A stretch of 64,000 nucleotides of DNA from Anoxynatronum buryatiense (lineage in GTDB: Bacteria > Bacillota > Clostridia > Peptostreptococcales > Tindalliaceae): positions 372,001 to 436,000 of the forward strand of contig NZ_FXUF01000001.1 in NCBI RefSeq assembly GCF_900182905.1, written 5' to 3'. Both the position numbers and the translations under genes were made by a program. Shown piece by piece: positions 1-64,000 of the stretch (position 1 is its first letter; each line of letters starts with the position of its first letter). The notes beneath the pieces were generated by a model. It ran no database searches and was not told the DNA's origin. It worked only from the letters and a program-made list of their open reading frames with translations.

Positions 1-714
1 ATCACCAGCTTCTTTCTGTTTCGATTGTCGAATTCCAAGCACCAGCGTCACTGGCAAAATAGCCAGTGTGCGCACCAGTTTAACCACCGTGGCAGATTTG
101 AGTGCATTTTCGCTCCAAATCTGCCCTGCCGCTACAACAGAAGAAGTATCATTGATGGCTGTTCCCGCCCACAACCCAAAAGATGCATCTGTCATCTGCA
201 TTAACCTTCCCAAAGGGGGAAAGATCAGAACAGCTGCAATATTGTAAAGAAAGATAGTGGATACAGCCGATGCCATTTCTTCATCACTTGCTCCAATGAC
301 AGGAGCCGTGGCTGCAATGGCTGATCCACCACAAATGGCGGTGCCAACGCCAATGAGCACGCTTTCATTTGAACCGGTATGAAATAGATGATACCCTATA
401 AAGGCTGTGATCAACGCTGTGCAGATGGTGGTGAAAATGAGTAAAATGGAAGCCTGCCCCACCTGGAAAATACTCGTCAGATTAAGCTGAAATCCCAGTA
501 AAATGACCGCGCTCTGCAATATTCGTTTTGAGACAAAGGAAAATCCCGGAGCGTAATGTTGCTTATTGGTCACTACAATCGACATCAACACCCCGCCTAA
601 AATCGCAAAAACAGGCCCTCCGACGAGACTAAACTGTTTCCCCAAAATCCACGCAGGGAATGCCACTGCCAAAGAAAGCCATATGCCCGGATAATATCTG
701 CGTCCATTAGTCAT
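1..714 (-). CDS. YeiH/UPF0324 family putative anion exporter, 3' truncated
   Basis: An open frame of 238 codons starts with ATG at 714 (minus) and runs off the left edge of the window, so the C-terminus is missing. Translation gives a hydrophobic protein opening MTNGRRYYPGIWLSLAVAF, with the features of the YeiH/Cons_hypoth698 family: a GGPVFAILGGVLMS segment, a GVGTAICGGSAIAA core near residue 120 and an AINDTSSVVAAGQ motif near residue 195. Family members are multi-spanning inner-membrane proteins usually annotated as putative sulfate exporters; the substrate is not established. It is divergent from the nqr operon and has its own promoter at 768-796. The family call is firm; the function is not. 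Confidence 0.85.
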   Translation of the reverse strand, partial: MTNGRRYYPGIWLSLAVAFPAWILGKQFSLVGGPVFAILGGVLMSIVVTNKQHYAPGFSFVSKRILQSAVILLGFQLNLTSIFQVGQASILLIFTTICTALITAFIGYHLFHTGSNESVLIGVGTAICGGSAIAATAPVIGASDEEMASAVSTIFLYNIAAVLIFPPLGRLMQMTDASFGLWAGTAINDTSSVVAAGQIWSENALKSATVVKLVRTLAILPVTLVLGIRQSKQKEAGD

Positions 715-767
715 AACCAATTCACATTCCTTTGCTTTTGCTTGCTATTTCTATCTAATGCCCATAT

Positions 768-796
768 ATTTTACAACCATCCTAACAAGAAGTCAA
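768..796 (-). promoter_or_regulatory. sigma-A promoter for the YeiH-family gene
   Basis: On the minus strand there is a -35 TTGACT (791-796), a 17-nt spacer and a -10 TAAAAT (768-773), about 50 nt before the ATG at 714. Both hexamers match consensus at five of six positions. Confidence 0.65.
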
Positions 797-928
797 TTCT
801 ATGACATTTTGAAAATAATCTCTTTGGAATGGTTCTTCTGGAATTCTAATTCAAATTTCATATTCAGATTTTCTAATCTTTGTTTGCTGACTCGGCTTCC
901 GGGTAATTATTGAAAAGGTTTGCCAATT

Positions 929-946
929 GAAACTGTTTTCAGTTTC
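929..946. repeat. inverted repeat upstream of the nqr operon
   Basis: GAAACTG-TTTT-CAGTTTC is a perfect 7-bp inverted repeat with a 4-nt spacer, 45 nt before nqrB. It is not followed by a T-run, so it is not a terminator. It could be an operator or a short leader hairpin. I could not place a convincing -35/-10 pair for the operon in 890-960. The rest of the 715-990 gap shows only the divergent YeiH promoter. Confidence 0.5.
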
Positions 947-990
947 GCGGAAGAACTATTTCTCATTTACATTCATTGGAGGTCATGCAT

Positions 991-1953
991 ATGGTTGTAC
1001 AAAACAAGTCATCCGGTTTTTTTCAACGCCAGCCGATTATGCGGAAAGTACTCATTAGTCTGATTCCAGTGGGATTGGGGGCTGTTTATCTTTTTGGCTT
1101 GCGCCTGCTGGCACTATTGGCAGTGGTCACCGCAGCAGGAATCGCTACTGAGTACATATTTGCCAAAAAAAGAAATGCAAAGGTAACAGAGGCAGTATTA
1201 GTGACTTCTGTTCTCTTCACACTTTCGTTGCCGGTGGCGACTCCCTTTTGGGTAGCCGTTGTGGGCATTGTTTTTGGTGTTCTTTTTGCAAAGGAAGTTT
1301 TCGGCGGTTTTGGCAGAAACGTGTTTAATCCTGCCATTGTCGGCCGAACTTTCATCTTCATTTCTTTCCCCGAGTTTCTGACTGCCTCATGGAGCCAGGT
1401 GTTCACGGGTTTTCCCGGAGGCTTTGTGCGGTATATGGCATCTCCGCTGGATACCCTGACTCAAGCCACACCGCTGGCCTTGGCCCGTGCCGGTGAAACA
1501 CTTCCCTTCTCTCAAGTGATTTGGGGATACACCTCTGGATCGATGGGTGAAACCAGCGTCGTGCTTCTATTGCTGGGAGGCACTTTTTTAGTATTGAAGA
1601 AAGCCGCTGACTGGAAACTGATGGCAGCTCCCATGATTGGCTTTATGGGTTTTACCTCTATCTTAAAACTGGCAGGCGTTGCCGGCATCCCTCATCCATT
1701 ATATGGCATGTTCACAGGCGCTTTCTTTTTTCTGTGCATCTACTTCGTCACCGAACCCACCACCGCTCCCAAAACAGTTCCCGCTAAGTGGGTTTATGGC
1801 ATTCTTATCGGTATGATCACCGTCCTGATTCGTTATTTTGGTATTTTCGTCGAAGGTGCTTCCTTTGCCATCCTTATTATGAACACCTTTGTTCCTATTA
1901 TGGATGAAGGGGTTAAATACCTGAAAAAACAAAGAAAGCAGGTGACCTCATGA
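991..1953 (+). CDS. nqrB: Na+-translocating NADH:quinone reductase/Rnf subunit B/D
   Basis: Membrane subunit of the NQR/RNF family of redox-driven ion pumps. ATG at 991 is chosen because GGAGGT lies at 978-983, 7 nt before it; upstream TTG (976) and ATG (985) have no usable spacing. The product is 320 aa, with about ten hydrophobic segments. KEVFGGFGRN (residues 101-110) followed by FNPAIVGR resembles NqrB more than RnfD. DTLTQAT (154-160) fits the Dxx(S/T)xAT flavinylation signature, so Thr160 is the likely covalent FMN site. NqrB is usually about 410 aa; this protein lacks most of the N-terminal extension that contacts NqrA, consistent with no nqrA nearby. First gene of nqrBCDEF; overlaps nqrC by 4 nt. 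Confidence 0.9.
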   Translation: MVVQNKSSGFFQRQPIMRKVLISLIPVGLGAVYLFGLRLLALLAVVTAAGIATEYIFAKKRNAKVTEAVLVTSVLFTLSLPVATPFWVAVVGIVFGVLFAKEVFGGFGRNVFNPAIVGRTFIFISFPEFLTASWSQVFTGFPGGFVRYMASPLDTLTQATPLALARAGETLPFSQVIWGYTSGSMGETSVVLLLLGGTFLVLKKAADWKLMAAPMIGFMGFTSILKLAGVAGIPHPLYGMFTGAFFFLCIYFVTEPTTAPKTVPAKWVYGILIGMITVLIRYFGIFVEGASFAILIMNTFVPIMDEGVKYLKKQRKQVTS

Positions 1954-2567
1954 AGAAGTTTACGGTAAAACCGATTCTATTCATGGTAGTGCTCACCCTG
2001 ATCTATACCACTATTCTGGCCAGTATCAACGCCATCACCGTAGACAGAATCCGGTTAAACGAGCGATTGTCGGAACAAACTTCATTTTTGTATGTATTGG
2101 ATTTACTTCCCGATACCCAGGAAGCATCCGCCATCAATTCGCTCTATGAACAGCATGTACGTGAGATTGATGTCAATGGCGAAATCATTTTCGAGGGACT
2201 AAATGATGAAGGGGAAGTTTTTGCCTATATCGTTCCCATTGTCGGAGGCGCTGTTTGGGGTGAGCTGCAGGGCATTGTTGCCTTGAGTCCTGATTTTGAA
2301 ACAGTGCTGGGCATTGATTTTCTTTCCCATTCCGAAACACCCGGTTTGGGAGGCCGCATCGACGAACTTTCTTTTAAGGAGCAGTTTCGGGATATTGAGA
2401 TTGATCCTGAAGCGGGCAGCGACTTCTTGGTTTACCGCCCCAACCCTGATGGACAGGTGGATGCCATTTCTGGTGCCACTGGTACTTCAAACGCAGTGAG
2501 GCGTATTTTCAACGATAATATGGCTGTCTTTATGTCAGAAACCCGGGAGGCACTTGCCAATGATTAA
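1950..2567 (+). CDS. nqrC: NQR/RNF subunit C/G, covalent-FMN protein
   Basis: A 205-aa protein with one N-terminal membrane anchor (about residues 8-30) and an FMN-binding domain on the outer face. HSETPGLGGRI near residues 127-137 is the hallmark stretch of NqrC/RnfG. VDAISGATGTS near residue 172 contains the DxxSGAT motif whose threonine is esterified to FMN by ApbE. No apbE gene is in the window, so the flavin transferase must be elsewhere. It starts at ATG 1950 inside the end of nqrB (ATGA overlap), implying translational coupling. NqrC is typically about 250 aa and RnfG about 200 aa, so this is a compact version. Confidence 0.92.
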   Translation: MKKFTVKPILFMVVLTLIYTTILASINAITVDRIRLNERLSEQTSFLYVLDLLPDTQEASAINSLYEQHVREIDVNGEIIFEGLNDEGEVFAYIVPIVGGAVWGELQGIVALSPDFETVLGIDFLSHSETPGLGGRIDELSFKEQFRDIEIDPEAGSDFLVYRPNPDGQVDAISGATGTSNAVRRIFNDNMAVFMSETREALAND

Positions 2568-3189
2568 AAAAATCAAGAACATTTTCACCTTGGGACTTCT
2601 GAAAGATAATCCGGTTTTCCGTCAGATTCTGGGGATCTGTTCCGCGTTGGCAGTGACCAATCTGCTGATGAACTCTCTGGTTATGGGAATTGGCTTAATT
2701 TTCGTCACCTCCCTCTCAAGCCTAACTGTGTCCATTTTACGAAAGTACACACCCAAACATATCCGCATGATGGTTCAAACTCTGATTATTTCAGCGTATG
2801 TGATCATCGTTGACATTGTTCTGAAAGCCTATTTCCCGGCAATGAGCGAAGCCCTGGGACCTTATGTGGGCCTGATTATCACCAACTGTATTATTATGGG
2901 ACGTTGTGAAGTTTATGCTCAGAACAATCCACCCCTGGACAGCTTTATCGACGGCATTGCCTCTGGTGCCGGTTACAGCCTGGTGCTGTTGACCATCGCT
3001 TTTTTCAGAGAATTACTTGGCTTTGGTTCCCTTTTTGGCATCAATGTGCTGGGGGAAAACTGGGTCAACTGGGTATTTATGATTATGCCCCCAGGTGCTT
3101 TTTTTATGCTGGGTATTCTCATATGGGTGGCCAACACCTATATTCCAACCAAGGACGGTAAAGCGCCGGCGGCAGGAGGTGGGCAATAA
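2560..3189 (+). CDS. nqrD: NQR/RNF subunit D/E, integral membrane
   Basis: Six-helix membrane protein of 209 aa that pairs with NqrE to form the antiparallel core of the pump. ATG at 2560 is preferred over TTG at 2554 because GGGAGG sits about 9 nt upstream. Cysteines in ILGICSAL (Cys27) and TNCIIMGRC (near residues 110-116) match the positions that, with two NqrE cysteines, hold the intramembrane iron-sulfur centre. It overlaps nqrC by 8 nt and ends on the base where nqrE starts. Confidence 0.92.
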   Translation: MIKKIKNIFTLGLLKDNPVFRQILGICSALAVTNLLMNSLVMGIGLIFVTSLSSLTVSILRKYTPKHIRMMVQTLIISAYVIIVDIVLKAYFPAMSEALGPYVGLIITNCIIMGRCEVYAQNNPPLDSFIDGIASGAGYSLVLLTIAFFRELLGFGSLFGINVLGENWVNWVFMIMPPGAFFMLGILIWVANTYIPTKDGKAPAAGGGQ

Positions 3190-3779
3190 TGGGTAATATC
3201 AATCCATTTGTTATTTTCATGGCTTCCATTTTTACCAATAACATGATCCTGGCCAATTTTTTAGGTATGTGTTCTTTCATTGCGGTTTCCAGAGAAATTA
3301 AAACAGCCTGGGGACTGGGGCAGGCCGTTACGTTTGTTCTGACCGGCACCTCCATTATTAATTATCTGATCTACCACTATATTCTGGTGCCTTTTGGTCT
3401 GGAGTACCTGCGATTTATTGTGTTCATCATTCTCATTGCCGCCTTTGTGCAGCTGGTGGAAATGATTGTGGAACGGTATGTGCCGACGCTGTACTATTCG
3501 CTTGGAATTTTTCTACCGCTGATTACAGTCAATTGTGCTATTTTGGGAGTATCACTGTTTATGATTATCCGCGAATATACCTTGATACAGTCAGCCGCTT
3601 TCGGTATTGGCTCTGGCCTTGGATGGACACTTGCCATTGTGGCCCTGGCGGGAATTCGGCAGAAAATCAAAAATGCGCCCATTCCAAAAGGATTGGAGGG
3701 TGCCGGCATTACGCTGATCATCACCGGCCTGATGGCACTGGCTTTCATTGGATTCTCAGGCATCGTCAACGTACAATAA
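3189..3779 (+). CDS. nqrE: NQR/RNF subunit E/A, integral membrane
   Basis: A 196-aa six-helix protein, homologous to NqrD and inserted in the opposite orientation. NFLGMCSF (Cys28) and TVNCAILG (near residue 118) are the conserved cysteine motifs that complete the membrane iron-sulfur centre with NqrD. The start codon shares its A with the TAA of nqrD. The stop is followed by AGGAGGG and the GTG of nqrF, so the operon continues without a break. Confidence 0.93.
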   Translation: MGNINPFVIFMASIFTNNMILANFLGMCSFIAVSREIKTAWGLGQAVTFVLTGTSIINYLIYHYILVPFGLEYLRFIVFIILIAAFVQLVEMIVERYVPTLYYSLGIFLPLITVNCAILGVSLFMIIREYTLIQSAAFGIGSGLGWTLAIVALAGIRQKIKNAPIPKGLEGAGITLIITGLMALAFIGFSGIVNVQ

Positions 3780-3792
3780 AGGAGGGATTCCT

Positions 3793-4893
3793 GTGGCGGA
3801 AATTGTCCAAACAGTTCTCATTATCACCGGCATATCAGGATCTCTGGCATTGGTGCTAACCCTCGCCAATCTGTATATCGCCAACTACGGTGAGTGCAAA
3901 ATTGTCATTAATAACGATAAAGAACTGGTGGTAGACGGTGGCAGTTCGCTGCTTTCCACCCTGAATGAGCAAGAGTTGTTTCTTCCTTCTGCCTGTGGCG
4001 GCAAAGGCACCTGCGGACTCTGCACCTGCAAAATTCTTGAAGGCGGCGGCCCTGTACTTCCCACTGAAACGCCCTTTTTCACCAAAGATGAACTGGCCGA
4101 CAACATGCGTCTTTCCTGCCAGGTTAAGGTCAAACAGGATATGAAACTGAGTATTCCCGAAGACCTCTTGAACGCCCGTAAATATGAGGCTGTGGTTGAA
4201 TTCATCAAAGATGAAACGAAAACCATCAAACTGCTGCGTTTTAAAATCACCGACGGGCAGGAAGTTGATTTTAAAGCCGGCCAGTACGTCCAGTTGCTGG
4301 CTCCTCCTTATCCCGGGAATCCAGAATCAGTCTACCGGGCTTATTCGGTAGCTTCCTCTGCTAAGGAAAAAAATGCCATTGAGCTGATCATTGGATATGT
4401 GGAGGAAGGTCTGGTCACCACCTATGTTCACCAACATCTTTCTGAGGGAGACGAGGTTTCCTTCAACGGTCCTTTTGGTGACTTTTATCTCCGGGATTCA
4501 GATGCTGAGATTATCCTGGTGGCCATTGGTACGGGAATTGCCCCCATTCGCAGTATTCTGTACCAGATGAAGGATGAACAGATTCAGCGGAAAGCCACTT
4601 TCTTCTTTGGAGCCCGTACCCAAAAAGACCTGGTATGCGCGGAGGAAATGTACGCATTTGAAAAGAGCATTCCCAACTTCCACTTCCGACCAGTCTTGTC
4701 GCGGGAGCCAGACGATTCCGGGTGGGAGGGTGACCGGGGTCGTGTCACCGACTCGATTCAAACCTATATTGAGGAAGGCATTGACCAGGAAGCCTATATG
4801 TGTGGCAGCCCTGTCATGATTGAGTCAGCTGTGATTGAACTGAAAAAGAAAAAGATTCCTGAAGAGAGAATATTTTATGATGAGTTTGGATAA
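3793..4893 (+). CDS. nqrF: Na+-NQR subunit F, NADH-oxidising flavoprotein
   Basis: Electron-input subunit, 366 aa from a GTG at 3793; GGAGGG lies at 3781-3786, 6 nt before it. Order of parts: an N-terminal membrane helix (about 5-27); a 2Fe-2S ferredoxin domain with ACGGKGTCGLCTC and a fourth cysteine in LSCQVKV; an FAD domain with RAYSVAS; and an NAD domain with GTGIAPIRS and YMCGSPVM, ending in DEFG as family members do. Its presence, rather than RnfB and RnfC, makes this an NQR-type input module fed by NADH. Bacterial NqrF is about 405 aa, so this is slightly short. Last gene of the operon, followed by a terminator. Confidence 0.93.
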   Translation: MAEIVQTVLIITGISGSLALVLTLANLYIANYGECKIVINNDKELVVDGGSSLLSTLNEQELFLPSACGGKGTCGLCTCKILEGGGPVLPTETPFFTKDELADNMRLSCQVKVKQDMKLSIPEDLLNARKYEAVVEFIKDETKTIKLLRFKITDGQEVDFKAGQYVQLLAPPYPGNPESVYRAYSVASSAKEKNAIELIIGYVEEGLVTTYVHQHLSEGDEVSFNGPFGDFYLRDSDAEIILVAIGTGIAPIRSILYQMKDEQIQRKATFFFGARTQKDLVCAEEMYAFEKSIPNFHFRPVLSREPDDSGWEGDRGRVTDSIQTYIEEGIDQEAYMCGSPVMIESAVIELKKKKIPEERIFYDEFG

Positions 4894-4929
4894 TCCTCAA
4901 AAACCCAATTATGCAAGTCCTTTCGAAAG

Positions 4930-4964
4930 CGAGACACAACGCAATGCTTGTGTTTCGTTTTTTT
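4930..4964 (+). terminator. Rho-independent terminator after nqrF
   Basis: A 10-bp stem (4930-4939 with 4948-4957, one G-T pair), an 8-nt loop and a run of seven T directly after. Confidence 0.85.
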
Positions 4965-4985
4965 AAGTCTTTTAACCTATTATTG

Positions 4986-5014
4986 ATGACAACGGCATTA
5001 TTTATCGGTATAAT
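4986..5014 (+). promoter_or_regulatory. sigma-A promoter of the chemoreceptor gene
   Basis: -35 ATGACA (4986-4991), 17-nt spacer and a perfect -10 TATAAT (5009-5014), 44 nt before the ATG at 5058. Confidence 0.65.
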
Positions 5015-5057
5015 TCTTTTATTTTAATAACGCAATTTATAGGAAGAGGTGTATTAA

Positions 5058-7130
5058 ATGAGTTTTGTATCTAAGGGTCTGACCGGCAAACTAATTCTTT
5101 TCTTCGGCTTGTTGATGATATTTGTCAGCGCCACTTTTGGGCTGGTCACTTATCGGGTATCCGGTAATATTGTGGAGCAGGAAATTCAGGAACGACTGGA
5201 ACATCAAATGGATGCCACCAGTCATGAAATCGAAAACTACCTTACTGCCCATAACAACGTGGTGCTCAGTTTGTCTAAAGCCGTTGAAGCCACTGGAATT
5301 ACCATGACTCCTGCCCAGTACCAGACACTCCTGTCAGGCGCTTCCATGATAAATGAAGCTGCTTTGGGTGCCGGGGTATGGTTTGAGCCCTTTCAATATG
5401 ACTCTGACATTCGTTATTTTGGCCCCTATGTCTACAAAGATGAGAATCAGTTAGTCTATACCGAAGAATATGCCACTGAGGATTATGACTATCCCAGCCA
5501 GGACTGGTATACCATGGCTAAAGGACTTCAGGATCAGGTGGTATGGACCGAACCCTATTATGATGAAGTGTTGGACTATACGTTTATAACTGCCACTGCT
5601 CCTCTTTATAATGACCGCGGCCAGTTTATGGGTGTGGTTACCGGCGACATGGGCCTCGATGTGCTTCAGGATATTGTTCGCAACTTGGAGGTTGGTCTCA
5701 TGGGCGAAGCGCATTTGCTGGACGCCAGCGGTAACTTTATTGCTTCTGCCGATCCCCATCGAGTGATGAATCAGCCACTGATTCAGGATAGTGACACAGA
5801 CTTGGCCCAGCAGAGCGACCTGATTCTCAACAATTACCAAGGGCAGTTCTCTTTTAGAAACTCCGATGGTCTTCATTATGGTTTTTTCACCGAGATCCCT
5901 CAAACAGGATGGACACTGCTCTTAACCATCCCACATAGTGAAGTGGCCATGGCCATGCAGGTGCTCCGCCGTGATATCCTGATTCTCAGCCTGATTGTTC
6001 TCCTCATTGCCATTGCTGCAACAGCATTGATTAGTCGATCCATCACCCGACCCATCATCCGACTGTCCGCTATAATCGATCGTTTCTCAAATTATCAGTT
6101 AGCGCTAAACCCAGCTGATCAGATTGAGTCAGACAGTCGTCGCAAAGATGAAATTGGCACAATTGCCCAGGCTTTGTCACGCATGCAACACAATTTTGTT
6201 GCTCTTGTGAATGATATTGCCCACCACGCCGAACAAGTGGCAGCTTCTTCTGAAGAATTGACAGCCACCACTGAGCAAACCGTCATTTCAGTAACTGAAG
6301 TTGCCAAAGCTACTGAAGAGATCGCTTCGGGGTCCAGTTCTCAGGCCAAAGATACCGAGAATGGTGTTGCACATATTCAGGAGTTGGGTCAATTGATAGA
6401 GGCAGAACAACAACACGTTTCTGATTTGCAAAGTGCCATTCAGGCAGTATCGCATTTAAAGGATGAAGGCATCACTTTACTGGCTGACTTGAACCAGAAG
6501 ACCCGGGTGGTCAAAAGTTCATCCCATGAAGTGGGAACCATGATCCACGCCACCAACTCCAGTGCTGAGAAAATCGCCGTTGCCAGTGATATGATCAAGA
6601 ATATTGCCGAACAGACCAATCTTTTAGCTCTTAACGCAGCCATTGAAGCCGCACGGGCCGGCGAAGCCGGCAGAGGGTTTGCAGTGGTGGCTGATGAAAT
6701 TCGTAAATTGGCGGAACAATCAAACCGGTTCACCGAGGAAATCGCTAAAATAATTCAGGAATTATCTGAGAAAACTGAACAGGCAGTGATCACCATGGAT
6801 GAAGTTGGCACAGCCATCACTTCTCAGGCTGAAAGCGTTTCAATGACTGACGCCAAGTTTGAAGGAATACGAGATGCCATTGTTATCAGTGAAGCTCGCA
6901 TTGCCACCATCACCAAGGGCAGTCAGGAAATGGAGGCCAAAAAAAGACAAATTATTGATATCATCCAGAGTCTCTCCTCCTCTTCTCAGCAAAATGCTGC
7001 AGTTACAGAGGAGGTTTCGGCTACCGTGGAAGAACAGGCATCCTCCATGGATGAGATTGCCAACGCCAGTGAATCGCTTGCTCAGATGGCCGAGGATATG
7101 CAGAAAGCCATTCAACGTTTTAACTGGTAA
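5058..7130 (+). CDS. methyl-accepting chemotaxis protein with dCache sensor
   Basis: Transmembrane chemoreceptor of 690 aa that signals to CheA/CheW. TM1 is about residues 11-31. An extracellular double-Cache domain spans about 35-300; the stretch [10 protein letters not shown] and the following WTEPYYDE and VVTGDMGLD are typical dCache_1 elements, which usually bind small molecules such as amino acids or carboxylates. TM2 is about 305-326, then HAMP, then a long coiled coil whose hairpin tip (about 515-555) contains [19 protein letters not shown]. There is no C-terminal CheR/CheB tether pentapeptide. AGGAAGAGG precedes the ATG. It is a single-gene unit with its own promoter and terminator; the ligand cannot be read from sequence. 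Confidence 0.93.
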
Positions 7131-7222
7131 TGGAAACAAAACAGATCAATACCCCTTTTATAACCCGTGTATTTGCATTGATCATTTACGGCCACTGAAA
7201 CAAGTATGTGGTCACATGCTGA

Positions 7223-7255
7223 CGCCACATGGAGATCAACCCCATGTGGCGTTTT
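7223..7255 (+). terminator. terminator after the chemoreceptor gene
   Basis: A perfect 10-bp stem (7223-7232 with 7242-7251) encloses 9 nt and is followed by TTTTGCTGTCGTTTTT. It separates the gene from the convergent ABC operon. Confidence 0.75.
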
Positions 7256-7265
7256 GCTGTCGTTT

Positions 7266-8345
7266 TTATTTTGGAATCACCTGCAAACGACTGATTCGAA
7301 AACGTATCGTATCTTCAATTTCAAAGGCTCCTGCACCTGACGGAGCATCCATTTTCACCACCTCATCTGAGGGCGTTTCAATAAAATAACGGGTCACCGC
7401 TCCTAAAAAAGATTTTTGAATTAGGGTTCCATTTAAAAAGCCTTCTTCATCGGGTATTGCATCTTCCGGCCTGAAAAAAATCTGCACATCGACGGTTTTT
7501 TCTTGTTTCAACTCTCGGTTTGAACCTTCATCAACAGTCAGATGAAGGTCCTCTTTAATTTGATTCCATTGTTGGCCCAAACACTTAAGCTGATAGATGT
7601 TTTCTGATAGACGCCTCATTTGAGCTTTCACAAAGTTCCCATAGCCAATGAAGTCGGCCACAAAAGCAGTCGTCGGCCGATAATAGATTTCTTCCGGCGA
7701 CCCGATTTGTTCAATAATTCCCTGATTCATCACCGCCACCCGGTCGGCAATGGCTAACGCCTCTTCCTGGTCATGGGTGACATAGACCGCTGTGATACCG
7801 GTGGTTTGCTGGATATTTCGGATTTCTTCCCGCATTTCCACCCTCAACTTGGCATCCAAACTGCTGAGGGGTTCATCGAAAAGAAGAATATCCGGCTCCA
7901 CCACCATGGCCCTGGCGAGGGCCACTCGTTGTTTTTGCCCACCACTGAGGGCGCTGATGGCCCTTTTTTCCAATCCGTCGATTTTCATGAGTTGCATAAA
8001 GTGATTCACCCGTTGCTGTATTTCTCTGGCAGGCAGTTTTCGGGTTTTTAGACCATAAGCAATGTTATTGTACACATTCATATGGGGAAACAGGGCGTAA
8101 TCCTGAAAAACAGTAACAGTTGGCCGTAGTTCCGGCGGTTTTGCGGTGATGTCTTCGTTTCGGAAAACAATGACTCCTTCATCGGGCATGATCAATCCGG
8201 CAAGCATGCGCAGAATGGTTGTTTTGCCACAGCCGCTGGGACCCACTAGCACCAGCAGTTCACCTTCCTTAATAAAGAGATCTATCTTTTTAACCGCTTC
8301 CACTGCCTCGTATTTTTTAGTTACCTGATGTAATCCCAGTGTCAT
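7266..8345 (-). CDS. ABC transporter ATPase, AfuC/FbpC/PotA type
   Basis: Cytoplasmic ATPase of 359 aa for the permease at 8375-10063. Walker A GPSGCGKT is at residues 35-42, a Q-loop in VFQDYALFPH, signature LSGGQKQR, Walker B ILLFDEPLSSLD and the H-loop VTHDQEEA. About 120 C-terminal residues form a TOBE-like regulatory region. GGAGGG precedes the ATG by 9 nt. It is the last gene of the three-gene operon, 29 nt after the permease. AfuC/FbpC relatives serve ferric iron, phosphonate or sugar-phosphate importers; context here favours a phosphorylated substrate. The divergent MalFG-type transporter has no ATPase of its own, so this protein could serve both; that is an inference. Confidence 0.9.
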   Translation of the reverse strand: MTLGLHQVTKKYEAVEAVKKIDLFIKEGELLVLVGPSGCGKTTILRMLAGLIMPDEGVIVFRNEDITAKPPELRPTVTVFQDYALFPHMNVYNNIAYGLKTRKLPAREIQQRVNHFMQLMKIDGLEKRAISALSGGQKQRVALARAMVVEPDILLFDEPLSSLDAKLRVEMREEIRNIQQTTGITAVYVTHDQEEALAIADRVAVMNQGIIEQIGSPEEIYYRPTTAFVADFIGYGNFVKAQMRRLSENIYQLKCLGQQWNQIKEDLHLTVDEGSNRELKQEKTVDVQIFFRPEDAIPDEEGFLNGTLIQKSFLGAVTRYFIETPSDEVVKMDAPSGAGAFEIEDTIRFRISRLQVIPK

Positions 8346-8374
8346 GGCCTAAGCCCTCCTTTCGAAGCTCCGAT

Positions 8375-10063
8375 CTATTTGACTGCCATTTTCTCCTTTA
8401 TTCTACAAAAGAGGGCTGGCATCTTCCAAAGCAGGTGAAGCCCGGCCAAACCCAACACCGTGAAAACAACCAGTGTAAAGGCATAAGCAGCTCCTTCTCC
8501 CAGTCTACCGGAATTTACCGCCCGAAATATTTCAAAGGTAATGGTAACATATCGTGGAGTAATGAGAAAAATGATAGCCCCGATAGTAATCATCACATGA
8601 ATAAACCCATGAAGCATGCCCGCTTTATAGGCAGGAAAAAGAATGGGGACTATAATCCGGGTGAAGGTATGCCATCGGGAGGCTCCCAGATCTCTGGAGG
8701 CTTCTTCTAAGTTATTGGAAACCTGCTTCAGAATTGCCTTGGCACTGTTAAAACTGATGGGAAGCTCGCGAATCATACACACAATGATAATGATCATAGC
8801 CGTGCCGGTCAGGGCCAGGGGCGGCCGGTTAAAGGCCATCACATAACTGATACCCATAACGGTTCCTGGCACAGCAAAAGGTGCCATGGCCATGTGATTA
8901 ATGGCAGTTCTCACAAGTCCCCGGCTGCGTTGATACAAATAAGCAGCTGTAATACCCAGCATCGGTCCTATGAGAGCAACTCGAAAAGCAAAATAGAGAC
9001 TGTTTTGCAGGCTTTTTGATATTTGAAAACGAGCAGTTTGAAAGTGACGGAGACTAAAACTAAAATCATATCCCCACACATTGGTAAAGGCACCGGCTGC
9101 CACAGTGAAAAACTGGGTCACAATCAACAGGGAAAAGAGCGTTGCCAGCAACCCATTCAATAGAGAATAAGGATTTTCATTGGTATGATCTACCAGTTCA
9201 CTGGTTTGTTCTGCAATATTGGCAGAAACAAACTCTTTGTTTTTCAAGAGCAGTCGTTCAACAGTAAACATCCATGAACTGAGAAATAATAGCGCCACAC
9301 TTAACGTCGCCGCATAACCCAAGTTGTAATTGGACAAGAGCTGAATATAAGCTTCGCTGGCCAGTACCCGATACCCACCGCCCACCAGAATGGGTGTGCC
9401 GAAATCCGCCAGTACATTGGCGAAAATAAGAGAGGCCGACGCAATGAGACCCGGTGCCAGTAACGGCAGTGTCACCGTATAAAAGACGCGATACCGGGAA
9501 GCGCCCAGATCGGTAGCGCTTTTTTCGATGTTGGGATCGATGCCCCGCAGTACACTGGAAATCACCAGATAGGCTATGCTGGCATTGGCAATGGTCTGTA
9601 ACACCACTATCATTTGTGGTCCCACTAAGGTGATGCTCATTCCAAGCAACCGGTTGGCAATGAGACCACGCCGTCCAAAAAGCATGATAAAGACAATGGC
9701 GCTGACAAAAGGCGGGGAAATCATGTTCAGAATGGCGGCATAATGAAACAGCTTTCGGAATCTTATACGGCTTCTGTGGATCGCCAGGGTAACCGACAGT
9801 CCCAGCATGACTGCTAAAAAGGTTGAACTGAAAGTAACCAACAGGGTATTGCGAAAAAGAGTAATATATCGGCCACCCAATAGTTGTTGATAATGAGAGA
9901 AGTTCCATTGCCCGTTTTGAAAAAAGCTGTAAGTTAGCATTTTGACCAGTGGAAAGAAAACAAATAACAGCAAAAAGACAGGGACCGCCACGGCAATCCC
10001 TGCAAACAGTACATCGCTGATACGTCTTTTATTGAGTATAACGCTGTGTCCATTCTTCAACAA
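8375..10063 (-). CDS. fused double permease, AfuB/FbpB-type ABC transporter
   Basis: A 562-aa membrane protein with two tandem binding-protein-dependent permease domains (about 12 helices), each carrying an EAA-type loop: SATDLGASRYRVF in the first half and EEASRDLGASRWHTF in the second. This fused layout is typical of the AfuB/FbpB iron and sugar-phosphate family. The start is uncertain: the frame is open to an ATG at 10105, inside the upstream binding-protein gene, but the TTG at 10063 has GGAGAGGG about 7 nt before it and gives a 35-nt overlap, so I prefer it. It lies between the binding protein and the ATPase. Confidence 0.88.
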   Translation of the reverse strand: MLKNGHSVILNKRRISDVLFAGIAVAVPVFLLLFVFFPLVKMLTYSFFQNGQWNFSHYQQLLGGRYITLFRNTLLVTFSSTFLAVMLGLSVTLAIHRSRIRFRKLFHYAAILNMISPPFVSAIVFIMLFGRRGLIANRLLGMSITLVGPQMIVVLQTIANASIAYLVISSVLRGIDPNIEKSATDLGASRYRVFYTVTLPLLAPGLIASASLIFANVLADFGTPILVGGGYRVLASEAYIQLLSNYNLGYAATLSVALLFLSSWMFTVERLLLKNKEFVSANIAEQTSELVDHTNENPYSLLNGLLATLFSLLIVTQFFTVAAGAFTNVWGYDFSFSLRHFQTARFQISKSLQNSLYFAFRVALIGPMLGITAAYLYQRSRGLVRTAINHMAMAPFAVPGTVMGISYVMAFNRPPLALTGTAMIIIIVCMIRELPISFNSAKAILKQVSNNLEEASRDLGASRWHTFTRIIVPILFPAYKAGMLHGFIHVMITIGAIIFLITPRYVTITFEIFRAVNSGRLGEGAAYAFTLVVFTVLGLAGLHLLWKMPALFCRIKEKMAVK

Positions 10064-11108
10064 TACGATCCCTCTCCTGTGCCGCCCAGGCAAAATCATA
10101 ATCAACCAGATTCAATTCGTCAAGCGTGGGCACATCTTCCGGCAGGGGTACATTGGGGCGCGTACTGGGCCGGGGGCTGACTTCTGCCAGAAATGCTTGT
10201 CCCTCTTCCGTTAATACCCAGTCTACGAACTTTTGCGCAGCTTCCAGATTTTGGGTGCCTTCAATAATGGCCACAGGAGAATGCCACCAGGGTGTACCAT
10301 CTTCCGGATAGACAACTTCAACTGGGTACCCTTCCCGCAGAGAGTTGATCCCATCAGGACTGATACCTACCAGCACTTCTCCCAAAGACGCCTGCTGTGG
10401 CGGTTCACTGCCACGTTCAGCATAATAAGGGATGTTCTGATCCAGGACATCCAGATACTCCCAGCCCGCAACTTCTCCACGCATTTGAATCATGGAAGCA
10501 ATGGCTGTATAGGCTGTCCCGGAAATACCCGGATTCGGCATGGAAACTTCACCCTGATATGCCGGATCTGTCAGACTTTCCCAGGTGCGGGGAATATCAA
10601 CACCCAGCTCTTCTGCCAGGGGCTTATTGACTACAAAAGTGACCAAGACAATGGAAACACCTGTCCAATAGCCTTCCTGATCTTTAAACCGGTCTTCGAT
10701 GCTAATGGCTTCCGGAGATTGGTAGGGATGCAGCAAGCCTTCTTCTGCGGCTACCATAAAGCTGTCGATGCCGCCGCCAAACCACACGTCTCCCAGGGCC
10801 CGCCCCGCTTCTGCCCGCATGCGGGATAACACTTCGCCAGAGGACATGCTGAGCATTTCAACTGGAATACCGGTTTCAGATTCAAATTTCTGAGCTATTT
10901 CTTCCAGACCGCCATAGGCGGCATAAATTTGCAAAGGTTCTCCGGTATAGGGTTCATCTGCCGGTTCAGCAGCAGCCTCGACAGGCTGTTCCGGCGTTTC
11001 CTCCGATACTTCTGTCGGTTCCTCTGCAGGTGCAGGCTGGCAGCCTGTGAACAGTGCCATTATTATGACAAGAACCAGTAAAATAGATAGTATGCTTTTT
11101 CTTTCCAA
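10029..11108 (-). CDS. ABC substrate-binding lipoprotein, AfuA/FbpA-like
   Basis: Extracytoplasmic solute receptor, 359 aa, starting at TTG 11108 with GGGAGGAG 6 nt upstream. The signal peptide ends in a lipobox LFTGC (Cys about 23), followed by an acidic Pro/Glu-rich linker to about residue 55. The mature part is a class-II periplasmic-binding fold of the AfuA/FbpA group: SGEVLSRMRAE, GDVWFGGGID and a C-terminal FVDWVLTEEGQ. FbpA proteins bind iron through paired tyrosines; one YY pair (PYYAERG) is present, but AfuA of Actinobacillus binds hexose phosphates instead. The adjacent DeoR regulator, PHP hydrolase and HAD phosphatase make a phospho-compound more likely than iron. Confidence 0.87.
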   Translation of the reverse strand: MERKSILSILLVLVIIMALFTGCQPAPAEEPTEVSEETPEQPVEAAAEPADEPYTGEPLQIYAAYGGLEEIAQKFESETGIPVEMLSMSSGEVLSRMRAEAGRALGDVWFGGGIDSFMVAAEEGLLHPYQSPEAISIEDRFKDQEGYWTGVSIVLVTFVVNKPLAEELGVDIPRTWESLTDPAYQGEVSMPNPGISGTAYTAIASMIQMRGEVAGWEYLDVLDQNIPYYAERGSEPPQQASLGEVLVGISPDGINSLREGYPVEVVYPEDGTPWWHSPVAIIEGTQNLEAAQKFVDWVLTEEGQAFLAEVSPRPSTRPNVPLPEDVPTLDELNLVDYDFAWAAQERDRIVEEWTQRYTQ

Positions 11109-11132
11109 ACTGATCTCCTCCCTTTGCCTCTA

Positions 11133-11161
11133 ATAGTAACCGTATCCATGTCGCAACTCAA
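11133..11161 (-). promoter_or_regulatory. promoter of the AfuABC-like operon
   Basis: Minus strand: -35 TTGAGT (11156-11161), 17-nt spacer, -10 TACTAT (11133-11138), about 25 nt before the TTG start. The same gap has an inverted repeat ATCATG-N6-CATGAT at 11221-11238, downstream of the deoR stop and without a T-run. The transporter can therefore be expressed separately from the regulator. Confidence 0.55.
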
Positions 11162-11285
11162 ATCGAATTATCAAATCCAAATCCGCATGAGTATTTAATT
11201 TAGAAATGCATCTATCTTTAATCATGAGTAGCCATGATCTTTATAATGAAATTGAACCCTGCCAAGAGGCATGGAAATTGATCAT

Positions 11286-12080
11286 TCACCGCACCCATTC
11301 AATACAGTGCTGGTAGCAAATGGCTTCCCACTCTTCATCTTGCTGCTGGTCAGTGATAATAACATCAATTTCATGCCACCCGGCAATCCGATAGGTAGCC
11401 GTTTGATTAAATTTGGTGCTGTCAGCAATGAGAATTGCTTTCTTTCCCTGCCTCAAAGCACTTTTTGTCACATTGAAAGCCTCGATATCCACATTCATGC
11501 AACCTGCTTTTTTATCAACAGCATCCACCGAAAAAAGTGCTTTTGAAAAATAAAAATCCTTTATGCAGTTCGTCATGAGTGTTCCCTGGGTGGTTAGGAT
11601 TTCTGAATTGACTTCACCACCCAGAAAAATCAGCCGATGCTGATGATTTTTGAAAACAGATTCGTATCCCTCCATCACATATTTACTTAGCAGGGCAATG
11701 GAAGGCGTTACTATGGTAACGTCTTTTTTGCGATTCATAAAGGGCAACAACCAGGTAAGTGTTGACCCTGTGTCCACATACAAACAGTCACCCGGTTCAA
11801 TATGTTTCATAGCCTGAAAGCACAGCTCTCGCTTCACCTGCTGTTGAACTCCCTGGCGTTGGTGATAATGATACGTTTCCATAATGCGACGCCCCGACTC
11901 TTTTTTAAGACCACCATGAACCCGTTCCAGTTGATAAGTTTCTGACAGGTTGTCGAAATCATTCCGAATCGTTTCCGGTGTCACCTTAAAGAGTGCTGCC
12001 ATTTCAGATACCCCGGCCGAACCCTCTGTTTCAAGAATATGGAGTATCTCAATTCGACGTTTGTCCACTTTTGACGTCAT
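11286..12080 (-). CDS. DeoR/GlpR-family transcriptional regulator
   Basis: A 264-aa repressor-type protein. The N-terminal winged helix-turn-helix (about residues 6-60) has the family pattern RRIEILHILETEG and TPETIRNDFDNL. The C-terminal sensor (about 75-250) has DTGSTLTWLL and the IADSTKF motif common to DeoR proteins that sense phosphorylated sugars or glycerol-3-phosphate. It sits between the AfuABC-like operon and the divergent transporter/hydrolase operon, with phased repeats in the shared intergenic region (12143-12187), so it probably controls both. The effector is probably a phosphorylated metabolite; that is inferred from the family. Confidence 0.92.
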   Translation of the reverse strand: MTSKVDKRRIEILHILETEGSAGVSEMAALFKVTPETIRNDFDNLSETYQLERVHGGLKKESGRRIMETYHYHQRQGVQQQVKRELCFQAMKHIEPGDCLYVDTGSTLTWLLPFMNRKKDVTIVTPSIALLSKYVMEGYESVFKNHQHRLIFLGGEVNSEILTTQGTLMTNCIKDFYFSKALFSVDAVDKKAGCMNVDIEAFNVTKSALRQGKKAILIADSTKFNQTATYRIAGWHEIDVIITDQQQDEEWEAICYQHCIEWVR

Positions 12081-12142
12081 TTCGAACAGTCCTTTCTAAA
12101 TCCATCTCTTTTTTTCAGCATATCACAAATAATCCAACAAAA

Positions 12143-12187
12143 TACCAAATTTTTACTTTAATTTGCAAAATTTTACCAAACTTTCAC
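12143..12187. promoter_or_regulatory. phased direct repeats, candidate DeoR operator
   Basis: TACCAAATTTTTAC (12143-12156) and TACCAAACTTTCAC (12174-12187) agree at 12 of 14 positions and are 31 bp apart. A third related copy, GCAAAATTTTAC (12166-12177), lies between them, so the cores start 21 and 10 bp apart, i.e. about two and one helical turns. Direct, phased repeats suit DeoR-family repressors, which often bind as higher oligomers. The site lies between deoR and the divergent ABC operon in an AT-rich region; I could not fix the promoter hexamers. Confidence 0.5.
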
Positions 12188-12258
12188 AGTCTATTAACCT
12201 GTTTTTAACATCTATCTTCTTTGCCACTGATAGGATAGACCCTGAAAGGAGGTAGATG

Positions 12259-13233
12259 ATGGATAAGCACATCGCTCTGTCAGACTCATCATTGCGAACA
12301 CCCGATTCAGAAAGCACAACCGCTGGTTCAAGCCAGATACAGGATTTGAGAAAGATGTTCATTTGCTGGTGGCACCGTAGTACCGTCCTGCGCTTCATGA
12401 TTCCATTCATGATCCCCTTGACGATCTTCTGGATTCTACCGCTGATAGGCAGCTTTCTCATCAGCTTCACTGATTGGAACTACATTTCGCCACGCATGAA
12501 CTTTGTGGGTCTGAACAATTATTTTCATGTCTTCACAAGTCATGGTTTTCAACGGGCAGTTCGTAACACTATCTTATTTTCTCTTGGCACCAATATGACC
12601 ACCATTGCTTTGGGGCTTGTTATGGCAATGGGTTTCCAAAATCATTATCGCGGTTCACGCTTCTACCAAATGGCCATTTTCAGCCCCTGGGTCACACCGG
12701 CTGTGGCTGTGTCAATGGTATGGTCCTGGATTTATCAACCTGAACGGGGGTTGGCAAACTATTTGCTGACATCCCTGGGCTTCGCTCCCCTCCAGTGGCT
12801 TCACAGTTCTGATACTGCCATGTTGGGAATTGTGATTTTCACCATCTGGAAAACTGTGGGTTGGACCATGCTTTTTTATATTGGTGCTCTGGAACGCGTT
12901 CCACAGAGTCTGTATGAAGCAGCTCACCTGGATGGCTGTTCGGCCTGGAATCGATTCCGCTATATTACACTGCCATTGATTTCTCCCACCACTTTTTTTC
13001 TGTTCATTGTCAACATGATCACTTCCATTCAGGTATACGATCAGATTCAGATTATGACTCAGGGTGGTCCGGGAGGAAGCACCACTACGCTTCTCTACCT
13101 CTATTATCAACAAGCCTTTCAAAACTTTCAGATGGGACCTGCCAATGCTGTTGCCATGGTAATTCTTGTACTCATTTTGGTGTTGTCAATTCTGAGCATG
13201 AAAATCAGCAAACGATGGGTTCACTACGATTAA
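12259..13233 (+). CDS. ABC sugar-type permease, MalF/UgpA-like
   Basis: Inner-membrane permease of 324 aa with six predicted helices after a hydrophilic N-terminal stretch of about 40 residues. The EAA loop EAAHLDGCSAWNRFRYITLP is near residue 220 and the C-terminal QGGPGGSTTTLLYL stretch is typical of MalF/UgpA permeases. ATG at 12259 is chosen over ATG at 12256 because AAAGGAGG ends at 12252. First gene of the operon divergent from deoR, followed 15 nt later by the partner permease. UgpA-type systems carry glycerol-3-phosphate and its diesters, but other oligosaccharide systems look alike. Confidence 0.9.
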   Translation: MDKHIALSDSSLRTPDSESTTAGSSQIQDLRKMFICWWHRSTVLRFMIPFMIPLTIFWILPLIGSFLISFTDWNYISPRMNFVGLNNYFHVFTSHGFQRAVRNTILFSLGTNMTTIALGLVMAMGFQNHYRGSRFYQMAIFSPWVTPAVAVSMVWSWIYQPERGLANYLLTSLGFAPLQWLHSSDTAMLGIVIFTIWKTVGWTMLFYIGALERVPQSLYEAAHLDGCSAWNRFRYITLPLISPTTFFLFIVNMITSIQVYDQIQIMTQGGPGGSTTTLLYLYYQQAFQNFQMGPANAVAMVILVLILVLSILSMKISKRWVHYD

Positions 13234-13248
13234 GGAGGTGCAATTGTC

Positions 13249-14094
13249 ATGCAGTCTCATATACTTAAAACCTGGTTTTTTCACTTGACGCGTCATTTCA
13301 TTATGGGAAGTATCAGTTTTATCTTTCTCTTCCCCTTATTATGGATGGTACTGGGTGGATTTAAAACCAATAACGAAATCTGGCAGCAACCCTATCGCCT
13401 GTTGCCCGGAAACTGGCATTTTACGGATGTGTTTAATACTGCCCGGGGAATTCAATTTGGTCCCTATATCTTTAACAGCCTGCTGGTGGGCATTGTGGGA
13501 TCTGCTGCCACCATTCTGTGCGCTGCCCTTTTTGCCTATGCCCTTGTGTTTGTTAAAGGCCGTTTTCATCACCGTCTTTTCTGGCTTGTTTTGGTAACAT
13601 ATATGCTGCCATCTGCCGTTACCTATGTTCCTTCTTATGTGCTGCTGGCACGAATGAACCTTCTGGACAGTTTAACCGGACTCATGTTTTCCAATCTGGC
13701 CAGTGTCTTTGCCGTGTTTTTTCTGCGCCAGTCTTTTCTTAAAATGAACTATGAGTACATTGAAGCGGCCCAAATGGATGGTGCCAGTCATTTGGCCATT
13801 TTACGGCATGTGGTGTATCCCATGAATAAACCCGCATTCATTACAGTCGGACTGTTGACCTTTGTTCAAAATTACAGCAGTTATATGTGGCCCAGTATTA
13901 TTTTAAGCTCCCGGGAGAAACTGCTGGTTTCCCAGGGATTGCGTCAGTTTTTCATTCAGGAAGGTGCCTATGGCATGAACTGGTCGGAGGTGATGCTGGG
14001 CAGCACTTTGACAGTAATCCCCATTCTGGTGATCTTTGCACTGGGTCAACGTTGGTTTACCACTGGAATTACTGAAGACAGCGGCTTAAAGTAG
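13249..14094 (+). CDS. ABC sugar-type permease, MalG/UgpE-like
   Basis: Second permease, 281 aa, six predicted helices. The EAA loop EAAQMDGASHLAILRHVVYP is near residue 170. FGPYIFNSLLVG and the C-terminal GITEDSGLK (compare GxTxGAVK in relatives) are typical. AAGGAGGTG lies 8 nt before the ATG. It forms the membrane channel with the upstream permease. No ATPase gene is found in this operon. Confidence 0.9.
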   Translation: MQSHILKTWFFHLTRHFIMGSISFIFLFPLLWMVLGGFKTNNEIWQQPYRLLPGNWHFTDVFNTARGIQFGPYIFNSLLVGIVGSAATILCAALFAYALVFVKGRFHHRLFWLVLVTYMLPSAVTYVPSYVLLARMNLLDSLTGLMFSNLASVFAVFFLRQSFLKMNYEYIEAAQMDGASHLAILRHVVYPMNKPAFITVGLLTFVQNYSSYMWPSIILSSREKLLVSQGLRQFFIQEGAYGMNWSEVMLGSTLTVIPILVIFALGQRWFTTGITEDSGLK

Positions 14095-14149
14095 CTGCTG
14101 CTAAAGCGACAGAAAATTTCAGGATGAAAACTAAGGAGGAATAAATCAA

Positions 14150-15505
14150 ATGAAACGAAAAGAAATGTGGAAAAAGAGGGTCATGACAGTTATCTGTGCC
14201 ACTGCCCTGCTGGCAGGAAGCCTGGGCTTGACGGGTTGTACTTCAGGCACCACACAGGAATCTGGTATTGTGGAGGTTGAGTTTTGGCATGCTCTGGGAG
14301 GTTCGTTGGGTGATGGATTAATGGAAATTGTGGAAGCTTATAATGAGCAAAACGAAAATGTGGTCATCAAACCCGTTACCATTGGCAGTTACCAGGAAAT
14401 TGATGAACGCTTACAGGCTGCCTATGCCGCTCGAAATACACCTGCTCTGGTAGCCGGCGGTTCCATGCAGATTTTTTATCAGAATGGTCTTGTATCTCCC
14501 TTTGAAGACTATATGCCTGACCATTATGAAAAGGATGATATTGTCGGCGGTTTCATGAATGCTGCCATGCGGGATGGAAAAATGATCTTTGCTCCTGCTT
14601 ACGGTACTTCTCAGGTCATGTACTACAACAAAGCAGTGTTGTCCAATGCCGGTAAAAGCCTGGATGACCTTTCAAGCTGGCAGTCTTTAGCAGCCATGGC
14701 TGATGATATCATTGGAACCGAGACAGGAAAAAGCACCATAGAGTATGTGTGGGAACCCATGTGGGGACCTGACAATGTGGCAGATATTGTTTCCAGTGCC
14801 GGCGGCCGCTTTTTGTCTGAAGACGGCACTCAGGTGACCATCAACAGCTCAGAATGGGTGGATGTCCTGGAAACCATGCGCCGTTGGATTCACGATGATC
14901 AGATCATGCGGATTCATTCAGGCGGCCAGGGCTGGGAATACTGGTACAAGACCATGGATGACTGGGTATATGGAAAATCACTGGGGTACACTGGTTCACC
15001 CGGTGACTACGTCATCGCGCTGGATGCTGTTGCTGAAGCCATTGAAGAAGGTTATATCAATGAGTTCGCCGTTGCTCCCCAGCCCGGATGGTCAAACCGT
15101 CCTCCTGCTCCATATTTTCGAAGCCTGATGTACTTTATTCCTGACAGCGCCAATCTTTCCGAGGCTCAAAAAAGAGCCGCTGCCGATTTTGTTGCATTCG
15201 CCACAAGCACTGAAAACACAGCTAAATTTGCCATCTCCACCGGTTATGCAGCCGTCCGCCGCTCTGTGCTGGATCTGCCCGAATACCAGGATTACCTGAA
15301 AAGCAACCCAGATGCCGATGCAGCCCTTATTCAGATTGACCGCTATGCCGTGCCGGAATTTCTTGATCCCACCGGCGGTGCTATTAGCGGGGCACTTCAA
15401 GAAGCGGTGGATCGGGTACAGATCGAAAATGTGCCTGCCAAAACAGCTTTGGATGAAGCCCAGAAAGTTGCCCAGAGTGCCCTCGACAACCATTTGAGCC
15501 AATAA
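14150..15505 (+). CDS. ABC solute-binding lipoprotein, UgpB/MalE family
   Basis: Extracellular receptor, 451 aa. Positively charged start, hydrophobic segment and lipobox LGLTGC (Cys about 27). The mature domain opens VEFWHALGGSLGDGL, the typical start of family-1 solute-binding proteins, UgpB included, and aromatic-rich stretches such as QGWEYWYKTMDDW may line the pocket. AAGGAGG precedes the ATG. It is followed after 2 nt by a PHP hydrolase, so the imported compound is probably the hydrolase substrate or its precursor. Confidence 0.9.
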   Translation: MKRKEMWKKRVMTVICATALLAGSLGLTGCTSGTTQESGIVEVEFWHALGGSLGDGLMEIVEAYNEQNENVVIKPVTIGSYQEIDERLQAAYAARNTPALVAGGSMQIFYQNGLVSPFEDYMPDHYEKDDIVGGFMNAAMRDGKMIFAPAYGTSQVMYYNKAVLSNAGKSLDDLSSWQSLAAMADDIIGTETGKSTIEYVWEPMWGPDNVADIVSSAGGRFLSEDGTQVTINSSEWVDVLETMRRWIHDDQIMRIHSGGQGWEYWYKTMDDWVYGKSLGYTGSPGDYVIALDAVAEAIEEGYINEFAVAPQPGWSNRPPAPYFRSLMYFIPDSANLSEAQKRAAADFVAFATSTENTAKFAISTGYAAVRRSVLDLPEYQDYLKSNPDADAALIQIDRYAVPEFLDPTGGAISGALQEAVDRVQIENVPAKTALDEAQKVAQSALDNHLSQ

Positions 15506-15507
15506 TC

Positions 15508-17010
15508 ATGGATCTGTTTATTTCTCCAACACACCCCTATGAACGCCGGATCAACAAGGCTGTGGAGACCTGGTGTCTCCACCTGCCTTCTCCGGTTTCA
15601 CGGTTGACGCTCATTCTTCACATTCCAAAAACGATCAACGCCATTTTAATGCTTTATGACCCAGAAAAGAATTATCTGGGAGAAATCATGCAGGGATCTC
15701 ACCAACAGCCTCTTATGATCACTCTTAGCGCTGAACCTTCGTGCTATTTTGCCTCAACCGTTTCACCGGTACCAGCATTCATTTGTTTTCGTATGCTGAC
15801 TGATCCTGCTACTTTTCCTGTTGGCGGGTATCCGTTAAACTTGTCCTGCCTTATGGATGACGCTGATCATCCCCACCTCATTGAAAAGCCGACACCGATG
15901 CTTTCACCATTGTTCCTTCCAAACGGATCGACATCTGCTTCAGTTGGTTCTGACTGCTCTGCTACCGTTTCTGAGAAACCCCGCTACTACAAGGGGGATC
16001 TTCATGGCCATACCACCCTCTCAGACGGCAGTCTGACACCACAGGCAGCCTTATCTGTTCTGGCACAACAAAAGCTTGATTTCATGGCCTTTACTGAACA
16101 CAACCGAGTCGCCCAGTGGTTTCCGCTTTCATCCACCCACCTGATCCCGTCTGTTGAACTGACCTTTCAGCAGGGACATGTGAATATTCATGGTCTTTCA
16201 CATCCAGCTATTTTTGATAATCTGTCAGGTGACAGCCCCTTTTCCCTGGCTGATATCGTTGAGTGGAACACCCACCCGGGTACACATGTATGTGTCAATC
16301 ATCCTTTTATGGAACCCTGGCATTTCATTGATGATACATTGCTGGTTTCGCAGGTCCAATCACTTGAGATTTTGTGTGATCCCACTTACGCTGGGGCACA
16401 TACAGCGAATCATCTGGCTGTCGATTTTTGGGATCATCTCTGGAATCAGGGTTATCGGCTGTATGGCGTTGGTGGCAGCGACAGCCATCAATTACCCTCT
16501 GAACCTTATGAAGGTGCCCTGCTTCCCAGTCTGTTTGGTGATCCCGCCACCCATGTGGCCGCCAGAAATCTCACCACCGCTTCTCTCATCGACGGACTTC
16601 AGCAAGGTCATTCCTTTGTCAGCCGTTATATTGCTCTTTCAGTTGGATTGCAGCCTGAGCCCTTTTTGCCCGGCGACCGAATTCCTGACACTGTTAAAGC
16701 TGTCACCTGGGCTGTTACTGTCACTAATTTTGAGCAGTCTCCCGTACTGCCTGCCTATTGGGCTGTTGTCTACCTTAATGGTCAACCTTACCACCAGCAG
16801 CGCTTAACCGCTGATCAACCCTCTTTTGAAATCACTATTCCGGTAACAGGCGATACTGGTTATAGCCGTATCAGTCTGCTGGATGAACAACACACGCTCC
16901 ATGCATTCACTAACCCTGTTCACTGGGGCCACCCACATCCGCCGGACCGCCCCCTCGGACATTTGATAAAGGAGTTTTTTAAACGTGATCAAAGGCGTTC
17001 TTTTCGATAA
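15508..17010 (+). CDS. PHP-domain metallo-hydrolase, CehA/McbA-like
   Basis: A 500-aa protein whose middle part (about residues 160-390) is a PHP phosphoesterase domain: DLHGHTTLSDG (first metal-binding HxH), FTEHNRV, a conserved Glu in PSVEL, VNHPF and GGSDSHQ near the end. These match the metal ligands of the CehA/McbA group, which hydrolyse phosphoesters or related bonds. The first 155 and last 110 residues match no domain I recognise; the latter looks beta-rich. No signal peptide is visible. The start has only weak ribosome binding and lies 2 nt after the receptor stop, suggesting coupling. It overlaps the HAD phosphatase by 26 nt. Likely role: cleaving an imported phosphodiester; inferred from domain and context. 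Confidence 0.8.
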   Translation: MDLFISPTHPYERRINKAVETWCLHLPSPVSRLTLILHIPKTINAILMLYDPEKNYLGEIMQGSHQQPLMITLSAEPSCYFASTVSPVPAFICFRMLTDPATFPVGGYPLNLSCLMDDADHPHLIEKPTPMLSPLFLPNGSTSASVGSDCSATVSEKPRYYKGDLHGHTTLSDGSLTPQAALSVLAQQKLDFMAFTEHNRVAQWFPLSSTHLIPSVELTFQQGHVNIHGLSHPAIFDNLSGDSPFSLADIVEWNTHPGTHVCVNHPFMEPWHFIDDTLLVSQVQSLEILCDPTYAGAHTANHLAVDFWDHLWNQGYRLYGVGGSDSHQLPSEPYEGALLPSLFGDPATHVAARNLTTASLIDGLQQGHSFVSRYIALSVGLQPEPFLPGDRIPDTVKAVTWAVTVTNFEQSPVLPAYWAVVYLNGQPYHQQRLTADQPSFEITIPVTGDTGYSRISLLDEQHTLHAFTNPVHWGHPHPPDRPLGHLIKEFFKRDQRRSFR

Positions 17011-17719
17011 AGACGGTACCCTTATCCCTTTTCAAGAGTTTTGGCATTCTATTTATGCCGATTTTTTTCACAGCCTTCAGTATGAATGGCTGATTCCCGA
17101 TGAGGTTGTCTCAGATCTGAAAACAGTATCTGGGTTTAATGAAACTCATTTTGAAAAAGAAAGCCTTCTTCAGCATGCTTCCACCCGTCAACTGCTACGG
17201 CTGTGGGAAACCAGACTGGCATTGCATTGTCGCCCCGACGGCACTCGGTGCTCATATGAGAAGCTGTCTGATTTGCTGTCTTACCATAGCACGTGGCCAC
17301 ATCGCCCCATCAGTCCACTCCCCGGTGTCGTCAGCACTCTATATGCCCTCGAAAAATCAGGCATACGACTTGGCATTGCCACCGCTGACACTCTCAGTTC
17401 AACCCGTTTCACCCTCTCTCAGGCTGGGTTGCTGTCTTCTTTCCATTTTATTGGTGCCGATGACACTGTGTCTGCCGGAAAACCCAGCCCGGAAATTGCC
17501 CGTGCCTTTTTTCACCAGGAAGGTTTGCATCCCCGGGAAGTGGTGGTAGTGGGCGACAGTCTTTCAGATCTTGCCTTTGCCATGCAAGCCGGCACCCAGT
17601 TCATTGGGTTGGATACTCCCTATAATGACAGTGATGGTTTTCGCAAGGCAGGTGCTTTAACCGTCAAGCGCTTTGATGACATTTTGCCGTTGATCATAAC
17701 ATGGGGGATGGTATCATGA
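16985..17719 (+). CDS. HAD-superfamily phosphatase, Gph-like
   Basis: Cytoplasmic phosphatase, 244 aa from GTG 16985 (AAGGAG 10 nt upstream, inside the end of the PHP gene). HAD motifs: DKDGTL (residues 8-13, nucleophile and acid/base aspartates), Thr in GIATADT, Lys in SAGKPSPE and the GDSLSDLAFA acidic motif. A helical C1 cap lies between motifs I and II, as in phosphoglycolate phosphatases. Downstream of a PHP diesterase it would remove the remaining phosphate from a monoester; the exact substrate is unknown. Confidence 0.88.
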   Translation: MIKGVLFDKDGTLIPFQEFWHSIYADFFHSLQYEWLIPDEVVSDLKTVSGFNETHFEKESLLQHASTRQLLRLWETRLALHCRPDGTRCSYEKLSDLLSYHSTWPHRPISPLPGVVSTLYALEKSGIRLGIATADTLSSTRFTLSQAGLLSSFHFIGADDTVSAGKPSPEIARAFFHQEGLHPREVVVVGDSLSDLAFAMQAGTQFIGLDTPYNDSDGFRKAGALTVKRFDDILPLIITWGMVS

Positions 17720-17925
17720 ACCTGGACAGAAGCTGCCAACTTGTCGGGTGGGTTTTGTTTATTATTTGCAGCATTTTTTACCTCATTTCCGGTATTCACT
17801 CCCAGGATAGCCTGGTGATCTGGGGCAGCCTGCTGTTTTTGATTGCTTGTCTGGTCTTCATGTTTCCACTGATGGTTTATCTGATTTCTTCTTTTCACAG
17901 TAAAAAGGATTCTTCCAATGGCTGA
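17716..17925 (+). CDS. small two-helix membrane protein
   Basis: A 69-aa hydrophobic protein starting MNLDRSCQLVGW at an ATG that overlaps the HAD stop (ATGA). Two predicted membrane helices (about residues 9-28 and 36-58) and a short Lys/Ser-rich tail. No family recognised. The tight coupling to the phosphatase suggests a real gene and the end of the operon. Confidence 0.65.
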   Translation: MNLDRSCQLVGWVLFIICSIFYLISGIHSQDSLVIWGSLLFLIACLVFMFPLMVYLISSFHSKKDSSNG

Positions 17926-18023
17926 AGTGTCTTCCATCAGAGAATCCCTGTTTGACCTTTTTTTGTAATACTGCTTCTTACTTCCCTTTTTCTGCTAAAC
18001 AACACCATTTAGACGTTCTTTCG

Positions 18024-18821
18024 TTATTTAGTCCAAAACAGTTCGCCCACGGTCACATCGGTTATTTCTGTCACCACATTATCAACTGCCTGTGTTTGCA
18101 GAAAATCAGCGATCTTCTTATGCTGCTCTTTTGTTAAAGAGTGGCTCATCAGCAATCTTTTGGTGTAATGATCAATGGCTTCCTCCAAACTCATGGACTG
18201 TTCCCACCGGCGGTCAAAATGGTTTCGGGTAAAAGAATATCCCTGCTGCTGAAGCACATGATCTGTATAGTCAATTTTATTGGTGTAGGGGGCAGGAAAC
18301 CCGTCGTATGGTCCTGAATCCACTTGAAGATGCCTGTGCAGCGCATCTCCCAGACTGTCATTCCTTCTGACGAAGGCACTGAGATAGCAGGCTTTACGAC
18401 TGGCTTTCATGAGTTTATCCAGGGTTTCCGCATTGTGAACACCCGGAGACATGGATGCCATCACTAAATCAAAGGCACCTTCCCATTGGTGAGTTTCCAG
18501 GTTTGTTTCACGCCAGTCCATTTCCAGCAACGTGAGATTCTTAACGCCTGCCATTGCTGCCCGTTCTTTGCAAAACGCGAGCATTTGAGAAGAAACATCC
18601 AGTGCTGTGACCCACCAAGTGCGTTCTGCCAATGGCACCGCATAAGTGCCGGGTCCACAGCCAATGTCCAGCACCTGACTTTCACTGTTGATCAGTCCCC
18701 CTGCTTCCAAACGGCTCACCAACGCTTCCCGTTCTGCTGAACGTTCTGCTGCTTTTTGGTCAAAGTGATGTGCCCGACTGTTCCAGAAGGACTGACTGGC
18801 TTTTTGCTGTTCTGTGTTCAT
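18024..18821 (-). CDS. class I SAM-dependent methyltransferase
   Basis: A 265-aa methyltransferase with the Rossmann SAM-binding motif LDIGCGPGTYAVPLAE (about residues 51-66), motif II TALDVSSQM and a motif near LLEMDW. The N-terminal FWNSRAHHFDQK is typical of the Methyltransf_11/25 group. It is the last gene after the cobalamin-riboswitch-controlled transporter genes on the same strand, 91 nt after the permease stop, so it may be co-transcribed. The methyl acceptor is not apparent. Confidence 0.85.
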   Translation of the reverse strand: MNTEQQKASQSFWNSRAHHFDQKAAERSAEREALVSRLEAGGLINSESQVLDIGCGPGTYAVPLAERTWWVTALDVSSQMLAFCKERAAMAGVKNLTLLEMDWRETNLETHQWEGAFDLVMASMSPGVHNAETLDKLMKASRKACYLSAFVRRNDSLGDALHRHLQVDSGPYDGFPAPYTNKIDYTDHVLQQQGYSFTRNHFDRRWEQSMSLEEAIDHYTKRLLMSHSLTKEQHKKIADFLQTQAVDNVVTEITDVTVGELFWTK

Positions 18822-18912
18822 TGTGTTTCCTCCATTCGTTGTTCATCTGATTGCACCTCTGGCTTACTTTTGCGTATGATTTGTTTCCGATTCTGAGGTG
18901 CCGGGGAGTCTG

Positions 18913-19776
18913 TCACCTGGAGCGCATTCGTGGGTCTGCCAGGGTTTCCAGATCACGCCCTACCAGTGCCAGGCTGGTAACCAGAAGGGTGAGAAAGAGC
19001 CAGGGGTAAAAGAGCCACCATTGCCAGTATGGGGTGAGATAGATGCCCCTGAAATTGACAGCATGGTTGATGATCAGTCCCCAGCTACGGGAAGTCGGAT
19101 CTCCCAGCCCCAAAAAGGCCAGGGATGCCTCTGCCACAATGGCTCGTCCTGAAAGACGGATCATGCTGATCAGCAGCAACGGCATCATTTCCGGAATCAA
19201 ATGCCGCCCCAGCATGTGCAATAATCCGGCGCCATGATGGGCTGCCATGCGAATATAAGGCTGTTCTTTAAGACTCAGAGTGGTACCCCTCAGGGTACGG
19301 GCCGGTGCCGCCCAGGAAAAAAGGGACAAGACCAGCACCATTTGTTTCATGCCCGCGCCAAAGAAAGCGGCCAGTACAATCATGGCAGGCAACCGGGGAA
19401 TGGCCATGAGGATGTCCACCATCCTCATCAGCAGCCGGTCTATCCAGCCGCCGTACCAACCGGCAATGATTCCGGCTACGCCGCCACCCAGCCCTGCCAG
19501 CAAGGCAGTTCCCATACCAATCAGCAGGCTGGTGCGGGCTCCGTAGAGAATCATGGCCCATACATCAAGACCCAGTTGGTCTGTTCCCATCCAGTGGTCC
19601 TGGCTGGGAGGGGACAAAGCAGGGCCGGCAGAACGATAAGGTGAATGGGTGGCAATCCAGGGAGCTGCCACAGCCATGAACACCAGCAGGCAGAATACCA
19701 GTAAGGCAAGCTTCCCCGGCAGGGTGAACCAGCGAATCGCATTATTGATGGATGTCCATCTCAACTGCCATCTCAT
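18913..19776 (-). CDS. ABC permease, NikC/DppC type
   Basis: Membrane permease, 287 aa, of the peptide/nickel class. The ATG at 19776 forms an ATGA overlap with the preceding permease stop, so it is chosen over the ATG at 19845. Family signatures: HWMGTDQLGLDVWAMILYGA near residue 60 and AEASLAFLGLGDPTSRSWG near residue 220. About six helices. Partner of the permease at 19773-20777 in a transporter whose operon begins with a cobalamin riboswitch, pointing to cobalt, nickel or a corrinoid-related ligand. Confidence 0.9.
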   Translation of the reverse strand: MRWQLRWTSINNAIRWFTLPGKLALLVFCLLVFMAVAAPWIATHSPYRSAGPALSPPSQDHWMGTDQLGLDVWAMILYGARTSLLIGMGTALLAGLGGGVAGIIAGWYGGWIDRLLMRMVDILMAIPRLPAMIVLAAFFGAGMKQMVLVLSLFSWAAPARTLRGTTLSLKEQPYIRMAAHHGAGLLHMLGRHLIPEMMPLLLISMIRLSGRAIVAEASLAFLGLGDPTSRSWGLIINHAVNFRGIYLTPYWQWWLFYPWLFLTLLVTSLALVGRDLETLADPRMRSR

Positions 19777-20777
19777 GATACCCCACCTTTCTGCCGCCTG
19801 GCATGGTTTTTCTTCAGCCGGGGATCCACCTGCTGATAAAGCCAATCAGCCAACCAGTTGGCAGAAAGTACTCCCAGGGTCATCACCAGAAAAACCCCTT
19901 GCAGGAGAGGAAAATCCCGGGCTGTGACGGCGCGGCTCATCAGTGTTCCAAGACCAGGGTACTGAAAGACATTCTCAGCCAGAACTGCCCCGCCCATCAA
20001 CGTCCCCAGCTGCATGGCCACCCGGGTCACCAGGGGAATCATGGCATTTCGCAAAGCATGGTGGACCATCAGGATACGGTGCCGCAGCCCTTTGGCTTTA
20101 GCCGTACGAATATAGTCTTTTGTCAGAACGGTACGCAGGCTGTTGCGTACCAGCAGGTAGATCCCTCCCGTCCGGGTCAGGCCCAGGGTCAAAATGGGGA
20201 GAACCGCGTGACGTCCGATATCACCCATCTGCTGCCACCAGTTTTCGTACACCATAAAGTGGGTTTTCGCTCCCGACAAAGGAAACCAGTTTTTTCCCGC
20301 TGCCAGAGTGACCAGCAATGCCAGCCCCACCAAAAAGGCTGGAATTTCTGAAATCACCATAAAACCGGTATAAAAGAGGCTGTCTTGCCATCGACTGCCC
20401 TTCCATGCAGACCAGGCTCCCAGCAGTGTACCTGCCGCCAGACTCAAAAGAAGGGCGCCTGTTGTAATCAGCAGGGTCCAGGGTAAGCGGCGGAGGATCA
20501 TTTCGCTGACGGGCTGTTTAAAGGCATAGCTGTAACCCAGATCCCCTTTGATCATTCCCCACCAATAATGCCCATATTGGCGAATCAATGGCTCATCCAG
20601 TCCATAATAATGCCGGTAGTAGTCTGCCTGTTCTCTGGTGTAAGTGGTAAAAACGTCGCCGCTTTCACCACTCATATGTAAAAAGGGATCTCCGGGCATC
20701 AGCCGGGGCAGGGCAAAGTTTAAGGTCAGAATGACCCAGAGGGTCAGTAACCGTCCGACAGTTTTCCTTTTATCCAT
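19773..20777 (-). CDS. ABC permease, NikB/DppB type
   Basis: Membrane permease, 334 aa. Typical DppB/NikB features: MPGDPFLHMSG near residue 27, YGLDEPLIRQYGHY, GDLGYSYAFKQPV, and the C-terminal ENVFQYPGLGTLMSRAV. It couples to the next permease through an ATGA overlap. The ATPase gene ends 40 nt upstream of its start. Confidence 0.9.
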   Translation of the reverse strand: MDKRKTVGRLLTLWVILTLNFALPRLMPGDPFLHMSGESGDVFTTYTREQADYYRHYYGLDEPLIRQYGHYWWGMIKGDLGYSYAFKQPVSEMILRRLPWTLLITTGALLLSLAAGTLLGAWSAWKGSRWQDSLFYTGFMVISEIPAFLVGLALLVTLAAGKNWFPLSGAKTHFMVYENWWQQMGDIGRHAVLPILTLGLTRTGGIYLLVRNSLRTVLTKDYIRTAKAKGLRHRILMVHHALRNAMIPLVTRVAMQLGTLMGGAVLAENVFQYPGLGTLMSRAVTARDFPLLQGVFLVMTLGVLSANWLADWLYQQVDPRLKKNHARRQKGGVS

Positions 20778-20817
20778 GAGACAGCCCCGCTTCCATCATC
20801 CCTTGCACAGCCTGAAG

Positions 20818-22518
20818 TTAGCTTTCTACAAGCACCTCGTGGGCAGTCCCTTCCTCCACCAGATTTCCCTGACTCAACACCCATATTCGGTCAGCACATT
20901 TACGGGCTAAATTCAGGTCATGAGTCACCAGCAGCAAGGTGAATCCCTGGCTGTTTTGAAGTCCTTTCAAGAGTCGCAACATATTTGCCTGGGTGGAGAC
21001 ATCCAGCATGGCAGTGATTTCGTCTGCGATGAGCACCCGGGGACGCATGACCAGACTTCGGGCGATGGCTACCCGCTGGCACTGACCACCGCTGAGAGAG
21101 CTGCAATACCGGTTCAGAAAGGATTCATCTGCTCTTAATCCAAGGGCCTTCATGGCATCAACAAGACGTTTCTCCTGAGTATCTCGAGAGCCGATACCAT
21201 TGATTTTCAAAGGCTCCAGCACGGCTTGACGCACGGTAAGTCGGTGGCTCAACGCGCTGAAGGGATCCTGAAGCACCAGTTGAATGCCCTGCTCCCGCCT
21301 TGCGGCTTCCCGACCCTTCAGCGGTTCTCCCTGAAAAATAATCTCCCCGTTGTCAGCAGAAATCCACCCGGCCAGCAGCCCTGCCAGGGTGGATTTTCCT
21401 GACCCGGAGGGCCCCACCAAAGCAGTGGTTTCACCATGACGCAGGTAAAGGCTGGTGGGGTGCAGCGCATCTATTTTCCGGCTCCCCATTTGATAGCTTT
21501 TGGATAATTGACGGCCCACCAGTACTTTTTGCAAACCACCCTGATGACATGCCACCAGATGTTGTTCCTCAATCATCTGCAGCATTGGTGGTTTTTCCCT
21601 GCAAGAGATACGGGACTGGGTACAGCGTTTAAAAAAGAGACATCCGGAGTGGTCAGATCCATAGACTTCATCTGATACGCCTGCCTCACCGCAGGAATCT
21701 GTTACTTCTTTTTCCACCCGCTCAGGAATCCCCCACAAGTCCTTGTAGGGAAACAAATCAGTGGCGGCGTTGAACAATCCGGCGGTATAGGGGTGGGACG
21801 GCGACCGAAACAAGCTGGCCGTCGGCGCCTGTTCCACCCCGCGCCCCCCGTAAAGTATCAGCGTTTGATCTGTCATCTGCCGAATGACAGTCAGATCATG
21901 GGAGATCAACATCATGGCAAATCCCAGAGACTGCTGCAGTTCCTGAAGGGTGTTCAAATACGCCTGGTGTGAAAGGCTGTCAAGAGAGCTGGTGGGTTCA
22001 TCCAGCACCAGCCATTTCGGCTCACAGGCCAGTGCCATGGCCAACAGCACCCGCTGGCGCATGCCACCGGAAAGCTGGTGAGGATAGGCAGATTCCCAGT
22101 GGGTTTCCAATCCTACAAGAGACAGTAACCGGCGTGCTTCCGCTGCTACTTCCCGGGAAGATATTCCCTGACTTTCCCGAAGGGGCTCAGTCACTTGACG
22201 CCCCACAGGCATCACAGGGTTCAAGACTTCAAGGGCATTCTGAAATACCAGGGCCATTTCACGCCAACGCCATCTTTTTAGCTCATTGGAAGAAAAATTG
22301 TTCAGATCTCCCCATGCCGTTTGAATCTTTCCGGTTACTTGGTGAGGCGGTTCAATGAGCCCCAAAAGGCTCAATGCCAGTGAGGTTTTGCCACTGCCAG
22401 ACTCCCCGGCAACGCCCCAGTTTTCATGAGGCCCCAGCGAAAGGGTCAGGTGATCCAGCGCCGTCACCTGACCGGTTGGCGTGTTATACTGAATGCTCAG
22501 TTCCTGTATGTGTATCAT
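20818..22518 (-). CDS. fused double ABC ATPase, NikD-NikE/DppD-DppF type
   Basis: One 566-aa polypeptide carries both ATPase domains of a peptide/nickel transporter. First domain: Walker A GESGSGKT, signature LSGGMRQRV, Walker B LVLDEPTSSLD, then the oligopeptide C-terminal region with cysteines in CLFFKRCTQSRISC. Second domain: Walker A GPSGSGKS, signature LSGGQCQRVAIAR, Walker B LIADEITAMLD. ATG 22518 follows a GAGG-type site; the frame is open 39 nt further upstream without ribosome binding. The usual arrangement is two separate genes; fused forms are known but less common. Confidence 0.9.
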   Translation of the reverse strand: MIHIQELSIQYNTPTGQVTALDHLTLSLGPHENWGVAGESGSGKTSLALSLLGLIEPPHQVTGKIQTAWGDLNNFSSNELKRWRWREMALVFQNALEVLNPVMPVGRQVTEPLRESQGISSREVAAEARRLLSLVGLETHWESAYPHQLSGGMRQRVLLAMALACEPKWLVLDEPTSSLDSLSHQAYLNTLQELQQSLGFAMMLISHDLTVIRQMTDQTLILYGGRGVEQAPTASLFRSPSHPYTAGLFNAATDLFPYKDLWGIPERVEKEVTDSCGEAGVSDEVYGSDHSGCLFFKRCTQSRISCREKPPMLQMIEEQHLVACHQGGLQKVLVGRQLSKSYQMGSRKIDALHPTSLYLRHGETTALVGPSGSGKSTLAGLLAGWISADNGEIIFQGEPLKGREAARREQGIQLVLQDPFSALSHRLTVRQAVLEPLKINGIGSRDTQEKRLVDAMKALGLRADESFLNRYCSSLSGGQCQRVAIARSLVMRPRVLIADEITAMLDVSTQANMLRLLKGLQNSQGFTLLLVTHDLNLARKCADRIWVLSQGNLVEEGTAHEVLVES

Positions 22519-22566
22519 GAGAGACCACCTCGCTTCCAAGTACCCTTCTTTAAACAAAATTTCACT

Positions 22567-24225
22567 TTATCGATTTAAGAAAGAAAGCTTGTTGTGCGTC
22601 ACTTCGTGATGGTCAAAGATATGCATCCAACCATCATAGATATCCCGGCGATAGACGGTGCTGCCGGTATTGAAATAGAGGGGAATTTCAGGCACATCTT
22701 CTGCCAGCGCTTCCTGAATCGCCATGATGCTTGCTTTTCGTTCCTGCTCATCCATTATGGTGATTTGCCGGTTCAATTCAGCCGTCAGCCACTCATTCTC
22801 ATAGCCAGGAACACCATCCGACCAGTCAAAAGCAGCTGGTGCAAAACGATCCCTCAGATAGTCTGCATCTCTGGCCCAGCCTCCATGTCCTGTAAGACCG
22901 ATTTCATAGGCTCCTTCCGCCAACCGCTGATCCCGGGTATTACTATCCACTGACTGAATGACAACAGTGATTCCCACGGCTTCCAGATGCTCCCGAATCA
23001 GCTCTCCCATGCGCACTTCCTGGTTTTGTCCTGTCAAAAGAGTAAAGGAAAGTTCCCCTGGTTCATACCCGGCAGATGCCAACAACGCTTTGGCAGTTTC
23101 CGCATCGGGCGCATAGGGATTCAGGTTCGGATGGTACCACCGGTGATCGGGTGGGAGAATCCCCATACTGCCGGGAAGGGCAGCTCCTCTGGCAATTTTA
23201 TCCACCAGATCTTGTCGGTCAATGGCATAAGCCAAAGCCTGACGTACTTCACGCTGCTGCAGCTCAGGGCGTTGCTGCAGATTCATGCGCAGCCGGTAGC
23301 CCCATACGCCTGGCACATCAATCAGGCCATAGACCGACTCGTCTGAAAAGCGCTGGATGACATCCACCGGTATACTCGCCAAATGAATGTCCCCATTTTC
23401 CAAGGCGAGAACTTCATCACTCACAGGCACAAACTCAATGACATCCACTGCCTGAGACGGTCCCCAGAAATCATAAAACGCTTCCAGCCGATAGGTGCCG
23501 TGCTCTGCGTCATAGTGGGTCAGCTGATAGGGACCCGTCCCAATAACACCTTCGCTGCCGGTAAGGCTTTCAGGGTCTGTCACACCTTCCCAGATGTGCC
23601 GGGGAATGATCTGCAGCGCTGTCAGTTCTTCTGTATAGTTGGCATAAGCTTCTCTTAGGTAAATCTCCAGGGAGTGGTCATCCACCTTTCGGACATCTTC
23701 TACAAAGGCATCATCTGTCAGTAAGCCTCCATAGCCCACAGGGGGAAATGCCTTGCTGTATGCCAATGTAAACAGCACATCATCTGCGGTGAAAGGGGTG
23801 CCATCATGCCAAATCACGTTTTCCTGCAAATACAGCGTCAGCAAAAGGCCATCCTCACTGATTTCCCAGTCTCTGGCCAGCCATGGAACAAATCCATTTT
23901 CATCTTTTTCCACCAATCGATCAAAAATTAGATTTACCTTGTAGCGCCCAGGCCCTCTGGAATGGGTGGTATAGGGCTGGGGATATCCGTAATCTCCCCC
24001 TGAAAGACGCACAACCACCGGCTCATCAGATGCTTCATCACCTGGATGGTTCTCTTCATCGGTAACTTCCATCACTCTGTCAGATTCTGCCTGTGGGGTT
24101 GCAGGAGATGCGCTGTTACTGCATCCTGTTAATATCAACATCATTACCATTAATCCCATCACTGCCAAACCGGCGGTAACGCGCATCTGCTGTTGAAGAA
24201 CACGCTTCTTTTTAATGAACTGCAT
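22567..24225 (-). CDS. ABC substrate-binding lipoprotein, NikA/DppA family
   Basis: A 552-aa extracellular receptor of solute-binding family 5. ATG 24225 has AAGGAGGAG just before it; the open frame extends to 24351 without support. Lipobox LILTGC (Cys about 34). Motifs: GRYKVNLIFDRLVEKDE, WEISEDGLLLTLYLQENV, WHDGTPFTADDVLFTLAYS and RQALAYAIDRQDLVDKIA. The ligand cannot be read off, but it is expressed with a cobalamin adenosyltransferase behind a cobalamin riboswitch, so cobalt, nickel or a corrinoid precursor is the natural guess. Confidence 0.88.
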   Translation of the reverse strand: MQFIKKKRVLQQQMRVTAGLAVMGLMVMMLILTGCSNSASPATPQAESDRVMEVTDEENHPGDEASDEPVVVRLSGGDYGYPQPYTTHSRGPGRYKVNLIFDRLVEKDENGFVPWLARDWEISEDGLLLTLYLQENVIWHDGTPFTADDVLFTLAYSKAFPPVGYGGLLTDDAFVEDVRKVDDHSLEIYLREAYANYTEELTALQIIPRHIWEGVTDPESLTGSEGVIGTGPYQLTHYDAEHGTYRLEAFYDFWGPSQAVDVIEFVPVSDEVLALENGDIHLASIPVDVIQRFSDESVYGLIDVPGVWGYRLRMNLQQRPELQQREVRQALAYAIDRQDLVDKIARGAALPGSMGILPPDHRWYHPNLNPYAPDAETAKALLASAGYEPGELSFTLLTGQNQEVRMGELIREHLEAVGITVVIQSVDSNTRDQRLAEGAYEIGLTGHGGWARDADYLRDRFAPAAFDWSDGVPGYENEWLTAELNRQITIMDEQERKASIMAIQEALAEDVPEIPLYFNTGSTVYRRDIYDGWMHIFDHHEVTHNKLSFLNR

Positions 24226-24363
24226 CCATTCTCCTCCTTTAGTTGTCAACGATTTCTTTTCGCTTCGCTGAAGATCTGATGACTGCTGGCTGATGACAGC
24301 TGACATGCCACGTGTTGATTGAATGCTTATTGAGAATTTCCGCAGCATCATTTTTTTATGCCT

Positions 24364-24906
24364 TCAATGATTCGCTGCCGTGTCATGCAGGCTGTTGGTT
24401 TCATTCATGTCCATATAAAGCGCCAGTGCAAATAACGTGTCTGATAATCGATTCACATAGGTGAGCACCAGATCACTGACTTCTTCTTCCCGGGTAAGCC
24501 ACAGAATACGCCTTTCCAACCGCCTGCAAACAGTGCGGGCCACATGGAGATGCGCTCCGGGCAACGTTTCTCCTGGAATAACGAAACGGTGAATGTCTGG
24601 CACCCGACTCATGAACACGTCAATGATTCTCTCCTGCCTCCATATATGTTCCTGTGTCACCACCGCTTTCAATTTTTCTGGGTTTCGGGTTGCCAGTTCC
24701 CCCCCCACCACAAACAGTTCCAACTGAATGTCTGTCAGTACTCTGACAACCTCTTCATTCTCTATGCTTTCTCTGGCAACACTGATGAAGCTGTTTAACT
24801 CATCCACTGTTCCGTAGCATTCCACACGGCTTTCGTCTTTAAAGATGGGGTCGCCATTCCACAGGCTTGTTTCGCCGTTGTCTCCTTTACGCGTGTATAT
24901 TTTCAT
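24364..24906 (-). CDS. PduO-type cob(I)alamin adenosyltransferase
   Basis: Transfers the adenosyl group of ATP to cob(I)alamin to make coenzyme B12. 180 aa from ATG 24906 (GGAGG 8 nt upstream). The N-terminal KIYTRKGDNGETSL has the ATP-binding KGDxGxT motif of PduO/MMAB proteins; ECYGTVDELNSFI and FVIPGET plus RRLERR are conserved family stretches. First gene after the cobalamin riboswitch and its terminator. The nearby CbiMQO cobalt transporter fits a local cobalt/B12 theme. Confidence 0.92.
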   Translation of the reverse strand: MKIYTRKGDNGETSLWNGDPIFKDESRVECYGTVDELNSFISVARESIENEEVVRVLTDIQLELFVVGGELATRNPEKLKAVVTQEHIWRQERIIDVFMSRVPDIHRFVIPGETLPGAHLHVARTVCRRLERRILWLTREEEVSDLVLTYVNRLSDTLFALALYMDMNETNSLHDTAANH

Positions 24907-24939
24907 TTTCTGTGCCTCCATTCCATTTGCTGAACAACA

Positions 24940-24980
24940 CAAAAAAACCCATTTCCGCAAGTCATGAAAAAGGGTTTTGT
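24940..24980 (-). terminator. riboswitch-associated terminator before the adenosyltransferase
   Basis: On the minus strand an ACCC-TTTTTC stem pairs imperfectly with GGAAA-T-GGGT around a 9-nt loop and is followed by seven T. It lies between the cobalamin aptamer and the first gene, where a transcriptional OFF switch would place it. Confidence 0.65.
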
Positions 24981-25042
24981 GCCAACACAAAGCATCTCTT
25001 TGGCGTTCCCTCCTTTCCATCTTCCGTGGAAAATCTGGAGCA

Positions 25043-25210
25043 TTTCACGGCAGGTCTCCTGACTTTGCGTCATCGATGAAATATCTCCTTCCCATTGCCT
25101 GCAGGCAACAGTGGTTTTGATATTTCTCTCAGCATTACAGTGGCGGGACCGCGTGGGATTTTCACCCACTTCCCTTTTAGCCCGTCTGGTTGTTGACGGG
25201 CACCGTGAAA
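25043..25210 (-). promoter_or_regulatory. cobalamin (B12) riboswitch
   Basis: Minus-strand leader with a perfect P1 pairing: TTTCACGG (25203-25210) with CCGTGAAA (25043-25050). It contains the conserved cobalamin elements GGGAA-GTGG-TGAAAATCC, GTCCCGCCACTGTAA and the B12-box-like GTCAGGAGACCTGCC. A terminator lies downstream, so binding adenosylcobalamin should shut off the adenosyltransferase and transporter genes. Confidence 0.96.
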
Positions 25211-25229
25211 CAATCATTTAATTAAGTCG

Positions 25230-25258
25230 ATGGTACCACAGGCCTTCTCAAAAGTCAA
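25230..25258 (-). promoter_or_regulatory. promoter of the cobalamin-riboswitch operon
   Basis: Minus strand: -35 TTGACT (25253-25258), 17-nt spacer, -10 TACCAT (25230-25235), about 20 nt before riboswitch helix P1. Confidence 0.6.
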
Positions 25259-25270
25259 ATATGATAACGC

Positions 25271-25299
25271 TTCTCAATCTCGTTTAACTATGATATACT
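25271..25299 (+). promoter_or_regulatory. possible promoter of the TVP38-type gene
   Basis: -10 TATACT (25294-25299) with a weak -35 TTCTCA (25271-25276) at 17 nt. The leader to the ATG at 25448 is about 145 nt and holds small hairpins (for example GGTTT-CAGC-AAACC at 25307-25320) but no riboswitch class I recognise. Confidence 0.4.
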
Positions 25300-25447
25300 A
25301 AAAAGCGGTTTCAGCAAACCTCATTTGTCGTGAACGCACCGGCCTTCGGTAGATCTTTTGTCTGTTGCAATTTCCAGCTGAAGGTTGATGCATCGGAGAA
25401 GCATCTGTCCAATGATTGCCGGACTGGTTAAGAAAGGATGACAGTTA

Positions 25448-26146
25448 ATGAAATCTGCTCAACGATTGGCTCAAATCGTTTATTTACTCATCTTTGTCGC
25501 CGGCCTTTTTTTTCTTGTCCTTAATCAGGGCCACCACCACACCAAGCTGCATCATTTGATGACAAAACTGCATGAATATCGGTCACAGCATTATTTGTTG
25601 GCGGCCTGTGCTTTTTTCTGCGTTCGGTTTTTATGTGCGGCCTTTGCCTTCCCAGGCAGTGGCATGTTTACCCTTATGGGGGGCGCTCTCTTTGGCTGGC
25701 TTCCCGGCACTTTTTTGGTGTTGCTGGCCAACAGCACTGGTTCTGTGGTGGTTTTTTTGTTAAGCCGGTATGCTTTTAAAGAATCCCTTGAGAAAAAATA
25801 CCAGCGGCAATATGCCTGGATCCGCAGGCTTTCTCATCACCGCGGGGCTGCCTTGCTCTTTTTTCTCCGCGTCATTGAAGTTGCCCCTTCTTTTGCAGTC
25901 AATTCTTTTTTTGCCCTAACAGAGATGCGTCTGCGCACCTATTTCACAGCAACCGTTCTGGGTGCCCTCCCAGGGATCCTGCTGTTTACAAATTTGGGCG
26001 TGCAGGCAGCTTCCATTCGCCAGTTGAATGATTTGGTCAGTCCCATGGTTCTTGCTTCCCTTATTTCTCTGGCCTTGATTCCCTTATTATCCAGCATCGC
26101 CTGGTATCTTGCCCGAAATGATTGTTCAACATCACTTAGCAAATAG
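25448..26146 (+). CDS. TVP38/TMEM64 (VTT/DedA-type) membrane protein
   Basis: A 232-aa inner-membrane protein with a SNARE-associated (VTT) domain. Family marks are FPGSGMFTLMGGALFG near residue 70, the RVIEVAPSFAVNSFFAL re-entrant-loop stretch near residue 140 and a LGALPGILLFTNLG segment. A His-rich stretch GHHHTKLHH follows TM1. Proteins of this superfamily are implicated in lipid scrambling and membrane homeostasis; some sit beside metal or selenium genes without known mechanism. It lies alone between the cobalamin operon and cbiMQO, transcribed the opposite way from both. Confidence 0.88.
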   Translation: MKSAQRLAQIVYLLIFVAGLFFLVLNQGHHHTKLHHLMTKLHEYRSQHYLLAACAFFCVRFLCAAFAFPGSGMFTLMGGALFGWLPGTFLVLLANSTGSVVVFLLSRYAFKESLEKKYQRQYAWIRRLSHHRGAALLFFLRVIEVAPSFAVNSFFALTEMRLRTYFTATVLGALPGILLFTNLGVQAASIRQLNDLVSPMVLASLISLALIPLLSSIAWYLARNDCSTSLSK

Positions 26147-26154
26147 AACCTTTT

Positions 26155-26204
26155 AAAAAAAACCTGAAAATAATGGTTTATTTAGCCAATATCTTCAGGG
26201 TTTT
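26155..26204. terminator. bidirectional terminator between TVP38-type gene and cbiO
   Basis: AACCTGAA (from 26161) pairs with TTCAGGGTT (26194-26202) around an AT-rich loop with a TGG/CCA inner pairing. Eight A precede it (a T-run for the minus strand) and TTTTCTTT follows on the plus strand. It overlaps the last codons of cbiO. Confidence 0.5.
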
Positions 26205-27036
26205 CTTTATTTTGCAACGCTTTTATCAACCATGCTTCTGCTTCAGCCATGCTCTGGGGCACCGGAACTTTCATCCCCTTCTGATGAAGACGGTGAAACA
26301 GTTCTGCCAGCACCGGCGGCTCCAGATTGGCTTCTTTCAGCATGTTTACCTGCCCAAATATTTCCCGCGGGGTACCCCGGGCAATGATGCTTCCCTGATG
26401 GAAGACATACACCACATCCGCCAGATCACCCACCACTTCCATGTCATGAGTGGTTATCACCAGTGACACTTCATGCTCCCTGCTCAGGTGATTGAGCAGT
26501 CTTATCATCTCCCGCCGGGACTCCGGGTCAAGGGAAAGAAAGGGTTCGTCTAAAATTAAAATTTGTGGCAATGTCACCAGCGCACCCGCCAGGGCTACTT
26601 TCTTTTTTTCGCCTCCGCTGAGGTAGTGGGGAATTTTTTCCAGCAGGTGGCTAATCTGCAGCGACGCTGCCACATCTTTCACTTTTTGAAGTACCTGATC
26701 TTCTGGAAGTCCATCATTGCGCAAAGAAAAAGCAATGTCGTCATACACTCGAGGTCCAATTATTTGCTCATCCACTTGCTGAAAAACGACGCCCACTTTC
26801 CCCCTTATTTTTCGAAAGGATTCATGCGGACGACATCCCAGCACTGTCACAGTTCCCTCAGTGGGGGCCAGAAGCCCCAGCAGGTGGGCCAGCAATGTGG
26901 TTTTTCCCGCACCATTGGGTCCAATAATCACCACCCGTTGCCCGGCCTCTACAGCAAAATCAAGGCCGCCAAGATGAACGGCGGTTTTATCGGGATAAAC
27001 GTGTTTTAAATTAGTTACATGAATTAAAGGTTCCAT
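26182..27036 (-). CDS. cbiO: energy-coupling factor ATPase CbiO
   Basis: ATPase of a cobalt/nickel ECF transporter, 284 aa. Walker A GPNGAGKT (about 39-46), Q-loop GVVFQQVDEQI (typical of ECF ATPases), signature YLSGGEKKKVALAGAL, Walker B ILILDEPFLSLD and TTHDMEVV. A C-terminal extension of about 60 residues follows the core. It overlaps cbiQ by 13 nt; gene order is cbiM-cbiQ-cbiO. Confidence 0.92.
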   Translation of the reverse strand: MEPLIHVTNLKHVYPDKTAVHLGGLDFAVEAGQRVVIIGPNGAGKTTLLAHLLGLLAPTEGTVTVLGCRPHESFRKIRGKVGVVFQQVDEQIIGPRVYDDIAFSLRNDGLPEDQVLQKVKDVAASLQISHLLEKIPHYLSGGEKKKVALAGALVTLPQILILDEPFLSLDPESRREMIRLLNHLSREHEVSLVITTHDMEVVGDLADVVYVFHQGSIIARGTPREIFGQVNMLKEANLEPPVLAELFHRLHQKGMKVPVPQSMAEAEAWLIKALQNKENPEDIG

Positions 27037-27737
27037 TTCATCACCGTTCCCATTAAAATGACCATTCCAGCGAGCATCAGTCCAAAATCTGCCGTTCCAC
27101 GAGGTTTCAGGGAGTGCCTCAACGGGATTCGGCCGCTGTAACCGCGAATGGCGAGAATTTGATAGATACGTTCGCTCATTTCGAAGGCCTGTATCACAAG
27201 GGTTCCCAGAGCACGTGTCAGGTTCTGCAGATTTTTAAGAGGGGTCATGGCATCATAGCCGCCCCGAAGTCGAATAATTCTAAGCAGAGCCTGCATCTTC
27301 TCCATCAAAAGAAAAAAAGCCCGGTAGGTGAAAATCATGAGGTCCACCAGTAGACCCGGCAATACCTTGGAGAGAGCGGCAAAGATGTCAACGTAAGGGG
27401 TGGTTGCAATTAATAGCAGCATGGTCAATGCCGCCCCCACTGCTTTCAGGATAATCACCAAGCCATTAACCCACGATTGCTGTGCCATCATCAATGCAAA
27501 AATAAGGCTGAAAAAAGCCGGGTAAAGGGCAAGATGCCCCACCTTTTTCAGAGGAATGCTGCCCATCACAAAAAAAAACAGAATCAATAACAGGAGCAAC
27601 AATAACTGAGAGAGTTCCCGGCTGATGATCCAGCTGCTCAGCATGAATATGGTGAAGACCAATTTAGATAAAGTTCCCCTGCGGTGAAAAAATCCTTTTC
27701 CATTCACTGACAAATGGTCCATTTCTGCTAGATGCAT
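27024..27737 (-). CDS. cbiQ: energy-coupling factor transmembrane protein CbiQ
   Basis: Coupling membrane protein, 237 aa, that links the substrate subunit to CbiO. Several helices and two basic coupling motifs typical of CbiQ/EcfT: IRLRGGYDAM near residue 155 and AIRGYSGRIP near residue 200. N-terminal MHLAEMDHLSVNGKG is also family-like. It sits 9 nt after cbiM. Confidence 0.9.
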   Translation of the reverse strand: MHLAEMDHLSVNGKGFFHRRGTLSKLVFTIFMLSSWIISRELSQLLLLLLLILFFFVMGSIPLKKVGHLALYPAFFSLIFALMMAQQSWVNGLVIILKAVGAALTMLLLIATTPYVDIFAALSKVLPGLLVDLMIFTYRAFFLLMEKMQALLRIIRLRGGYDAMTPLKNLQNLTRALGTLVIQAFEMSERIYQILAIRGYSGRIPLRHSLKPRGTADFGLMLAGMVILMGTVMKWNL

Positions 27738-27746
27738 GTTGTCACC

Positions 27747-28496
27747 CTATCGATCAATTAATTGTGGCTTCACCCGCTGAAAGTAACCAACGATCAGAGA
27801 TGTACCTGCGGCCTCCAACATCAGCCCTGCCAAAAAAATCGTTCCAACCGCTGCCCATCCCGTAAAGGTGAAATAGCGGATCCGTTCCAGCTCTTCATGA
27901 AAGGAACCATGCTGGTGAGAATGGCCATGAGGCTCGTTTTCTTGTGTTTCTGTTAATGTGACAGCAGGCAGTTCATCGTGCTCACCATGATGGTGATGGG
28001 GCAACACTTCAGAGAACCCCGCTGTTGATCCCACCAGCAAAACCATCAATACCATAGACAGAGCCACACCTGCCATCGTCGCTCCAAAAGCGCCCTTTCT
28101 GACAGAAAGATGCTGCTTCAAACCTTTAAAAACAACAGAACCCACCAGTACCTCGCTGCCAATCAGCAGGGTATTTAACCCCACAATGGTAATTCCCCCA
28201 TGCCCAAAAGAGGCCAAGATAAGATTCACCACAAAAACTGCCAGAAATCCCATTTTAGGCCCCACTAAAATTCCCGTTAATACTGCCAGGCTCAAATGCA
28301 CCGGTACCACAAATAACGGTACCGACATGCCGATGATCATAATGGCCGCCGCCATGGCGGTTGCGGGTATTCGTTGACGCGCTTCTGCTGCATCCATGCT
28401 TCGGATGATGAGGATCATTATTAACAGACTCACCACATAACCGCCCGCTCCCCAGCTTAAGGGAATAATCCCGTCAGGAACATGGATATGACTCAT
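27747..28496 (-). CDS. cbiM: cobalt/nickel ECF substrate-binding protein CbiM
   Basis: Metal-binding membrane subunit, 249 aa. ATG 28496 is chosen since GGGAGGCG lies just upstream and it places the hallmark N-terminus MSHIHVPDGIIP at the start; in this family N-terminal His side chains bind Co2+ or Ni2+. About six to seven helices. A hydrophilic loop near residues 165-205 is His-rich (HHHHGEH and HGHSHQHG), possibly a metal-collecting segment. No separate cbiN is present; the extra C-terminal helix after the loop may replace it. Cobalt is favoured by the neighbouring B12 operon but nickel is not excluded. Confidence 0.9.
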   Translation of the reverse strand: MSHIHVPDGIIPLSWGAGGYVVSLLIMILIIRSMDAAEARQRIPATAMAAAIMIIGMSVPLFVVPVHLSLAVLTGILVGPKMGFLAVFVVNLILASFGHGGITIVGLNTLLIGSEVLVGSVVFKGLKQHLSVRKGAFGATMAGVALSMVLMVLLVGSTAGFSEVLPHHHHGEHDELPAVTLTETQENEPHGHSHQHGSFHEELERIRYFTFTGWAAVGTIFLAGLMLEAAGTSLIVGYFQRVKPQLIDR

Positions 28497-28543
28497 GATA
28501 ACGCCTCCCAATTGAAATATGCCATCTATTTCGCTTTATTAAA

Positions 28544-28620
28544 TGCAAATGAATTGCACTTGAGCCTTATTGTACCGTTTCTTTCCTGTCAGGTCAAGGC
28601 TTGATTGCAATTCATTTGCA
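28544..28620 (-). promoter_or_regulatory. cbiMQO promoter flanked by two inverted 15-bp palindromic sites
   Basis: Minus-strand promoter: -35 TTGACC (28592-28597), 17-nt spacer, -10 TACAAT (28569-28574). TGCAAATGAATTGCA at 28544-28558 falls at about +4 to +18. Its exact reverse complement, TGCAATTCATTTGCA, is at 28606-28620, just upstream of the -35. Each site is itself a TGCAA-N5-TTGCA palindrome, and similarity between the two inverted copies continues inward over about ten more bases. The layout fits a repressor binding both sides of RNA polymerase; no metal riboswitch is present. Confidence 0.7.
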
Positions 28621-28701
28621 CCTACTATGGATGCACTTTCATGAATGAATGGTGACGATATGGCAGCGAAGGGGTAATGCCACAACCCGAAACTGCTTCA
28701 G

Positions 28702-28878
28702 CTATGTCCTGCCACATTGACAACTGCTTCCATGACACTGACAATCCCCTTCACAGCCTCCACAGGTATGTGGAATGTCAATACGCACTGTTTTTGATTT
28801 AACTTTTAGATATGTTATGGCGAATACCATCAACAATATGATCAAAGCCAGTATTTTAAATGTCGCCATCCAGTCCAT
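28702..28878 (-). CDS. small Cys-rich membrane protein, FeoB-associated type
   Basis: A 58-aa protein: one membrane helix (about residues 5-25), a basic stretch, then a cysteine cluster with CGGCEGDCQC and CQC near the C-terminus. The size and layout match the family named FeoB-associated Cys-rich membrane proteins, though no feoB is in the window. ATG 28878 is chosen for the GGAGGGGAGG upstream. A strong promoter and a Fur-like box precede it, supporting an iron-related role. Confidence 0.65.
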   Translation of the reverse strand: MDWMATFKILALIILLMVFAITYLKVKSKTVRIDIPHTCGGCEGDCQCHGSSCQCGRT

Positions 28879-28901
28879 CCGAGCACCTCCCCTCCTTTTA
28901 T

Positions 28902-28951
28902 TGATATTGATTATCATTTTAAAATGTACCATGTTCTCTCGCTTATGTCAA
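28902..28951 (-). promoter_or_regulatory. promoter with Fur-like 7-1-7 box
   Basis: Minus strand: -35 TTGACA (28946-28951), 17-nt spacer, -10 TACATT (28923-28928). Directly downstream, at 28902-28916, TGATATTGATTATCA matches the Bacillus-type Fur consensus TGATAATnATTATCA at 13 of 14 specified positions. The box covers the expected start site, so an iron-loaded repressor would block transcription. Confidence 0.75.
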
Positions 28952-29046
28952 TCACTGTATCTATTTCCAGGGCATTCATGCCCGATGTATTGCCAATGTG
29001 CCAATCACCATTGTTCTCTGCGTATTCGGTTTTTTAACAGATACCC

Positions 29047-29104
29047 TTGACAAAACCCACATGCAGCATATATCATCTAAATGGAATTGATTATCGATTT
29101 CATT
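29047..29104 (+). promoter_or_regulatory. promoter with 25-bp inverted-repeat operator
   Basis: -35 TTGACA (29047-29052), 18-nt spacer, -10 TATCAT (29071-29076). Immediately downstream, 29080-29104 is a 25-bp imperfect palindrome (AATGGAATTGATTATCG...) in which 20 of 25 positions are self-complementary. Its core agrees with the 19-bp Fur consensus at 12 positions, so it may be a second iron-type operator. Confidence 0.55.
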
Positions 29105-29178
29105 ACTCGGCCGATAATGCGATGATGATCACTTCTTTATTCTCTTTAATCAGAAAGATGACCGAAAGGAGCGTTATA

Positions 29179-29454
29179 ATGTTGAACCACATTTCCGTCG
29201 AACGTCGAAAAATTGTCTTTTTAACTGTTTCAATTCTTATGATTCTTGCTTTTATCATGGTTGCTGTTCCACAGGTATTTGCAGAAATATCCCCCGAGCA
29301 GGCAGATGAAATGATTCACGAACTGGAAGAAATTGCCCATGAGCTTGAGCACATTGAAGAATGGATGCGGATTGTTGCATTTTCCGGCATCGGAATATTT
29401 CTGGTTCTCGCCGGCCAGTTGATCCTCCAGTACTTATCTTTCAAGAAAAAGTAA
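29179..29454 (+). CDS. small membrane protein with acidic coiled coil
   Basis: A 91-aa protein starting MLNHISVERRKIV at ATG 29179, preceded by AAAGGAGCG. Two predicted membrane helices (about residues 13-35 and 66-85) flank an acidic heptad-like segment, EMIHELEEIAHELEHIEE. A short helix of the VAVPQVFAE type suggests the first helix could be a signal segment. No family recognised. Divergent from the Fur-boxed Cys-rich gene and with a similar operator, so possibly part of the same metal response. Confidence 0.65.
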   Translation: MLNHISVERRKIVFLTVSILMILAFIMVAVPQVFAEISPEQADEMIHELEEIAHELEHIEEWMRIVAFSGIGIFLVLAGQLILQYLSFKKK

Positions 29455-29474
29455 GTTCTTTATCTTGTATCATT

Positions 29475-29521
29475 CAACACAAAATAACCACTCTCAGACC
29501 GGGAGTGGTTATTTTGTGTTG
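29475..29521. terminator. bidirectional terminator, 19-bp perfect stem
   Basis: 29475-29493 pairs perfectly with 29503-29521 around a 9-nt loop. The stem contains AAAATAA and TTATTTT, giving U-rich 3' arms on both strands. It separates the small membrane protein from the convergent uxaA. Confidence 0.85.
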
Positions 29522-29546
29522 AGATTATTTTGTTGAATCGATGGTT

Positions 29547-31034
29547 TTACAGGGTCACACCAGTCTTAAAGATGGCAATTTCACGGATACCGTTCTTTTC
29601 ATGGTTCAGTTTCTCTCCGCTGGCCACCGCCACCACATAGGCCACAAACTCAGCCAAAAGTTCATCCATGGTGTGTTTATCCAATAGCGTACCCGCATTA
29701 AAATCAATCCAATGGGGTTTCAGTTGGTGGATGGCACTGTTGGAGGATACCTTCATGGTGGGGACGAATGAACCGAAAGGAGTTCCCCTGCCGGTGGTAA
29801 AAAGCACCATATGACAGCCGGAAGCTCCCAGGGCAGTGGCTGATACCAAATCGTTTCCCGGTGAGTTCAGCAGGTTCAGTCCCGTTTTTTCCAGGCGCTC
29901 TCCATATTTCAGCACATCCACCACCGGTGATTTGCCGCCTTTTTGGGTGCACCCCAGAGATTTATCTTCAAGCGTGGTGATGCCCCCATCTTTATTCCCC
30001 GGAGACGGGTTTTCATATACCGGTTGCTTATGTTCGATGAAATAGTTCTTAAAGTCATTGATCAGATGAACAATGTCATCAAAAACAGCCTCCGAGGCCG
30101 CCCGGCCCATAAGGATGGTTTCAGCTCCAAACATTTCCGGCACTTCTGTGAGTACTGTGGTGCCACCACGGCTGATCAGGTAGTCGGAAAATGCGCCAAG
30201 CAGTGGGTTGGCTGTGATGCCGGAAAATCCGTCGGACCCGCCGCATTTAAGACCAATCTTAAGTTCTGCCAGCGATGCTTCCTCCCGCCGGTCCTGAATC
30301 ATGGTTTCGTAAAGGGATTTTAGCATCTCCACGCCGGCCTGAATTTCATCGCCTACCTTCTGGGTCACCAAAAACTTCACCCGTTCATCATCCACCTCTC
30401 CCAGGGCTTCCCGAAATGAGTCGATGGTGTTGTTTTCACAACCAAGACCCAGCACCAGCACGCCGCCGGCATTGGGATGCTTCACAAGGTTGGTCAGAAT
30501 AGTGCGGGTGTTTTCCAAATCATCGCCCAATTGAGAACAGCCGTAACTGTGCTTATAGACATGCACATGATCCACTTTTTTCAAGTCCACTTCTTCTCCC
30601 AGCCGATTGATCATCATTTCGGCAATGCCATTGACGCACCCCACAGTGGGCACAATCCACAGCTCGTTGCGGATGCCAATAAGGCCGTTTTTCCGACGGT
30701 AACCCTGAAAGGTGGCAGGGCCATCAATGGTGGAAATGGTTTCCTGTTTTGGCTCATACGTATAGCTGATGGTACCAGAAAGATTGGTTTTCATGTTATG
30801 GGAGTGAACCCAACTGCCCGGGCTGATGGGGCTAACGGCATGGCCGATGGGATACCCATACTTAATAATATGCTCACCGGCCTCAATGGCAGTGAGAGCA
30901 ATTTTATGACCCGGCTGAAGATCTTCCTGCAACAGGATTTGCCTGTCGTTAATGGCTATGGCTTCTCCAGCTGAAAGCGGTTTCAGTGCCACAACCACGT
31001 TGTCCCGGGAATGAATTTGCATGACGGGTTTCAT
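29547..31034 (-). CDS. uxaA: altronate dehydratase
   Basis: Dehydrates D-altronate to 2-keto-3-deoxygluconate. The 495-aa length equals that of Escherichia coli UxaA. An N-terminal SAF-like domain (about residues 1-90) is followed by the large catalytic region with TVGCVNGIAEMM, HSYGCSQLGDD, GLGCENNTID, GLKCGGSDGFSG and LSLGCTQKGG-type cysteine motifs typical of the iron-dependent UxaA/GarD family. It starts in an ATGA overlap with uxaB and is the last gene of the sugar-acid operon, ending at a strong terminator. Confidence 0.94.
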   Translation of the reverse strand: MKPVMQIHSRDNVVVALKPLSAGEAIAINDRQILLQEDLQPGHKIALTAIEAGEHIIKYGYPIGHAVSPISPGSWVHSHNMKTNLSGTISYTYEPKQETISTIDGPATFQGYRRKNGLIGIRNELWIVPTVGCVNGIAEMMINRLGEEVDLKKVDHVHVYKHSYGCSQLGDDLENTRTILTNLVKHPNAGGVLVLGLGCENNTIDSFREALGEVDDERVKFLVTQKVGDEIQAGVEMLKSLYETMIQDRREEASLAELKIGLKCGGSDGFSGITANPLLGAFSDYLISRGGTTVLTEVPEMFGAETILMGRAASEAVFDDIVHLINDFKNYFIEHKQPVYENPSPGNKDGGITTLEDKSLGCTQKGGKSPVVDVLKYGERLEKTGLNLLNSPGNDLVSATALGASGCHMVLFTTGRGTPFGSFVPTMKVSSNSAIHQLKPHWIDFNAGTLLDKHTMDELLAEFVAYVVAVASGEKLNHEKNGIREIAIFKTGVTL

Positions 31035-32482
31035 TTCAGCACCTCCTGAAGGGCTTCCGCATAGGGTTTGGTAGTAATGTTTTTCAAGTGACTTACCAGA
31101 CCCTGGGCAAGTCCCTTTAGCTGATTCAGGTCTCGGCCCCAGATTGATTCCATGGCCAGCACCTCGGTCACCAGCTGTTCCAGAGAGATTTCGTTATTTT
31201 CCCAGGCTTGCCACTGTTTTGAAAAGACTTCCATCACATGAGGATCATCGGATAGTGGAATGATTTCGTCGCCCCGCTTACCTCGATAGAAATAAAGCAG
31301 GGAGGCAAATGAAAAGAGGATCTTGGCAGGCAGGTTTTCACCTTTGACGACATAGTCATTCAAGGTGGGCATGAGACGCGTATTGAACTTACTCATGGAG
31401 TTCAGCGAGATACTCAGCAACTGGTGACGGATAAAAGGATTCCGGAAACGATCCAGGATACTGTCGGCATATGCTTTCACTTCTGCCGCCGGCATGGGCA
31501 CCATGGCCGCAATGTCTTCATACATCACCGCGGCCACGAAAGCTCCGGTAATGTCATTCTCCACAGTTTCCCCAACGGTTTCAAGCCCATAGAGGTATCC
31601 CACAGGAACCATGGCCGTATGCGCTCCGTTGAGAATACGCACTTTACGCTCACGATAAAGGGCAAGATCATCTACAAAAAGAACGTTCAGTCCCAGTTTA
31701 TCCGCCGGAAAAACATCCTTAATCACATCAGGCCCTTCAATCACCCACAAATGATACCATTCTGATGTCACCATGAAGGGATCGGTATATCCCAGTTCTT
31801 TTTCAAGGGTGGCTGCCTCGTCGGCAGGATAGCCAGGAACAATTCGATCCACCAGTGTATTGTAGAAAATGTTGTGTTTCTCCACCCATTGAACAAAGGC
31901 AGGTTCCAACTGCCAGCGTTTTGCCAGTTTCAACACGATTTCTTTCAGTTTACTCCCATTTTCTTCAATGAGTTCGCAGGGAAGATGTAACAGTCCCTTT
32001 GACGAATCACCATTAAATGTCTTGAAGCGATGATGCAGCAATGCGGTGAGTTTGCCTGGAAAAGAGCTTTGGGGGCGATCTGACAGCTCATCAGTTTCAC
32101 TGTAGACAATCCCTGCTTCAGTGGTGTTGGAAATCATCAGCTTTAAATCAGGAGCTTCTGCCAGCTTTAAATAGGCATCATAATTCTCATAAGTGTTTAC
32201 ACCCTCCTGCAGGCAGTCGATGACAGTGGTCTCCTGCTTTAGCTCCCCCTGGTGGATTCCCTGGGTAATAAGGGTATAAAGGCCGTCCTGTGCCATCAGT
32301 TCTTTTACTTTTTGGCTGTTGCGAGGCTGTACCACAGCAACACCCATCTGGCAGTTCAGTTCGTGATTCATTCGATGAATCATCCAGTCGGCAAAGGCCC
32401 TTAGAAAGTTGCCTTCTCCAAATTGAATGACTTGAATGGGATATCGGGTGGGGTTGGAAAGATGTTCATGATTCAATCTCAT
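31031..32482 (-). CDS. uxaB: tagaturonate reductase
   Basis: NAD-dependent reductase interconverting D-tagaturonate and D-altronate, of the mannitol dehydrogenase superfamily. 483 aa, the same as E. coli UxaB. N-terminal nucleotide-binding stretch VIQFGEGNFLRAFADWM and the conserved KVRILNGAHTAMVPVGYLYG near residue 285, which contains the catalytic Lys/Asn/His neighbourhood. AGGAGG precedes the ATG. A strong hairpin with T-run lies between this gene and the upstream dehydrogenase, so its expression may be attenuated. Confidence 0.93.
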   Translation of the reverse strand: MRLNHEHLSNPTRYPIQVIQFGEGNFLRAFADWMIHRMNHELNCQMGVAVVQPRNSQKVKELMAQDGLYTLITQGIHQGELKQETTVIDCLQEGVNTYENYDAYLKLAEAPDLKLMISNTTEAGIVYSETDELSDRPQSSFPGKLTALLHHRFKTFNGDSSKGLLHLPCELIEENGSKLKEIVLKLAKRWQLEPAFVQWVEKHNIFYNTLVDRIVPGYPADEAATLEKELGYTDPFMVTSEWYHLWVIEGPDVIKDVFPADKLGLNVLFVDDLALYRERKVRILNGAHTAMVPVGYLYGLETVGETVENDITGAFVAAVMYEDIAAMVPMPAAEVKAYADSILDRFRNPFIRHQLLSISLNSMSKFNTRLMPTLNDYVVKGENLPAKILFSFASLLYFYRGKRGDEIIPLSDDPHVMEVFSKQWQAWENNEISLEQLVTEVLAMESIWGRDLNQLKGLAQGLVSHLKNITTKPYAEALQEVLK

Positions 32483-32523
32483 GGAATTTCCTCCTGTTCT
32501 TCTGGTTAATGATCTCCTACATC

Positions 32524-32570
32524 AAAAATGCTCAGGAGAGCCCCTCAAAGCGCTCCACCTAAGCATTTTT
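32524..32570 (-). terminator. intra-operon terminator/attenuator between dehydrogenase and uxaB
   Basis: A 13-bp stem (32558-32570 with 32524-32536, one G-T pair) with an inner GGAG/CTC pairing, starting right after the dehydrogenase stop and ending in five T on the minus strand, 40 nt before the uxaB start. It should end a fraction of transcripts before uxaBA. Confidence 0.7.
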
Positions 32571-32571
32571 T

Positions 32572-33597
32572 CTAATCGAAACGAATCAATACTTTCAGTT
32601 TATCAGCGGGGGATTGCACCAGTGCTTCAAAAGCCTGAATGGAATCCTGAAAAGGATAGACATGGGTGACCATGCTTTCAATCGCCACAGCTCCGGATTT
32701 AACCAGCTCAATCAGCGGCTTGAAATCATGGAGGCTGTTGCGGGAACCAAATACATTCAGTTCCTTCTTCAGTAGCACAGAGTGGTTAAAGGTGGTTTCA
32801 CGGGAACCGTTACCGATGAGGGAAAGCTTGCCGCCAAAAGCTGCTGCCTCAATGGCATTGAGAAAACTTTCAGGAATTCCAGCCGCTTCCATCACTGTGT
32901 CCATACCGTCGCCGTTGGTCCATTCCCTGACTGCATCCATCAGGTCCCGTTCTCCCAAATTTACCACGTCGGTGGCTCCCAATTGCAGGGCGTGGTCGAG
33001 ACGTGTCTGATTAAAATCTGCCACATACAGCGTGGCACCTCTCAGCCTGGCCGAAATCATGGCGAAAATACCAATGGCGCCCGCTCCCAGCACCAACACT
33101 TTTTCACCTGCCTGAATATCTGCCCGGTTGGCGGCATGGTACCCGATGGTGAAGGGTTCAATGAGGGCTATATTTTTGGCATCCAGTCCATTTCCGGAAT
33201 AAATGCGTTCAATGGGCATCACAATGTACTCCGAAAACGTACCATCCCGCTGCACACCCATGGTTTCGTTCTGTTGACAGCAATTCACCAGGCCGCGACG
33301 GCAGGAATAGCAGGTACCACAGTTAAAGTACGGGTTGGCAGTGACCTGCATCCCCACTTCAAGGCCTGCTTCGTTGGGTTCAATGGCTGCGATCTCCGCT
33401 GAAAACTCATGGCCGGGAATACGGGGGTAGGTGGCAAAAGGCTGATTGCCTGTGAAAGTGGCGATATCAGAGCCGCAAATACCACAATAGTTCACTTTAA
33501 GCAGCGCCTCGCCTTTTGGGGGAGTAGGCACTGGTTTTTCCACGATTTGAATACTTCCGGGTGCATCAATATGCACCACTTTCATTGTTGCTTCCAT
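32572..33597 (-). CDS. zinc-dependent hexonate dehydrogenase (L-galactonate/L-gulonate 5-dehydrogenase type)
   Basis: Medium-chain alcohol dehydrogenase, 341 aa. Catalytic zinc region CGICGSD (about 37-43) with GHEF; structural zinc loop with CGTCYSCRRGLVNC; Rossmann motif VLGAGAIGIFA near residue 168. In operons with UxaB and UxaA such enzymes (LgoD/YjjN and relatives) oxidise L-galactonate to D-tagaturonate or L-gulonate to D-fructuronate. UxaB downstream reduces tagaturonate, so L-galactonate is the best guess; no uronate isomerase gene is present. AGAGGAG precedes the ATG. Confidence 0.85.
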   Translation of the reverse strand: MEATMKVVHIDAPGSIQIVEKPVPTPPKGEALLKVNYCGICGSDIATFTGNQPFATYPRIPGHEFSAEIAAIEPNEAGLEVGMQVTANPYFNCGTCYSCRRGLVNCCQQNETMGVQRDGTFSEYIVMPIERIYSGNGLDAKNIALIEPFTIGYHAANRADIQAGEKVLVLGAGAIGIFAMISARLRGATLYVADFNQTRLDHALQLGATDVVNLGERDLMDAVREWTNGDGMDTVMEAAGIPESFLNAIEAAAFGGKLSLIGNGSRETTFNHSVLLKKELNVFGSRNSLHDFKPLIELVKSGAVAIESMVTHVYPFQDSIQAFEALVQSPADKLKVLIRFD

Positions 33598-33639
33598 GGG
33601 ATTCTCCTCTGCTTGTATGGCTTCGTATACAGGTTGCTG

Positions 33640-34308
33640 TTATCGAATTTTTGCCTTGGCTGCACCAATGGCATTTTCAAGATGTTCTGTAATGGCGGTG
33701 GTAATTCGCTGAGGCTCTCGGCTGATGAGAGCTTCCAATATGTCCATGTGTTCTGGTCGCGAGCGTTTCTCGATATCTGCCGCCACCACTGTGGACAACG
33801 CGCGAATCCGGTAATCCCGGTCGTACACATGGTCCATGAACTGGCTCAGCTGTTCATTCTGAAGGCTGCTGATCATATATTGATGAAAACCCAGATCCAG
33901 CTCAAAATACCGTTCAAAACAGGCCCGCTCGGGACAAAGCTGAAAGGCCTCAAAAGCACTCACCCAATGCTGCAGTTCTTTCAGTGTCATGTTGGCATTT
34001 CCCTGCACGGCGGCCTGGGGTTCAATCATCATGCGAATCTGAAAGACTTCCTGAATATCTTTAAAGGACACCGGCGAAACAATCATCCCCTTGCGGGGAT
34101 AAATGGTGATAAAGCCCTCTTCACTGAGGCGCAGAATGGCTTCCCGTACCGGAGTTCGGCTGATGCCCATTTCCAGGGCAATGTCATTCTCAGAAAGAAG
34201 GCTTCCAGGCATTAACTGACACTTGATGATCTGGTCTTTCAGGTGGTGGTACGCCTGTTCCTTTAAGGGCAGCTTGGGGGTAGTTTTCACGGCTTCAGCT
34301 GGTTTCAT
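33640..34308 (-). CDS. GntR/FadR-family transcriptional regulator
   Basis: A 222-aa regulator. N-terminal winged helix (about residues 12-75) with GISRTPVREAILRLSEEGFI, the classic GntR recognition pattern. C-terminal all-helical FCD ligand domain (about 85-215) with conserved acidic/His metal-ligand positions (for example LDLGFHQYM). Located within the TRAP/UxaAB operon, so probably an autoregulated, substrate-responsive repressor; the inverted repeat at 37273-37305 is its likely operator. Confidence 0.92.
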   Translation of the reverse strand: MKPAEAVKTTPKLPLKEQAYHHLKDQIIKCQLMPGSLLSENDIALEMGISRTPVREAILRLSEEGFITIYPRKGMIVSPVSFKDIQEVFQIRMMIEPQAAVQGNANMTLKELQHWVSAFEAFQLCPERACFERYFELDLGFHQYMISSLQNEQLSQFMDHVYDRDYRIRALSTVVAADIEKRSRPEHMDILEALISREPQRITTAITEHLENAIGAAKAKIR

Positions 34309-34321
34309 GGGATCACCTTTT

Positions 34322-35611
34322 CTAGTAAATTAGATTCACAAGCCCCAATGAGAAGATGGGGAAGAATGTCAGCAGCATTAAACAAGTGAGCAGGAGGATG
34401 TAAAAAGGCACCGCCTCCCGTATGAAATCACTGATCCGACACCGGGTGATGCCGCAGGTGACGAACATGAGGGTTCCCATGGGTGGGCTGAGGGCTCCAA
34501 TGGCCATATTGAAAATGAAAACCATGGCAAAGTGGATTTCATGAATGCCATAAGCTGCTGCCACCGGTGCCAGTAAGGGTACCAGCACAATCATGGCCGC
34601 GTTTCCTTCTATAAACATGCCCACTGCAATTAGAAAAACATTCACCATCATGAGAAACAGATATTTATTATCCACATTGCTGACAATAAATTCGGTGATG
34701 GTTTGAGGCACCCGTTCCCGGGTGAGAATCCAGGCAAAGGCTGAAGCAGCACCTACGATGATCATGATGGACGCAGTACTGGTAATGGTTTCTTTCAACC
34801 CCTTCAGAAAATCCCGCAGGTTCATTTCCCGGTAAACCACACCCAGCATTAATGCATAGACAATGGCCACAGAACCGGCCTCGGTGGGGGTAAAAATACC
34901 CAGACGTATTCCCCCAATAATGATGACTGGAAGCATCAAAGGCAGCACTGCCACACCAATGGCTTTGGTCAGTTCGTTACCGGCAATCATCTTTTCACGC
35001 ACCGGTTTGTATCCACGTCGTTTTGATAGAAAAGAAACCAGCATCATCAGCGAAATGGTCAGGAGAACACCCGGGCCAATACCGGCAATGAAGAGCCGCC
35101 CGATGGATACATTGGCAATGGAACCATAGAGGATCATGGCAATGCCCGGAGGAATCAAAGGCGTGACCATGGCAGAGGTGGCGGTGACCACCGAGGAAAA
35201 TTCATTGGAATAGCCTTTTTTAACCATTTCCGGCACCAGCATTTTGGATTGCATGGCCGCATCTGCCAGGTTGGAGCCGGAAAGGCCACCCATCAGAGCT
35301 GATAGGAGGACATTCACCTGGGCCAGACCGCCGCTCATATGACCAGTAATGGCCTCGGCAAACTGCATGACCCGCTTGGAAACACCAGAATAATTCATGA
35401 ATACACCTGCTGCAACAAAGAAAGGAATAGCCAGCAGCGGAATGCTTTCAATGCCGGCAATAACGCGCTGGGCAATGATTTGCGGCGGCACACTGGGAGT
35501 ATTGATGAAATAGATCAACGAACCTGCCAGTACTGAAACAAACACCGGAACTTTCAAAAACAATAAGAGCAGCAACACGAGAGCCGAGAGGCCCACCACG
35601 CTGATTTCCAT
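34322..35611 (-). CDS. dctM: TRAP transporter large permease
   Basis: A 429-aa protein with about 12 helices, the ion-coupled transport subunit of a tripartite (TRAP) importer. Typical motifs: LLAIPFFVAAGVFMNYSGV, GGLSGSNLADAAMQ, TATSAMVTPLIPPGIAMILYG and NMAIGALSPPMGTLMFV. Start ATG 35611 overlaps the stop of the small subunit and has AAAGGAGGG upstream. TRAP systems use the sodium gradient, which the nqr complex in this window could supply. Substrate by context: a hexonate or hexuronate. Confidence 0.93.
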   Translation of the reverse strand: MEISVVGLSALVLLLLLFLKVPVFVSVLAGSLIYFINTPSVPPQIIAQRVIAGIESIPLLAIPFFVAAGVFMNYSGVSKRVMQFAEAITGHMSGGLAQVNVLLSALMGGLSGSNLADAAMQSKMLVPEMVKKGYSNEFSSVVTATSAMVTPLIPPGIAMILYGSIANVSIGRLFIAGIGPGVLLTISLMMLVSFLSKRRGYKPVREKMIAGNELTKAIGVAVLPLMLPVIIIGGIRLGIFTPTEAGSVAIVYALMLGVVYREMNLRDFLKGLKETITSTASIMIIVGAASAFAWILTRERVPQTITEFIVSNVDNKYLFLMMVNVFLIAVGMFIEGNAAMIVLVPLLAPVAAAYGIHEIHFAMVFIFNMAIGALSPPMGTLMFVTCGITRCRISDFIREAVPFYILLLTCLMLLTFFPIFSLGLVNLIY

Positions 35612-36117
35612 TACGCGTCACCCTCCTTTCCAAAAATCATCGGTTTAAATACCTGTGTATATGTGGCAATGGAGTAATTGATGATCATCAGCACGCACCC
35701 GATGGGAAAAGCGGCATAAATCAGGGTGTAAGGAATCTTGAAGATGTTGGTGAGACGGTTGGTTTGCCCCATCTGCTGCACCAGACTCCAGCCCTGAACC
35801 ATGAAGTAGCAGAGTACAATAATAACAGCTATGTAAATCAATATCTCCGTGATTTTTCGAAGTTGTTGGGGAAAGCGATCCACCACCATGTCAATCGCGA
35901 CATGACTGCCGGTTCTGAAGGCGGCACCGGCTCCAAAAAAAACGATCCATACAAAACACATCAGCTGTACTTCTTCCAGCCAGACCAGCGGGCGATTCAC
36001 AAAATAGCGCATAATGACACCGGCAAAGGTAATGGTTACCAGTACCAGAAAGGTAGCCCCGGTTAAAACCAGATCCAGGTTCAGCAGATAATTCAGCGGC
36101 TTGTTTTTCACCATCAT
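35611..36117 (-). CDS. dctQ: TRAP transporter small permease
   Basis: A 168-aa, four-helix protein of the DctQ family. RYFVNRPLVWLEEVQLMCFVW (the segment from RYF to VQL near residues 32-45) and GAGAAFRTGSHVAIDMVVDR are the family signatures. It lies between dctP and dctM and overlaps dctM by 3 nt. A strong hairpin (36136-36165) lies just upstream, between it and dctP. Confidence 0.92.
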   Translation of the reverse strand: MMVKNKPLNYLLNLDLVLTGATFLVLVTITFAGVIMRYFVNRPLVWLEEVQLMCFVWIVFFGAGAAFRTGSHVAIDMVVDRFPQQLRKITEILIYIAVIIVLCYFMVQGWSLVQQMGQTNRLTNIFKIPYTLIYAAFPIGCVLMIINYSIATYTQVFKPMIFGKEGDA

Positions 36118-36135
36118 CCTGTCCTTCCATTTAAA

Positions 36136-36165
36136 CCGGGAAAGCGGGGTTACCCGCCTTCCCGG
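36136..36165 (-). repeat. intercistronic hairpin between dctP and dctQ
   Basis: A GC-rich 12-bp stem with one mismatch (36136-36148 with 36153-36165) and a 4-nt loop. Without a T-run it is unlikely to terminate. Such hairpins often stabilise the upstream message so the binding protein outnumbers the permease. Confidence 0.65.
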
Positions 36166-36194
36166 CTGATTGATTACAGATTATGAATCACAGT

Positions 36195-37241
36195 CTACTG
36201 CATGGCTTCTTTCACTGTTTCATAAAGACCTTCTGACCAGATGGAAGTGAACTCAGGCAGTGAATAAAAAACTTCGGCCGCGGCCGCAAACTCGGCAATA
36301 TCCACTTCAATCACTTCAACACCTTCATCAATGAACAGCTGCAGGGTTTCTTCAGTTGCTTCGTCAGCCAGTTCATTGTTGAAGAAGCCGGCTTCATTGC
36401 CAGTTTCCATCAACCATTGCTGTTGCTCAGCTGTCAAAGTGTTAAAGAACTGGGTGCCGGTAATCCAGGTGGTGAAGTTGCGCACATGACCATCCAGGGT
36501 CAGATATTTGGCAACTTCATGGAATTTACCGTTGTACAGCACCGGCAGCGGGTTTTCAAGGCCATCGATGGTTCCCTGTTGGAGGGAGGTGTACACTTCG
36601 CCCAGGGCCATGGGTGTAGGAGCTGCGCCCAGCACTTCAAAGCCTTTGATCTGGATTGTGTTATTGGGTACTCGAATTTTCATGCCCTGAAGGTCAGAAA
36701 CGGTACGTACCGGATTTTTGGTGAGAGTGTGACGGTCACCATACTTCCAGTTGGAGGATAAGATTTTCAGCCCTTGCTCTTCCAGTAATCCTGATTGCTC
36801 AGCATACCAATCGCTTTCGATGAGGCGCCAGGCATCATCCCAGGTGGGGAACAGGTATGGGCCGAAAACAATCCCAAAATCTGGCACACCACGGTCTGCG
36901 TAGAAAGCACCATCAGCCAGGGTAATGACTGAAGATCCTGCCAGCATTTGGTCAATGATGTCATTCTTGGAACCCAGCTGACTTGAAGGGAATACTTCCA
37001 TCTTCATATTACCACCACTGCGTTCTTCCAGCAACCGGGCCCATTCATTCACAGCCAGGTCCACCGGCTCACCGGGGTGGTTCTCATATCCGATTTGAAT
37101 CACAACAGGGGCTGCCGCAGGTGCCTCAGCACCACCTGCACTTTCACCTCCGGCTGGTGCGGCAGGGGCCGGACTCGAACAGGCTGTTACCATTGCCAGT
37201 GCCAGAAACAACAACAGAATGGCAGTCATACGTTTTTTCAT
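36195..37241 (-). CDS. dctP: TRAP transporter substrate-binding protein, DctP family
   Basis: Extracellular receptor, 348 aa. The signal peptide ends in a lipobox-like VTAC (Cys about 21), followed by an Ala/Gly/Pro-rich linker to about residue 45. Mature part: NEWARLLEERSGGNMKMEVFP, GVPDFGIVFGPYLFPTWDDAW, the conserved DLQGMKIRVPNN (its Arg binds the substrate carboxylate in DctP proteins) and EVYTSLQQGTIDGLENPLP. First gene of the seven-gene sugar-acid operon. Confidence 0.93.
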   Translation of the reverse strand: MKKRMTAILLLFLALAMVTACSSPAPAAPAGGESAGGAEAPAAAPVVIQIGYENHPGEPVDLAVNEWARLLEERSGGNMKMEVFPSSQLGSKNDIIDQMLAGSSVITLADGAFYADRGVPDFGIVFGPYLFPTWDDAWRLIESDWYAEQSGLLEEQGLKILSSNWKYGDRHTLTKNPVRTVSDLQGMKIRVPNNTIQIKGFEVLGAAPTPMALGEVYTSLQQGTIDGLENPLPVLYNGKFHEVAKYLTLDGHVRNFTTWITGTQFFNTLTAEQQQWLMETGNEAGFFNNELADEATEETLQLFIDEGVEVIEVDIAEFAAAAEVFYSLPEFTSIWSEGLYETVKEAMQ

Positions 37242-37263
37242 ACGTCACTCTCCTCTTCTTTTT

Positions 37264-37340
37264 TGATAACGTTATCACTGATATCCTTGTGATATATCAG
37301 TGATATATTACAGTCTAATGAATTCGTTTTCCTTTGTCAA
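37264..37340 (-). promoter_or_regulatory. promoter and operators of the TRAP-uxaBA operon
   Basis: Minus strand: -35 TTGACA (37335-37340), 17-nt spacer, -10 TAGACT (37312-37317). From the expected start site downstream, a 12-bp perfect inverted repeat (37273-37284 with 37294-37305, 9-nt spacer) is a likely GntR operator. Overlapping its distal end, TGATAACGTTATCA (37264-37277) is a perfect 14-bp palindrome that fits a CcpA/LacI-type cre consensus at 13 of 14 positions. Together they suggest substrate control plus catabolite repression. Confidence 0.65.
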
Positions 37341-37355
37341 GTCCAAAGGGCTTAA

Positions 37356-38504
37356 TTAATTATTTAACAACTCTTTCAGGGATCTCAAGGCAGCGTCTAC
37401 CTGTTGTGACGTATTGAAATATCCAAAACTGAACCGAACTGTTCCTGTGGGAAAAGTCCCCAAGGTTTGATGCGCCCGGGGAGCGCAGTGTAAGCCTGAC
37501 CGGGTGGCAATCCCATAATCCTTCCCCAGCCGGTGGGCCATTTCTCCCAGATCCATTTGCTGCGTGGTGATGGAAACCACAGCCGTTCGTTTAGCCCGAT
37601 CGAGAGGCCCGACCACTTGCACCTGGGGAATCGTGCTGAGCCCTTCCAGAAATTGTTGCGTTAGTGTCATTTCATGATGGTGAATGGCGTCGATTCCTGT
37701 TTTTTTGAGCCAACTCAGCGCCGCATGAAGTCCGTAAATTCCTGGAAGATTCAATGTACCGGGTTCAAATTTATCCGGTAAATGCCGGGGCTGCACTTCT
37801 TCTTCAGAAAAACTGCCGGTACCACCCTCCATTAATGGTTGCAGTTTTCGGCTGAAAGCCTTGCTCAGCCAGACGCCTCCAATACCCTGAGGACCATAGA
37901 GGCCTTTATGGCCGGTGAAACAAACAGCTGCCGGTTCCAATTTTATCACATCAATGGGCAGTACGCCCGCTGTCTGCGCGGCATCAATAATCAAGTCAAG
38001 ACGATGTGTGCGGCAAAAATCAGCTGCCTTTTGAATGTCCATTACACCGCCGCTCACGTTGGAGGCGTGGGTCATCACCACGGCTTTTGTGTGGGGTTTG
38101 TGCATTGTTTCGAAGGCATCACTCTGCAACATGCCTTCTGGGGTACAGGGAATACACGAAAATGTGACACTTTTTTCCAAAAGGGCATTGAGGGGGCGCA
38201 TCACTGCATTGTGCTCCATGGAAGTTACCAGGACATGATCACCTGGATTAAAGCACCCCTTCAGGACTAGATTCAGGCTTTCTGTGACATGACGGGTGAA
38301 AATGATTTGCTCAGGTTCATGGCTGTTAAAGAGTGCTGCCAACATTTCACGTGTTTCATACACCACGTCTCCGGCATCAAAGGCACTGGTATAACTACCC
38401 CGGTTTACATTCCCGCCCACCTGTGTGATGTAACGGACCATGGCTTCTGCAACCTCCGGCGGCTTTGGAAAGGTAGTCGCTCCATTATCCATATATATGT
38501 TCAT
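37356..38504 (-). CDS. class V aminotransferase / cysteine desulfurase, EF2568 type
   Basis: PLP enzyme, 382 aa, from ATG 38504 (GAGAGGGG upstream; [16 protein letters not shown] is the family start). [14 protein letters not shown] has the PLP-contacting Asp, and [12 protein letters not shown] holds the Schiff-base Lys. [15 protein letters not shown] carries the Cys expected of sulfur- or selenium-mobilising desulfurases. This subgroup is often found with yedE, yedF and DUF3343 in selenium-dependent molybdenum hydroxylase loci; here those genes lie divergently just beyond it. Confidence 0.88.
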
Positions 38505-38756
38505 AAAATAGCCCCTCTCATGGTTGTGATATGAATGATCACTCGTACAATACATTCTACAATCATTTTTGCTTGCGTCAGTGTTCCCAATGATGTCTCA
38601 ATCATATCAAATACGCACACTTCTTACGATAGATGTTTTGAATGACTTGTCCACATTTCATTGAAAACCTCGATTTAACTTCCCTTGCAGAACTTGGTAT
38701 GATAAAGATGCTCTGGTTATATTATTATCAAGTTCATTTTAAAAGGAGGAATTATT

Positions 38757-39836
38757 TTGGACAGTAAGAAAGGTATGTTGGCAGCAGGAGGTGTGGTTGG
38801 TCTATTATCAGTCTTGCTGGTGGTTTTTGGAAACCCGGCAAACATGGGCTATTGCATTGCCTGCTTCATAAGAGACATTGCCGGTGGTGTGGGCATGCAC
38901 CGGGCAGATGTGGTTCAGTATGCCCGGCCCGAAGTTATGGGGCTGGTGATTGGTGCGTTCGTTATGGCAAAATCACGGGGTGAATTTGCATCAAAGGGAG
39001 GTTCCGCTCCATTTATCCGCTTTTTTCTTGGTGCCCTGATGATGATCAGCGCCCTGGTTTTTCTGGGATGCCCCCTGCGAATGGTCTTGCGTCTTGCCGG
39101 CGGCGATTTAAATGCGCTTCCCGCAACAGGCGGTTTTGTAGTGGGTATTGCCATCGGCATCTTTTTTCTGAACAGAGGTTATAATTTGAAACGAAATTAT
39201 ACCCTGGCCAAGTCTGAAGGTTATGCGTTTCCATTGGTGAATGTGTTATTACTTATGGTTTTAATCGCTTTTCCCGGCGTTCTTTTTTTCAGTGAAAGCG
39301 GCCCCGGCTCCATGCGGGCACCTCTTTTCATTGCCCTGGCTTCCGGTTTAATTGTGGGAGCCCTGGCACAGCGCACCCGCCTGTGCACCATGGGTGGCAT
39401 TCGTGACATTATTCTTTTTAGAGACAATCATCTATTTCTTGGCTTCGCCGGTATTTTTGTTGTCGCTTTGGTGGGTAACCTGGTAACAGGCAATTTCAAT
39501 GTGGGTTTTGCCGGTCAACCCGTGGCGCATACCGAAACACTTTGGAACTTTCTTGGAATGCTGGGCGTTGGATTTTCTGCCGTACTGCTGGGCGGCTGCC
39601 CATTGCGTCAGCTGATTCTTGCTGCAGAGGGCAACACTGATTCTGCCATCACAGTGATGGGATTACTGGTGGGCGCCGCTTTTGCCCATAACATGTCACT
39701 GGCCTCCAGCCCGGCAGGAGCCACTCCCAATGGGAAGCTTGTGTTGATCATTGGCCTGGCCATTATGGCAGGTATTGCTTATTTGAATTCTGATCTGGCG
39801 GTTAGTACCGCTAAAGGAGGCGTAAATGTTGAATAG
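38757..39836 (+). CDS. YedE-family (YeeE/TsuA-like) selenium/sulfur transporter
   Basis: A 359-aa membrane protein with about ten helices in two related halves, starting at TTG 38757 with AAGGAGGA 6 nt upstream. Each half has paired cysteine motifs: GYCIACFIRD and LGCPLRMVLRLAGGD in the first, RTRLCTMGGIRD and LGGCPLRQLILAAEGN in the second. This matches the YedE/TsuA group that moves thiosulfate-like or selenium species. Association with a TusA-like protein, DUF3343 and a class V aminotransferase favours the selenium-linked branch. It overlaps the next gene by 11 nt. Confidence 0.9.
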   Translation: MDSKKGMLAAGGVVGLLSVLLVVFGNPANMGYCIACFIRDIAGGVGMHRADVVQYARPEVMGLVIGAFVMAKSRGEFASKGGSAPFIRFFLGALMMISALVFLGCPLRMVLRLAGGDLNALPATGGFVVGIAIGIFFLNRGYNLKRNYTLAKSEGYAFPLVNVLLLMVLIAFPGVLFFSESGPGSMRAPLFIALASGLIVGALAQRTRLCTMGGIRDIILFRDNHLFLGFAGIFVVALVGNLVTGNFNVGFAGQPVAHTETLWNFLGMLGVGFSAVLLGGCPLRQLILAAEGNTDSAITVMGLLVGAAFAHNMSLASSPAGATPNGKLVLIIGLAIMAGIAYLNSDLAVSTAKGGVNVE

Positions 39837-40038
39837 CATTGATGCGCGTGGTTTATCCTGCCCTCAACCGGTTCTTCTCACCAAAAAAGCAATCGATCAA
39901 CAACTAACAGACCTGACGATTCTGGTGGACAATGAGACTGCCAAGGGAAATGTCTTGCGTTTTTTGCAAAATGCAGGTTATACTGTAGACATTGATATGT
40001 CTGAGGACACTTACCAACTTCAGGCAAAAAAATCCTGA
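39826..40038 (+). CDS. TusA/YedF-like sulfur-carrier protein
   Basis: A 70-aa protein with the TusA/SirA hallmark ARGLSCPQPVLLTKKA (Cys about 13) and a beta-alpha-beta fold. In selenium loci the partner YedF is usually about 190 aa, with a TusA domain plus a DsrE-like domain; this one has only the first domain. It likely accepts the chalcogen moved by YedE or released by the desulfurase. Start at ATG 39826 with GGAGGCG upstream. Confidence 0.9.
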   Translation: MLNSIDARGLSCPQPVLLTKKAIDQQLTDLTILVDNETAKGNVLRFLQNAGYTVDIDMSEDTYQLQAKKS

Positions 40039-40051
40039 AGGGACGTTTTGA

Positions 40052-40294
40052 ATGAAAGAATACATGGTCTTGTTCTTCACCCATTCCGGCGCCATTAAGT
40101 TTAACCGCTTTGCCAAACGGGAAGGCTTCTCCTGTGAGTTGATGCCGGTTCCCCGCCAGTTAAGTTCCAACTGCGGTGTGGGGGCAAAGATCACTTATGA
40201 GGGACCTTGCGAAGAACTGGCAGATGAAGAAATCGAAAAAATTTATCTCGCTGCAACTGATGGTTATCATTTGGTATTTGCCAGCGACTCATAA
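40052..40294 (+). CDS. DUF3343 (putative Se/S carrier-like) protein
   Basis: An 80-aa protein of the DUF3343 family. The conserved segments are FFTHSGAIKFNRFAK near the N-terminus, MPVPRQLSSNCGVGAKI with the invariant Cys near residue 42, and a C-terminal IYLAATDGYHLVF stretch. Known by co-occurrence with yedE/yedF in selenium metabolism; no biochemical role is established. Last gene of the unit, followed by a terminator. Confidence 0.88.
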   Translation: MKEYMVLFFTHSGAIKFNRFAKREGFSCELMPVPRQLSSNCGVGAKITYEGPCEELADEEIEKIYLAATDGYHLVFASDS

Positions 40295-40308
40295 CATACC
40301 TTCTCGCG

Positions 40309-40337
40309 ACCCTCCTATCTGTACAGGAGGGTTTTTT
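40309..40337 (+). terminator. terminator after the yedE cluster
   Basis: An 8-bp stem ACCCTCCT (40309-40316) with AGGAGGGT (40325-40332), followed by a T-run. Confidence 0.85.
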
Positions 40338-40389
40338 CATTACCTTTGGTTTTTATTGTGATATGGGTAAAATTCTTATGTAAATGGTA

Positions 40390-40462
40390 TTGCTTTTTGA
40401 GAGAAGTCATTATAAGATATGTGTAAGGTTTCACAAAGCAGATCATTGTTTCATATTATGAA
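40390..40462 (+). promoter_or_regulatory. eda promoter and palindromic site
   Basis: -35 TTGCTT (40390-40395), 17-nt spacer, -10 TAAGAT (40413-40418). A perfect palindrome TTCATATTATGAA lies at 40450-40462, about 25 nt after the expected start, a position suited to a repressor. It does not match the operator in front of the TRAP operon. Confidence 0.5.
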
Positions 40463-40490
40463 CCGATTAAGCTGAAAAGGAGGCCATTAA

Positions 40491-41120
40491 ATGAGAAGAT
40501 ATGAAGTGCTTCAGCGCATCGAAGCAGTGGGTGTGGTCGCTGTGGTACGTGCTGAAAACAGCGAACATGCACGCAAAATTGCCCTGGCCTGCATGGAAGG
40601 CGGCATTGATGCCATTGAAATCACTTTCACCGTGCCGGGAGCTCACAAGGTCATTGAATCTTTGACTGAGGAATTTGGAGATCGTCTGCTGGTGGGTGCC
40701 GGCACTGTACTTGACAGCGAAACAGCCCGCATCGGCATTTTGGCAGGTGCCAAGTATGTGGTGAGCCCTGCCTTTGATGCTGAAACTGCCAAGTTATGCA
40801 ATCGATATCAAATTCCATACATGCCTGGCTGCATGACACTGACAGAAATGATTCAGGCCATGGAAGCCGGTGCCGATGTTATCAAGGTTTTCCCCGGAAG
40901 TCTGGGCGGTCCTGACTTCATTAAAGCAGTCAAAGGCCCACTGCCACAGGCGGTTCTGATGCCCACCGGCGGCGTGAGTCTTGAAAATGTTGACCAATGG
41001 ATCAATAATGGGTGTATTGCCGTCGGCGTGGGTGGCAATCTGACCAAAGGCACACCGGAAGACATGACCAAAGCCGCACAGGCTTTGGTGGCAAAGGTCA
41101 GGGAAGCCCGGGGGCAGTAA
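40491..41120 (+). CDS. eda: KDPG/KHG aldolase
   Basis: Class I aldolase, 209 aa, that splits 2-keto-3-deoxy-6-phosphogluconate into pyruvate and glyceraldehyde-3-phosphate. VAVVRAENSEHA, GGIDAIEITFTVPGA (catalytic Glu), VGAGTVLDSETA and VIKVFPGSLGGPDFIKA (Schiff-base Lys in IKVFP) match Eda. AAAAGGAGG precedes the ATG. It completes the pathway begun by the uxaAB operon, together with the downstream kinase. Confidence 0.95.
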   Translation: MRRYEVLQRIEAVGVVAVVRAENSEHARKIALACMEGGIDAIEITFTVPGAHKVIESLTEEFGDRLLVGAGTVLDSETARIGILAGAKYVVSPAFDAETAKLCNRYQIPYMPGCMTLTEMIQAMEAGADVIKVFPGSLGGPDFIKAVKGPLPQAVLMPTGGVSLENVDQWINNGCIAVGVGGNLTKGTPEDMTKAAQALVAKVREARGQ

Positions 41121-41257
41121 CGCATCAAACCTTCCCTGATTTCGAACACAAACCATTCATCAATCGGCCCTTTCAAAACATCTTCGAAGTTGTTTCCAAT
41201 CGATGAAAACCCGCTGGAACTGTATCCCATTTATGGAATGATAAGGAGGAAAATGTA

Positions 41258-42280
41258 ATGAAAAAAGTAGTCACTCTCGGTGAAATCATGCTGCGCCTCT
41301 CGCCCCCCGGTTATCAGCGTTTTGTTCAGGCTGAGTCTTTCGACGTTGTCTACGGCGGCGGGGAAGCCAATGTAGCGGTTTCATTGGCCAACTACGGCTA
41401 TGATGCCTATTTCGTTTCCAAGCTGCCAAAGCATGAAATCGGCCAGGCAGCCGTCAATCACCTGCGCCGTTTCGGTGTTCACACTGATTATGTTGCCAGG
41501 GGCGGCGACCGTGTGGGCATCTATTATCTGGAATCCGGCGCTTCCATGCGCCCCTCCAAGGTGGTTTATGACCGAGCCGGTTCTTCCATTGCGGAAGCAA
41601 CTGCTCACGACTTTGACTTTGACGCGATTTTCAGCGATGCTTCCTGGTTCCATTTTTCTGGCATTACCCCTGCTTTGGGCGAAAAAGCAGCGGCCCTGAC
41701 AGAGGCTGCCCTGAAAGCCGCCAAAAAGCATGATGTGACTGTTTCAGTTGACCTGAACTACCGTAAAAACCTGTGGACTCCTGAAGAAGCCAAAACCGTC
41801 ATGTCCAATCTGATGCAATATGTGGATGTGTGCATTGGTAATGAAGAAGACGCTGAGAAAGTGCTTGGCTTTAAACCCGGTAAAACCGATGTCACTTCAG
41901 GTGATCTGGAACTGGCCGGCTATCAGGATATCTTTAAGCAGATGAAAGAACAGTTTGGATTCAAATATGTGATCAGCTCACTGCGCAAATCCTACTCAGC
42001 TTCCGACAACGGCTGGTCGGCCTGCGCCTATGACGGTAATGAGTTTTATCATTCCCGTGAATATGATGTGCGCATTGTTGACCGGGTTGGCGGCGGTGAT
42101 TCCTTTGCCGGCGGTATCATTTACGGTCTTCTGGAAGGCAAAAACTTCAAAGATGCCCTGGAATTTGGTGTGGCCGCTTCTGCTCTGAAACACACCATTT
42201 TCGGAGACTTCAACATGGTCACTGTTCCCGAGGTGGAGAACCTGTTAAAGGGCGATGCCTCCGGACGTGTGCAGCGCTAA
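41258..42280 (+). CDS. kdgK: 2-keto-3-deoxygluconate kinase, PfkB family
   Basis: Phosphorylates KDG to KDPG. 340 aa ribokinase fold. GEIMLRLSPPGYQRFVQAES and YGGGEANVAVSLANYG near the N-terminus bind the sugar; VDLNYRKNLW is in the middle; the C-terminal VDRVGGGDSFAGGIIYGL is the PfkB signature with the catalytic Asp and anion hole. ATAAGGAGGA precedes the ATG. It lies 137 nt after eda, with which it is probably co-transcribed. Confidence 0.94.
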   Translation: MKKVVTLGEIMLRLSPPGYQRFVQAESFDVVYGGGEANVAVSLANYGYDAYFVSKLPKHEIGQAAVNHLRRFGVHTDYVARGGDRVGIYYLESGASMRPSKVVYDRAGSSIAEATAHDFDFDAIFSDASWFHFSGITPALGEKAAALTEAALKAAKKHDVTVSVDLNYRKNLWTPEEAKTVMSNLMQYVDVCIGNEEDAEKVLGFKPGKTDVTSGDLELAGYQDIFKQMKEQFGFKYVISSLRKSYSASDNGWSACAYDGNEFYHSREYDVRIVDRVGGGDSFAGGIIYGLLEGKNFKDALEFGVAASALKHTIFGDFNMVTVPEVENLLKGDASGRVQR

Positions 42281-42376
42281 TCTGCTGATTCGCATGTTGA
42301 TCTGACTGACCAGCAGTAATCAGCAACCCAGAACCAATACGCAGGCTTACCAACTCCCTTCTCTTTTCTCTATAAA

Positions 42377-42414
42377 GGCCAACCCCTTCATGCTACGGGG
42401 TTGGCCGATTTTTT
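42377..42414. terminator. terminator after kdgK
   Basis: A perfect 10-bp stem (42377-42386 with 42397-42406) is followed by GATTTTTT on the plus strand. On the minus strand a short TTTATA tail could help end the lysine operon too. Confidence 0.85.
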
Positions 42415-42439
42415 ACTGCTATTCATTTTTATCTTTCAA

Positions 42440-43660
42440 TTACTCCTCTTCGGCCAGCTCAAAGGCCTGCCCGATGGCTTGAATGGCTTTCGCCTCGTCT
42501 TCTTCTGCCAGCACCCATGAGATATTGATTTCAGAGGTGGTCACCATCTTCAGTTCAATCCCGGCTCCCTCCAGAGCAGCAAAAACTCTGCCAGCCACGC
42601 CGGAATGAGTGCGCATACCCAACCCCACGATGGACATTTTCACGATTTTTTCGTTAATATCCCAGTGAATGGCATCGTCTTCTGCATGCCAGGATTCCAT
42701 GAGGCTGCGTGCCACCTGCACATCTTCCCGGGGAATGGTGAAGCTGACGTACATGCGTTGATTCCCGTTCATCATCTGGGATATCATATCCACATTCACT
42801 TCTTTTTCTGCCATCTCGGAAAAAATACGGCGCAGGCTCTTCATTCCCGCCGGCAGATTCATCAAGGTGACCTGGACATCTGATCGACTGGAGGTCATCC
42901 CTGTTACCAAGCTCTCTTCCATTCCTTCATTGCCTCCATTCACAACCCAGGTTCCCGGCTGATCGCTGAAAGTCGACGCCAGATACAATGGGACCTTAAA
43001 TTTATGCGCCAGTTCCACTGACCGGTGATGCAGCACACCGGCACCCAGGCTGGCCATTTCCATCATTTCTTCAGAGGTGATATAGTTCAACTTTTTAGCC
43101 CCCGGCAGTTTGCGGGGATCCATGGTATAGATGCCCTCCACATCAGTATAAATCTCGCAGGCTGCCCGCAGCTTTGCTGCCAGAGCCACTGCAGAGGTGT
43201 CACTGCCGCCTCTTCCCAGTGTGGTGATTTCCTTATTTTCTGCGACTCCCTGAAAGCCTGCCACCACCACCACCTGATTCTGCGCCAAAGCCTGATGGAT
43301 ACGACTCACGTCAATATCCAGAATACGCGCCTTTTGATGCAGTGCAGTGGTTTGAATGCCCAGCTGGGGACCTGTAAAAGAGATCGCCGGTTGCCCCTGG
43401 TCCATGAGAGCCATGGCCAGCAGTGAAATACTCACCTGCTCACCGGTGGTCAACAACATATCCATTTCCCGGGGGGCCGGACTGTCGGTGACCTGGCGGG
43501 CCAGTTCAATAAGGCTATCGGTGGTTTTCCCCATGGCCGAAACGATGACTACCAGCTGATGCCCCTGATTTTTCTTCTGAATCACGCGGTTTGCCACTGC
43601 TTTGATCCGTTCAGGCGTGCTGACAGAGGTTCCCCCATATTTTTGAACAATGATACTCAT
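42440..43660 (-). CDS. lysC: aspartate kinase
   Basis: First enzyme of the aspartate family: phosphorylates L-aspartate. 406 aa. Kinase domain (about residues 1-240) with KYGGTSVSTPERIKAVA and GRGGSDTSAVALAA; two ACT regulatory domains follow (about 265-400), including MISQMMNGNQRMYVSFTI and VGLGMRTHSGVAGRVFAAL. The monofunctional size fits the class inhibited by lysine, alone or with threonine. Last gene of a lysine-riboswitch operon, 3 nt after dapH. Confidence 0.95.
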   Translation of the reverse strand: MSIIVQKYGGTSVSTPERIKAVANRVIQKKNQGHQLVVIVSAMGKTTDSLIELARQVTDSPAPREMDMLLTTGEQVSISLLAMALMDQGQPAISFTGPQLGIQTTALHQKARILDIDVSRIHQALAQNQVVVVAGFQGVAENKEITTLGRGGSDTSAVALAAKLRAACEIYTDVEGIYTMDPRKLPGAKKLNYITSEEMMEMASLGAGVLHHRSVELAHKFKVPLYLASTFSDQPGTWVVNGGNEGMEESLVTGMTSSRSDVQVTLMNLPAGMKSLRRIFSEMAEKEVNVDMISQMMNGNQRMYVSFTIPREDVQVARSLMESWHAEDDAIHWDINEKIVKMSIVGLGMRTHSGVAGRVFAALEGAGIELKMVTTSEINISWVLAEEDEAKAIQAIGQAFELAEEE

Positions 43661-43663
43661 GGT

Positions 43664-44377
43664 CTATTCCTCATTCAACTGACGCAGTGCATCCACCAGT
43701 CCGGTTTTAGAGCGTGTCTGATCGTCAATGGTTTTGATGACTCTGGCGGGTGTACCGGCCACTACCACACCTGCAGGCACATCTTCAGTCACAATGGCAC
43801 CAGCTGCCACCACAGAACCTTCACCAACACGAACACCTTCCAGAATCACCGCGTTGGCTCCAATCAGCACATTATCTTCAATAATCACCGGAGTGGCTGA
43901 GGCTGGTTCAACCACGCCGGCCACCACGGCTCCGGCACCCAAATGGCAGTTTTTGCCAATGATTCCCCGTCCTCCGACCACTGCATTCATATCGATCATG
44001 GTGCCTTCGCCAATCACAGCACCAATATTGATGACAGCGCCCATCATGACAATGGCGTTGGGCTGAATTACCACTTTTTCCCGAATGATAGCCCCCGGCT
44101 CAATACGAGCCTGCAATTTCTTCGTATCCAATAGCGGTACACCGGAGAGATTGCAGTCGTTCTCCACCACCAGATCTTCAATGGCTTCTCCCTGTTCTTT
44201 CAGAAAGGCTTCCACCGGCTTCCAGTTACCGAACAACACGCCGGTCTCACCGCTGATAAAGGCTTTGCCGGGGAATGTCTCCCAGTCGATGGTATTCAGT
44301 TTTCCTTTAACATAGACTTTCACGGGTGTCTTTTTGACACTGTTTTGAATGTATGCAATGATTTCCTGTGCTTCCAT
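43664..44377 (-). CDS. dapH: tetrahydrodipicolinate N-acetyltransferase
   Basis: Acetylates tetrahydrodipicolinate in the acetylase branch of lysine biosynthesis. 237 aa: N-terminal alpha/beta part (about 1-85), then a left-handed beta helix of hexapeptide repeats ([20 protein letters not shown] and on to [16 protein letters not shown]), ending in [17 protein letters not shown] precedes the ATG. Its presence implies the N-acetyl-diaminopimelate route; the matching aminotransferase and deacetylase genes are not in the window. Confidence 0.94.
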
Positions 44378-44477
44378 TTTTTCCCTCCATTATGTCAGAT
44401 CATCTGCTTATGACGATCCACTTATTCTTTTGACTCCATTATATAATATCCTTACCCTCTGTTCTTCAAGCGTTTCA

Positions 44478-45197
44478 TTAAAGGCCCAGCACATGGGTCA
44501 TATCGTAATAGCCAATGTCAGCTCCCACCACATACTTGGCAGCTTCCAGGGCCCCTTTGGCAAAGACAGACCGGTCATGGGCTTCATGCACCAGGGTGAG
44601 GCTCTCCAGTTCATGAATAAACCAGGCTTCGTGACGGCCTACGATGTTCCCTCCCCGAAGGCTGTGGATGCCGATTTCTCCTTTTTGCCGGGGAGCTTCT
44701 CCCACACGGCCATGAACATGGGGATGTTTTGCACCAAGGCCGTCTTCAATGGCTTCGACAATGGTACAGGCACTGCCGGAGGGAGCGTCTTTCTTTCGGT
44801 TGTGGTGAGCTTCCACCACTTCAATGTCCACAGAATCTTTCAATATGGATGCTGTTTTTTTCACCAGTGAAAAGAGCAGGTTCATTCCCAGCGACATGTT
44901 GGTGGAATACACCAGCGGTATCTTTGTGGCAGCTGTCTGTATTTTGGCAATCTGCTCTTCCGAGTATCCGGTGGTGCCAATCACCAAGGGACATTGTCGC
45001 TTCAGGCAAAAATCCAGCACAGCATCCAGCGCCCTGGGATTTGAAAAGTCAATGACCACATCAGCTTTCAGATGTTCTGAATCCACATCGTCATGGGATC
45101 CAATGCCTTGAACCTGTCGCCAAAAGGGATCTTCCTTGGCCATTTTGATCATCATTTGCCCCATCTTTCCTGTTTTTCCCCACACCAGCAGGTGCAT
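44478..45197 (-). CDS. dapB: 4-hydroxy-tetrahydrodipicolinate reductase
   Basis: NAD(P)H-dependent reductase, 239 aa from ATG 45197 (GGGGGAG 5 nt upstream; the GTG two codons earlier overlaps the ribosome site). N-terminal GKTGKMGQMMIK binds the nucleotide; GTTGYSEEQI and the active-site stretch EAHHNRKKDAPSGSA (His pair and Lys) are diagnostic of DapB. It follows dapA by 13 nt. Confidence 0.94.
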   Translation of the reverse strand: MHLLVWGKTGKMGQMMIKMAKEDPFWRQVQGIGSHDDVDSEHLKADVVIDFSNPRALDAVLDFCLKRQCPLVIGTTGYSEEQIAKIQTAATKIPLVYSTNMSLGMNLLFSLVKKTASILKDSVDIEVVEAHHNRKKDAPSGSACTIVEAIEDGLGAKHPHVHGRVGEAPRQKGEIGIHSLRGGNIVGRHEAWFIHELESLTLVHEAHDRSVFAKGALEAAKYVVGADIGYYDMTHVLGL

Positions 45198-45210
45198 GAC
45201 CACTCCCCCT

Positions 45211-46086
45211 TTATTGGATGATATTCAGCCGAATCATTTCCTGTTTCAGTTGTTCCATGTTGTCCGGCTCCATGGGTGTCAGAGGGAGCCGCAGTTCATT
45301 GGCCATCATTCCCATGAGGTACAGGGCTGCTTTAATGGGAATAGGGTTGACTTCCATAAACAACAGGTTGAACAGTTTTTTGGTTTTAACCTGCAATTGG
45401 ATGGCTTCTTCAATGCGGCCCGCCATGAAAGCCTCACACATGGCTTGGGTTTCGCCGGGAATCATATTAGCCATCACCGAGATCACGCCATGACCTCCGA
45501 CAGAGTAGATCGGCAGAATGTTATCGTCGTTCCCGGACCAAATCATGAAATCTGCCGGCACCAGCCGTTTGATTTCCAGCACCTGGGAAATATTGCCGCT
45601 GGCTTCTTTGATTCCCACAATGTTCTTCACCTCCGCCAGGCGCGCCACCGTGGCAGGTTCAATATTAACGCCGGTACGGCTGGGAACATTATACAGTACC
45701 ACCGGCACATCAACTGCTTCGGCAACAGCTGTAAAGTGGGCCACCAGGCCATTTTGTGTGGCTTTGTTATAATAGGGCGTCACTACCAGTACGCCATCAG
45801 CACCCAGTGCCTCCGCCTGTTTGGCATACTTGACGGCAATCGCTGTGTTATTGCTGCCGGCACCGACAATCACCGGCACTTTTCCCTTTGCTTTGTTGAC
45901 CGTCAATTGAACCATGTCTTCACGTTCAGTTTCATTCAGGGTACTGGCTTCCCCGGTTGTCCCCAGTACTACCAGGCACTGAATGCCTTTTTCCAGCTGA
46001 AAATCCACCAGCTTTCCATAGGCCTCCAAATCCACTTGCCCATTTTTAAAAGGTGTCAAAATAGCAACCCCTGCTCCTTTAAACAT
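45211..46086 (-). CDS. dapA: 4-hydroxy-tetrahydrodipicolinate synthase
   Basis: Condenses pyruvate with aspartate semialdehyde. 291 aa TIM barrel starting MFKGAGVAILTPF at ATG 46086; GGGAGG lies 8 nt before it, so it is preferred to the ATG two codons upstream. GTTGEASTL near residue 45 binds pyruvate, YNVPSRTGVNI holds the catalytic Tyr, and VGIKEASGNI the Schiff-base Lys. Confidence 0.95.
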   Translation of the reverse strand: MFKGAGVAILTPFKNGQVDLEAYGKLVDFQLEKGIQCLVVLGTTGEASTLNETEREDMVQLTVNKAKGKVPVIVGAGSNNTAIAVKYAKQAEALGADGVLVVTPYYNKATQNGLVAHFTAVAEAVDVPVVLYNVPSRTGVNIEPATVARLAEVKNIVGIKEASGNISQVLEIKRLVPADFMIWSGNDDNILPIYSVGGHGVISVMANMIPGETQAMCEAFMAGRIEEAIQLQVKTKKLFNLLFMEVNPIPIKAALYLMGMMANELRLPLTPMEPDNMEQLKQEMIRLNIIQ

Positions 46087-46127
46087 GATCATGACCTCCC
46101 CTTCTCCTCGTCAACATTTTACCCATC

Positions 46128-47129
46128 TCAAACAGCTTTCAACTCTTCCATTTTCTCCAAAATCTGAACGGCATTGGTGGCCGCACCTTTTCTCAGGTTG
46201 TCTGCCACCACCCAAAGCGACACTGTTTTGGGATCGAAAAGATCTTTTCGGATGCGTCCCACGCAGGTATCATCTTTACCAGCGGTGAAAAGGGGTGTGG
46301 GATAAACCAGATTGGAAAGATCATCCATCACCATGACTCCCGGTGCCTGTACCAGTAATTCCCGCAGTTTTTCCAGGTCTGGCTCTTCATGGAAGGTAAC
46401 TGTAATGGACTCGCTGTGACTATAGAAAACCGGTACCCGCACCGCGGTGGCATTCACTTCAATGGTATCATCCTCTAAGATTTTCTGAGTTTCATAAACC
46501 ATTTTCAACTCTTCTTTAGTGAACCCATTTTCATTGAACACATCTATGTGTGGCAGGCAATTGCCTGCAATGCGTTTCGGGTATACCTGAGGCAGTGCTT
46601 CGGGATCTTGCAGCTGGTTTTCCAGTTCCACAATGGCTTTATGGCCGCTGCCGGAAACCGCCTGATAAGTCGCCACCACGATTCGTTTAATGCCAAAGAC
46701 CCGGTGGAGGGGTGCCAGCGCCACCACCATTTGTATGGTGGAGCAGTTGGGGTTGGCAACAATCCCCCGGTATCCTTTCAACGTGTGGGAATTCACCTCT
46801 GGCACCACCAGGGGAATACCTTCGGTCATTCGCCACTGGGAGGAATTGTCGATGATGATATTGCCTGCTTCCTGGGCTATGGCTGCAAATTTCTCCGACA
46901 CGCTGCCACCGGCTGAAAACAGCAGATAGTCAAAAGACTCCTTCATGGTTTCCGGGGTCAACAGTTCTATGGTGATCTGCCGGCCGTTCCAGTCAATCAA
47001 CTGACCGGCGGTTCTTTCTGAAGCGAAGCATCTCAACGAATCAACCTGTATCTTTCTTTCTGCAAGTGTTTCCAGCATTTTTCTTCCAACAGCGCCTGTT
47101 GCCCCTACCACACCGATCTTAAGTCCCAA
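46128..47129 (-). CDS. asd: aspartate-semialdehyde dehydrogenase
   Basis: Reduces aspartyl phosphate to aspartate semialdehyde. 333 aa from TTG 47129 (GGAGG 8 nt upstream); the frame stays open through the riboswitch to 47264 but that part is leader RNA. Nucleotide motif GVVGATGAVGRKML at the N-terminus, catalytic Cys in ANPNCSTIQMV, and SGSGHKAI plus GNCLPHID further on. First gene of the lysine operon, just after the riboswitch terminator. Confidence 0.95.
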   Translation of the reverse strand: MGLKIGVVGATGAVGRKMLETLAERKIQVDSLRCFASERTAGQLIDWNGRQITIELLTPETMKESFDYLLFSAGGSVSEKFAAIAQEAGNIIIDNSSQWRMTEGIPLVVPEVNSHTLKGYRGIVANPNCSTIQMVVALAPLHRVFGIKRIVVATYQAVSGSGHKAIVELENQLQDPEALPQVYPKRIAGNCLPHIDVFNENGFTKEELKMVYETQKILEDDTIEVNATAVRVPVFYSHSESITVTFHEEPDLEKLRELLVQAPGVMVMDDLSNLVYPTPLFTAGKDDTCVGRIRKDLFDPKTVSLWVVADNLRKGAATNAVQILEKMEELKAV

Positions 47130-47153
47130 ACTGAACGCCTCCTTTTTTGTTTT

Positions 47154-47181
47154 AAAAAACTCCCGGGATTTCCCCCGGGAG
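47154..47181 (-). terminator. lysine-riboswitch terminator
   Basis: Minus strand: an 8-bp GC-rich stem CTCCCGGG/CCCGGGAG (47174-47181 with 47160-47167), 6-nt loop, then six T (47154-47159), 25 nt before the asd start. Confidence 0.9.
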
Positions 47182-47255
47182 CTCTTCGCACGACAAACGA
47201 CAGGACCAGCCGCAATGCGAATCATTGGCGGGTACTGGCCATTCCATTCATTGGC

Positions 47256-47428
47256 GAATAGCACTCCATGGGGTATCCCATGACAGTGGACGGATTCTTC
47301 ACCCGATCCCCCAGATTACGAAAAGGGTTTTTTCGCTCTCTTCGGCACCTTGACCTTTAACACTCCGGCATTGGGAAACCCCTCCCTTTTCATCCGGGTG
47401 CGACTCATTCGCGGTGCAGCCTCTATTC
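47256..47428 (-). promoter_or_regulatory. lysine riboswitch (L-box)
   Basis: Minus-strand aptamer with a perfect P1 (GAATAG 47423-47428 with CTATTC 47256-47261). It has the conserved lysine elements in order: AGAGG, GATGAGT-like AATGAGT, AAGGTGCCGAAG, CTGGGGG, CCACTGTCATGG and CCATGGAGTGC. A terminator follows at 47154-47181, so lysine should switch off asd-dapA-dapB-dapH-lysC. Confidence 0.95.
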
Positions 47429-47489
47429 TTGACATCATTCAATTTTCAATACCATCAACCATTGGTTTGGTTAATTAAACCTGTCTCAT

Positions 47490-47519
47490 AGTCTACCACA
47501 TGCATAAAAATACTGTCAA
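47490..47519 (-). promoter_or_regulatory. promoter of the lysine operon
   Basis: Minus strand: -35 TTGACA (47514-47519), 18-nt spacer, -10 TAGACT (47490-47495), about 60 nt before the riboswitch P1. Confidence 0.65.
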
Positions 47520-47610
47520 CCATTATTCTCATCATTCTTTGTACTGATGGCAGCATTGTTCTTCAGGCAACATGACTTATTGAAAAAGGGATTCTCCAAT
47601 CGCCTCCCTA

Positions 47611-47919
47611 TCACCGATGACCATGATCGTCATCAGCACCGTCATCATTGTCTCCATTCTCATTTGGTACACCCTGTTGCATGTATTTTTTCTCAAGGAG
47701 CCGGTCCATTTTTTTCTGTATCAATCGGCGACGGGCTTCTGTTCCTTCAACATCTATCTGCCAGGTGCCGTCTTCAAGTGGAATGATCAGATCTCCTTCC
47801 ACCACATTGACAGGCAACAGGCTCTGGTTTATTCTTAACCATCCGGTATGAGTTTCAACCACAGCATCCTGTCCTTCAAAACGATCGATGACCCTGACCG
47901 CCTGGTTCCGACCTGCCAT
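47611..47919 (-). CDS. DUF3006 domain protein
   Basis: A 102-aa protein, most likely starting MAGRNQAVRVIDRFEG at ATG 47919 (GAAGGAG 12 nt before; a GTG at 47931 has no ribosome site). The N-terminal 70 residues match DUF3006: VIDRFEGQDAVVET, then a SLLPVNVVEGDLI segment, a small beta-barrel-like domain often found beside extracellular nuclease or metallo-beta-lactamase genes. The C-terminus ends in an Asp/His-rich tail. It follows the nitrilase-family gene on the same strand. Role unknown. Confidence 0.75.
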   Translation of the reverse strand: MAGRNQAVRVIDRFEGQDAVVETHTGWLRINQSLLPVNVVEGDLIIPLEDGTWQIDVEGTEARRRLIQKKMDRLLEKKYMQQGVPNENGDNDDGADDDHGHR

Positions 47920-47921
47920 TT

Positions 47922-48752
47922 TTATTGACACTCCTTCAGCTCATACAGATCTGTACGACGATGTTTCAGTAACGGCAGCTGCTCACGAACAGCTGTCAAA
48001 CGCTGGGGATTAAGAGTTGCTGTAATGATTCCCTCCGTTTCATCTGTTTCTGCCAGTACTGTTCCCCATGGATCCACCACCTGGGAAAAACCATAGGCAT
48101 GATAATCAGAGGCCAGGTTGCGGGCCGGAGAAGCGGCCGCAAAGAAGACCTGATTATCCACTGCCCGCATTTTGATGGTATCTTTCCAATGAGCCGGCCC
48201 GGTGGTTGTATTGAATGCCGCCGGTACCACGATCATTTCAGCCCCCTGCAGGGTCATGAGGCGCATCAGTTCCGGAAATCGCATGTCATAACAGATGGCT
48301 ACCCCAATTTTTCCCAGAGATGTTTCCACCACTGTCACATCATTTCCCGGTGCCACAATGGAAGATTCTTGAAATGAAACGCCTCCGACAATATTGACAT
48401 CAAAAAGATGCATCTTTCGATGACGTCCAACCCGCTCTCCTACCTCATTATAAATAAAAGCGGTGTTGTAAATACGGTCATCAGCAGCTTCGGCAATGGA
48501 TCCACCCACCACGACGATATTCAGCTCAGCTGCCAGACGGGACAGTAATTGTGTTGTTGGCCCGCCCTCCGGTTCCGCTGTAGCTTGCATGGCTTCAATG
48601 CTATAGGGGCCATTGAAAATTTCCGGCAACACCACCAGGTTAGCTTTATTTTCCAGAACTGACCGACGAATCATTGATTCTGCTTTTTTCAGGTTATCTT
48701 CCTTGTTTTCCACCACCATCATTTGACAGACGGACAGATTCACTGTTTTCAA
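47922..48752 (-). CDS. carbon-nitrogen hydrolase, omega-amidase (Nit2)-like
   Basis: Nitrilase-superfamily enzyme, 276 aa, starting at TTG 48752 with GGAGG 9 nt upstream. Catalytic triad: Glu in VVLPEIFNGPY, Lys in RHRKMHLFDV and Cys in VAICYDMRFPE. The phrase HLFDVNIVGGVSFQES is close to omega-amidases, which hydrolyse alpha-ketoglutaramate or alpha-ketosuccinamate. Substrate assignment is by similarity pattern only. Confidence 0.87.
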   Translation of the reverse strand: MKTVNLSVCQMMVVENKEDNLKKAESMIRRSVLENKANLVVLPEIFNGPYSIEAMQATAEPEGGPTTQLLSRLAAELNIVVVGGSIAEAADDRIYNTAFIYNEVGERVGRHRKMHLFDVNIVGGVSFQESSIVAPGNDVTVVETSLGKIGVAICYDMRFPELMRLMTLQGAEMIVVPAAFNTTTGPAHWKDTIKMRAVDNQVFFAAASPARNLASDYHAYGFSQVVDPWGTVLAETDETEGIITATLNPQRLTAVREQLPLLKHRRTDLYELKECQ

Positions 48753-48898
48753 TTGGAACGGCCTCCTTATGATAACGAAATGATATCAAGACTATTTTCT
48801 TCACAGTGTATGCTTTGGTGCATGATTTGCGTGTGATTAATGTTGAAATAATGGCTTTTTAGAAGGATAAGAGACCACTGCATTTTCTTTTCTTCCCC

Positions 48899-48916
48899 AG
48901 TGTAATGTGATACACT
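48899..48916. repeat. inverted repeat upstream of plsC
   Basis: AGTGTA-ATGTGA-TACACT, a perfect 6-bp inverted repeat centred about 47 nt before the plsC ATG, close to where a promoter must lie. Candidate operator of unknown regulator. Confidence 0.35.
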
Positions 48917-48954
48917 GAATAAGGCATTCAACTTTCAGAAAGGGTGACCACACC

Positions 48955-49689
48955 ATGCTTCGAACCATTTACTGGTTAATTGATTTCATCATTTATCTGC
49001 TTTATATTTTTGTTCAGGCTCTGAGAGGTAAACGCATGGAAAAAGCAGGCCACACCGAAGAAAAACGCCGGTTCACACAGAAAACCGGCCAGATCTGGTC
49101 TTCACGATTACTGCGAAAAACCGGCAGCCATATTGAAGTAACCGGCAGCGAACATGTACCTGCGGAAGGCCCGGTTCTCATTGTCAGCAATCATCAAAGT
49201 TACATGGATATCCCTCTTATGGTCAGCGTTGTTCCGCTGCCTATGGGCTTTGTGGCCAAACAGGAACTGCGCCGTTTACCGGTGATCAGCCGCTGGATGG
49301 ATCTCATTGAGTGCAGCTACATTGATCGGAAGGATATCCGGCAGTCACTTCGCGCCATTCAGCAAGCTCAAAAAAGTCTGGAGAGCGGTCAATCCATGGT
49401 GATTTTTCCTGAAGGCACCCGGAGCAAAAGCCGTGAAATCGGTGCCTTTAAGCCCGGCAGTCTGAAACTGGCCCAAAAAGCAGGCATCCCTATTCTTCCA
49501 GTTGCCATCGACGGCAGTTACCGCATTTATGAAGAACGAGGGCGCATCACTGCTACCACTGTGAAAGTCACCATCCTGCCGTTAATTCCTGCCGAAACGG
49601 TTGTTGAAGAGAGTTCCAGTGACCTGATGAGCCGGGTTTTTGGTGATATTCGTCAAGCACTTGGAATGGAAGGCCTTTTATCAGTCTGA
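48955..49689 (+). CDS. plsC: 1-acyl-sn-glycerol-3-phosphate acyltransferase
   Basis: Makes phosphatidic acid by acylating lysophosphatidate at the membrane. 244 aa. N-terminal membrane helix (about 3-22); catalytic HX4D motif in SNHQSYMDIP near residue 81; substrate-binding FPEGTRSKS near residue 152; PVAIDGSY further on. Upstream, an AGTGTA-N6-TACACT inverted repeat (48899-48916) lies about 40 nt before the start. Convergent with the PilZ gene, whose end it overlaps by 9 nt. Confidence 0.92.
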   Translation: MLRTIYWLIDFIIYLLYIFVQALRGKRMEKAGHTEEKRRFTQKTGQIWSSRLLRKTGSHIEVTGSEHVPAEGPVLIVSNHQSYMDIPLMVSVVPLPMGFVAKQELRRLPVISRWMDLIECSYIDRKDIRQSLRAIQQAQKSLESGQSMVIFPEGTRSKSREIGAFKPGSLKLAQKAGIPILPVAIDGSYRIYEERGRITATTVKVTILPLIPAETVVEESSSDLMSRVFGDIRQALGMEGLLSV

Positions 49690-50064
49690 GGATGTCTCCT
49701 GAAGGCTTTCCATGAACTCATCCATTATTTTATCATAGTCACCACTGTTATAGGCCAGAATGTTTTTTAAATGAACAAATGAGTCCAGATCAATGTGGGT
49801 CAGGTGAAGTGCCAGGGAGCCATCCTCTTCCAGGCGTACCACCTGGCCCGTTATATTGATGAACAATCCCGACGATTCTCCTGCAAGATCAATGGTCACA
49901 TCCACGTTGTCGCCTGAATGCAGGGCATCCGTTTTTTCCGTCAGATGAATCAGTAATCCATTGAGACTCAAGTTTTCAACCTTCCCTGTAAACGCCATGT
50001 TCTCTTTTTTAACCAGGGCACGAATCTGAAATAAAACCCGGGACAGCTTACGCTTTTCTTCCAA
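49681..50064 (-). CDS. PilZ domain protein
   Basis: A 127-aa cyclic-di-GMP-binding-type protein. The start is TTG 50064 (or GTG 50067), after AAGGAGAGG. The first c-di-GMP motif, usually RxxxR, would lie in the EEKRKLSRVLFQIRALV region; the second, usually (D/N)xSxxG, is represented by VENLSLNGLLIHL. A beta-barrel continues to about residue 100. Whether it binds the dinucleotide or works as an adaptor cannot be decided. Confidence 0.82.
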   Translation of the reverse strand: MEEKRKLSRVLFQIRALVKKENMAFTGKVENLSLNGLLIHLTEKTDALHSGDNVDVTIDLAGESSGLFINITGQVVRLEEDGSLALHLTHIDLDSFVHLKNILAYNSGDYDKIMDEFMESLQETSSD

Positions 50065-50106
50065 CACAACCCTCTCCTTTTCAGGCAATTAATGTGCCCT
50101 CTACAT

Positions 50107-50481
50107 TTATAGCCACCAGGGGAACAGGAGGTGTGCCAACAATAGCACCACCAGAAGCAGCCCCAGTATCCGATGGATTGGCCGCCAGGTTTTTCTGAAA
50201 ACTGCCAATTTATTACCGGCAAGAGCCACCAATGCCATCAAAATCAACGTCATCAACACCAGACTGCCCGAGTGCAGCCGCAACTGCCCCAGCACCATGG
50301 CACCGTGAAGCAGTCCTATCAAAATCATGACAACACCAACCACCGGATGAGCCACCCGGACCACCCGGTAAATGGGGATCAACTTCTTATTACTTTTCAT
50401 TTTTTGCTTCAGGGGATAAATAGCGCCCATGAGCACCACCAACACGACATTCACCCATCCCATCATTTGCCATTGAGCCAC
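50107..50481 (-). CDS. four-helix membrane protein, cytochrome b561-like
   Basis: A 124-aa protein with four hydrophobic helices (about 6-24, 45-63, 72-90 and 103-120), starting at GTG 50481 with GGAGG 8 nt upstream. Histidines at RVAHPVVG, LLHGAMV, RPIHRILG and LLAHLLF lie at helix positions that could bind haem, as in small cytochrome b561/ferric-reductase-like proteins. I cannot assign a family with certainty. It is followed by the PilZ gene on the same strand. Confidence 0.6.
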   Translation of the reverse strand: MAQWQMMGWVNVVLVVLMGAIYPLKQKMKSNKKLIPIYRVVRVAHPVVGVVMILIGLLHGAMVLGQLRLHSGSLVLMTLILMALVALAGNKLAVFRKTWRPIHRILGLLLVVLLLAHLLFPWWL

Positions 50482-50556
50482 TTATGCAACCTCCTTTCGC
50501 TTTTCCGCAGATGCTTTCGATTGCTTCATACCCGAAATCAGCTCACTGAAACGTAT

Positions 50557-50589
50557 AAAGACCGGGGCTTTTAAAGCCTTCCGGTCTTT
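50557..50589. repeat. strong hairpin in the 50482-50665 intergenic region
   Basis: AAAGACCGG (50557-50565) pairs with CCGGTCTTT (50581-50589), enclosing a second GGCTTT/AAAGCC pairing. It lies in the leader of the b561-like gene. A second small hairpin GCTGC-N7-GCAGC follows at about 50592-50609. The T-tract is short, so this is either a weak terminator for the upstream methyltransferase or part of a leader RNA structure. Confidence 0.5.
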
Positions 50590-50665
50590 ATTGCTGCATC
50601 GAAAGCAGCCTGTGCAGCTTCTACCATAACCGTTTATTGAAACGCTGTCGAAGGCGATCTAATGT

Positions 50666-51355
50666 TTATGGTTTCTGGTTGCTTTCCGGCATTTTCTGCC
50701 ATGCTTCATCCAGCATAAATGTCGTATAACGTTCATGATTTGTGTGAATCATCTTCAGCCCAGTCTGCTCGGCCAGGTACTGCATTGTCTTGGGTGTGAA
50801 AAAAGAGATGTGACTGCGATCTCTTGCATAATGCCAATTGAGAAAATGAATGGTGTCGTTTCGATGAAATAAGGTCATTACCGCTAAAATCCCATCGGAT
50901 TTCAGCAGTGTTCGAAAAAGCCGAAAATACGCCTTCGGATCCCGCAAGTGTTCCACTACTTCTGTCGAGGTAATCAGATCATACTTTTTCCCTTCATAAA
51001 CTTTTTCCGGCGCGTAAAACAGGTCATAGATATCCATAGAATAGCCATAATCCCGCTCCAACAGCTGTGCCAGCACCGGTGATGGTCCGCTGCCAAAATC
51101 CAGTCCTCTTTTTCCCTGATTCACATAAGGGAACACCGCATCGTTCAAAAAGCGTTCAAAAAAATCCACATAGCGGGGGTCTTGGATGGAATTTTGATGG
51201 CAGTTATAGATACGCATCTCTTCATCACTGCTGATGAGGTCTGCTGCTTCTTTAAAAATCAAATCACACTTTCCGCAGACACGGTAATCTGCCTTTAATC
51301 CTGGATGATGAAGCGGATTTGTCTGCCCGCCACACAATAGACAAGGTGATTTCAT
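50666..51355 (-). CDS. class I methyltransferase with N-terminal zinc finger
   Basis: A 229-aa protein from ATG 51355 (AAAAGGAGC upstream). Cys5, Cys8, Cys27 and Cys30 form a likely zinc ribbon (CLLCGG and CGKCDLIF). SAM-binding motif GLDFGSGPSPVLAQLL near residue 82, a STEVVEHLRDP motif and a SHISFFTPKTM stretch are typical of Methyltransf_23 proteins. The acceptor is unknown; some relatives act on sugars or lipids. Confidence 0.82.
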   Translation of the reverse strand: MKSPCLLCGGQTNPLHHPGLKADYRVCGKCDLIFKEAADLISSDEEMRIYNCHQNSIQDPRYVDFFERFLNDAVFPYVNQGKRGLDFGSGPSPVLAQLLERDYGYSMDIYDLFYAPEKVYEGKKYDLITSTEVVEHLRDPKAYFRLFRTLLKSDGILAVMTLFHRNDTIHFLNWHYARDRSHISFFTPKTMQYLAEQTGLKMIHTNHERYTTFMLDEAWQKMPESNQKP

Positions 51356-51536
51356 AATTGCTCCTTTTCTGATGCCTGTCATTTGAATGATGATCCGGTC
51401 TTGTGACTTAATTTGTTGTGGGCACATGTGCATGCCTGCACAAGTTGCTCACCAGCAGTATACCATGTATGCCCTGGGATCAAAACTGTCTGCAGCAGAT
51501 TTTTTCGTTTTTTGCATCCCTTTTCCAATCCAATTG

Positions 51537-51563
51537 AAAAACCCGGCAGAACCACTGCCGGGT
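51537..51563 (-). terminator. terminator after argD
   Basis: A perfect 9-bp stem ACCCGGCAG/CTGCCGGGT (51541-51549 with 51555-51563), 5-nt loop, followed on the minus strand by TTTTTC. The surrounding gap 51356-51645 shows nothing else. Confidence 0.85.
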
Positions 51564-51645
51564 CGAAAAAATTCAATTACTTCGTTCAGATTCTTTATCT
51601 GCATGCTCATCCTGACAGAATTATAGCAATGAAAAACCTGGTTCT

Positions 51646-52845
51646 TTACATTTGACTAAAAATTTCATCCAAAATAGTGACGCATGTATCCAACTCTTCT
51701 TTTGTAATAATCATAGGAGGAACAAACCGAATGATATTACCTGCAGTGCAGTTAATGATCAATCCTTTGTCAAAGGCTTTTTCCACCACTGCCGCCCCAG
51801 GGAAGTCCAACTCAAGACCCACCATAAGCCCTTTTCCCTTGGTGCGTTTAACAAACGCATATTTGTCCACCAGTTCTTGAAGCTTTTCCAGAAAATAAGC
51901 GCCATTGGCTGCTGCTTTCGAGGGAATTTCCAGATTCAACAACTCTTGAAACACAGCAGTTCCTGCTGCGCAGGCCAGGGGATTTCCACCAAAAGTGGTG
52001 CCGTGATCTCCCGGCTTCCAAGCTGAAGCCACTTTGTCGGTGGCGATAATGGCGCCGATGGGGAACCCACCCGCCAGAGACTTGGCCAGCGTCATAATAT
52101 CCGGAATCATATCATACTGTTCATGGGCGAACATGGTTCCTGTTCGGCCGAAACCACATTGAATTTCATCGGCAATTACCAGCAACTGGTGTTCATCTGC
52201 CAGTTGCCTCACTTTCTTCATGAATGCCGGTGTGGCGGGAGTAATACCCCCCTCACCCTGCAAAGGTTCCAGCATAATGGCACAAGTATTGGGGGTAATG
52301 GCTTCCTCTAGGGCTTTTTCGTCATTGAAAGTAACAAAGGTGAATCCTTTGGGCAGTGGTTCAATGCCAACTTTATAAGCTTCATTGTGGGTCACGCTGA
52401 GAGTTCCCAGTGTGCGACCATGGAATGAACTGGTCATGGCAATGATTTCATATTTTTCCGGCCCAAAGTTCGTATAGGCATATTTTCGGGCCAGCTTAAT
52501 GGCACCCTCATTGGCTTCTGCACCGCTATTGGCAAAAAATACTTTGTCTCCAAAAGAATTGGCTGTTAAGAGCCGGGCCAGTTCCAATTGCGGTTCATTA
52601 TAAAAATAATTTGTAATATGAATCAGCTGAGCCGCTTGCCGGTTAATGGCCTCAACCAGCACCCGGGGGCTGTGTCCCAATCCGCAGGCAGCCAGGCCGC
52701 CCATCATATCCAGATATTTCTTTCCTTCAGAATCGGTGAGGATACATTTCTCACCAGAGGTGAATACCACGGGAACCCGCTTATACGTTTGCATGAGTAC
52801 CTGGTCACTTGCCAGAATCATTTCTTCTTTTGTCATGTTCATCAT
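51646..52845 (-). CDS. argD: acetylornithine aminotransferase
   Basis: PLP enzyme of arginine biosynthesis, 399 aa, converting N-acetylglutamate semialdehyde to N-acetylornithine. GVxN-type start GKKYLDMMGGLAACGLGHS, FFANSGAEANEGAIKLARKY, VIADEIQCGFGRTG (PLP-binding Asp) and TLAKSLAGGFPIGA (Schiff-base Lys) mark class III aminotransferases of the ArgD type. Last gene of argCJBD. Such enzymes may also serve the lysine pathway, whose aminotransferase is absent here. Confidence 0.94.
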   Translation of the reverse strand: MMNMTKEEMILASDQVLMQTYKRVPVVFTSGEKCILTDSEGKKYLDMMGGLAACGLGHSPRVLVEAINRQAAQLIHITNYFYNEPQLELARLLTANSFGDKVFFANSGAEANEGAIKLARKYAYTNFGPEKYEIIAMTSSFHGRTLGTLSVTHNEAYKVGIEPLPKGFTFVTFNDEKALEEAITPNTCAIMLEPLQGEGGITPATPAFMKKVRQLADEHQLLVIADEIQCGFGRTGTMFAHEQYDMIPDIMTLAKSLAGGFPIGAIIATDKVASAWKPGDHGTTFGGNPLACAAGTAVFQELLNLEIPSKAAANGAYFLEKLQELVDKYAFVKRTKGKGLMVGLELDFPGAAVVEKAFDKGLIINCTAGNIIRFVPPMIITKEELDTCVTILDEIFSQM

Positions 52846-52981
52846 CTCATCGTCTCCTTCTCAGAAACCATTTCAACTGATTTTTGGTATCTCCTTGTAA
52901 GGTACTGTTGCTTTGGTAATTATTATGCGCCTTATGCGACACATCGTCAACGCTCAGCCGGCCCCAGGCATCATTTCTATT

Positions 52982-53845
52982 CTATTCACTGATTGTGGTG
53001 CCTTTGCTGCTGTCTGAAAAGATTTCAAAAAGCAACGAATGAGACTCGCGGCCATCAATGATATGGGCCCGACGCACACCGTTGGCAACAGACTCCACAC
53101 AGCAGTTCACTTTGGGGATCATCCCGCCCGTGATCACGCCTTTTTCAATGTAATGCTTGATCTCCTTGGGGCAGAGTTCCGGAATCACCACTTTTTGAGT
53201 GCCTTCTTCTTTCATGACTCCCTGCACATCTGTCAGCAAGAGTTGCACAGCAGCTCCCAATGCCACCGCCATTTTGCCCGCGGCCTCATCGGCATTGATA
53301 TTGTAGCGCTTTCCTTTCTCATCACAGCCTATGGAAGAAATCACCGGCACATAGTTCTTCTCCAGTAAATCAAATACCAGTTCAGGATTGATTTCAACAA
53401 CATCTCCCACAAAACCCAGCTCCGGCTTCTTTTGTCGTGCCTTGATCAAGCCACCGTCCTGCCCGCTGATGCCGATGGATTTGATCCCGTATCGGCTGAG
53501 TCGGCCCACCAGATCTTTGGCTACCTTTCCCGTCAGCACCATCTCAGTAATTTCCATCGTCAATTCGTCTGTCACCCGCAGGCCATTGATGAATTTGGTT
53601 TCATGACCCAGCTTTTCCATCATTCCGGTGATTTCAGGGCCGCCACCGTGCATAATGACTGGTTTCATGCCCACGTATTTCATGAAGGCGATGTCTTTTA
53701 TGACCTGCCCTTTCAGTTCTTCATTCACCATGGCGTTACCGCCGTATTTAATCAGAATGATTTTTTGATGGTACTGCTGAATATATGGTAAACTTTGCAG
53801 CAGCAGTTCAGGATTGAACTCGCCGCCGTTGGTTGATTGACTCAC
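52982..53845 (-). CDS. argB: acetylglutamate kinase
   Basis: Phosphorylates N-acetylglutamate. 287 aa, from GTG 53845 with GGAGG upstream. KIILIKYGGNAMVNEEL, VIMHGGGPEITGMMEKLG, and YNINADEAAGKMAVALGA are amino-acid-kinase and ArgB signatures. The N-terminal helix is of the length found in arginine-inhibited hexameric enzymes, which suits a cyclic pathway with ArgJ. Confidence 0.95.
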   Translation of the reverse strand: MSQSTNGGEFNPELLLQSLPYIQQYHQKIILIKYGGNAMVNEELKGQVIKDIAFMKYVGMKPVIMHGGGPEITGMMEKLGHETKFINGLRVTDELTMEITEMVLTGKVAKDLVGRLSRYGIKSIGISGQDGGLIKARQKKPELGFVGDVVEINPELVFDLLEKNYVPVISSIGCDEKGKRYNINADEAAGKMAVALGAAVQLLLTDVQGVMKEEGTQKVVIPELCPKEIKHYIEKGVITGGMIPKVNCCVESVANGVRRAHIIDGRESHSLLFEIFSDSSKGTTISE

Positions 53846-53912
53846 TTATTTTTCCTCCTTGTATCGATGCAATGGGTATTAATGGGTGTTTCGTCAGAGC
53901 GTAAGGTGATAA

Positions 53913-55136
53913 TTAACTGCGGTACGATCCATTAATTTTGACATAATCGTAGGAAAGATCGCATCCCCATCCCCGGGCTGACGCTTCGCCTGAAGCTGCT
54001 GTCAGACGAATCATCACCTTCTTATCTTTCAGCAGTTCCGCCACCTTCTCTTCAGAATAGTTAAGGGGCAGCCCCGCCGACAGCACTTGCACCGATTCTC
54101 CCCGGCTGTTGGCCAGCGTCAGTGCCACATCATTCAATTGGAATGCAGCACCTGAATAACCCAAGCTGCAAACAATGCGGCCCCAATTGCCGTCTTCACC
54201 AAAAATAGCGGTTTTCACCAGGTTTGAGTTTAGTACGGCTTTTGCAGCCAATCGGGCATCTGTTTTGGTGGCGAATCCCTCGGTGATGACTTCCATTAAT
54301 TTCGTGGCTCCTTCACCATCTTTCACAATGGATATTGCCAGGGCTTCGTTCACTGCATACAAGGCATCCATGAATTTCTTTTTGTCAGGATGCTGATCAT
54401 TCAGGGGCTTGTTCCCCGCCTGGCCGTTGGCCAGTACCATCACCGTATCGTTGGTGCTGGTGTCACCATCCACCGTGATCATGTTATAAGTATCTTCCAC
54501 CACTGCAGCCACCGCTTCTTTCAGGTAGCTCAGCTCTACAGCCGCATCGGTGGTGATAAATCCCAGCATGGTGGCCATATTGGGATTAATCATTCCAGAG
54601 CCTTTGGCCATTCCGCCAATGGTGACGGTTTTCCCGTCGATCACCGTGGTCACGGCCATTTCTTTTCGTATCGTATCGGTGGTCATGATTCCCTGAGCTG
54701 CTTGAGGCCCCCCTTGGGCATGGCAAGCCTTGATCACTGTGGGAATGCCTGCCCGTATCTTATCCATGGGCAGGGGTACGCCGATCACCCCGGTAGAGGC
54801 CAATGCCACCTGTTGTGGTTTCATTTTCATCATTTCCGCCGTTATCTGCTGCAACTCCAGGGCATCCGCTTCTCCCCGGCTGCCGGTGCAGGCATTGGCA
54901 TTGCCGCTATTCACCAGCACCGCACGTACATCGCCCTCATCAAACACTTCGCGGCTGATATGAACCGGCGCTGCTGCCGCAAGATTTTGTGTGAACATCG
55001 CGGCTGATGTTGTCGCAGTCTCACTGATAAGTAGTACGAGATCATCTTTTTCTTTTTTGACCCCCGTGTGGACACTGCCCGCCAGAAATCCCCGAGGGCT
55101 GGTAACATGGCCATTGGGTATCACTTCATATGTCAC
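53913..55136 (-). CDS. argJ: bifunctional glutamate N-acetyltransferase/ornithine acetyltransferase
   Basis: Recycles the acetyl group from acetylornithine to glutamate. About 407 aa if GTG 55136 is used (AAAGGAG 8 nt upstream; the ATG at 55145 abuts the ribosome site). It self-cleaves before the Thr of NMATMLGFITTDA near residue 185. Other signatures: LASTGVIGVPLPMDKI, TVDGDTSTNDTVMV, and a C-terminal RGWGCDLSYDYVKING. Presence of argJ implies the cyclic route; whether it is also able to start the pathway depends on acetyl-CoA use. Confidence 0.94.
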   Translation of the reverse strand: MTYEVIPNGHVTSPRGFLAGSVHTGVKKEKDDLVLLISETATTSAAMFTQNLAAAAPVHISREVFDEGDVRAVLVNSGNANACTGSRGEADALELQQITAEMMKMKPQQVALASTGVIGVPLPMDKIRAGIPTVIKACHAQGGPQAAQGIMTTDTIRKEMAVTTVIDGKTVTIGGMAKGSGMINPNMATMLGFITTDAAVELSYLKEAVAAVVEDTYNMITVDGDTSTNDTVMVLANGQAGNKPLNDQHPDKKKFMDALYAVNEALAISIVKDGEGATKLMEVITEGFATKTDARLAAKAVLNSNLVKTAIFGEDGNWGRIVCSLGYSGAAFQLNDVALTLANSRGESVQVLSAGLPLNYSEEKVAELLKDKKVMIRLTAASGEASARGWGCDLSYDYVKINGSYRS

Positions 55137-55238
55137 TTTATTCATCTCCTTTGTTGATGGATGCTTTTTGTGTCATCGTATGATTTTTGAATGTGTTTTA
55201 CCTTTATTCAGTTTGACTATCAGCATTATATAAGATGC

Positions 55239-56276
55239 CTAAGGCCAGATGGGGAGATGATGAAGCCCCATTTCTTCAGGCAGCCCCAGCATCAGATTCA
55301 TATTTTGGACAGCTTCTCCTGATGATCCTTTTATCAGGTTATCGATGACCGACACCAGTATCAGATTGCCTGATCGCCGGTCAGCCTTCCACGCGATATC
55401 GCAAAAATTCGAACCTCTTACCGCTTTTGTTTCCGGGAGGGTGTCTGTCCCCAATAACCGAATAAAGGGTTTGTGATCATAATATGCCTGGTAACAGTCC
55501 TGCAGTTTTCTCTCCGTCAGCCCTTCAGGTAACGGCATGACAATGGTACTGAGGATACCCCTGTCCATGGGGACCAAATGAGGGGTAAACTGTAGGGTGA
55601 CTGATTTTCCAGCGGCCTTACTGAGTTCCTGTTCAATTTCCGGCGTATGCCGGTGAGTACCAATCCCATAAGCACGTACATTTTCGTTCACCTGTGAAAA
55701 TACATTCACCGCCGACGGGCCACGCCCCGCACCAGAAACCCCGGTTTTGGAGTCGATCACCAAATGCTCGCCAGTCACCAGGTTTTCTTTCAACAGCGGC
55801 AATAAGGGTAATAAAATGCTGGTTGGAAAGCATCCCGGATTTGCTGCCAGCCGTGTTTCTTTCAATTCTTCGGCATACCACTCAGGCAAACCGTAAACAG
55901 CTTTTTCCAGCAGTTCCGGTGCTTCATGGGGTGTATTGTACCATTGCTCGTAAACAGACTGCTGATCCAGTCGAAAATCTGCCGACAAATCCACCACTCG
56001 AATCCCCTGCCGTTGCAACAAAATCACCTTGTGCTGGCTGATTCGATGTGGCAGTGCACAGAAAACAATATCCACTTTTTCAGGAAGATTTTCCGGATCT
56101 ACAGAAACAGCGGTCATCTCTGCCTGACCCTTCAGGTTGGAGTAGACCGCTTCAAAGGGTTGATGTTCATAACTGCGGGAATCAACAAAGGCAAGTTCCA
56201 CCTCAGGATGCTGAATCAGAATGCGTACCAGTTCAGCTCCGGTATAGCCTGTTGAGCCCAAAATACCAGCTTTCAT
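55239..56276 (-). CDS. argC: N-acetyl-gamma-glutamyl-phosphate reductase
   Basis: NADPH-dependent reductase, 345 aa from ATG 56276 (AAGGAGG upstream; MKAGILGSTGYTGAELVR is the family start). Catalytic Cys in AANPGCFPTSILLPLLP near residue 150. FALPHR-type stretch CALPHRIS and GIGTHRHTPEIEQEL are also diagnostic. First gene of argCJBD, with a strong promoter about 80 nt upstream. Confidence 0.95.
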   Translation of the reverse strand: MKAGILGSTGYTGAELVRILIQHPEVELAFVDSRSYEHQPFEAVYSNLKGQAEMTAVSVDPENLPEKVDIVFCALPHRISQHKVILLQRQGIRVVDLSADFRLDQQSVYEQWYNTPHEAPELLEKAVYGLPEWYAEELKETRLAANPGCFPTSILLPLLPLLKENLVTGEHLVIDSKTGVSGAGRGPSAVNVFSQVNENVRAYGIGTHRHTPEIEQELSKAAGKSVTLQFTPHLVPMDRGILSTIVMPLPEGLTERKLQDCYQAYYDHKPFIRLLGTDTLPETKAVRGSNFCDIAWKADRRSGNLILVSVIDNLIKGSSGEAVQNMNLMLGLPEEMGLHHLPIWP

Positions 56277-56363
56277 TAATTGGACCTCCTTCTTGGTCAT
56301 CGCCGGCTCATTCGGTTGCACAGCTGCCGAAATTCCGTCGTTTGATGCAAATAATTTTACTCT

Positions 56364-56392
56364 ATTATATCGAAAGTTGGTTTTTTATGCAA
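56364..56392 (-). promoter_or_regulatory. argC promoter
   Basis: Minus strand: -35 TTGCAT (56387-56392), 17-nt spacer, perfect -10 TATAAT (56364-56369). The leader is about 80 nt, too short for a T-box. The rest of 56277-56526 is AT-rich with no further clear feature. Confidence 0.7.
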
Positions 56393-56527
56393 GTTCTATT
56401 TCGTGTAGTTGTTCTTCATCCATATATTTCATTTGATATCAATTGTTTTTCAAAATACATTTGTCCACGCATTTTGGAATAACGGTATTATATTCACCTC
56501 AATGTATAAATATTACTATGTTCCTTG

Positions 56528-56570
56528 TAAAAAAACAGCTTAAACCCCTTTTGCTCAGGGCCTAAGCTGT
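56528..56570 (-). terminator. terminator after the lytic transglycosylase gene
   Basis: An 8-bp stem TAAGCTGT/ACAGCTTA (56563-56570 with 56535-56542) with an inner GGG/CCC pairing, then seven T on the minus strand. Confidence 0.8.
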
Positions 56571-56626
56571 CTTCGTCACATCAGTGTGATATGTACTTTC
56601 TGTTACGAGTCTCATTGAAGAAGATT

Positions 56627-57370
56627 TCAAAATAAATGACCATTATTTTGATAGCGTTCCTCCCATTCCCGGCTTCTTTCCAACACCCGCCGGCTATAGG
56701 ATGTTTCCACTGTCTGATGCCGATCAAAATAAATTCGAAGCCCATCGGGCCCTCTGTTATACTCACTCAGCACTTGAACCCAGTCTGTTTCATCCTGACG
56801 ATCCGCCAGCTCCCGCAAGTACTGCATGCCCAGCGTGAGATTGTACCATGACTCAAAAATCATCTCCGGATCATAGGCGAAAGACCACTGGCCGCTGTGA
56901 CGATTAAAAAGATGTTGCTCTGTGATGGGCGTAATCTGCATATACCCCCGATCATCATTGCTGCCCACCAGGTCACCCCGAAAGGTGCCGCCCGTTTCAA
57001 TATCGATCAACGCCAAGACCATCCACGGATCTAACTGAAATGCCTCACACCCCTGGAGCAGAATCCAGGCTGCTTCTTCACTCAAGCCGGTTTCTGCAGC
57101 CATAAATCTCAATTGACTGATGGTCTGGGCACTCAATGCCCGATCAATGCGGTAGTCTGACAACCGCTTGTTTTCGAGGAACAATCCCCGTACAAAGGTT
57201 TCAGGATGATGGTTTTCATGACGATGCAAATGAAGCCACTGGTCTGCCGAAGTCGTTACCTGAACCTCCATGGAAACTTCGCGTTTTTCTTCAGGCGGGT
57301 GTGCCATCATCCACGTCACCACGAAGACAACTGCCACACCCCAGATCAGTGATGTTTTGTCTATTCTCAT
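56627..57370 (-). CDS. membrane-anchored lytic transglycosylase
   Basis: A 247-aa SLT-fold peptidoglycan lyase. ATG 57370 overlaps the stop of the WG-repeat gene (ATGA); the frame is open further up but that lies inside the other gene. N-terminal signal/anchor helix (about 7-22). Catalytic Glu in LIDIETGGTF near residue 125; DRGYMQITP and SEYNRGPDG are the conserved SLT motifs. It acts outside the membrane. Co-translation with a membrane-anchored WG-repeat protein suggests a wall-related pair. Confidence 0.87.
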   Translation of the reverse strand: MRIDKTSLIWGVAVVFVVTWMMAHPPEEKREVSMEVQVTTSADQWLHLHRHENHHPETFVRGLFLENKRLSDYRIDRALSAQTISQLRFMAAETGLSEEAAWILLQGCEAFQLDPWMVLALIDIETGGTFRGDLVGSNDDRGYMQITPITEQHLFNRHSGQWSFAYDPEMIFESWYNLTLGMQYLRELADRQDETDWVQVLSEYNRGPDGLRIYFDRHQTVETSYSRRVLERSREWEERYQNNGHLF

Positions 57371-58206
57371 TGGTGAATTCGAGGATCCCAGATCCAGTCT
57401 CCCGCCAGGTTGATATACCCCTCCCGGCCATTCCATTGAACTTGGGCAATGCCCCCTTCAAAAGGAAAAGCACGACTAAATTCAGGTTCCACCACCCAAT
57501 CACCCCGAGGATTTATATAACCCCAGCGATCTCCCTGCCTTGCCGGTGCCATTCCCTGAGAAAAATAATAAACATCATCAAACCTGGGTTCAATCGCCAT
57601 TTGCCCACTTTGGTTTACAAATCCCCAGCGCCTGTCAAGGGAAACCGCTGCCAGGCCTTCTTGAAACGCAAGGCCCTCTTCAAATGCCAGGGGAATCACC
57701 AGTTCTCCAAACTCGTTCACATAACCGGTTTTCCCCTGTCGTTTCACCGCAGCCAACCCCTCAGAAAAAAGAGATACCGCGTCAAACTGGGGCGTAATGA
57801 CCACATCACCCACCGAATTGATGAATCCCCACTCCCCAGCAATGGATACCGGCAGTAATTCAGTATGGACAGGTGCATTGGAAGCTGCCTCATCGTTCGG
57901 GACCACTGGAGGTTGATGTTCTTCCGAAACAGTGGGTTGTTCAGATAGCGTCGGTGCTTCAGCAGCGCTTGGCATTTCACTATCCGGCAGTTCCATTGCC
58001 AGCTGCGGCGGTTCTGCCACTTGGTCTGATGCCCGTTGTCGCCCAACCACAGCCCACAGCACCAAAGCCGTTATTAGAACTGCCATCAACACAACGCCGG
58101 CAATCACCAGGATGGCTGCCTTTTTAGGCACTTGCTTATTCATGTCAAATTTTCTGTCTTTGGTTTCTTTGGTCTGATCCTGATTTTGCTGTTCTTCTTT
58201 TGCCAA
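57367..58206 (-). CDS. membrane-anchored WG-repeat protein
   Basis: A 279-aa protein, start TTG 58206 with GGGAGG about 7 nt before it. A charged N-terminus, one membrane helix (about 33-55) and a Glu/Pro-rich linker to about residue 120 lead to five WG (KWG) repeats at roughly 30-residue spacing: WGFINS, TGYVNE, WGFVNQ, WGYINP and EGYINL. WG repeats form beta-rich surfaces of unknown ligand. The C-terminus overlaps the lytic transglycosylase start. It follows the amidohydrolase by 15 nt. Confidence 0.83.
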   Translation of the reverse strand: MAKEEQQNQDQTKETKDRKFDMNKQVPKKAAILVIAGVVLMAVLITALVLWAVVGRQRASDQVAEPPQLAMELPDSEMPSAAEAPTLSEQPTVSEEHQPPVVPNDEAASNAPVHTELLPVSIAGEWGFINSVGDVVITPQFDAVSLFSEGLAAVKRQGKTGYVNEFGELVIPLAFEEGLAFQEGLAAVSLDRRWGFVNQSGQMAIEPRFDDVYYFSQGMAPARQGDRWGYINPRGDWVVEPEFSRAFPFEGGIAQVQWNGREGYINLAGDWIWDPRIHQ

Positions 58207-58221
58207 GGGAATCACCTCCCT

Positions 58222-59856
58222 CTAAAGAGAATCAATTATGTGCTTATCGAAAGGAATGGCTTGCCACACCGGCCGGCCTCCCACCCATGTTCCCATCACT
58301 TTCATGGCAGCCAATTGGTCCGGCAGTAGATGGTGAGGGTTGTGGGAGACAGCAATGAAGTCTGCCAGCTTCCCGGGTTCCAGACTGCCCTGATCCCGTT
58401 GCAGTCCCGCAGCCGTTGCCGAACCCATTGTATGAACAGCGAGCGCTTCTTTCAGGGTAAGTGCTTCCAAAAGATTAAATCCATTTTCCGGCTGACCTTT
58501 CATGTCTTTTCGGGTAACTGCCGCCTGAATCGCCTGAAAAGGATTGGGGATTTCCACAGGACAGTCTGAGCCAGCCGCAAGAGGGATGCCAGCCTTTAGA
58601 AGCGTTTTCCAGGCATAGGCCGTGGCTGCCCGTTCTCGCCCCAAACGCGGCTCGACAATGGTCCAGTCTGAGGCAGTAAATGCAAACTGAAGGTCTGCTG
58701 ACACACCCAGTGCCGCCATTCGTTCATAGAGCTTAGCATCTCCAATTTGACAATGAATGATTCGGTGTCGCAATGGTATCCCATAAACATCTGCCACTTT
58801 TTCAAATACACAGAGGGCCTGATGAAGCGCTGCATCACCGATGGCATGCAGACAGATTTGCATATCACCTTCATGGGCTTTGAACACCATTCTTTCCAGT
58901 TCGTCATCTGCATAAAGAAGCATGCCATGATTCTGCGGGTCATCGGTATAGGGCAACCGCAACGCCGCTGTACGGCCGCCAAGAGTGCCATCCAGCCATA
59001 ACTTCATTGGCCCTATCCGGTAGAAATCATCGCCCCAACCAGTGCGTTGCCCCTCAGACAACCATTGATCCAAATGCTTCATGGTAGGCATTGAAATTTT
59101 CTGATAGACACGTACCGTTAGTTTTTCTTCAGATTCCAGTTCCTGATAGGTGTGGCGTATATCTGAAAAATCACCGCTGTACCCGAGGTCATAAGAGTCT
59201 TCAGAATGAACAGCGGTCACTCCAAAGCGGGCGAGTTCACCCGCTGCCCTTCGAACCGCCTGTTTCAACTCTTCCCGGTCAGGCTTTGGCTCCATCCGGG
59301 TCTTAAACCATTCCAGCTCATCTTCCAACACAATTCCTCGCTCCAGCCAGGGTTTCATGGCAGGATTCATGCGTTCCGGTTCAGGATAGACCACCTGTAA
59401 ACCAGGTGTATTGGCAACAGCAATGTGGCCACACACACGCAACAACAGGAGGGGATTTTGAACTGTGATGGCGTCCAGATCCTGGCACTCAGGAAACACA
59501 CTCTTCTGAAAAAGGTTTTGATCCCACCCACGACCAATGATCCATTTTCCCGGCGGCGGTTGCTTTTCTTCAAGGTAGCGGGCACATCGATTCTGAATCT
59601 CCTCAACAGAATCTGCCCCACTCAGATCGATGGATTCAAGAGAAAACCCATAGGCCATCAGATGAATGTGACTGTCAACGAAGCCTGGCATGACATAGTG
59701 ATTTCGCAACGATACTTTTCGATGAATCGGCGTCAGTGTTTCCAGTTGATCCCGACTGCCCAGAGCAACAATACGTCCCCCCTGCACCAGCATGGCTTCT
59801 TCCACGAGGTCACCTGATTCAATGATTCCATCGTAGAAGAGCACTCGTTGTTCCAT
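58222..59856 (-). CDS. YtcJ-like metal-dependent amidohydrolase
   Basis: A 544-aa amidohydrolase (amidohydro_3 group). ATG 59856 has AAAGGAG 8 nt upstream. Motifs: VMPGFVDSHIHLMAYG (metal-binding HxH), WIIGRGWDQNLF, LWLDGTLGGRTAALRLPY, CLHAIGDAAL, HRIIHCQIGD and AAGSDCPVEIPNPFQAI, with the final metal-binding Asp. Family members hydrolyse amides or ring bonds in varied substrates; the substrate here is unknown. It lies in an operon with a STAS protein upstream and wall-related genes downstream. Confidence 0.88.
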   Translation of the reverse strand: MEQRVLFYDGIIESGDLVEEAMLVQGGRIVALGSRDQLETLTPIHRKVSLRNHYVMPGFVDSHIHLMAYGFSLESIDLSGADSVEEIQNRCARYLEEKQPPPGKWIIGRGWDQNLFQKSVFPECQDLDAITVQNPLLLLRVCGHIAVANTPGLQVVYPEPERMNPAMKPWLERGIVLEDELEWFKTRMEPKPDREELKQAVRRAAGELARFGVTAVHSEDSYDLGYSGDFSDIRHTYQELESEEKLTVRVYQKISMPTMKHLDQWLSEGQRTGWGDDFYRIGPMKLWLDGTLGGRTAALRLPYTDDPQNHGMLLYADDELERMVFKAHEGDMQICLHAIGDAALHQALCVFEKVADVYGIPLRHRIIHCQIGDAKLYERMAALGVSADLQFAFTASDWTIVEPRLGRERAATAYAWKTLLKAGIPLAAGSDCPVEIPNPFQAIQAAVTRKDMKGQPENGFNLLEALTLKEALAVHTMGSATAAGLQRDQGSLEPGKLADFIAVSHNPHHLLPDQLAAMKVMGTWVGGRPVWQAIPFDKHIIDSL

Positions 59857-59923
59857 GCCATCACTCCTTTGGGCCATATTGAAAACCGCCTCAGGTGGTT
59901 TTCTGAAAGATATTTCACACCGA

Positions 59924-60232
59924 TTATCCGGCTTCCACCTGAAATAGTTCGGTCAGATTAACAATCTGGAACAGATCCCGGATTTCAGTTCGCGCCCCTT
60001 TGATGCGCAGTTTTGTCTCATTGCGCGCCAGGTTGCGGTAAAGACCGATCAGAAAGGTAATCCCCGCGGAATCGATGTAGTTGATCTGACTCATGTCAAT
60101 GACAACCTCGCGACAAGATTGATGCTGGTCAAGCACCTCATAGGTTTGCTGAAGAAGATCGTTGAGGCTGTTGGCTGTAGGTTCTTCAGCGAAAAACAGT
60201 GTGATGGTCTCATGTTCTCGTAAAGACTGCAT
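59924..60232 (-). CDS. STAS-domain (anti-sigma factor antagonist-like) protein
   Basis: A 102-aa single STAS domain. IDMSQINYIDSAGITFLIGL carries the conserved DSAG with the phosphorylatable Ser55. Such proteins bind kinase-type anti-sigma factors or act in stressosome-like switches. No partner RsbW/SpoIIAB-type kinase is in the window. GGAGG precedes the ATG. The 60233-60387 gap upstream shows no clear element. Confidence 0.87.
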   Translation of the reverse strand: MQSLREHETITLFFAEEPTANSLNDLLQQTYEVLDQHQSCREVVIDMSQINYIDSAGITFLIGLYRNLARNETKLRIKGARTEIRDLFQIVNLTELFQVEAG

Positions 60233-60387
60233 TTACTGGTACCTCCTGTTTTATCATGCATTGACATCCGACCGTCATCGACTCAAATTGATGTACTTCA
60301 GAAACGGTCAGCACCTGATGGTGATCTTTGGGCAGCGGGCCGCGGTCATCCGGATGTCACTACAAGCTTAATCGATGCTTTGAACAG

Positions 60388-61416
60388 CTATTCGTCCCAG
60401 TTTAGGATGACTTTACCGGATTTGCCGGAAGCCATCACCCTGAACGCCTCCTCAAATTCTGTATAATGATATCGGTGAGTAATGACCTTCGAAATATCTA
60501 ACCCCGACTGAATCATTGCTGTCATTTTATACCAGGTTTCGTACATTTCACGGCCATAAATGCCTTTTATGGTTAACCCGTTGAAAACAATTGTATTCCA
60601 GTCAATCACTGTTTCCGGCTGTTGAATACCCAGCACAGCGATTTTACCTCCATGGCACATGTGACTGATCATGCTCCGAAAAGCGGATGCATTGCCAGAC
60701 ATCTCCAGCCCCACATCGAACCCTTCTTTCATGCCAAGTTCGCGGAAAGTTTCTTCGATGCTGTTATTTTGGATGTTAATGGCCTTGGTGGCTCCCATTT
60801 GACGCGCCAAATCCAATCGGTACTCATTCACATCGGTGATCACAACATATCGGGCACCTGCGTGCTTGGCAACAGCGACGGCCATTATGCCAATGGGTCC
60901 AGCACCTGTGATCAGCACATCTTCTCCAAGCAGATCAAAGCTTAAAGCTGTATGTACCGCATTACCAAAGGGATCAAAGCAGCTAAGCACCTCAAGGGGA
61001 ATCGCCGGATCACAGTGCCAGACATTTGTCACAGGAATAGACAGGTATTCAGCAAATGCACCCGGCCGGTTGACGCCCACACCACTGGTGTTCATGCATA
61101 AGTGGCGACGACCGGCCAGACAGTTGCGGCAACGACCACAAACCACATGACCTTCACCAGACACCGTTTCGCCTATTTCCACATCATGTACATTCTCACC
61201 AATCGCCACCACTTCACCCACAAATTCGTGCCCAATGGTCATTGGCACGGGAATGGTCTTTTGTGACCATTCGTCCCAGTGATAGATATGGATATCCGTT
61301 CCACAGATAGATGTTCTTTTAACTCTGATCAGCACATCATTTTTACCAATTTCCGGTACAGGGACTTCTTCCATCCAAAGGCCAGCTTCCCGGTTTTTTT
61401 TAACCAGCGCTTTCAT
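60388..61416 (-). CDS. tdh: L-threonine 3-dehydrogenase
   Basis: NAD-dependent zinc enzyme, 342 aa, oxidising threonine to 2-amino-3-ketobutyrate. Catalytic zinc region [15 protein letters not shown] (close to E. coli Tdh) with GHEFVGEV; structural zinc [18 protein letters not shown] motif [31 protein letters not shown] is diagnostic of Tdh. AAGGGGGAGG precedes the ATG. The usual partner kbl (2-amino-3-ketobutyrate CoA ligase) is not adjacent. Confidence 0.94.
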
Positions 61417-61464
61417 TGACCTCCCCCTTATCCCTTTGAACTCTATTTACTTCACAAGGCAGCC

Positions 61465-61665
61465 TTACATTTCAATTTCCTCAATGGCCTTTAATCCATT
61501 GCTCAAATCATTAAACTCAGCATCCAGCACCGCTTTGATGTCGGTTAAATCCTGGATCATTTCCTCATCTTTTAAATGAATTTGACATAACGCAATGGAT
61601 CGCTTCAATGCATAGATCTGATTTTTCAGTTGATCTCTTTTTGCCAGCACTTCCTTCAGTTTCAT
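61465..61665 (-). CDS. small coiled-coil protein, unknown
   Basis: A 66-aa charged protein, MKLKEVLAKRDQLKNQIYAL onward, predicted as two long helices (about 3-28 and 35-62) likely to form a helical hairpin. ATG 61665 has a GGAG site about 11 nt upstream; the frame is open to 61722 but weakly supported. No family recognised. It lies 48 nt before tdh on the same strand. Confidence 0.55.
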   Translation of the reverse strand: MKLKEVLAKRDQLKNQIYALKRSIALCQIHLKDEEMIQDLTDIKAVLDAEFNDLSNGLKAIEEIEM

Positions 61666-61785
61666 CACAGTCACTTCTCCTTCCGCCTCCACGGCACCTT
61701 TGATAGAATCATACCCACGCAAGAAGATTATAACCCAGTTTGATTGTAATGGAAAGACGGCTCAAATGATCGTACCAAAAAATAA

Positions 61786-61814
61786 ACCGGTGTTTCCAAC
61801 AAGGAACCACCGGT
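61786..61814 (-). terminator. terminator after the Cys-motif protein gene
   Basis: A 12-nt stem with one mismatch (61786-61797 with 61803-61814) and a 5-nt loop, followed on the minus strand by TTTATTTTTT. Confidence 0.75.
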
Positions 61815-61844
61815 CTCATTCATCTGATTCAAACAGTCAGTTTT

Positions 61845-62135
61845 TTAACGATATTCTTCGCAATGCCACACACCGCCGGGAGCTGTCTTATGTGCACATT
61901 GATTTTTGGAATCACAGGTGGCACAAAGCCCTAATACAGGGGTAGTTTTCATTTCTTCCCGATAATCCACCTGATCAGAACGCTGGGCAGCACTTTCAAA
62001 CTCCTCACATCCGTACAAATTGGCGCCGCCATGGTGCGTCATTGCACAGCCATCCTGATGCGCACAGCTCAGACACATACCGGTTACCTGCACCTTTGCT
62101 TCTTTTTCCATTACTTCTCTTTTCGCATTTAACAT
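61845..62135 (-). CDS. small protein with duplicated four-cysteine motif
   Basis: A 96-aa protein with AAGGAGGG before the ATG. It is built of two homologous units: GMCLSCAHQDGC...YGCEEF (about residues 19-46) and GLCATCDSKNQC...WHCEEY (about 68-95), each C-x2-C-x5-C-x11/12-C and each beginning G(M/L)C and ending CEE(F/Y). Four cysteines per unit suggest a zinc or iron-sulfur site. No named family comes to mind. It is a single-gene unit with its own terminator, beside the sigma-54 two-component genes. Confidence 0.75.
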   Translation of the reverse strand: MLNAKREVMEKEAKVQVTGMCLSCAHQDGCAMTHHGGANLYGCEEFESAAQRSDQVDYREEMKTTPVLGLCATCDSKNQCAHKTAPGGVWHCEEYR

Positions 62136-62310
62136 GAGAAACCCTCCTTATTCGTTTCGCCCGTTTGACGGGCCGCTGGACTTTTTCTGGTACCTCTATA
62201 TATAAGCAAGAGGCGTGCCAACTAATTCGATCGGTGTATTTTTTTGATATTTCCTGTATTTTCAACATTTACAAGACTTTCATTCTTTCAACCATTTCCA
62301 GTTATACAGA

Positions 62311-62341
62311 AGAACACCGAGGTGAAATGCCCCGGTGTTCT
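62311..62341 (-). terminator. hairpin after the response-regulator gene
   Basis: GAACACCGAGG (from 62312) pairs with CCCCGGTGTTC (to 62340), one mismatch, 7-nt loop. On the minus strand it is followed by TTCTTCTG, a weak T-tract. It lies 45 nt after the regulator stop, in the otherwise empty 62136-62384 gap. Confidence 0.5.
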
Positions 62342-62384
62342 ATTTAGTCCCGATTTTACTATTTTTTCACAAAGCCTTTATCGT

Positions 62385-63758
62385 TCAAAGAGTGTTATCA
62401 CCATCATCATTATCTGCAACGCCATCAATTTTCCGTCTCAGGGTTTTTCTGTCGATTCCCAAAATGACAGCAGCCTTAGTTTTGTTCCCCCCGGTATAGT
62501 TGAGCACATCAATTATGTACTCTTGTTCCACCTGCTCAAGGGTTCGTTCGAACCCCTTGGCAATGGAAATGCCGCCCTTCATAAACGCAGGCAGATCGGC
62601 CTGTGTTACCCGCGAAGATTCAACCATGATCACCAGTCGCTGAATCAAATTTTCCAACTCACGCACATTGCCCGGCCATTCGTATCGCTTAAAAATCTGA
62701 AGTACTTCATCGGATAAAACCGGTACATCACGACCAATCTCCCCTGCACATTTCTGTAAAAAATAATTAGACAGCAGTACCACATCATCTCCCCGCTCAC
62801 GCAGGGCAGGTATTTGAATATTGATGACATTCAAGCGATAGTAAAGATCTTCCCGAAAGCGACCCTGCTTTACCAGATCTCTCAAATTTTTATTGGTAGC
62901 TGCAATGAGACGAACGCTCACCCGACGGGGATGCTGAGAACCCACCATCATTACCATTCCATCCTCCATCACTCGCAGTAGTTTCACCTGCATGGCAAGA
63001 CTGGTCTCACCAATCTCATCGAGAAACAGGGTACCCCCATCAGCAGTGATGAAAAAACCCGCCCGGGTTTCGTTAGCACCTGTGAAAGCCCCTTTCATGT
63101 AACCAAAAAGCTCACTTTCCAACAGATTTTCCGGAATGGCACCACAGTTAACGGGAACAAAAGGTGCTTTTGCCCGTTCGCTGTGATAATGGATCGCCCG
63201 CGCGACCAGCTCTTTACCGGTGCCGCTCTCTCCGGTTACCAAAACAGTCACCGGATTTGTTGCCGATTTATCAATGGCATGAAAGACTTCTTTCATCGGT
63301 TCAGATGCCGCCACGATGCCGTATCGACTGCCGTCGGGAGCAGCTTTTCCTCTGGCCAGCTTCCGGTTGCGGACGTTTTCCATGACGCGGTTCAGACAGG
63401 CAAAAAACTCCTCATCTGTAAATGGCTTGGTCAGATATTCCTCCGCGCCACTTTTAACGGCTTCCACTGCACTTTCTACCGTAGGGTAACCGGTGATCAT
63501 GATAATTTGAAGGTCCTGATCCCGCTCTCTTATATGACGAATCAGATCAAGCCCTGTGAGTCTCGGCATTTTATAATCAGTGATCACCAGGTCAATCTCT
63601 GTGGTTTCCAGGATTCGAAGCGCACTTTCAACCTGATTGGCCAGATAAACCTGATAGCCTTTTCCGGCGAGTTTGCGTTCCAAAATTTCCAGCGTATCAG
63701 CTGAATCATCCACCACAAGTATCTGTTCTTTCTCTTTTGGTATGGATTCCTTTGTCAT
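62385..63758 (-). CDS. sigma-54-dependent response regulator, NtrC/AtoC type
   Basis: A 457-aa transcriptional activator. Receiver domain (about 10-125) with phospho-acceptor Asp in LVITDYKMP and Lys in EYLTKPF. AAA+ domain (about 150-385) with Walker A GESGTGKE, the sigma-54-contacting GAFTGA loop in [10 protein letters not shown], Walker [12 protein letters not shown] and the arginine-finger region [13 protein letters not shown]-terminal Fis-type HTH ([20 protein letters not shown]). It would activate sigma-54 promoters; targets are unknown. ATGA overlap with the upstream histidine kinase. Confidence 0.94.
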
Positions 63759-64000
63759 TGAACCGCTCCTTTCCCCGCTTCATTTACCGGCAGAATAATC
63801 ACAAAAGATGTTCCCTCACCGGGGCGGCTGATGACTTCAATGCGGCCGTGGTGGGCGGTCACAATTCCATGCACCACTGATAATCCCAGTCCGGTACCTT
63901 CCTGTACATCTTTCGTGGTGAAGAAGGGAAGAAAAATTTTCTGGCGCACTTCTTCAGTCATTCCCACACCAGTATCCCTGATTGTCAGGTGTACTTCTTC
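63755..64000 (-). CDS. histidine kinase, C-terminal fragment at window edge
   Basis: Open frame of 81 codons running in from beyond the right edge. It contains the ATPase G1 box [10 protein letters not shown], the F box [13 protein letters not shown], the G2 box [13 protein letters not shown] and a C-terminal [11 protein letters not shown]. These are the end of a HATPase_c domain of the NtrB-like class. The N-terminal sensor part is outside the window. It overlaps the response regulator by ATGA, so the two form a cognate pair. Confidence 0.92.

Follow-up and report, generated by a model that had tools for sequence, protein, structure and literature searches.

What controls the cbiMQO operon of Anoxynatronum buryatiense, and which metal does its transporter carry? 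The operon encodes an ECF transporter annotated for cobalt, and its promoter lies between two copies of a short palindrome. The locus was analysed within the window, by which we mean the whole 64-kb stretch of DNA. The features that concern us are the following:

25032-25222, minus strand: cobalamin riboswitch, the nearest to cbiMQO, ahead of the genes for a PduO-like adenosyltransferase and an ABC system of the peptide/nickel type
25448-26146, plus strand: VTT/TVP38-family membrane protein (PF09335), convergent with cbiO
26182-27036, minus strand: cbiO, ATPase of the ECF transporter (ECF ATPase models)
27024-27737, minus strand: cbiQ, T component (PF02361)
27747-28496, minus strand: cbiM, S component (PF01891), with a His-rich loop
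28544-28558: predicted downstream Zur-type operator, TGCAAATGAATTGCA (plus strand sequence), at about +4 to +18 relative to the predicted start
28574-28569, minus strand: -10 element TACAAT, 17-nt spacer from the -35
28597-28592, minus strand: -35 element TTGACC
28606-28620: predicted upstream Zur-type operator, TGCAATTCATTTGCA (plus strand sequence), 8 bp upstream of the -35, matching the class-wide znu operator
28702-28878, minus strand: small Cys-rich membrane protein, FeoB-associated-like by eye, without a Pfam match, flanked by two regulated promoters

Two Operators at One Promoter

A sequence-only reading of the locus had placed a 15-mer and its exact inverse on either side of the cbiMQO promoter. 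The sequence confirms this arrangement: 28606-28620 is the exact reverse complement of 28544-28558, and the pair brackets the promoter. Each box is itself an imperfect Fur-family 7-1-7 palindrome, TGCAAAT-G-AATTGCA, with one mismatch between its arms, so that calling the boxes inverted copies says little beyond the presence of two operators. Aligned in one direction, their sequences differ at two central positions only. Their centres are 62 bp apart, which corresponds to about 5.9 helical turns. The similarity that had been said to continue inward for about ten bases is real, and it is weak (7 of the next 10 bases are identical, mainly AGCCTT); it could be chance or the remnant of a duplication. 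The two boxes are the only exact matches to TGCAA-N5-TTGCA in the window, and dinucleotide shuffles give an expectation of 0.35 per 64 kb. The pair is almost certainly functional.

The upstream box adjoins the -35 element and the downstream box covers the start region, as expected of operators that overlap or adjoin a promoter. The leader from the predicted start to the cbiM ATG is about 66 nt long, and its RNA is unremarkable. The start codon of cbiM is most likely the ATG at 28496, which follows a GGGAGG ribosome site and gives a protein beginning MSHIHVPDG. No cobalamin riboswitch was found on the window cbiMQO operon, in agreement with the sequence-only reading; the nearest one belongs to the next operon.

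The Box as the znu Operator of Clostridia

The box has been scanned for at three scales: the genome, its relatives and the class. The exact pattern TGCAA-N5-TTGCA, whose search before metal genes had been proposed along with the original observation, occurs nine times in the 4.16-Mb genome. Besides the two matches at the window cbiMQO promoter, one lies upstream of znuA in a znuACB operon (L010/L052), two identical ones are part of a sequence repeated at the ends of contigs C10 and C16, one is found ahead of an ABC uptake operon (L013/L054), and three fall inside genes. The C16 copy precedes a His-rich permease and then a DUF1980 protein (L012/L053). The znuA of this genome is closest to the zinc binding proteins AztC and AdcA and has a His-rich loop, and all eight znuA orthologues found carry the exact box.

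Across the class, exact TGCAAATNATTTGCA is present in 54 of 391 genomes, and a reversed control pattern in two. Thirty of these exact-box loci were examined: 24 are at znuA or znuC and three at cbiM of the window clade, with one more at a COG0523-like GTPase and two without an assigned target. The consensus is TGCAAAT-N-ATTTGCA, and base counts from 28 boxes bear out the 7-1-7 form. The 7-1-7 form and the position before zinc uptake genes, both in the genome itself and in relatives, are those of a Zur operator. The nickel uptake or SOD targets that would mark a Nur operator are not what the box precedes; its targets are mostly znu genes. The assignment of the window box as the Zur-type znu operator of Clostridia, with respect to both operator and regulator class, is thus well supported by sequence comparison.

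Operators of this kind are known. In Clostridium thermocellum, the DAP-seq motif of Fur_1691, a predicted Zur, is TGCAAATcATTTGCA, with two sites before a zinc ABC operon, and the motif is conserved in other species (PMC8457756). The window box shares this 15-bp motif and its occurrence as two sites. The targets differ: Fur_1691 has a zinc ABC transporter as its target, its Zur role is predicted, and cbiMQO is not among the targets reported in the text consulted (PMC8457756). The Zur_D box predicted before znuABC-zur in Desulfovibrio, ATGCAACnnnGTTGCAT, has the same TGCAA-N5-TTGCA half-sites and spacing; its central bases differ (C...G), the organism belongs to another phylum, and the site is a prediction only (PMC545781). 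Half-sites and spacing are also alike in the Nur box of Streptomyces coelicolor, tTGCaa-N5-ttGCAA, and both are of the Fur-family metal-uptake type, but Nur senses nickel, acts at sodF and nikABCDE (PMC3919588), and has no link to znu genes. Promoters with two Zur boxes are known from yciC of B. subtilis and znuA of S. coelicolor (PMC6103462). Those boxes differ in sequence from the window box and overlap the -35 and -10, whereas the window boxes lie immediately ahead of the -35 and across the start site.

Conservation of the Box before cbiM

Orthologues of the window cbiM were gathered within the order, from named contigs and class-wide, and the box was counted within one mismatch. The sequence-only reading had staked its proposal on the site recurring in orthologous cbiM promoters, and it does recur: the box precedes window-clade cbiM in 10 of 15 genomes of the same order and in 16 of 19 genomes of other orders. 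Adding three more contigs brings the count within the order to 10 of 18 promoters; among shuffled promoters 1.6% have the box. In relatives the box lies at the -10 or just after it. No such box was found upstream of distant canonical CbiM genes. In six of the 16 genomes from other orders a Fur-family gene stands between the box and cbiM (L192, L195, L196, L197, L204 and L208). These six loci were found from the CbiM protein and are therefore not biased towards the box; their gene order ties together the box, the type of regulator and the transporter.

Conservation has limits. Five genomes of the order retain a window-clade cbiM without the box, so zinc control is not universal. Two of the five, G008 and G097, which lack the candidate regulator discussed below, have an iron-Fur-like box about 50-57 nt upstream of the orthologous cbiM (L066, L065), where the regulator appears to have been exchanged for another Fur-family protein. 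The inverted two-box layout is also not kept. Most relatives have a single box. In G085 there are two, pointing the same way and separated by 38 bp, and at two znu loci the paired boxes are spaced by 72 and 68 bp.

Fur2, a Candidate Regulator

The genome has four Fur-family genes, and NikR was not found in it. One of the four, Fur2 (PF01475; G000:C3:344869-345315), adjoins ruvC and selB. Within the order, box and Fur2 are both present in nine genomes and both absent in five (Fisher p=0.0005, a statistic that ignores phylogeny); G058 was excluded from this test, since its genome is 63% complete and has the box, and no Fur2 was detected in it. The iron Fur clade is present in all these genomes, and the box tracks Fur2 instead. 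In a tree built without the long branches of PerR and Fur4, the orthologues of Fur2 group in a supported clade distinct from iron Fur (support 97/93 vs 100/99).

Fur2 has a conserved HHHH motif, CxxC pairs and a Cys-Pro motif. The Cys-Pro motif and an HxxEIYG-like stretch are common to Fur2, to znu-adjacent Fur genes (L157, L158, L177) and to the Fur genes of the box-fur-cbiM operons. B. subtilis Zur presumably carries a similar motif. Fur2 scored above no curated NCBIfam cut-off, and comparison with solved structures did not discriminate between Zur, Fur and Nur for this protein. Autoregulation of Fur2 was considered and set aside, as none of 14 Fur2 loci has an exact box nearby, though a Fur-type gene is under the box in six other genomes. 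We infer that Fur2 is the Zur acting at the window boxes. The earlier proposal of a metal-type repressor with two sites is supported, and the repressor can now be assigned to a kind: the box matches the znu operator and the Fur_1691-type motif, and Fur2 is a candidate for the protein.

The Transporter and Its Substrate

The window operon encodes homologues of CbiM, CbiQ and CbiO in the same order as in the CbiMQO/NikM ECF transporters of known structure (PDB 5x3x, 4m58), as expected of a cobalt transporter. In other respects it departs from those systems. Its CbiM has a His-rich loop, a feature of the window CbiM clade, and there is no N component, cbiN being absent from the operon. A Zur-type box replaces the riboswitch found on cobalt operons. 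The window CbiM matches PF01891, yet it falls far under every NCBIfam CbiM cut-off.

The most uniform difference is at the N-terminus. The first two residues of NikM and CbiM participate in substrate binding (PMC6828968). Eleven canonical CbiM sequences begin MHxxDG or MHxxEG, and the 21 distinct clade members first collected all begin MSHxHxPDG or a close variant. Three extra residues thus precede the canonical His, and in alignments with NikM2 and CbiM chains of known structure, Met1-His2 fall opposite residues four and five of clade members, so that the N-terminal Met-His characteristic of cobalt CbiMNQO is displaced. A canonical CbiM is also encoded in this genome, with a cobalamin riboswitch ahead of it (L156). 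Transporters of the window clade most likely take up zinc, or a metal on which the cell draws during zinc shortage, instead of serving B12 synthesis. There is about an even chance that this cobalt-annotated, Clostridia-wide clade constitutes an ECF family that imports zinc and is controlled by Zur, with a zur gene of its own in the operon in some genomes, and that the three-residue extension displacing the Met1-His2 site has altered its choice of metal.

A Model for cbiMQO Control and Its Alternatives

In the model that we favour, zinc-loaded Fur2 dimers would bind both boxes and exclude RNA polymerase from the cbiMQO promoter. The downstream dimer would cover the start site and the upstream dimer would add strength. 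Upon zinc starvation the repressor would lose its metal and leave, and cbiMQO would be made together with znuACB. On the sequence evidence, we consider it probable that zinc-loaded Zur (Fur2) represses cbiMQO at the two operators, that zinc starvation induces the operon, and that the clade imports zinc or a substitute metal.

The same operator and a Fur-family protein could also serve a Nur-like system in which nickel or cobalt is the corepressor and cbiMQO imports nickel or cobalt as annotated. The identity of half-sites and spacing with the Streptomyces Nur box (PMC3919588) and the CbiM annotation favour such a system, and so does a counterpoint to the zinc reading, the one genomic box that precedes a transporter operon also carrying a cobalamin riboswitch, which would fit a link to cobalt. 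We regard nickel or cobalt as unlikely, given that znuA and znuC genes dominate the boxes of the class, that znuA here is nearest to zinc binding proteins, that a canonical CbiM with its riboswitch is already present in the genome, and that the metal site of CbiM/NikM is displaced in the window clade. An iron or manganese sensor, either Fur or another Fur paralogue, is more doubtful still. It would be in keeping with the iron-Fur-like box at cbiM in G008 and G097, and with the FeoB-associated-like small gene just upstream in the window, which is preceded by a Fur-like box, TGATATTGATTATCA, at 28902-28916. That box, however, differs from TGCAAAT-N-ATTTGCA, so that two types of Fur-family box stand side by side, about 300 bp apart, and the Zur-type box follows Fur2 in its distribution, not the iron Fur, which is common to all the genomes compared.

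A role for the inverted pair as such, whether through cruciform or hairpin formation or through an obligatory DNA loop, is very improbable. A single strand of the region folds far better than shuffles (z -7.3), but this follows trivially from two inverted palindromes; the spacing does bring the two boxes to roughly one side of the helix. As the varied layout among relatives shows, the two boxes are not conserved in this paired form, which makes a hairpin or cruciform an unlikely mechanism, and a transcript from the predicted start would lack the upstream arm. The shared cruciform or hairpin that had been suggested for the locus is not supported. A DNA loop between the two boxes is possible. 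That the pair is chance or a neutral repeat is scarcely credible. Chance does produce short repeats, and a local duplication could lie behind the inward similarity, but two exact boxes sit at one promoter where a fraction of one is expected in the whole window, and conservation of the box extends to other orders, with a link to zinc genes. Repression of cbiMQO by a zinc-loaded Zur is the reading that we retain.

Related Loci

In the window, the operon after cbiMQO is the riboswitch-led one with the PduO-like and ABC genes. Relatives of the VTT/TVP38-type gene adjoin cbiO in G130 (L149) and G008 (L154); another, in G004 (L056:4746-5447), comes immediately after a Zur-type box.

The znuACB operon is followed by a FeoB-like GTPase transporter and a DUF2325 protein (L052:194-2026, L052:2472-2843). 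A DUF2325 gene follows znuACB in the window genome and G003, and follows cbiMQO in G107 and G047 (L055, L150, L151); the GTPase and DUF2325 may thus both be zinc-starvation genes. G055 has a TroA-type binding protein and its ABC genes downstream of cbiMQO. Such neighbours in common favour the zinc reading of cbiMQO.

The ABC uptake operon with a genomic box is FecB/BtuF-like (L054:6815-6829 and 7072-7262; G000:C22) and has a cobalamin riboswitch with a terminator-like hairpin. After the riboswitch there is an apparent second promoter, TTTACA-16-TAAAAT, whose start is covered by a Zur-type box. This promoter is possibly a zinc-starvation bypass of B12 control. The ends of C10 (L011) and C16 (L012) share about 110 bp with an identical Zur-type box and promoter and diverge outside it; the stretch is a repeated promoter that broke the assembly.

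Significance

The kind of box is known, and what is new is its target, a widespread clade of cobalt-annotated ECF transporters under Zur-type control. No report of a Zur-controlled CbiMQO or of a zinc ECF transporter was found in the literature searched, and the novelty of the target is provisional. If the clade belongs to the zinc-starvation response, many Clostridia would own an ECF-type zinc importer. The uniform change at the N-terminus would allow the determinants of metal choice in the CbiM/NikM fold to be tested directly. The box provides a practical means to map zinc regulons across Clostridia.
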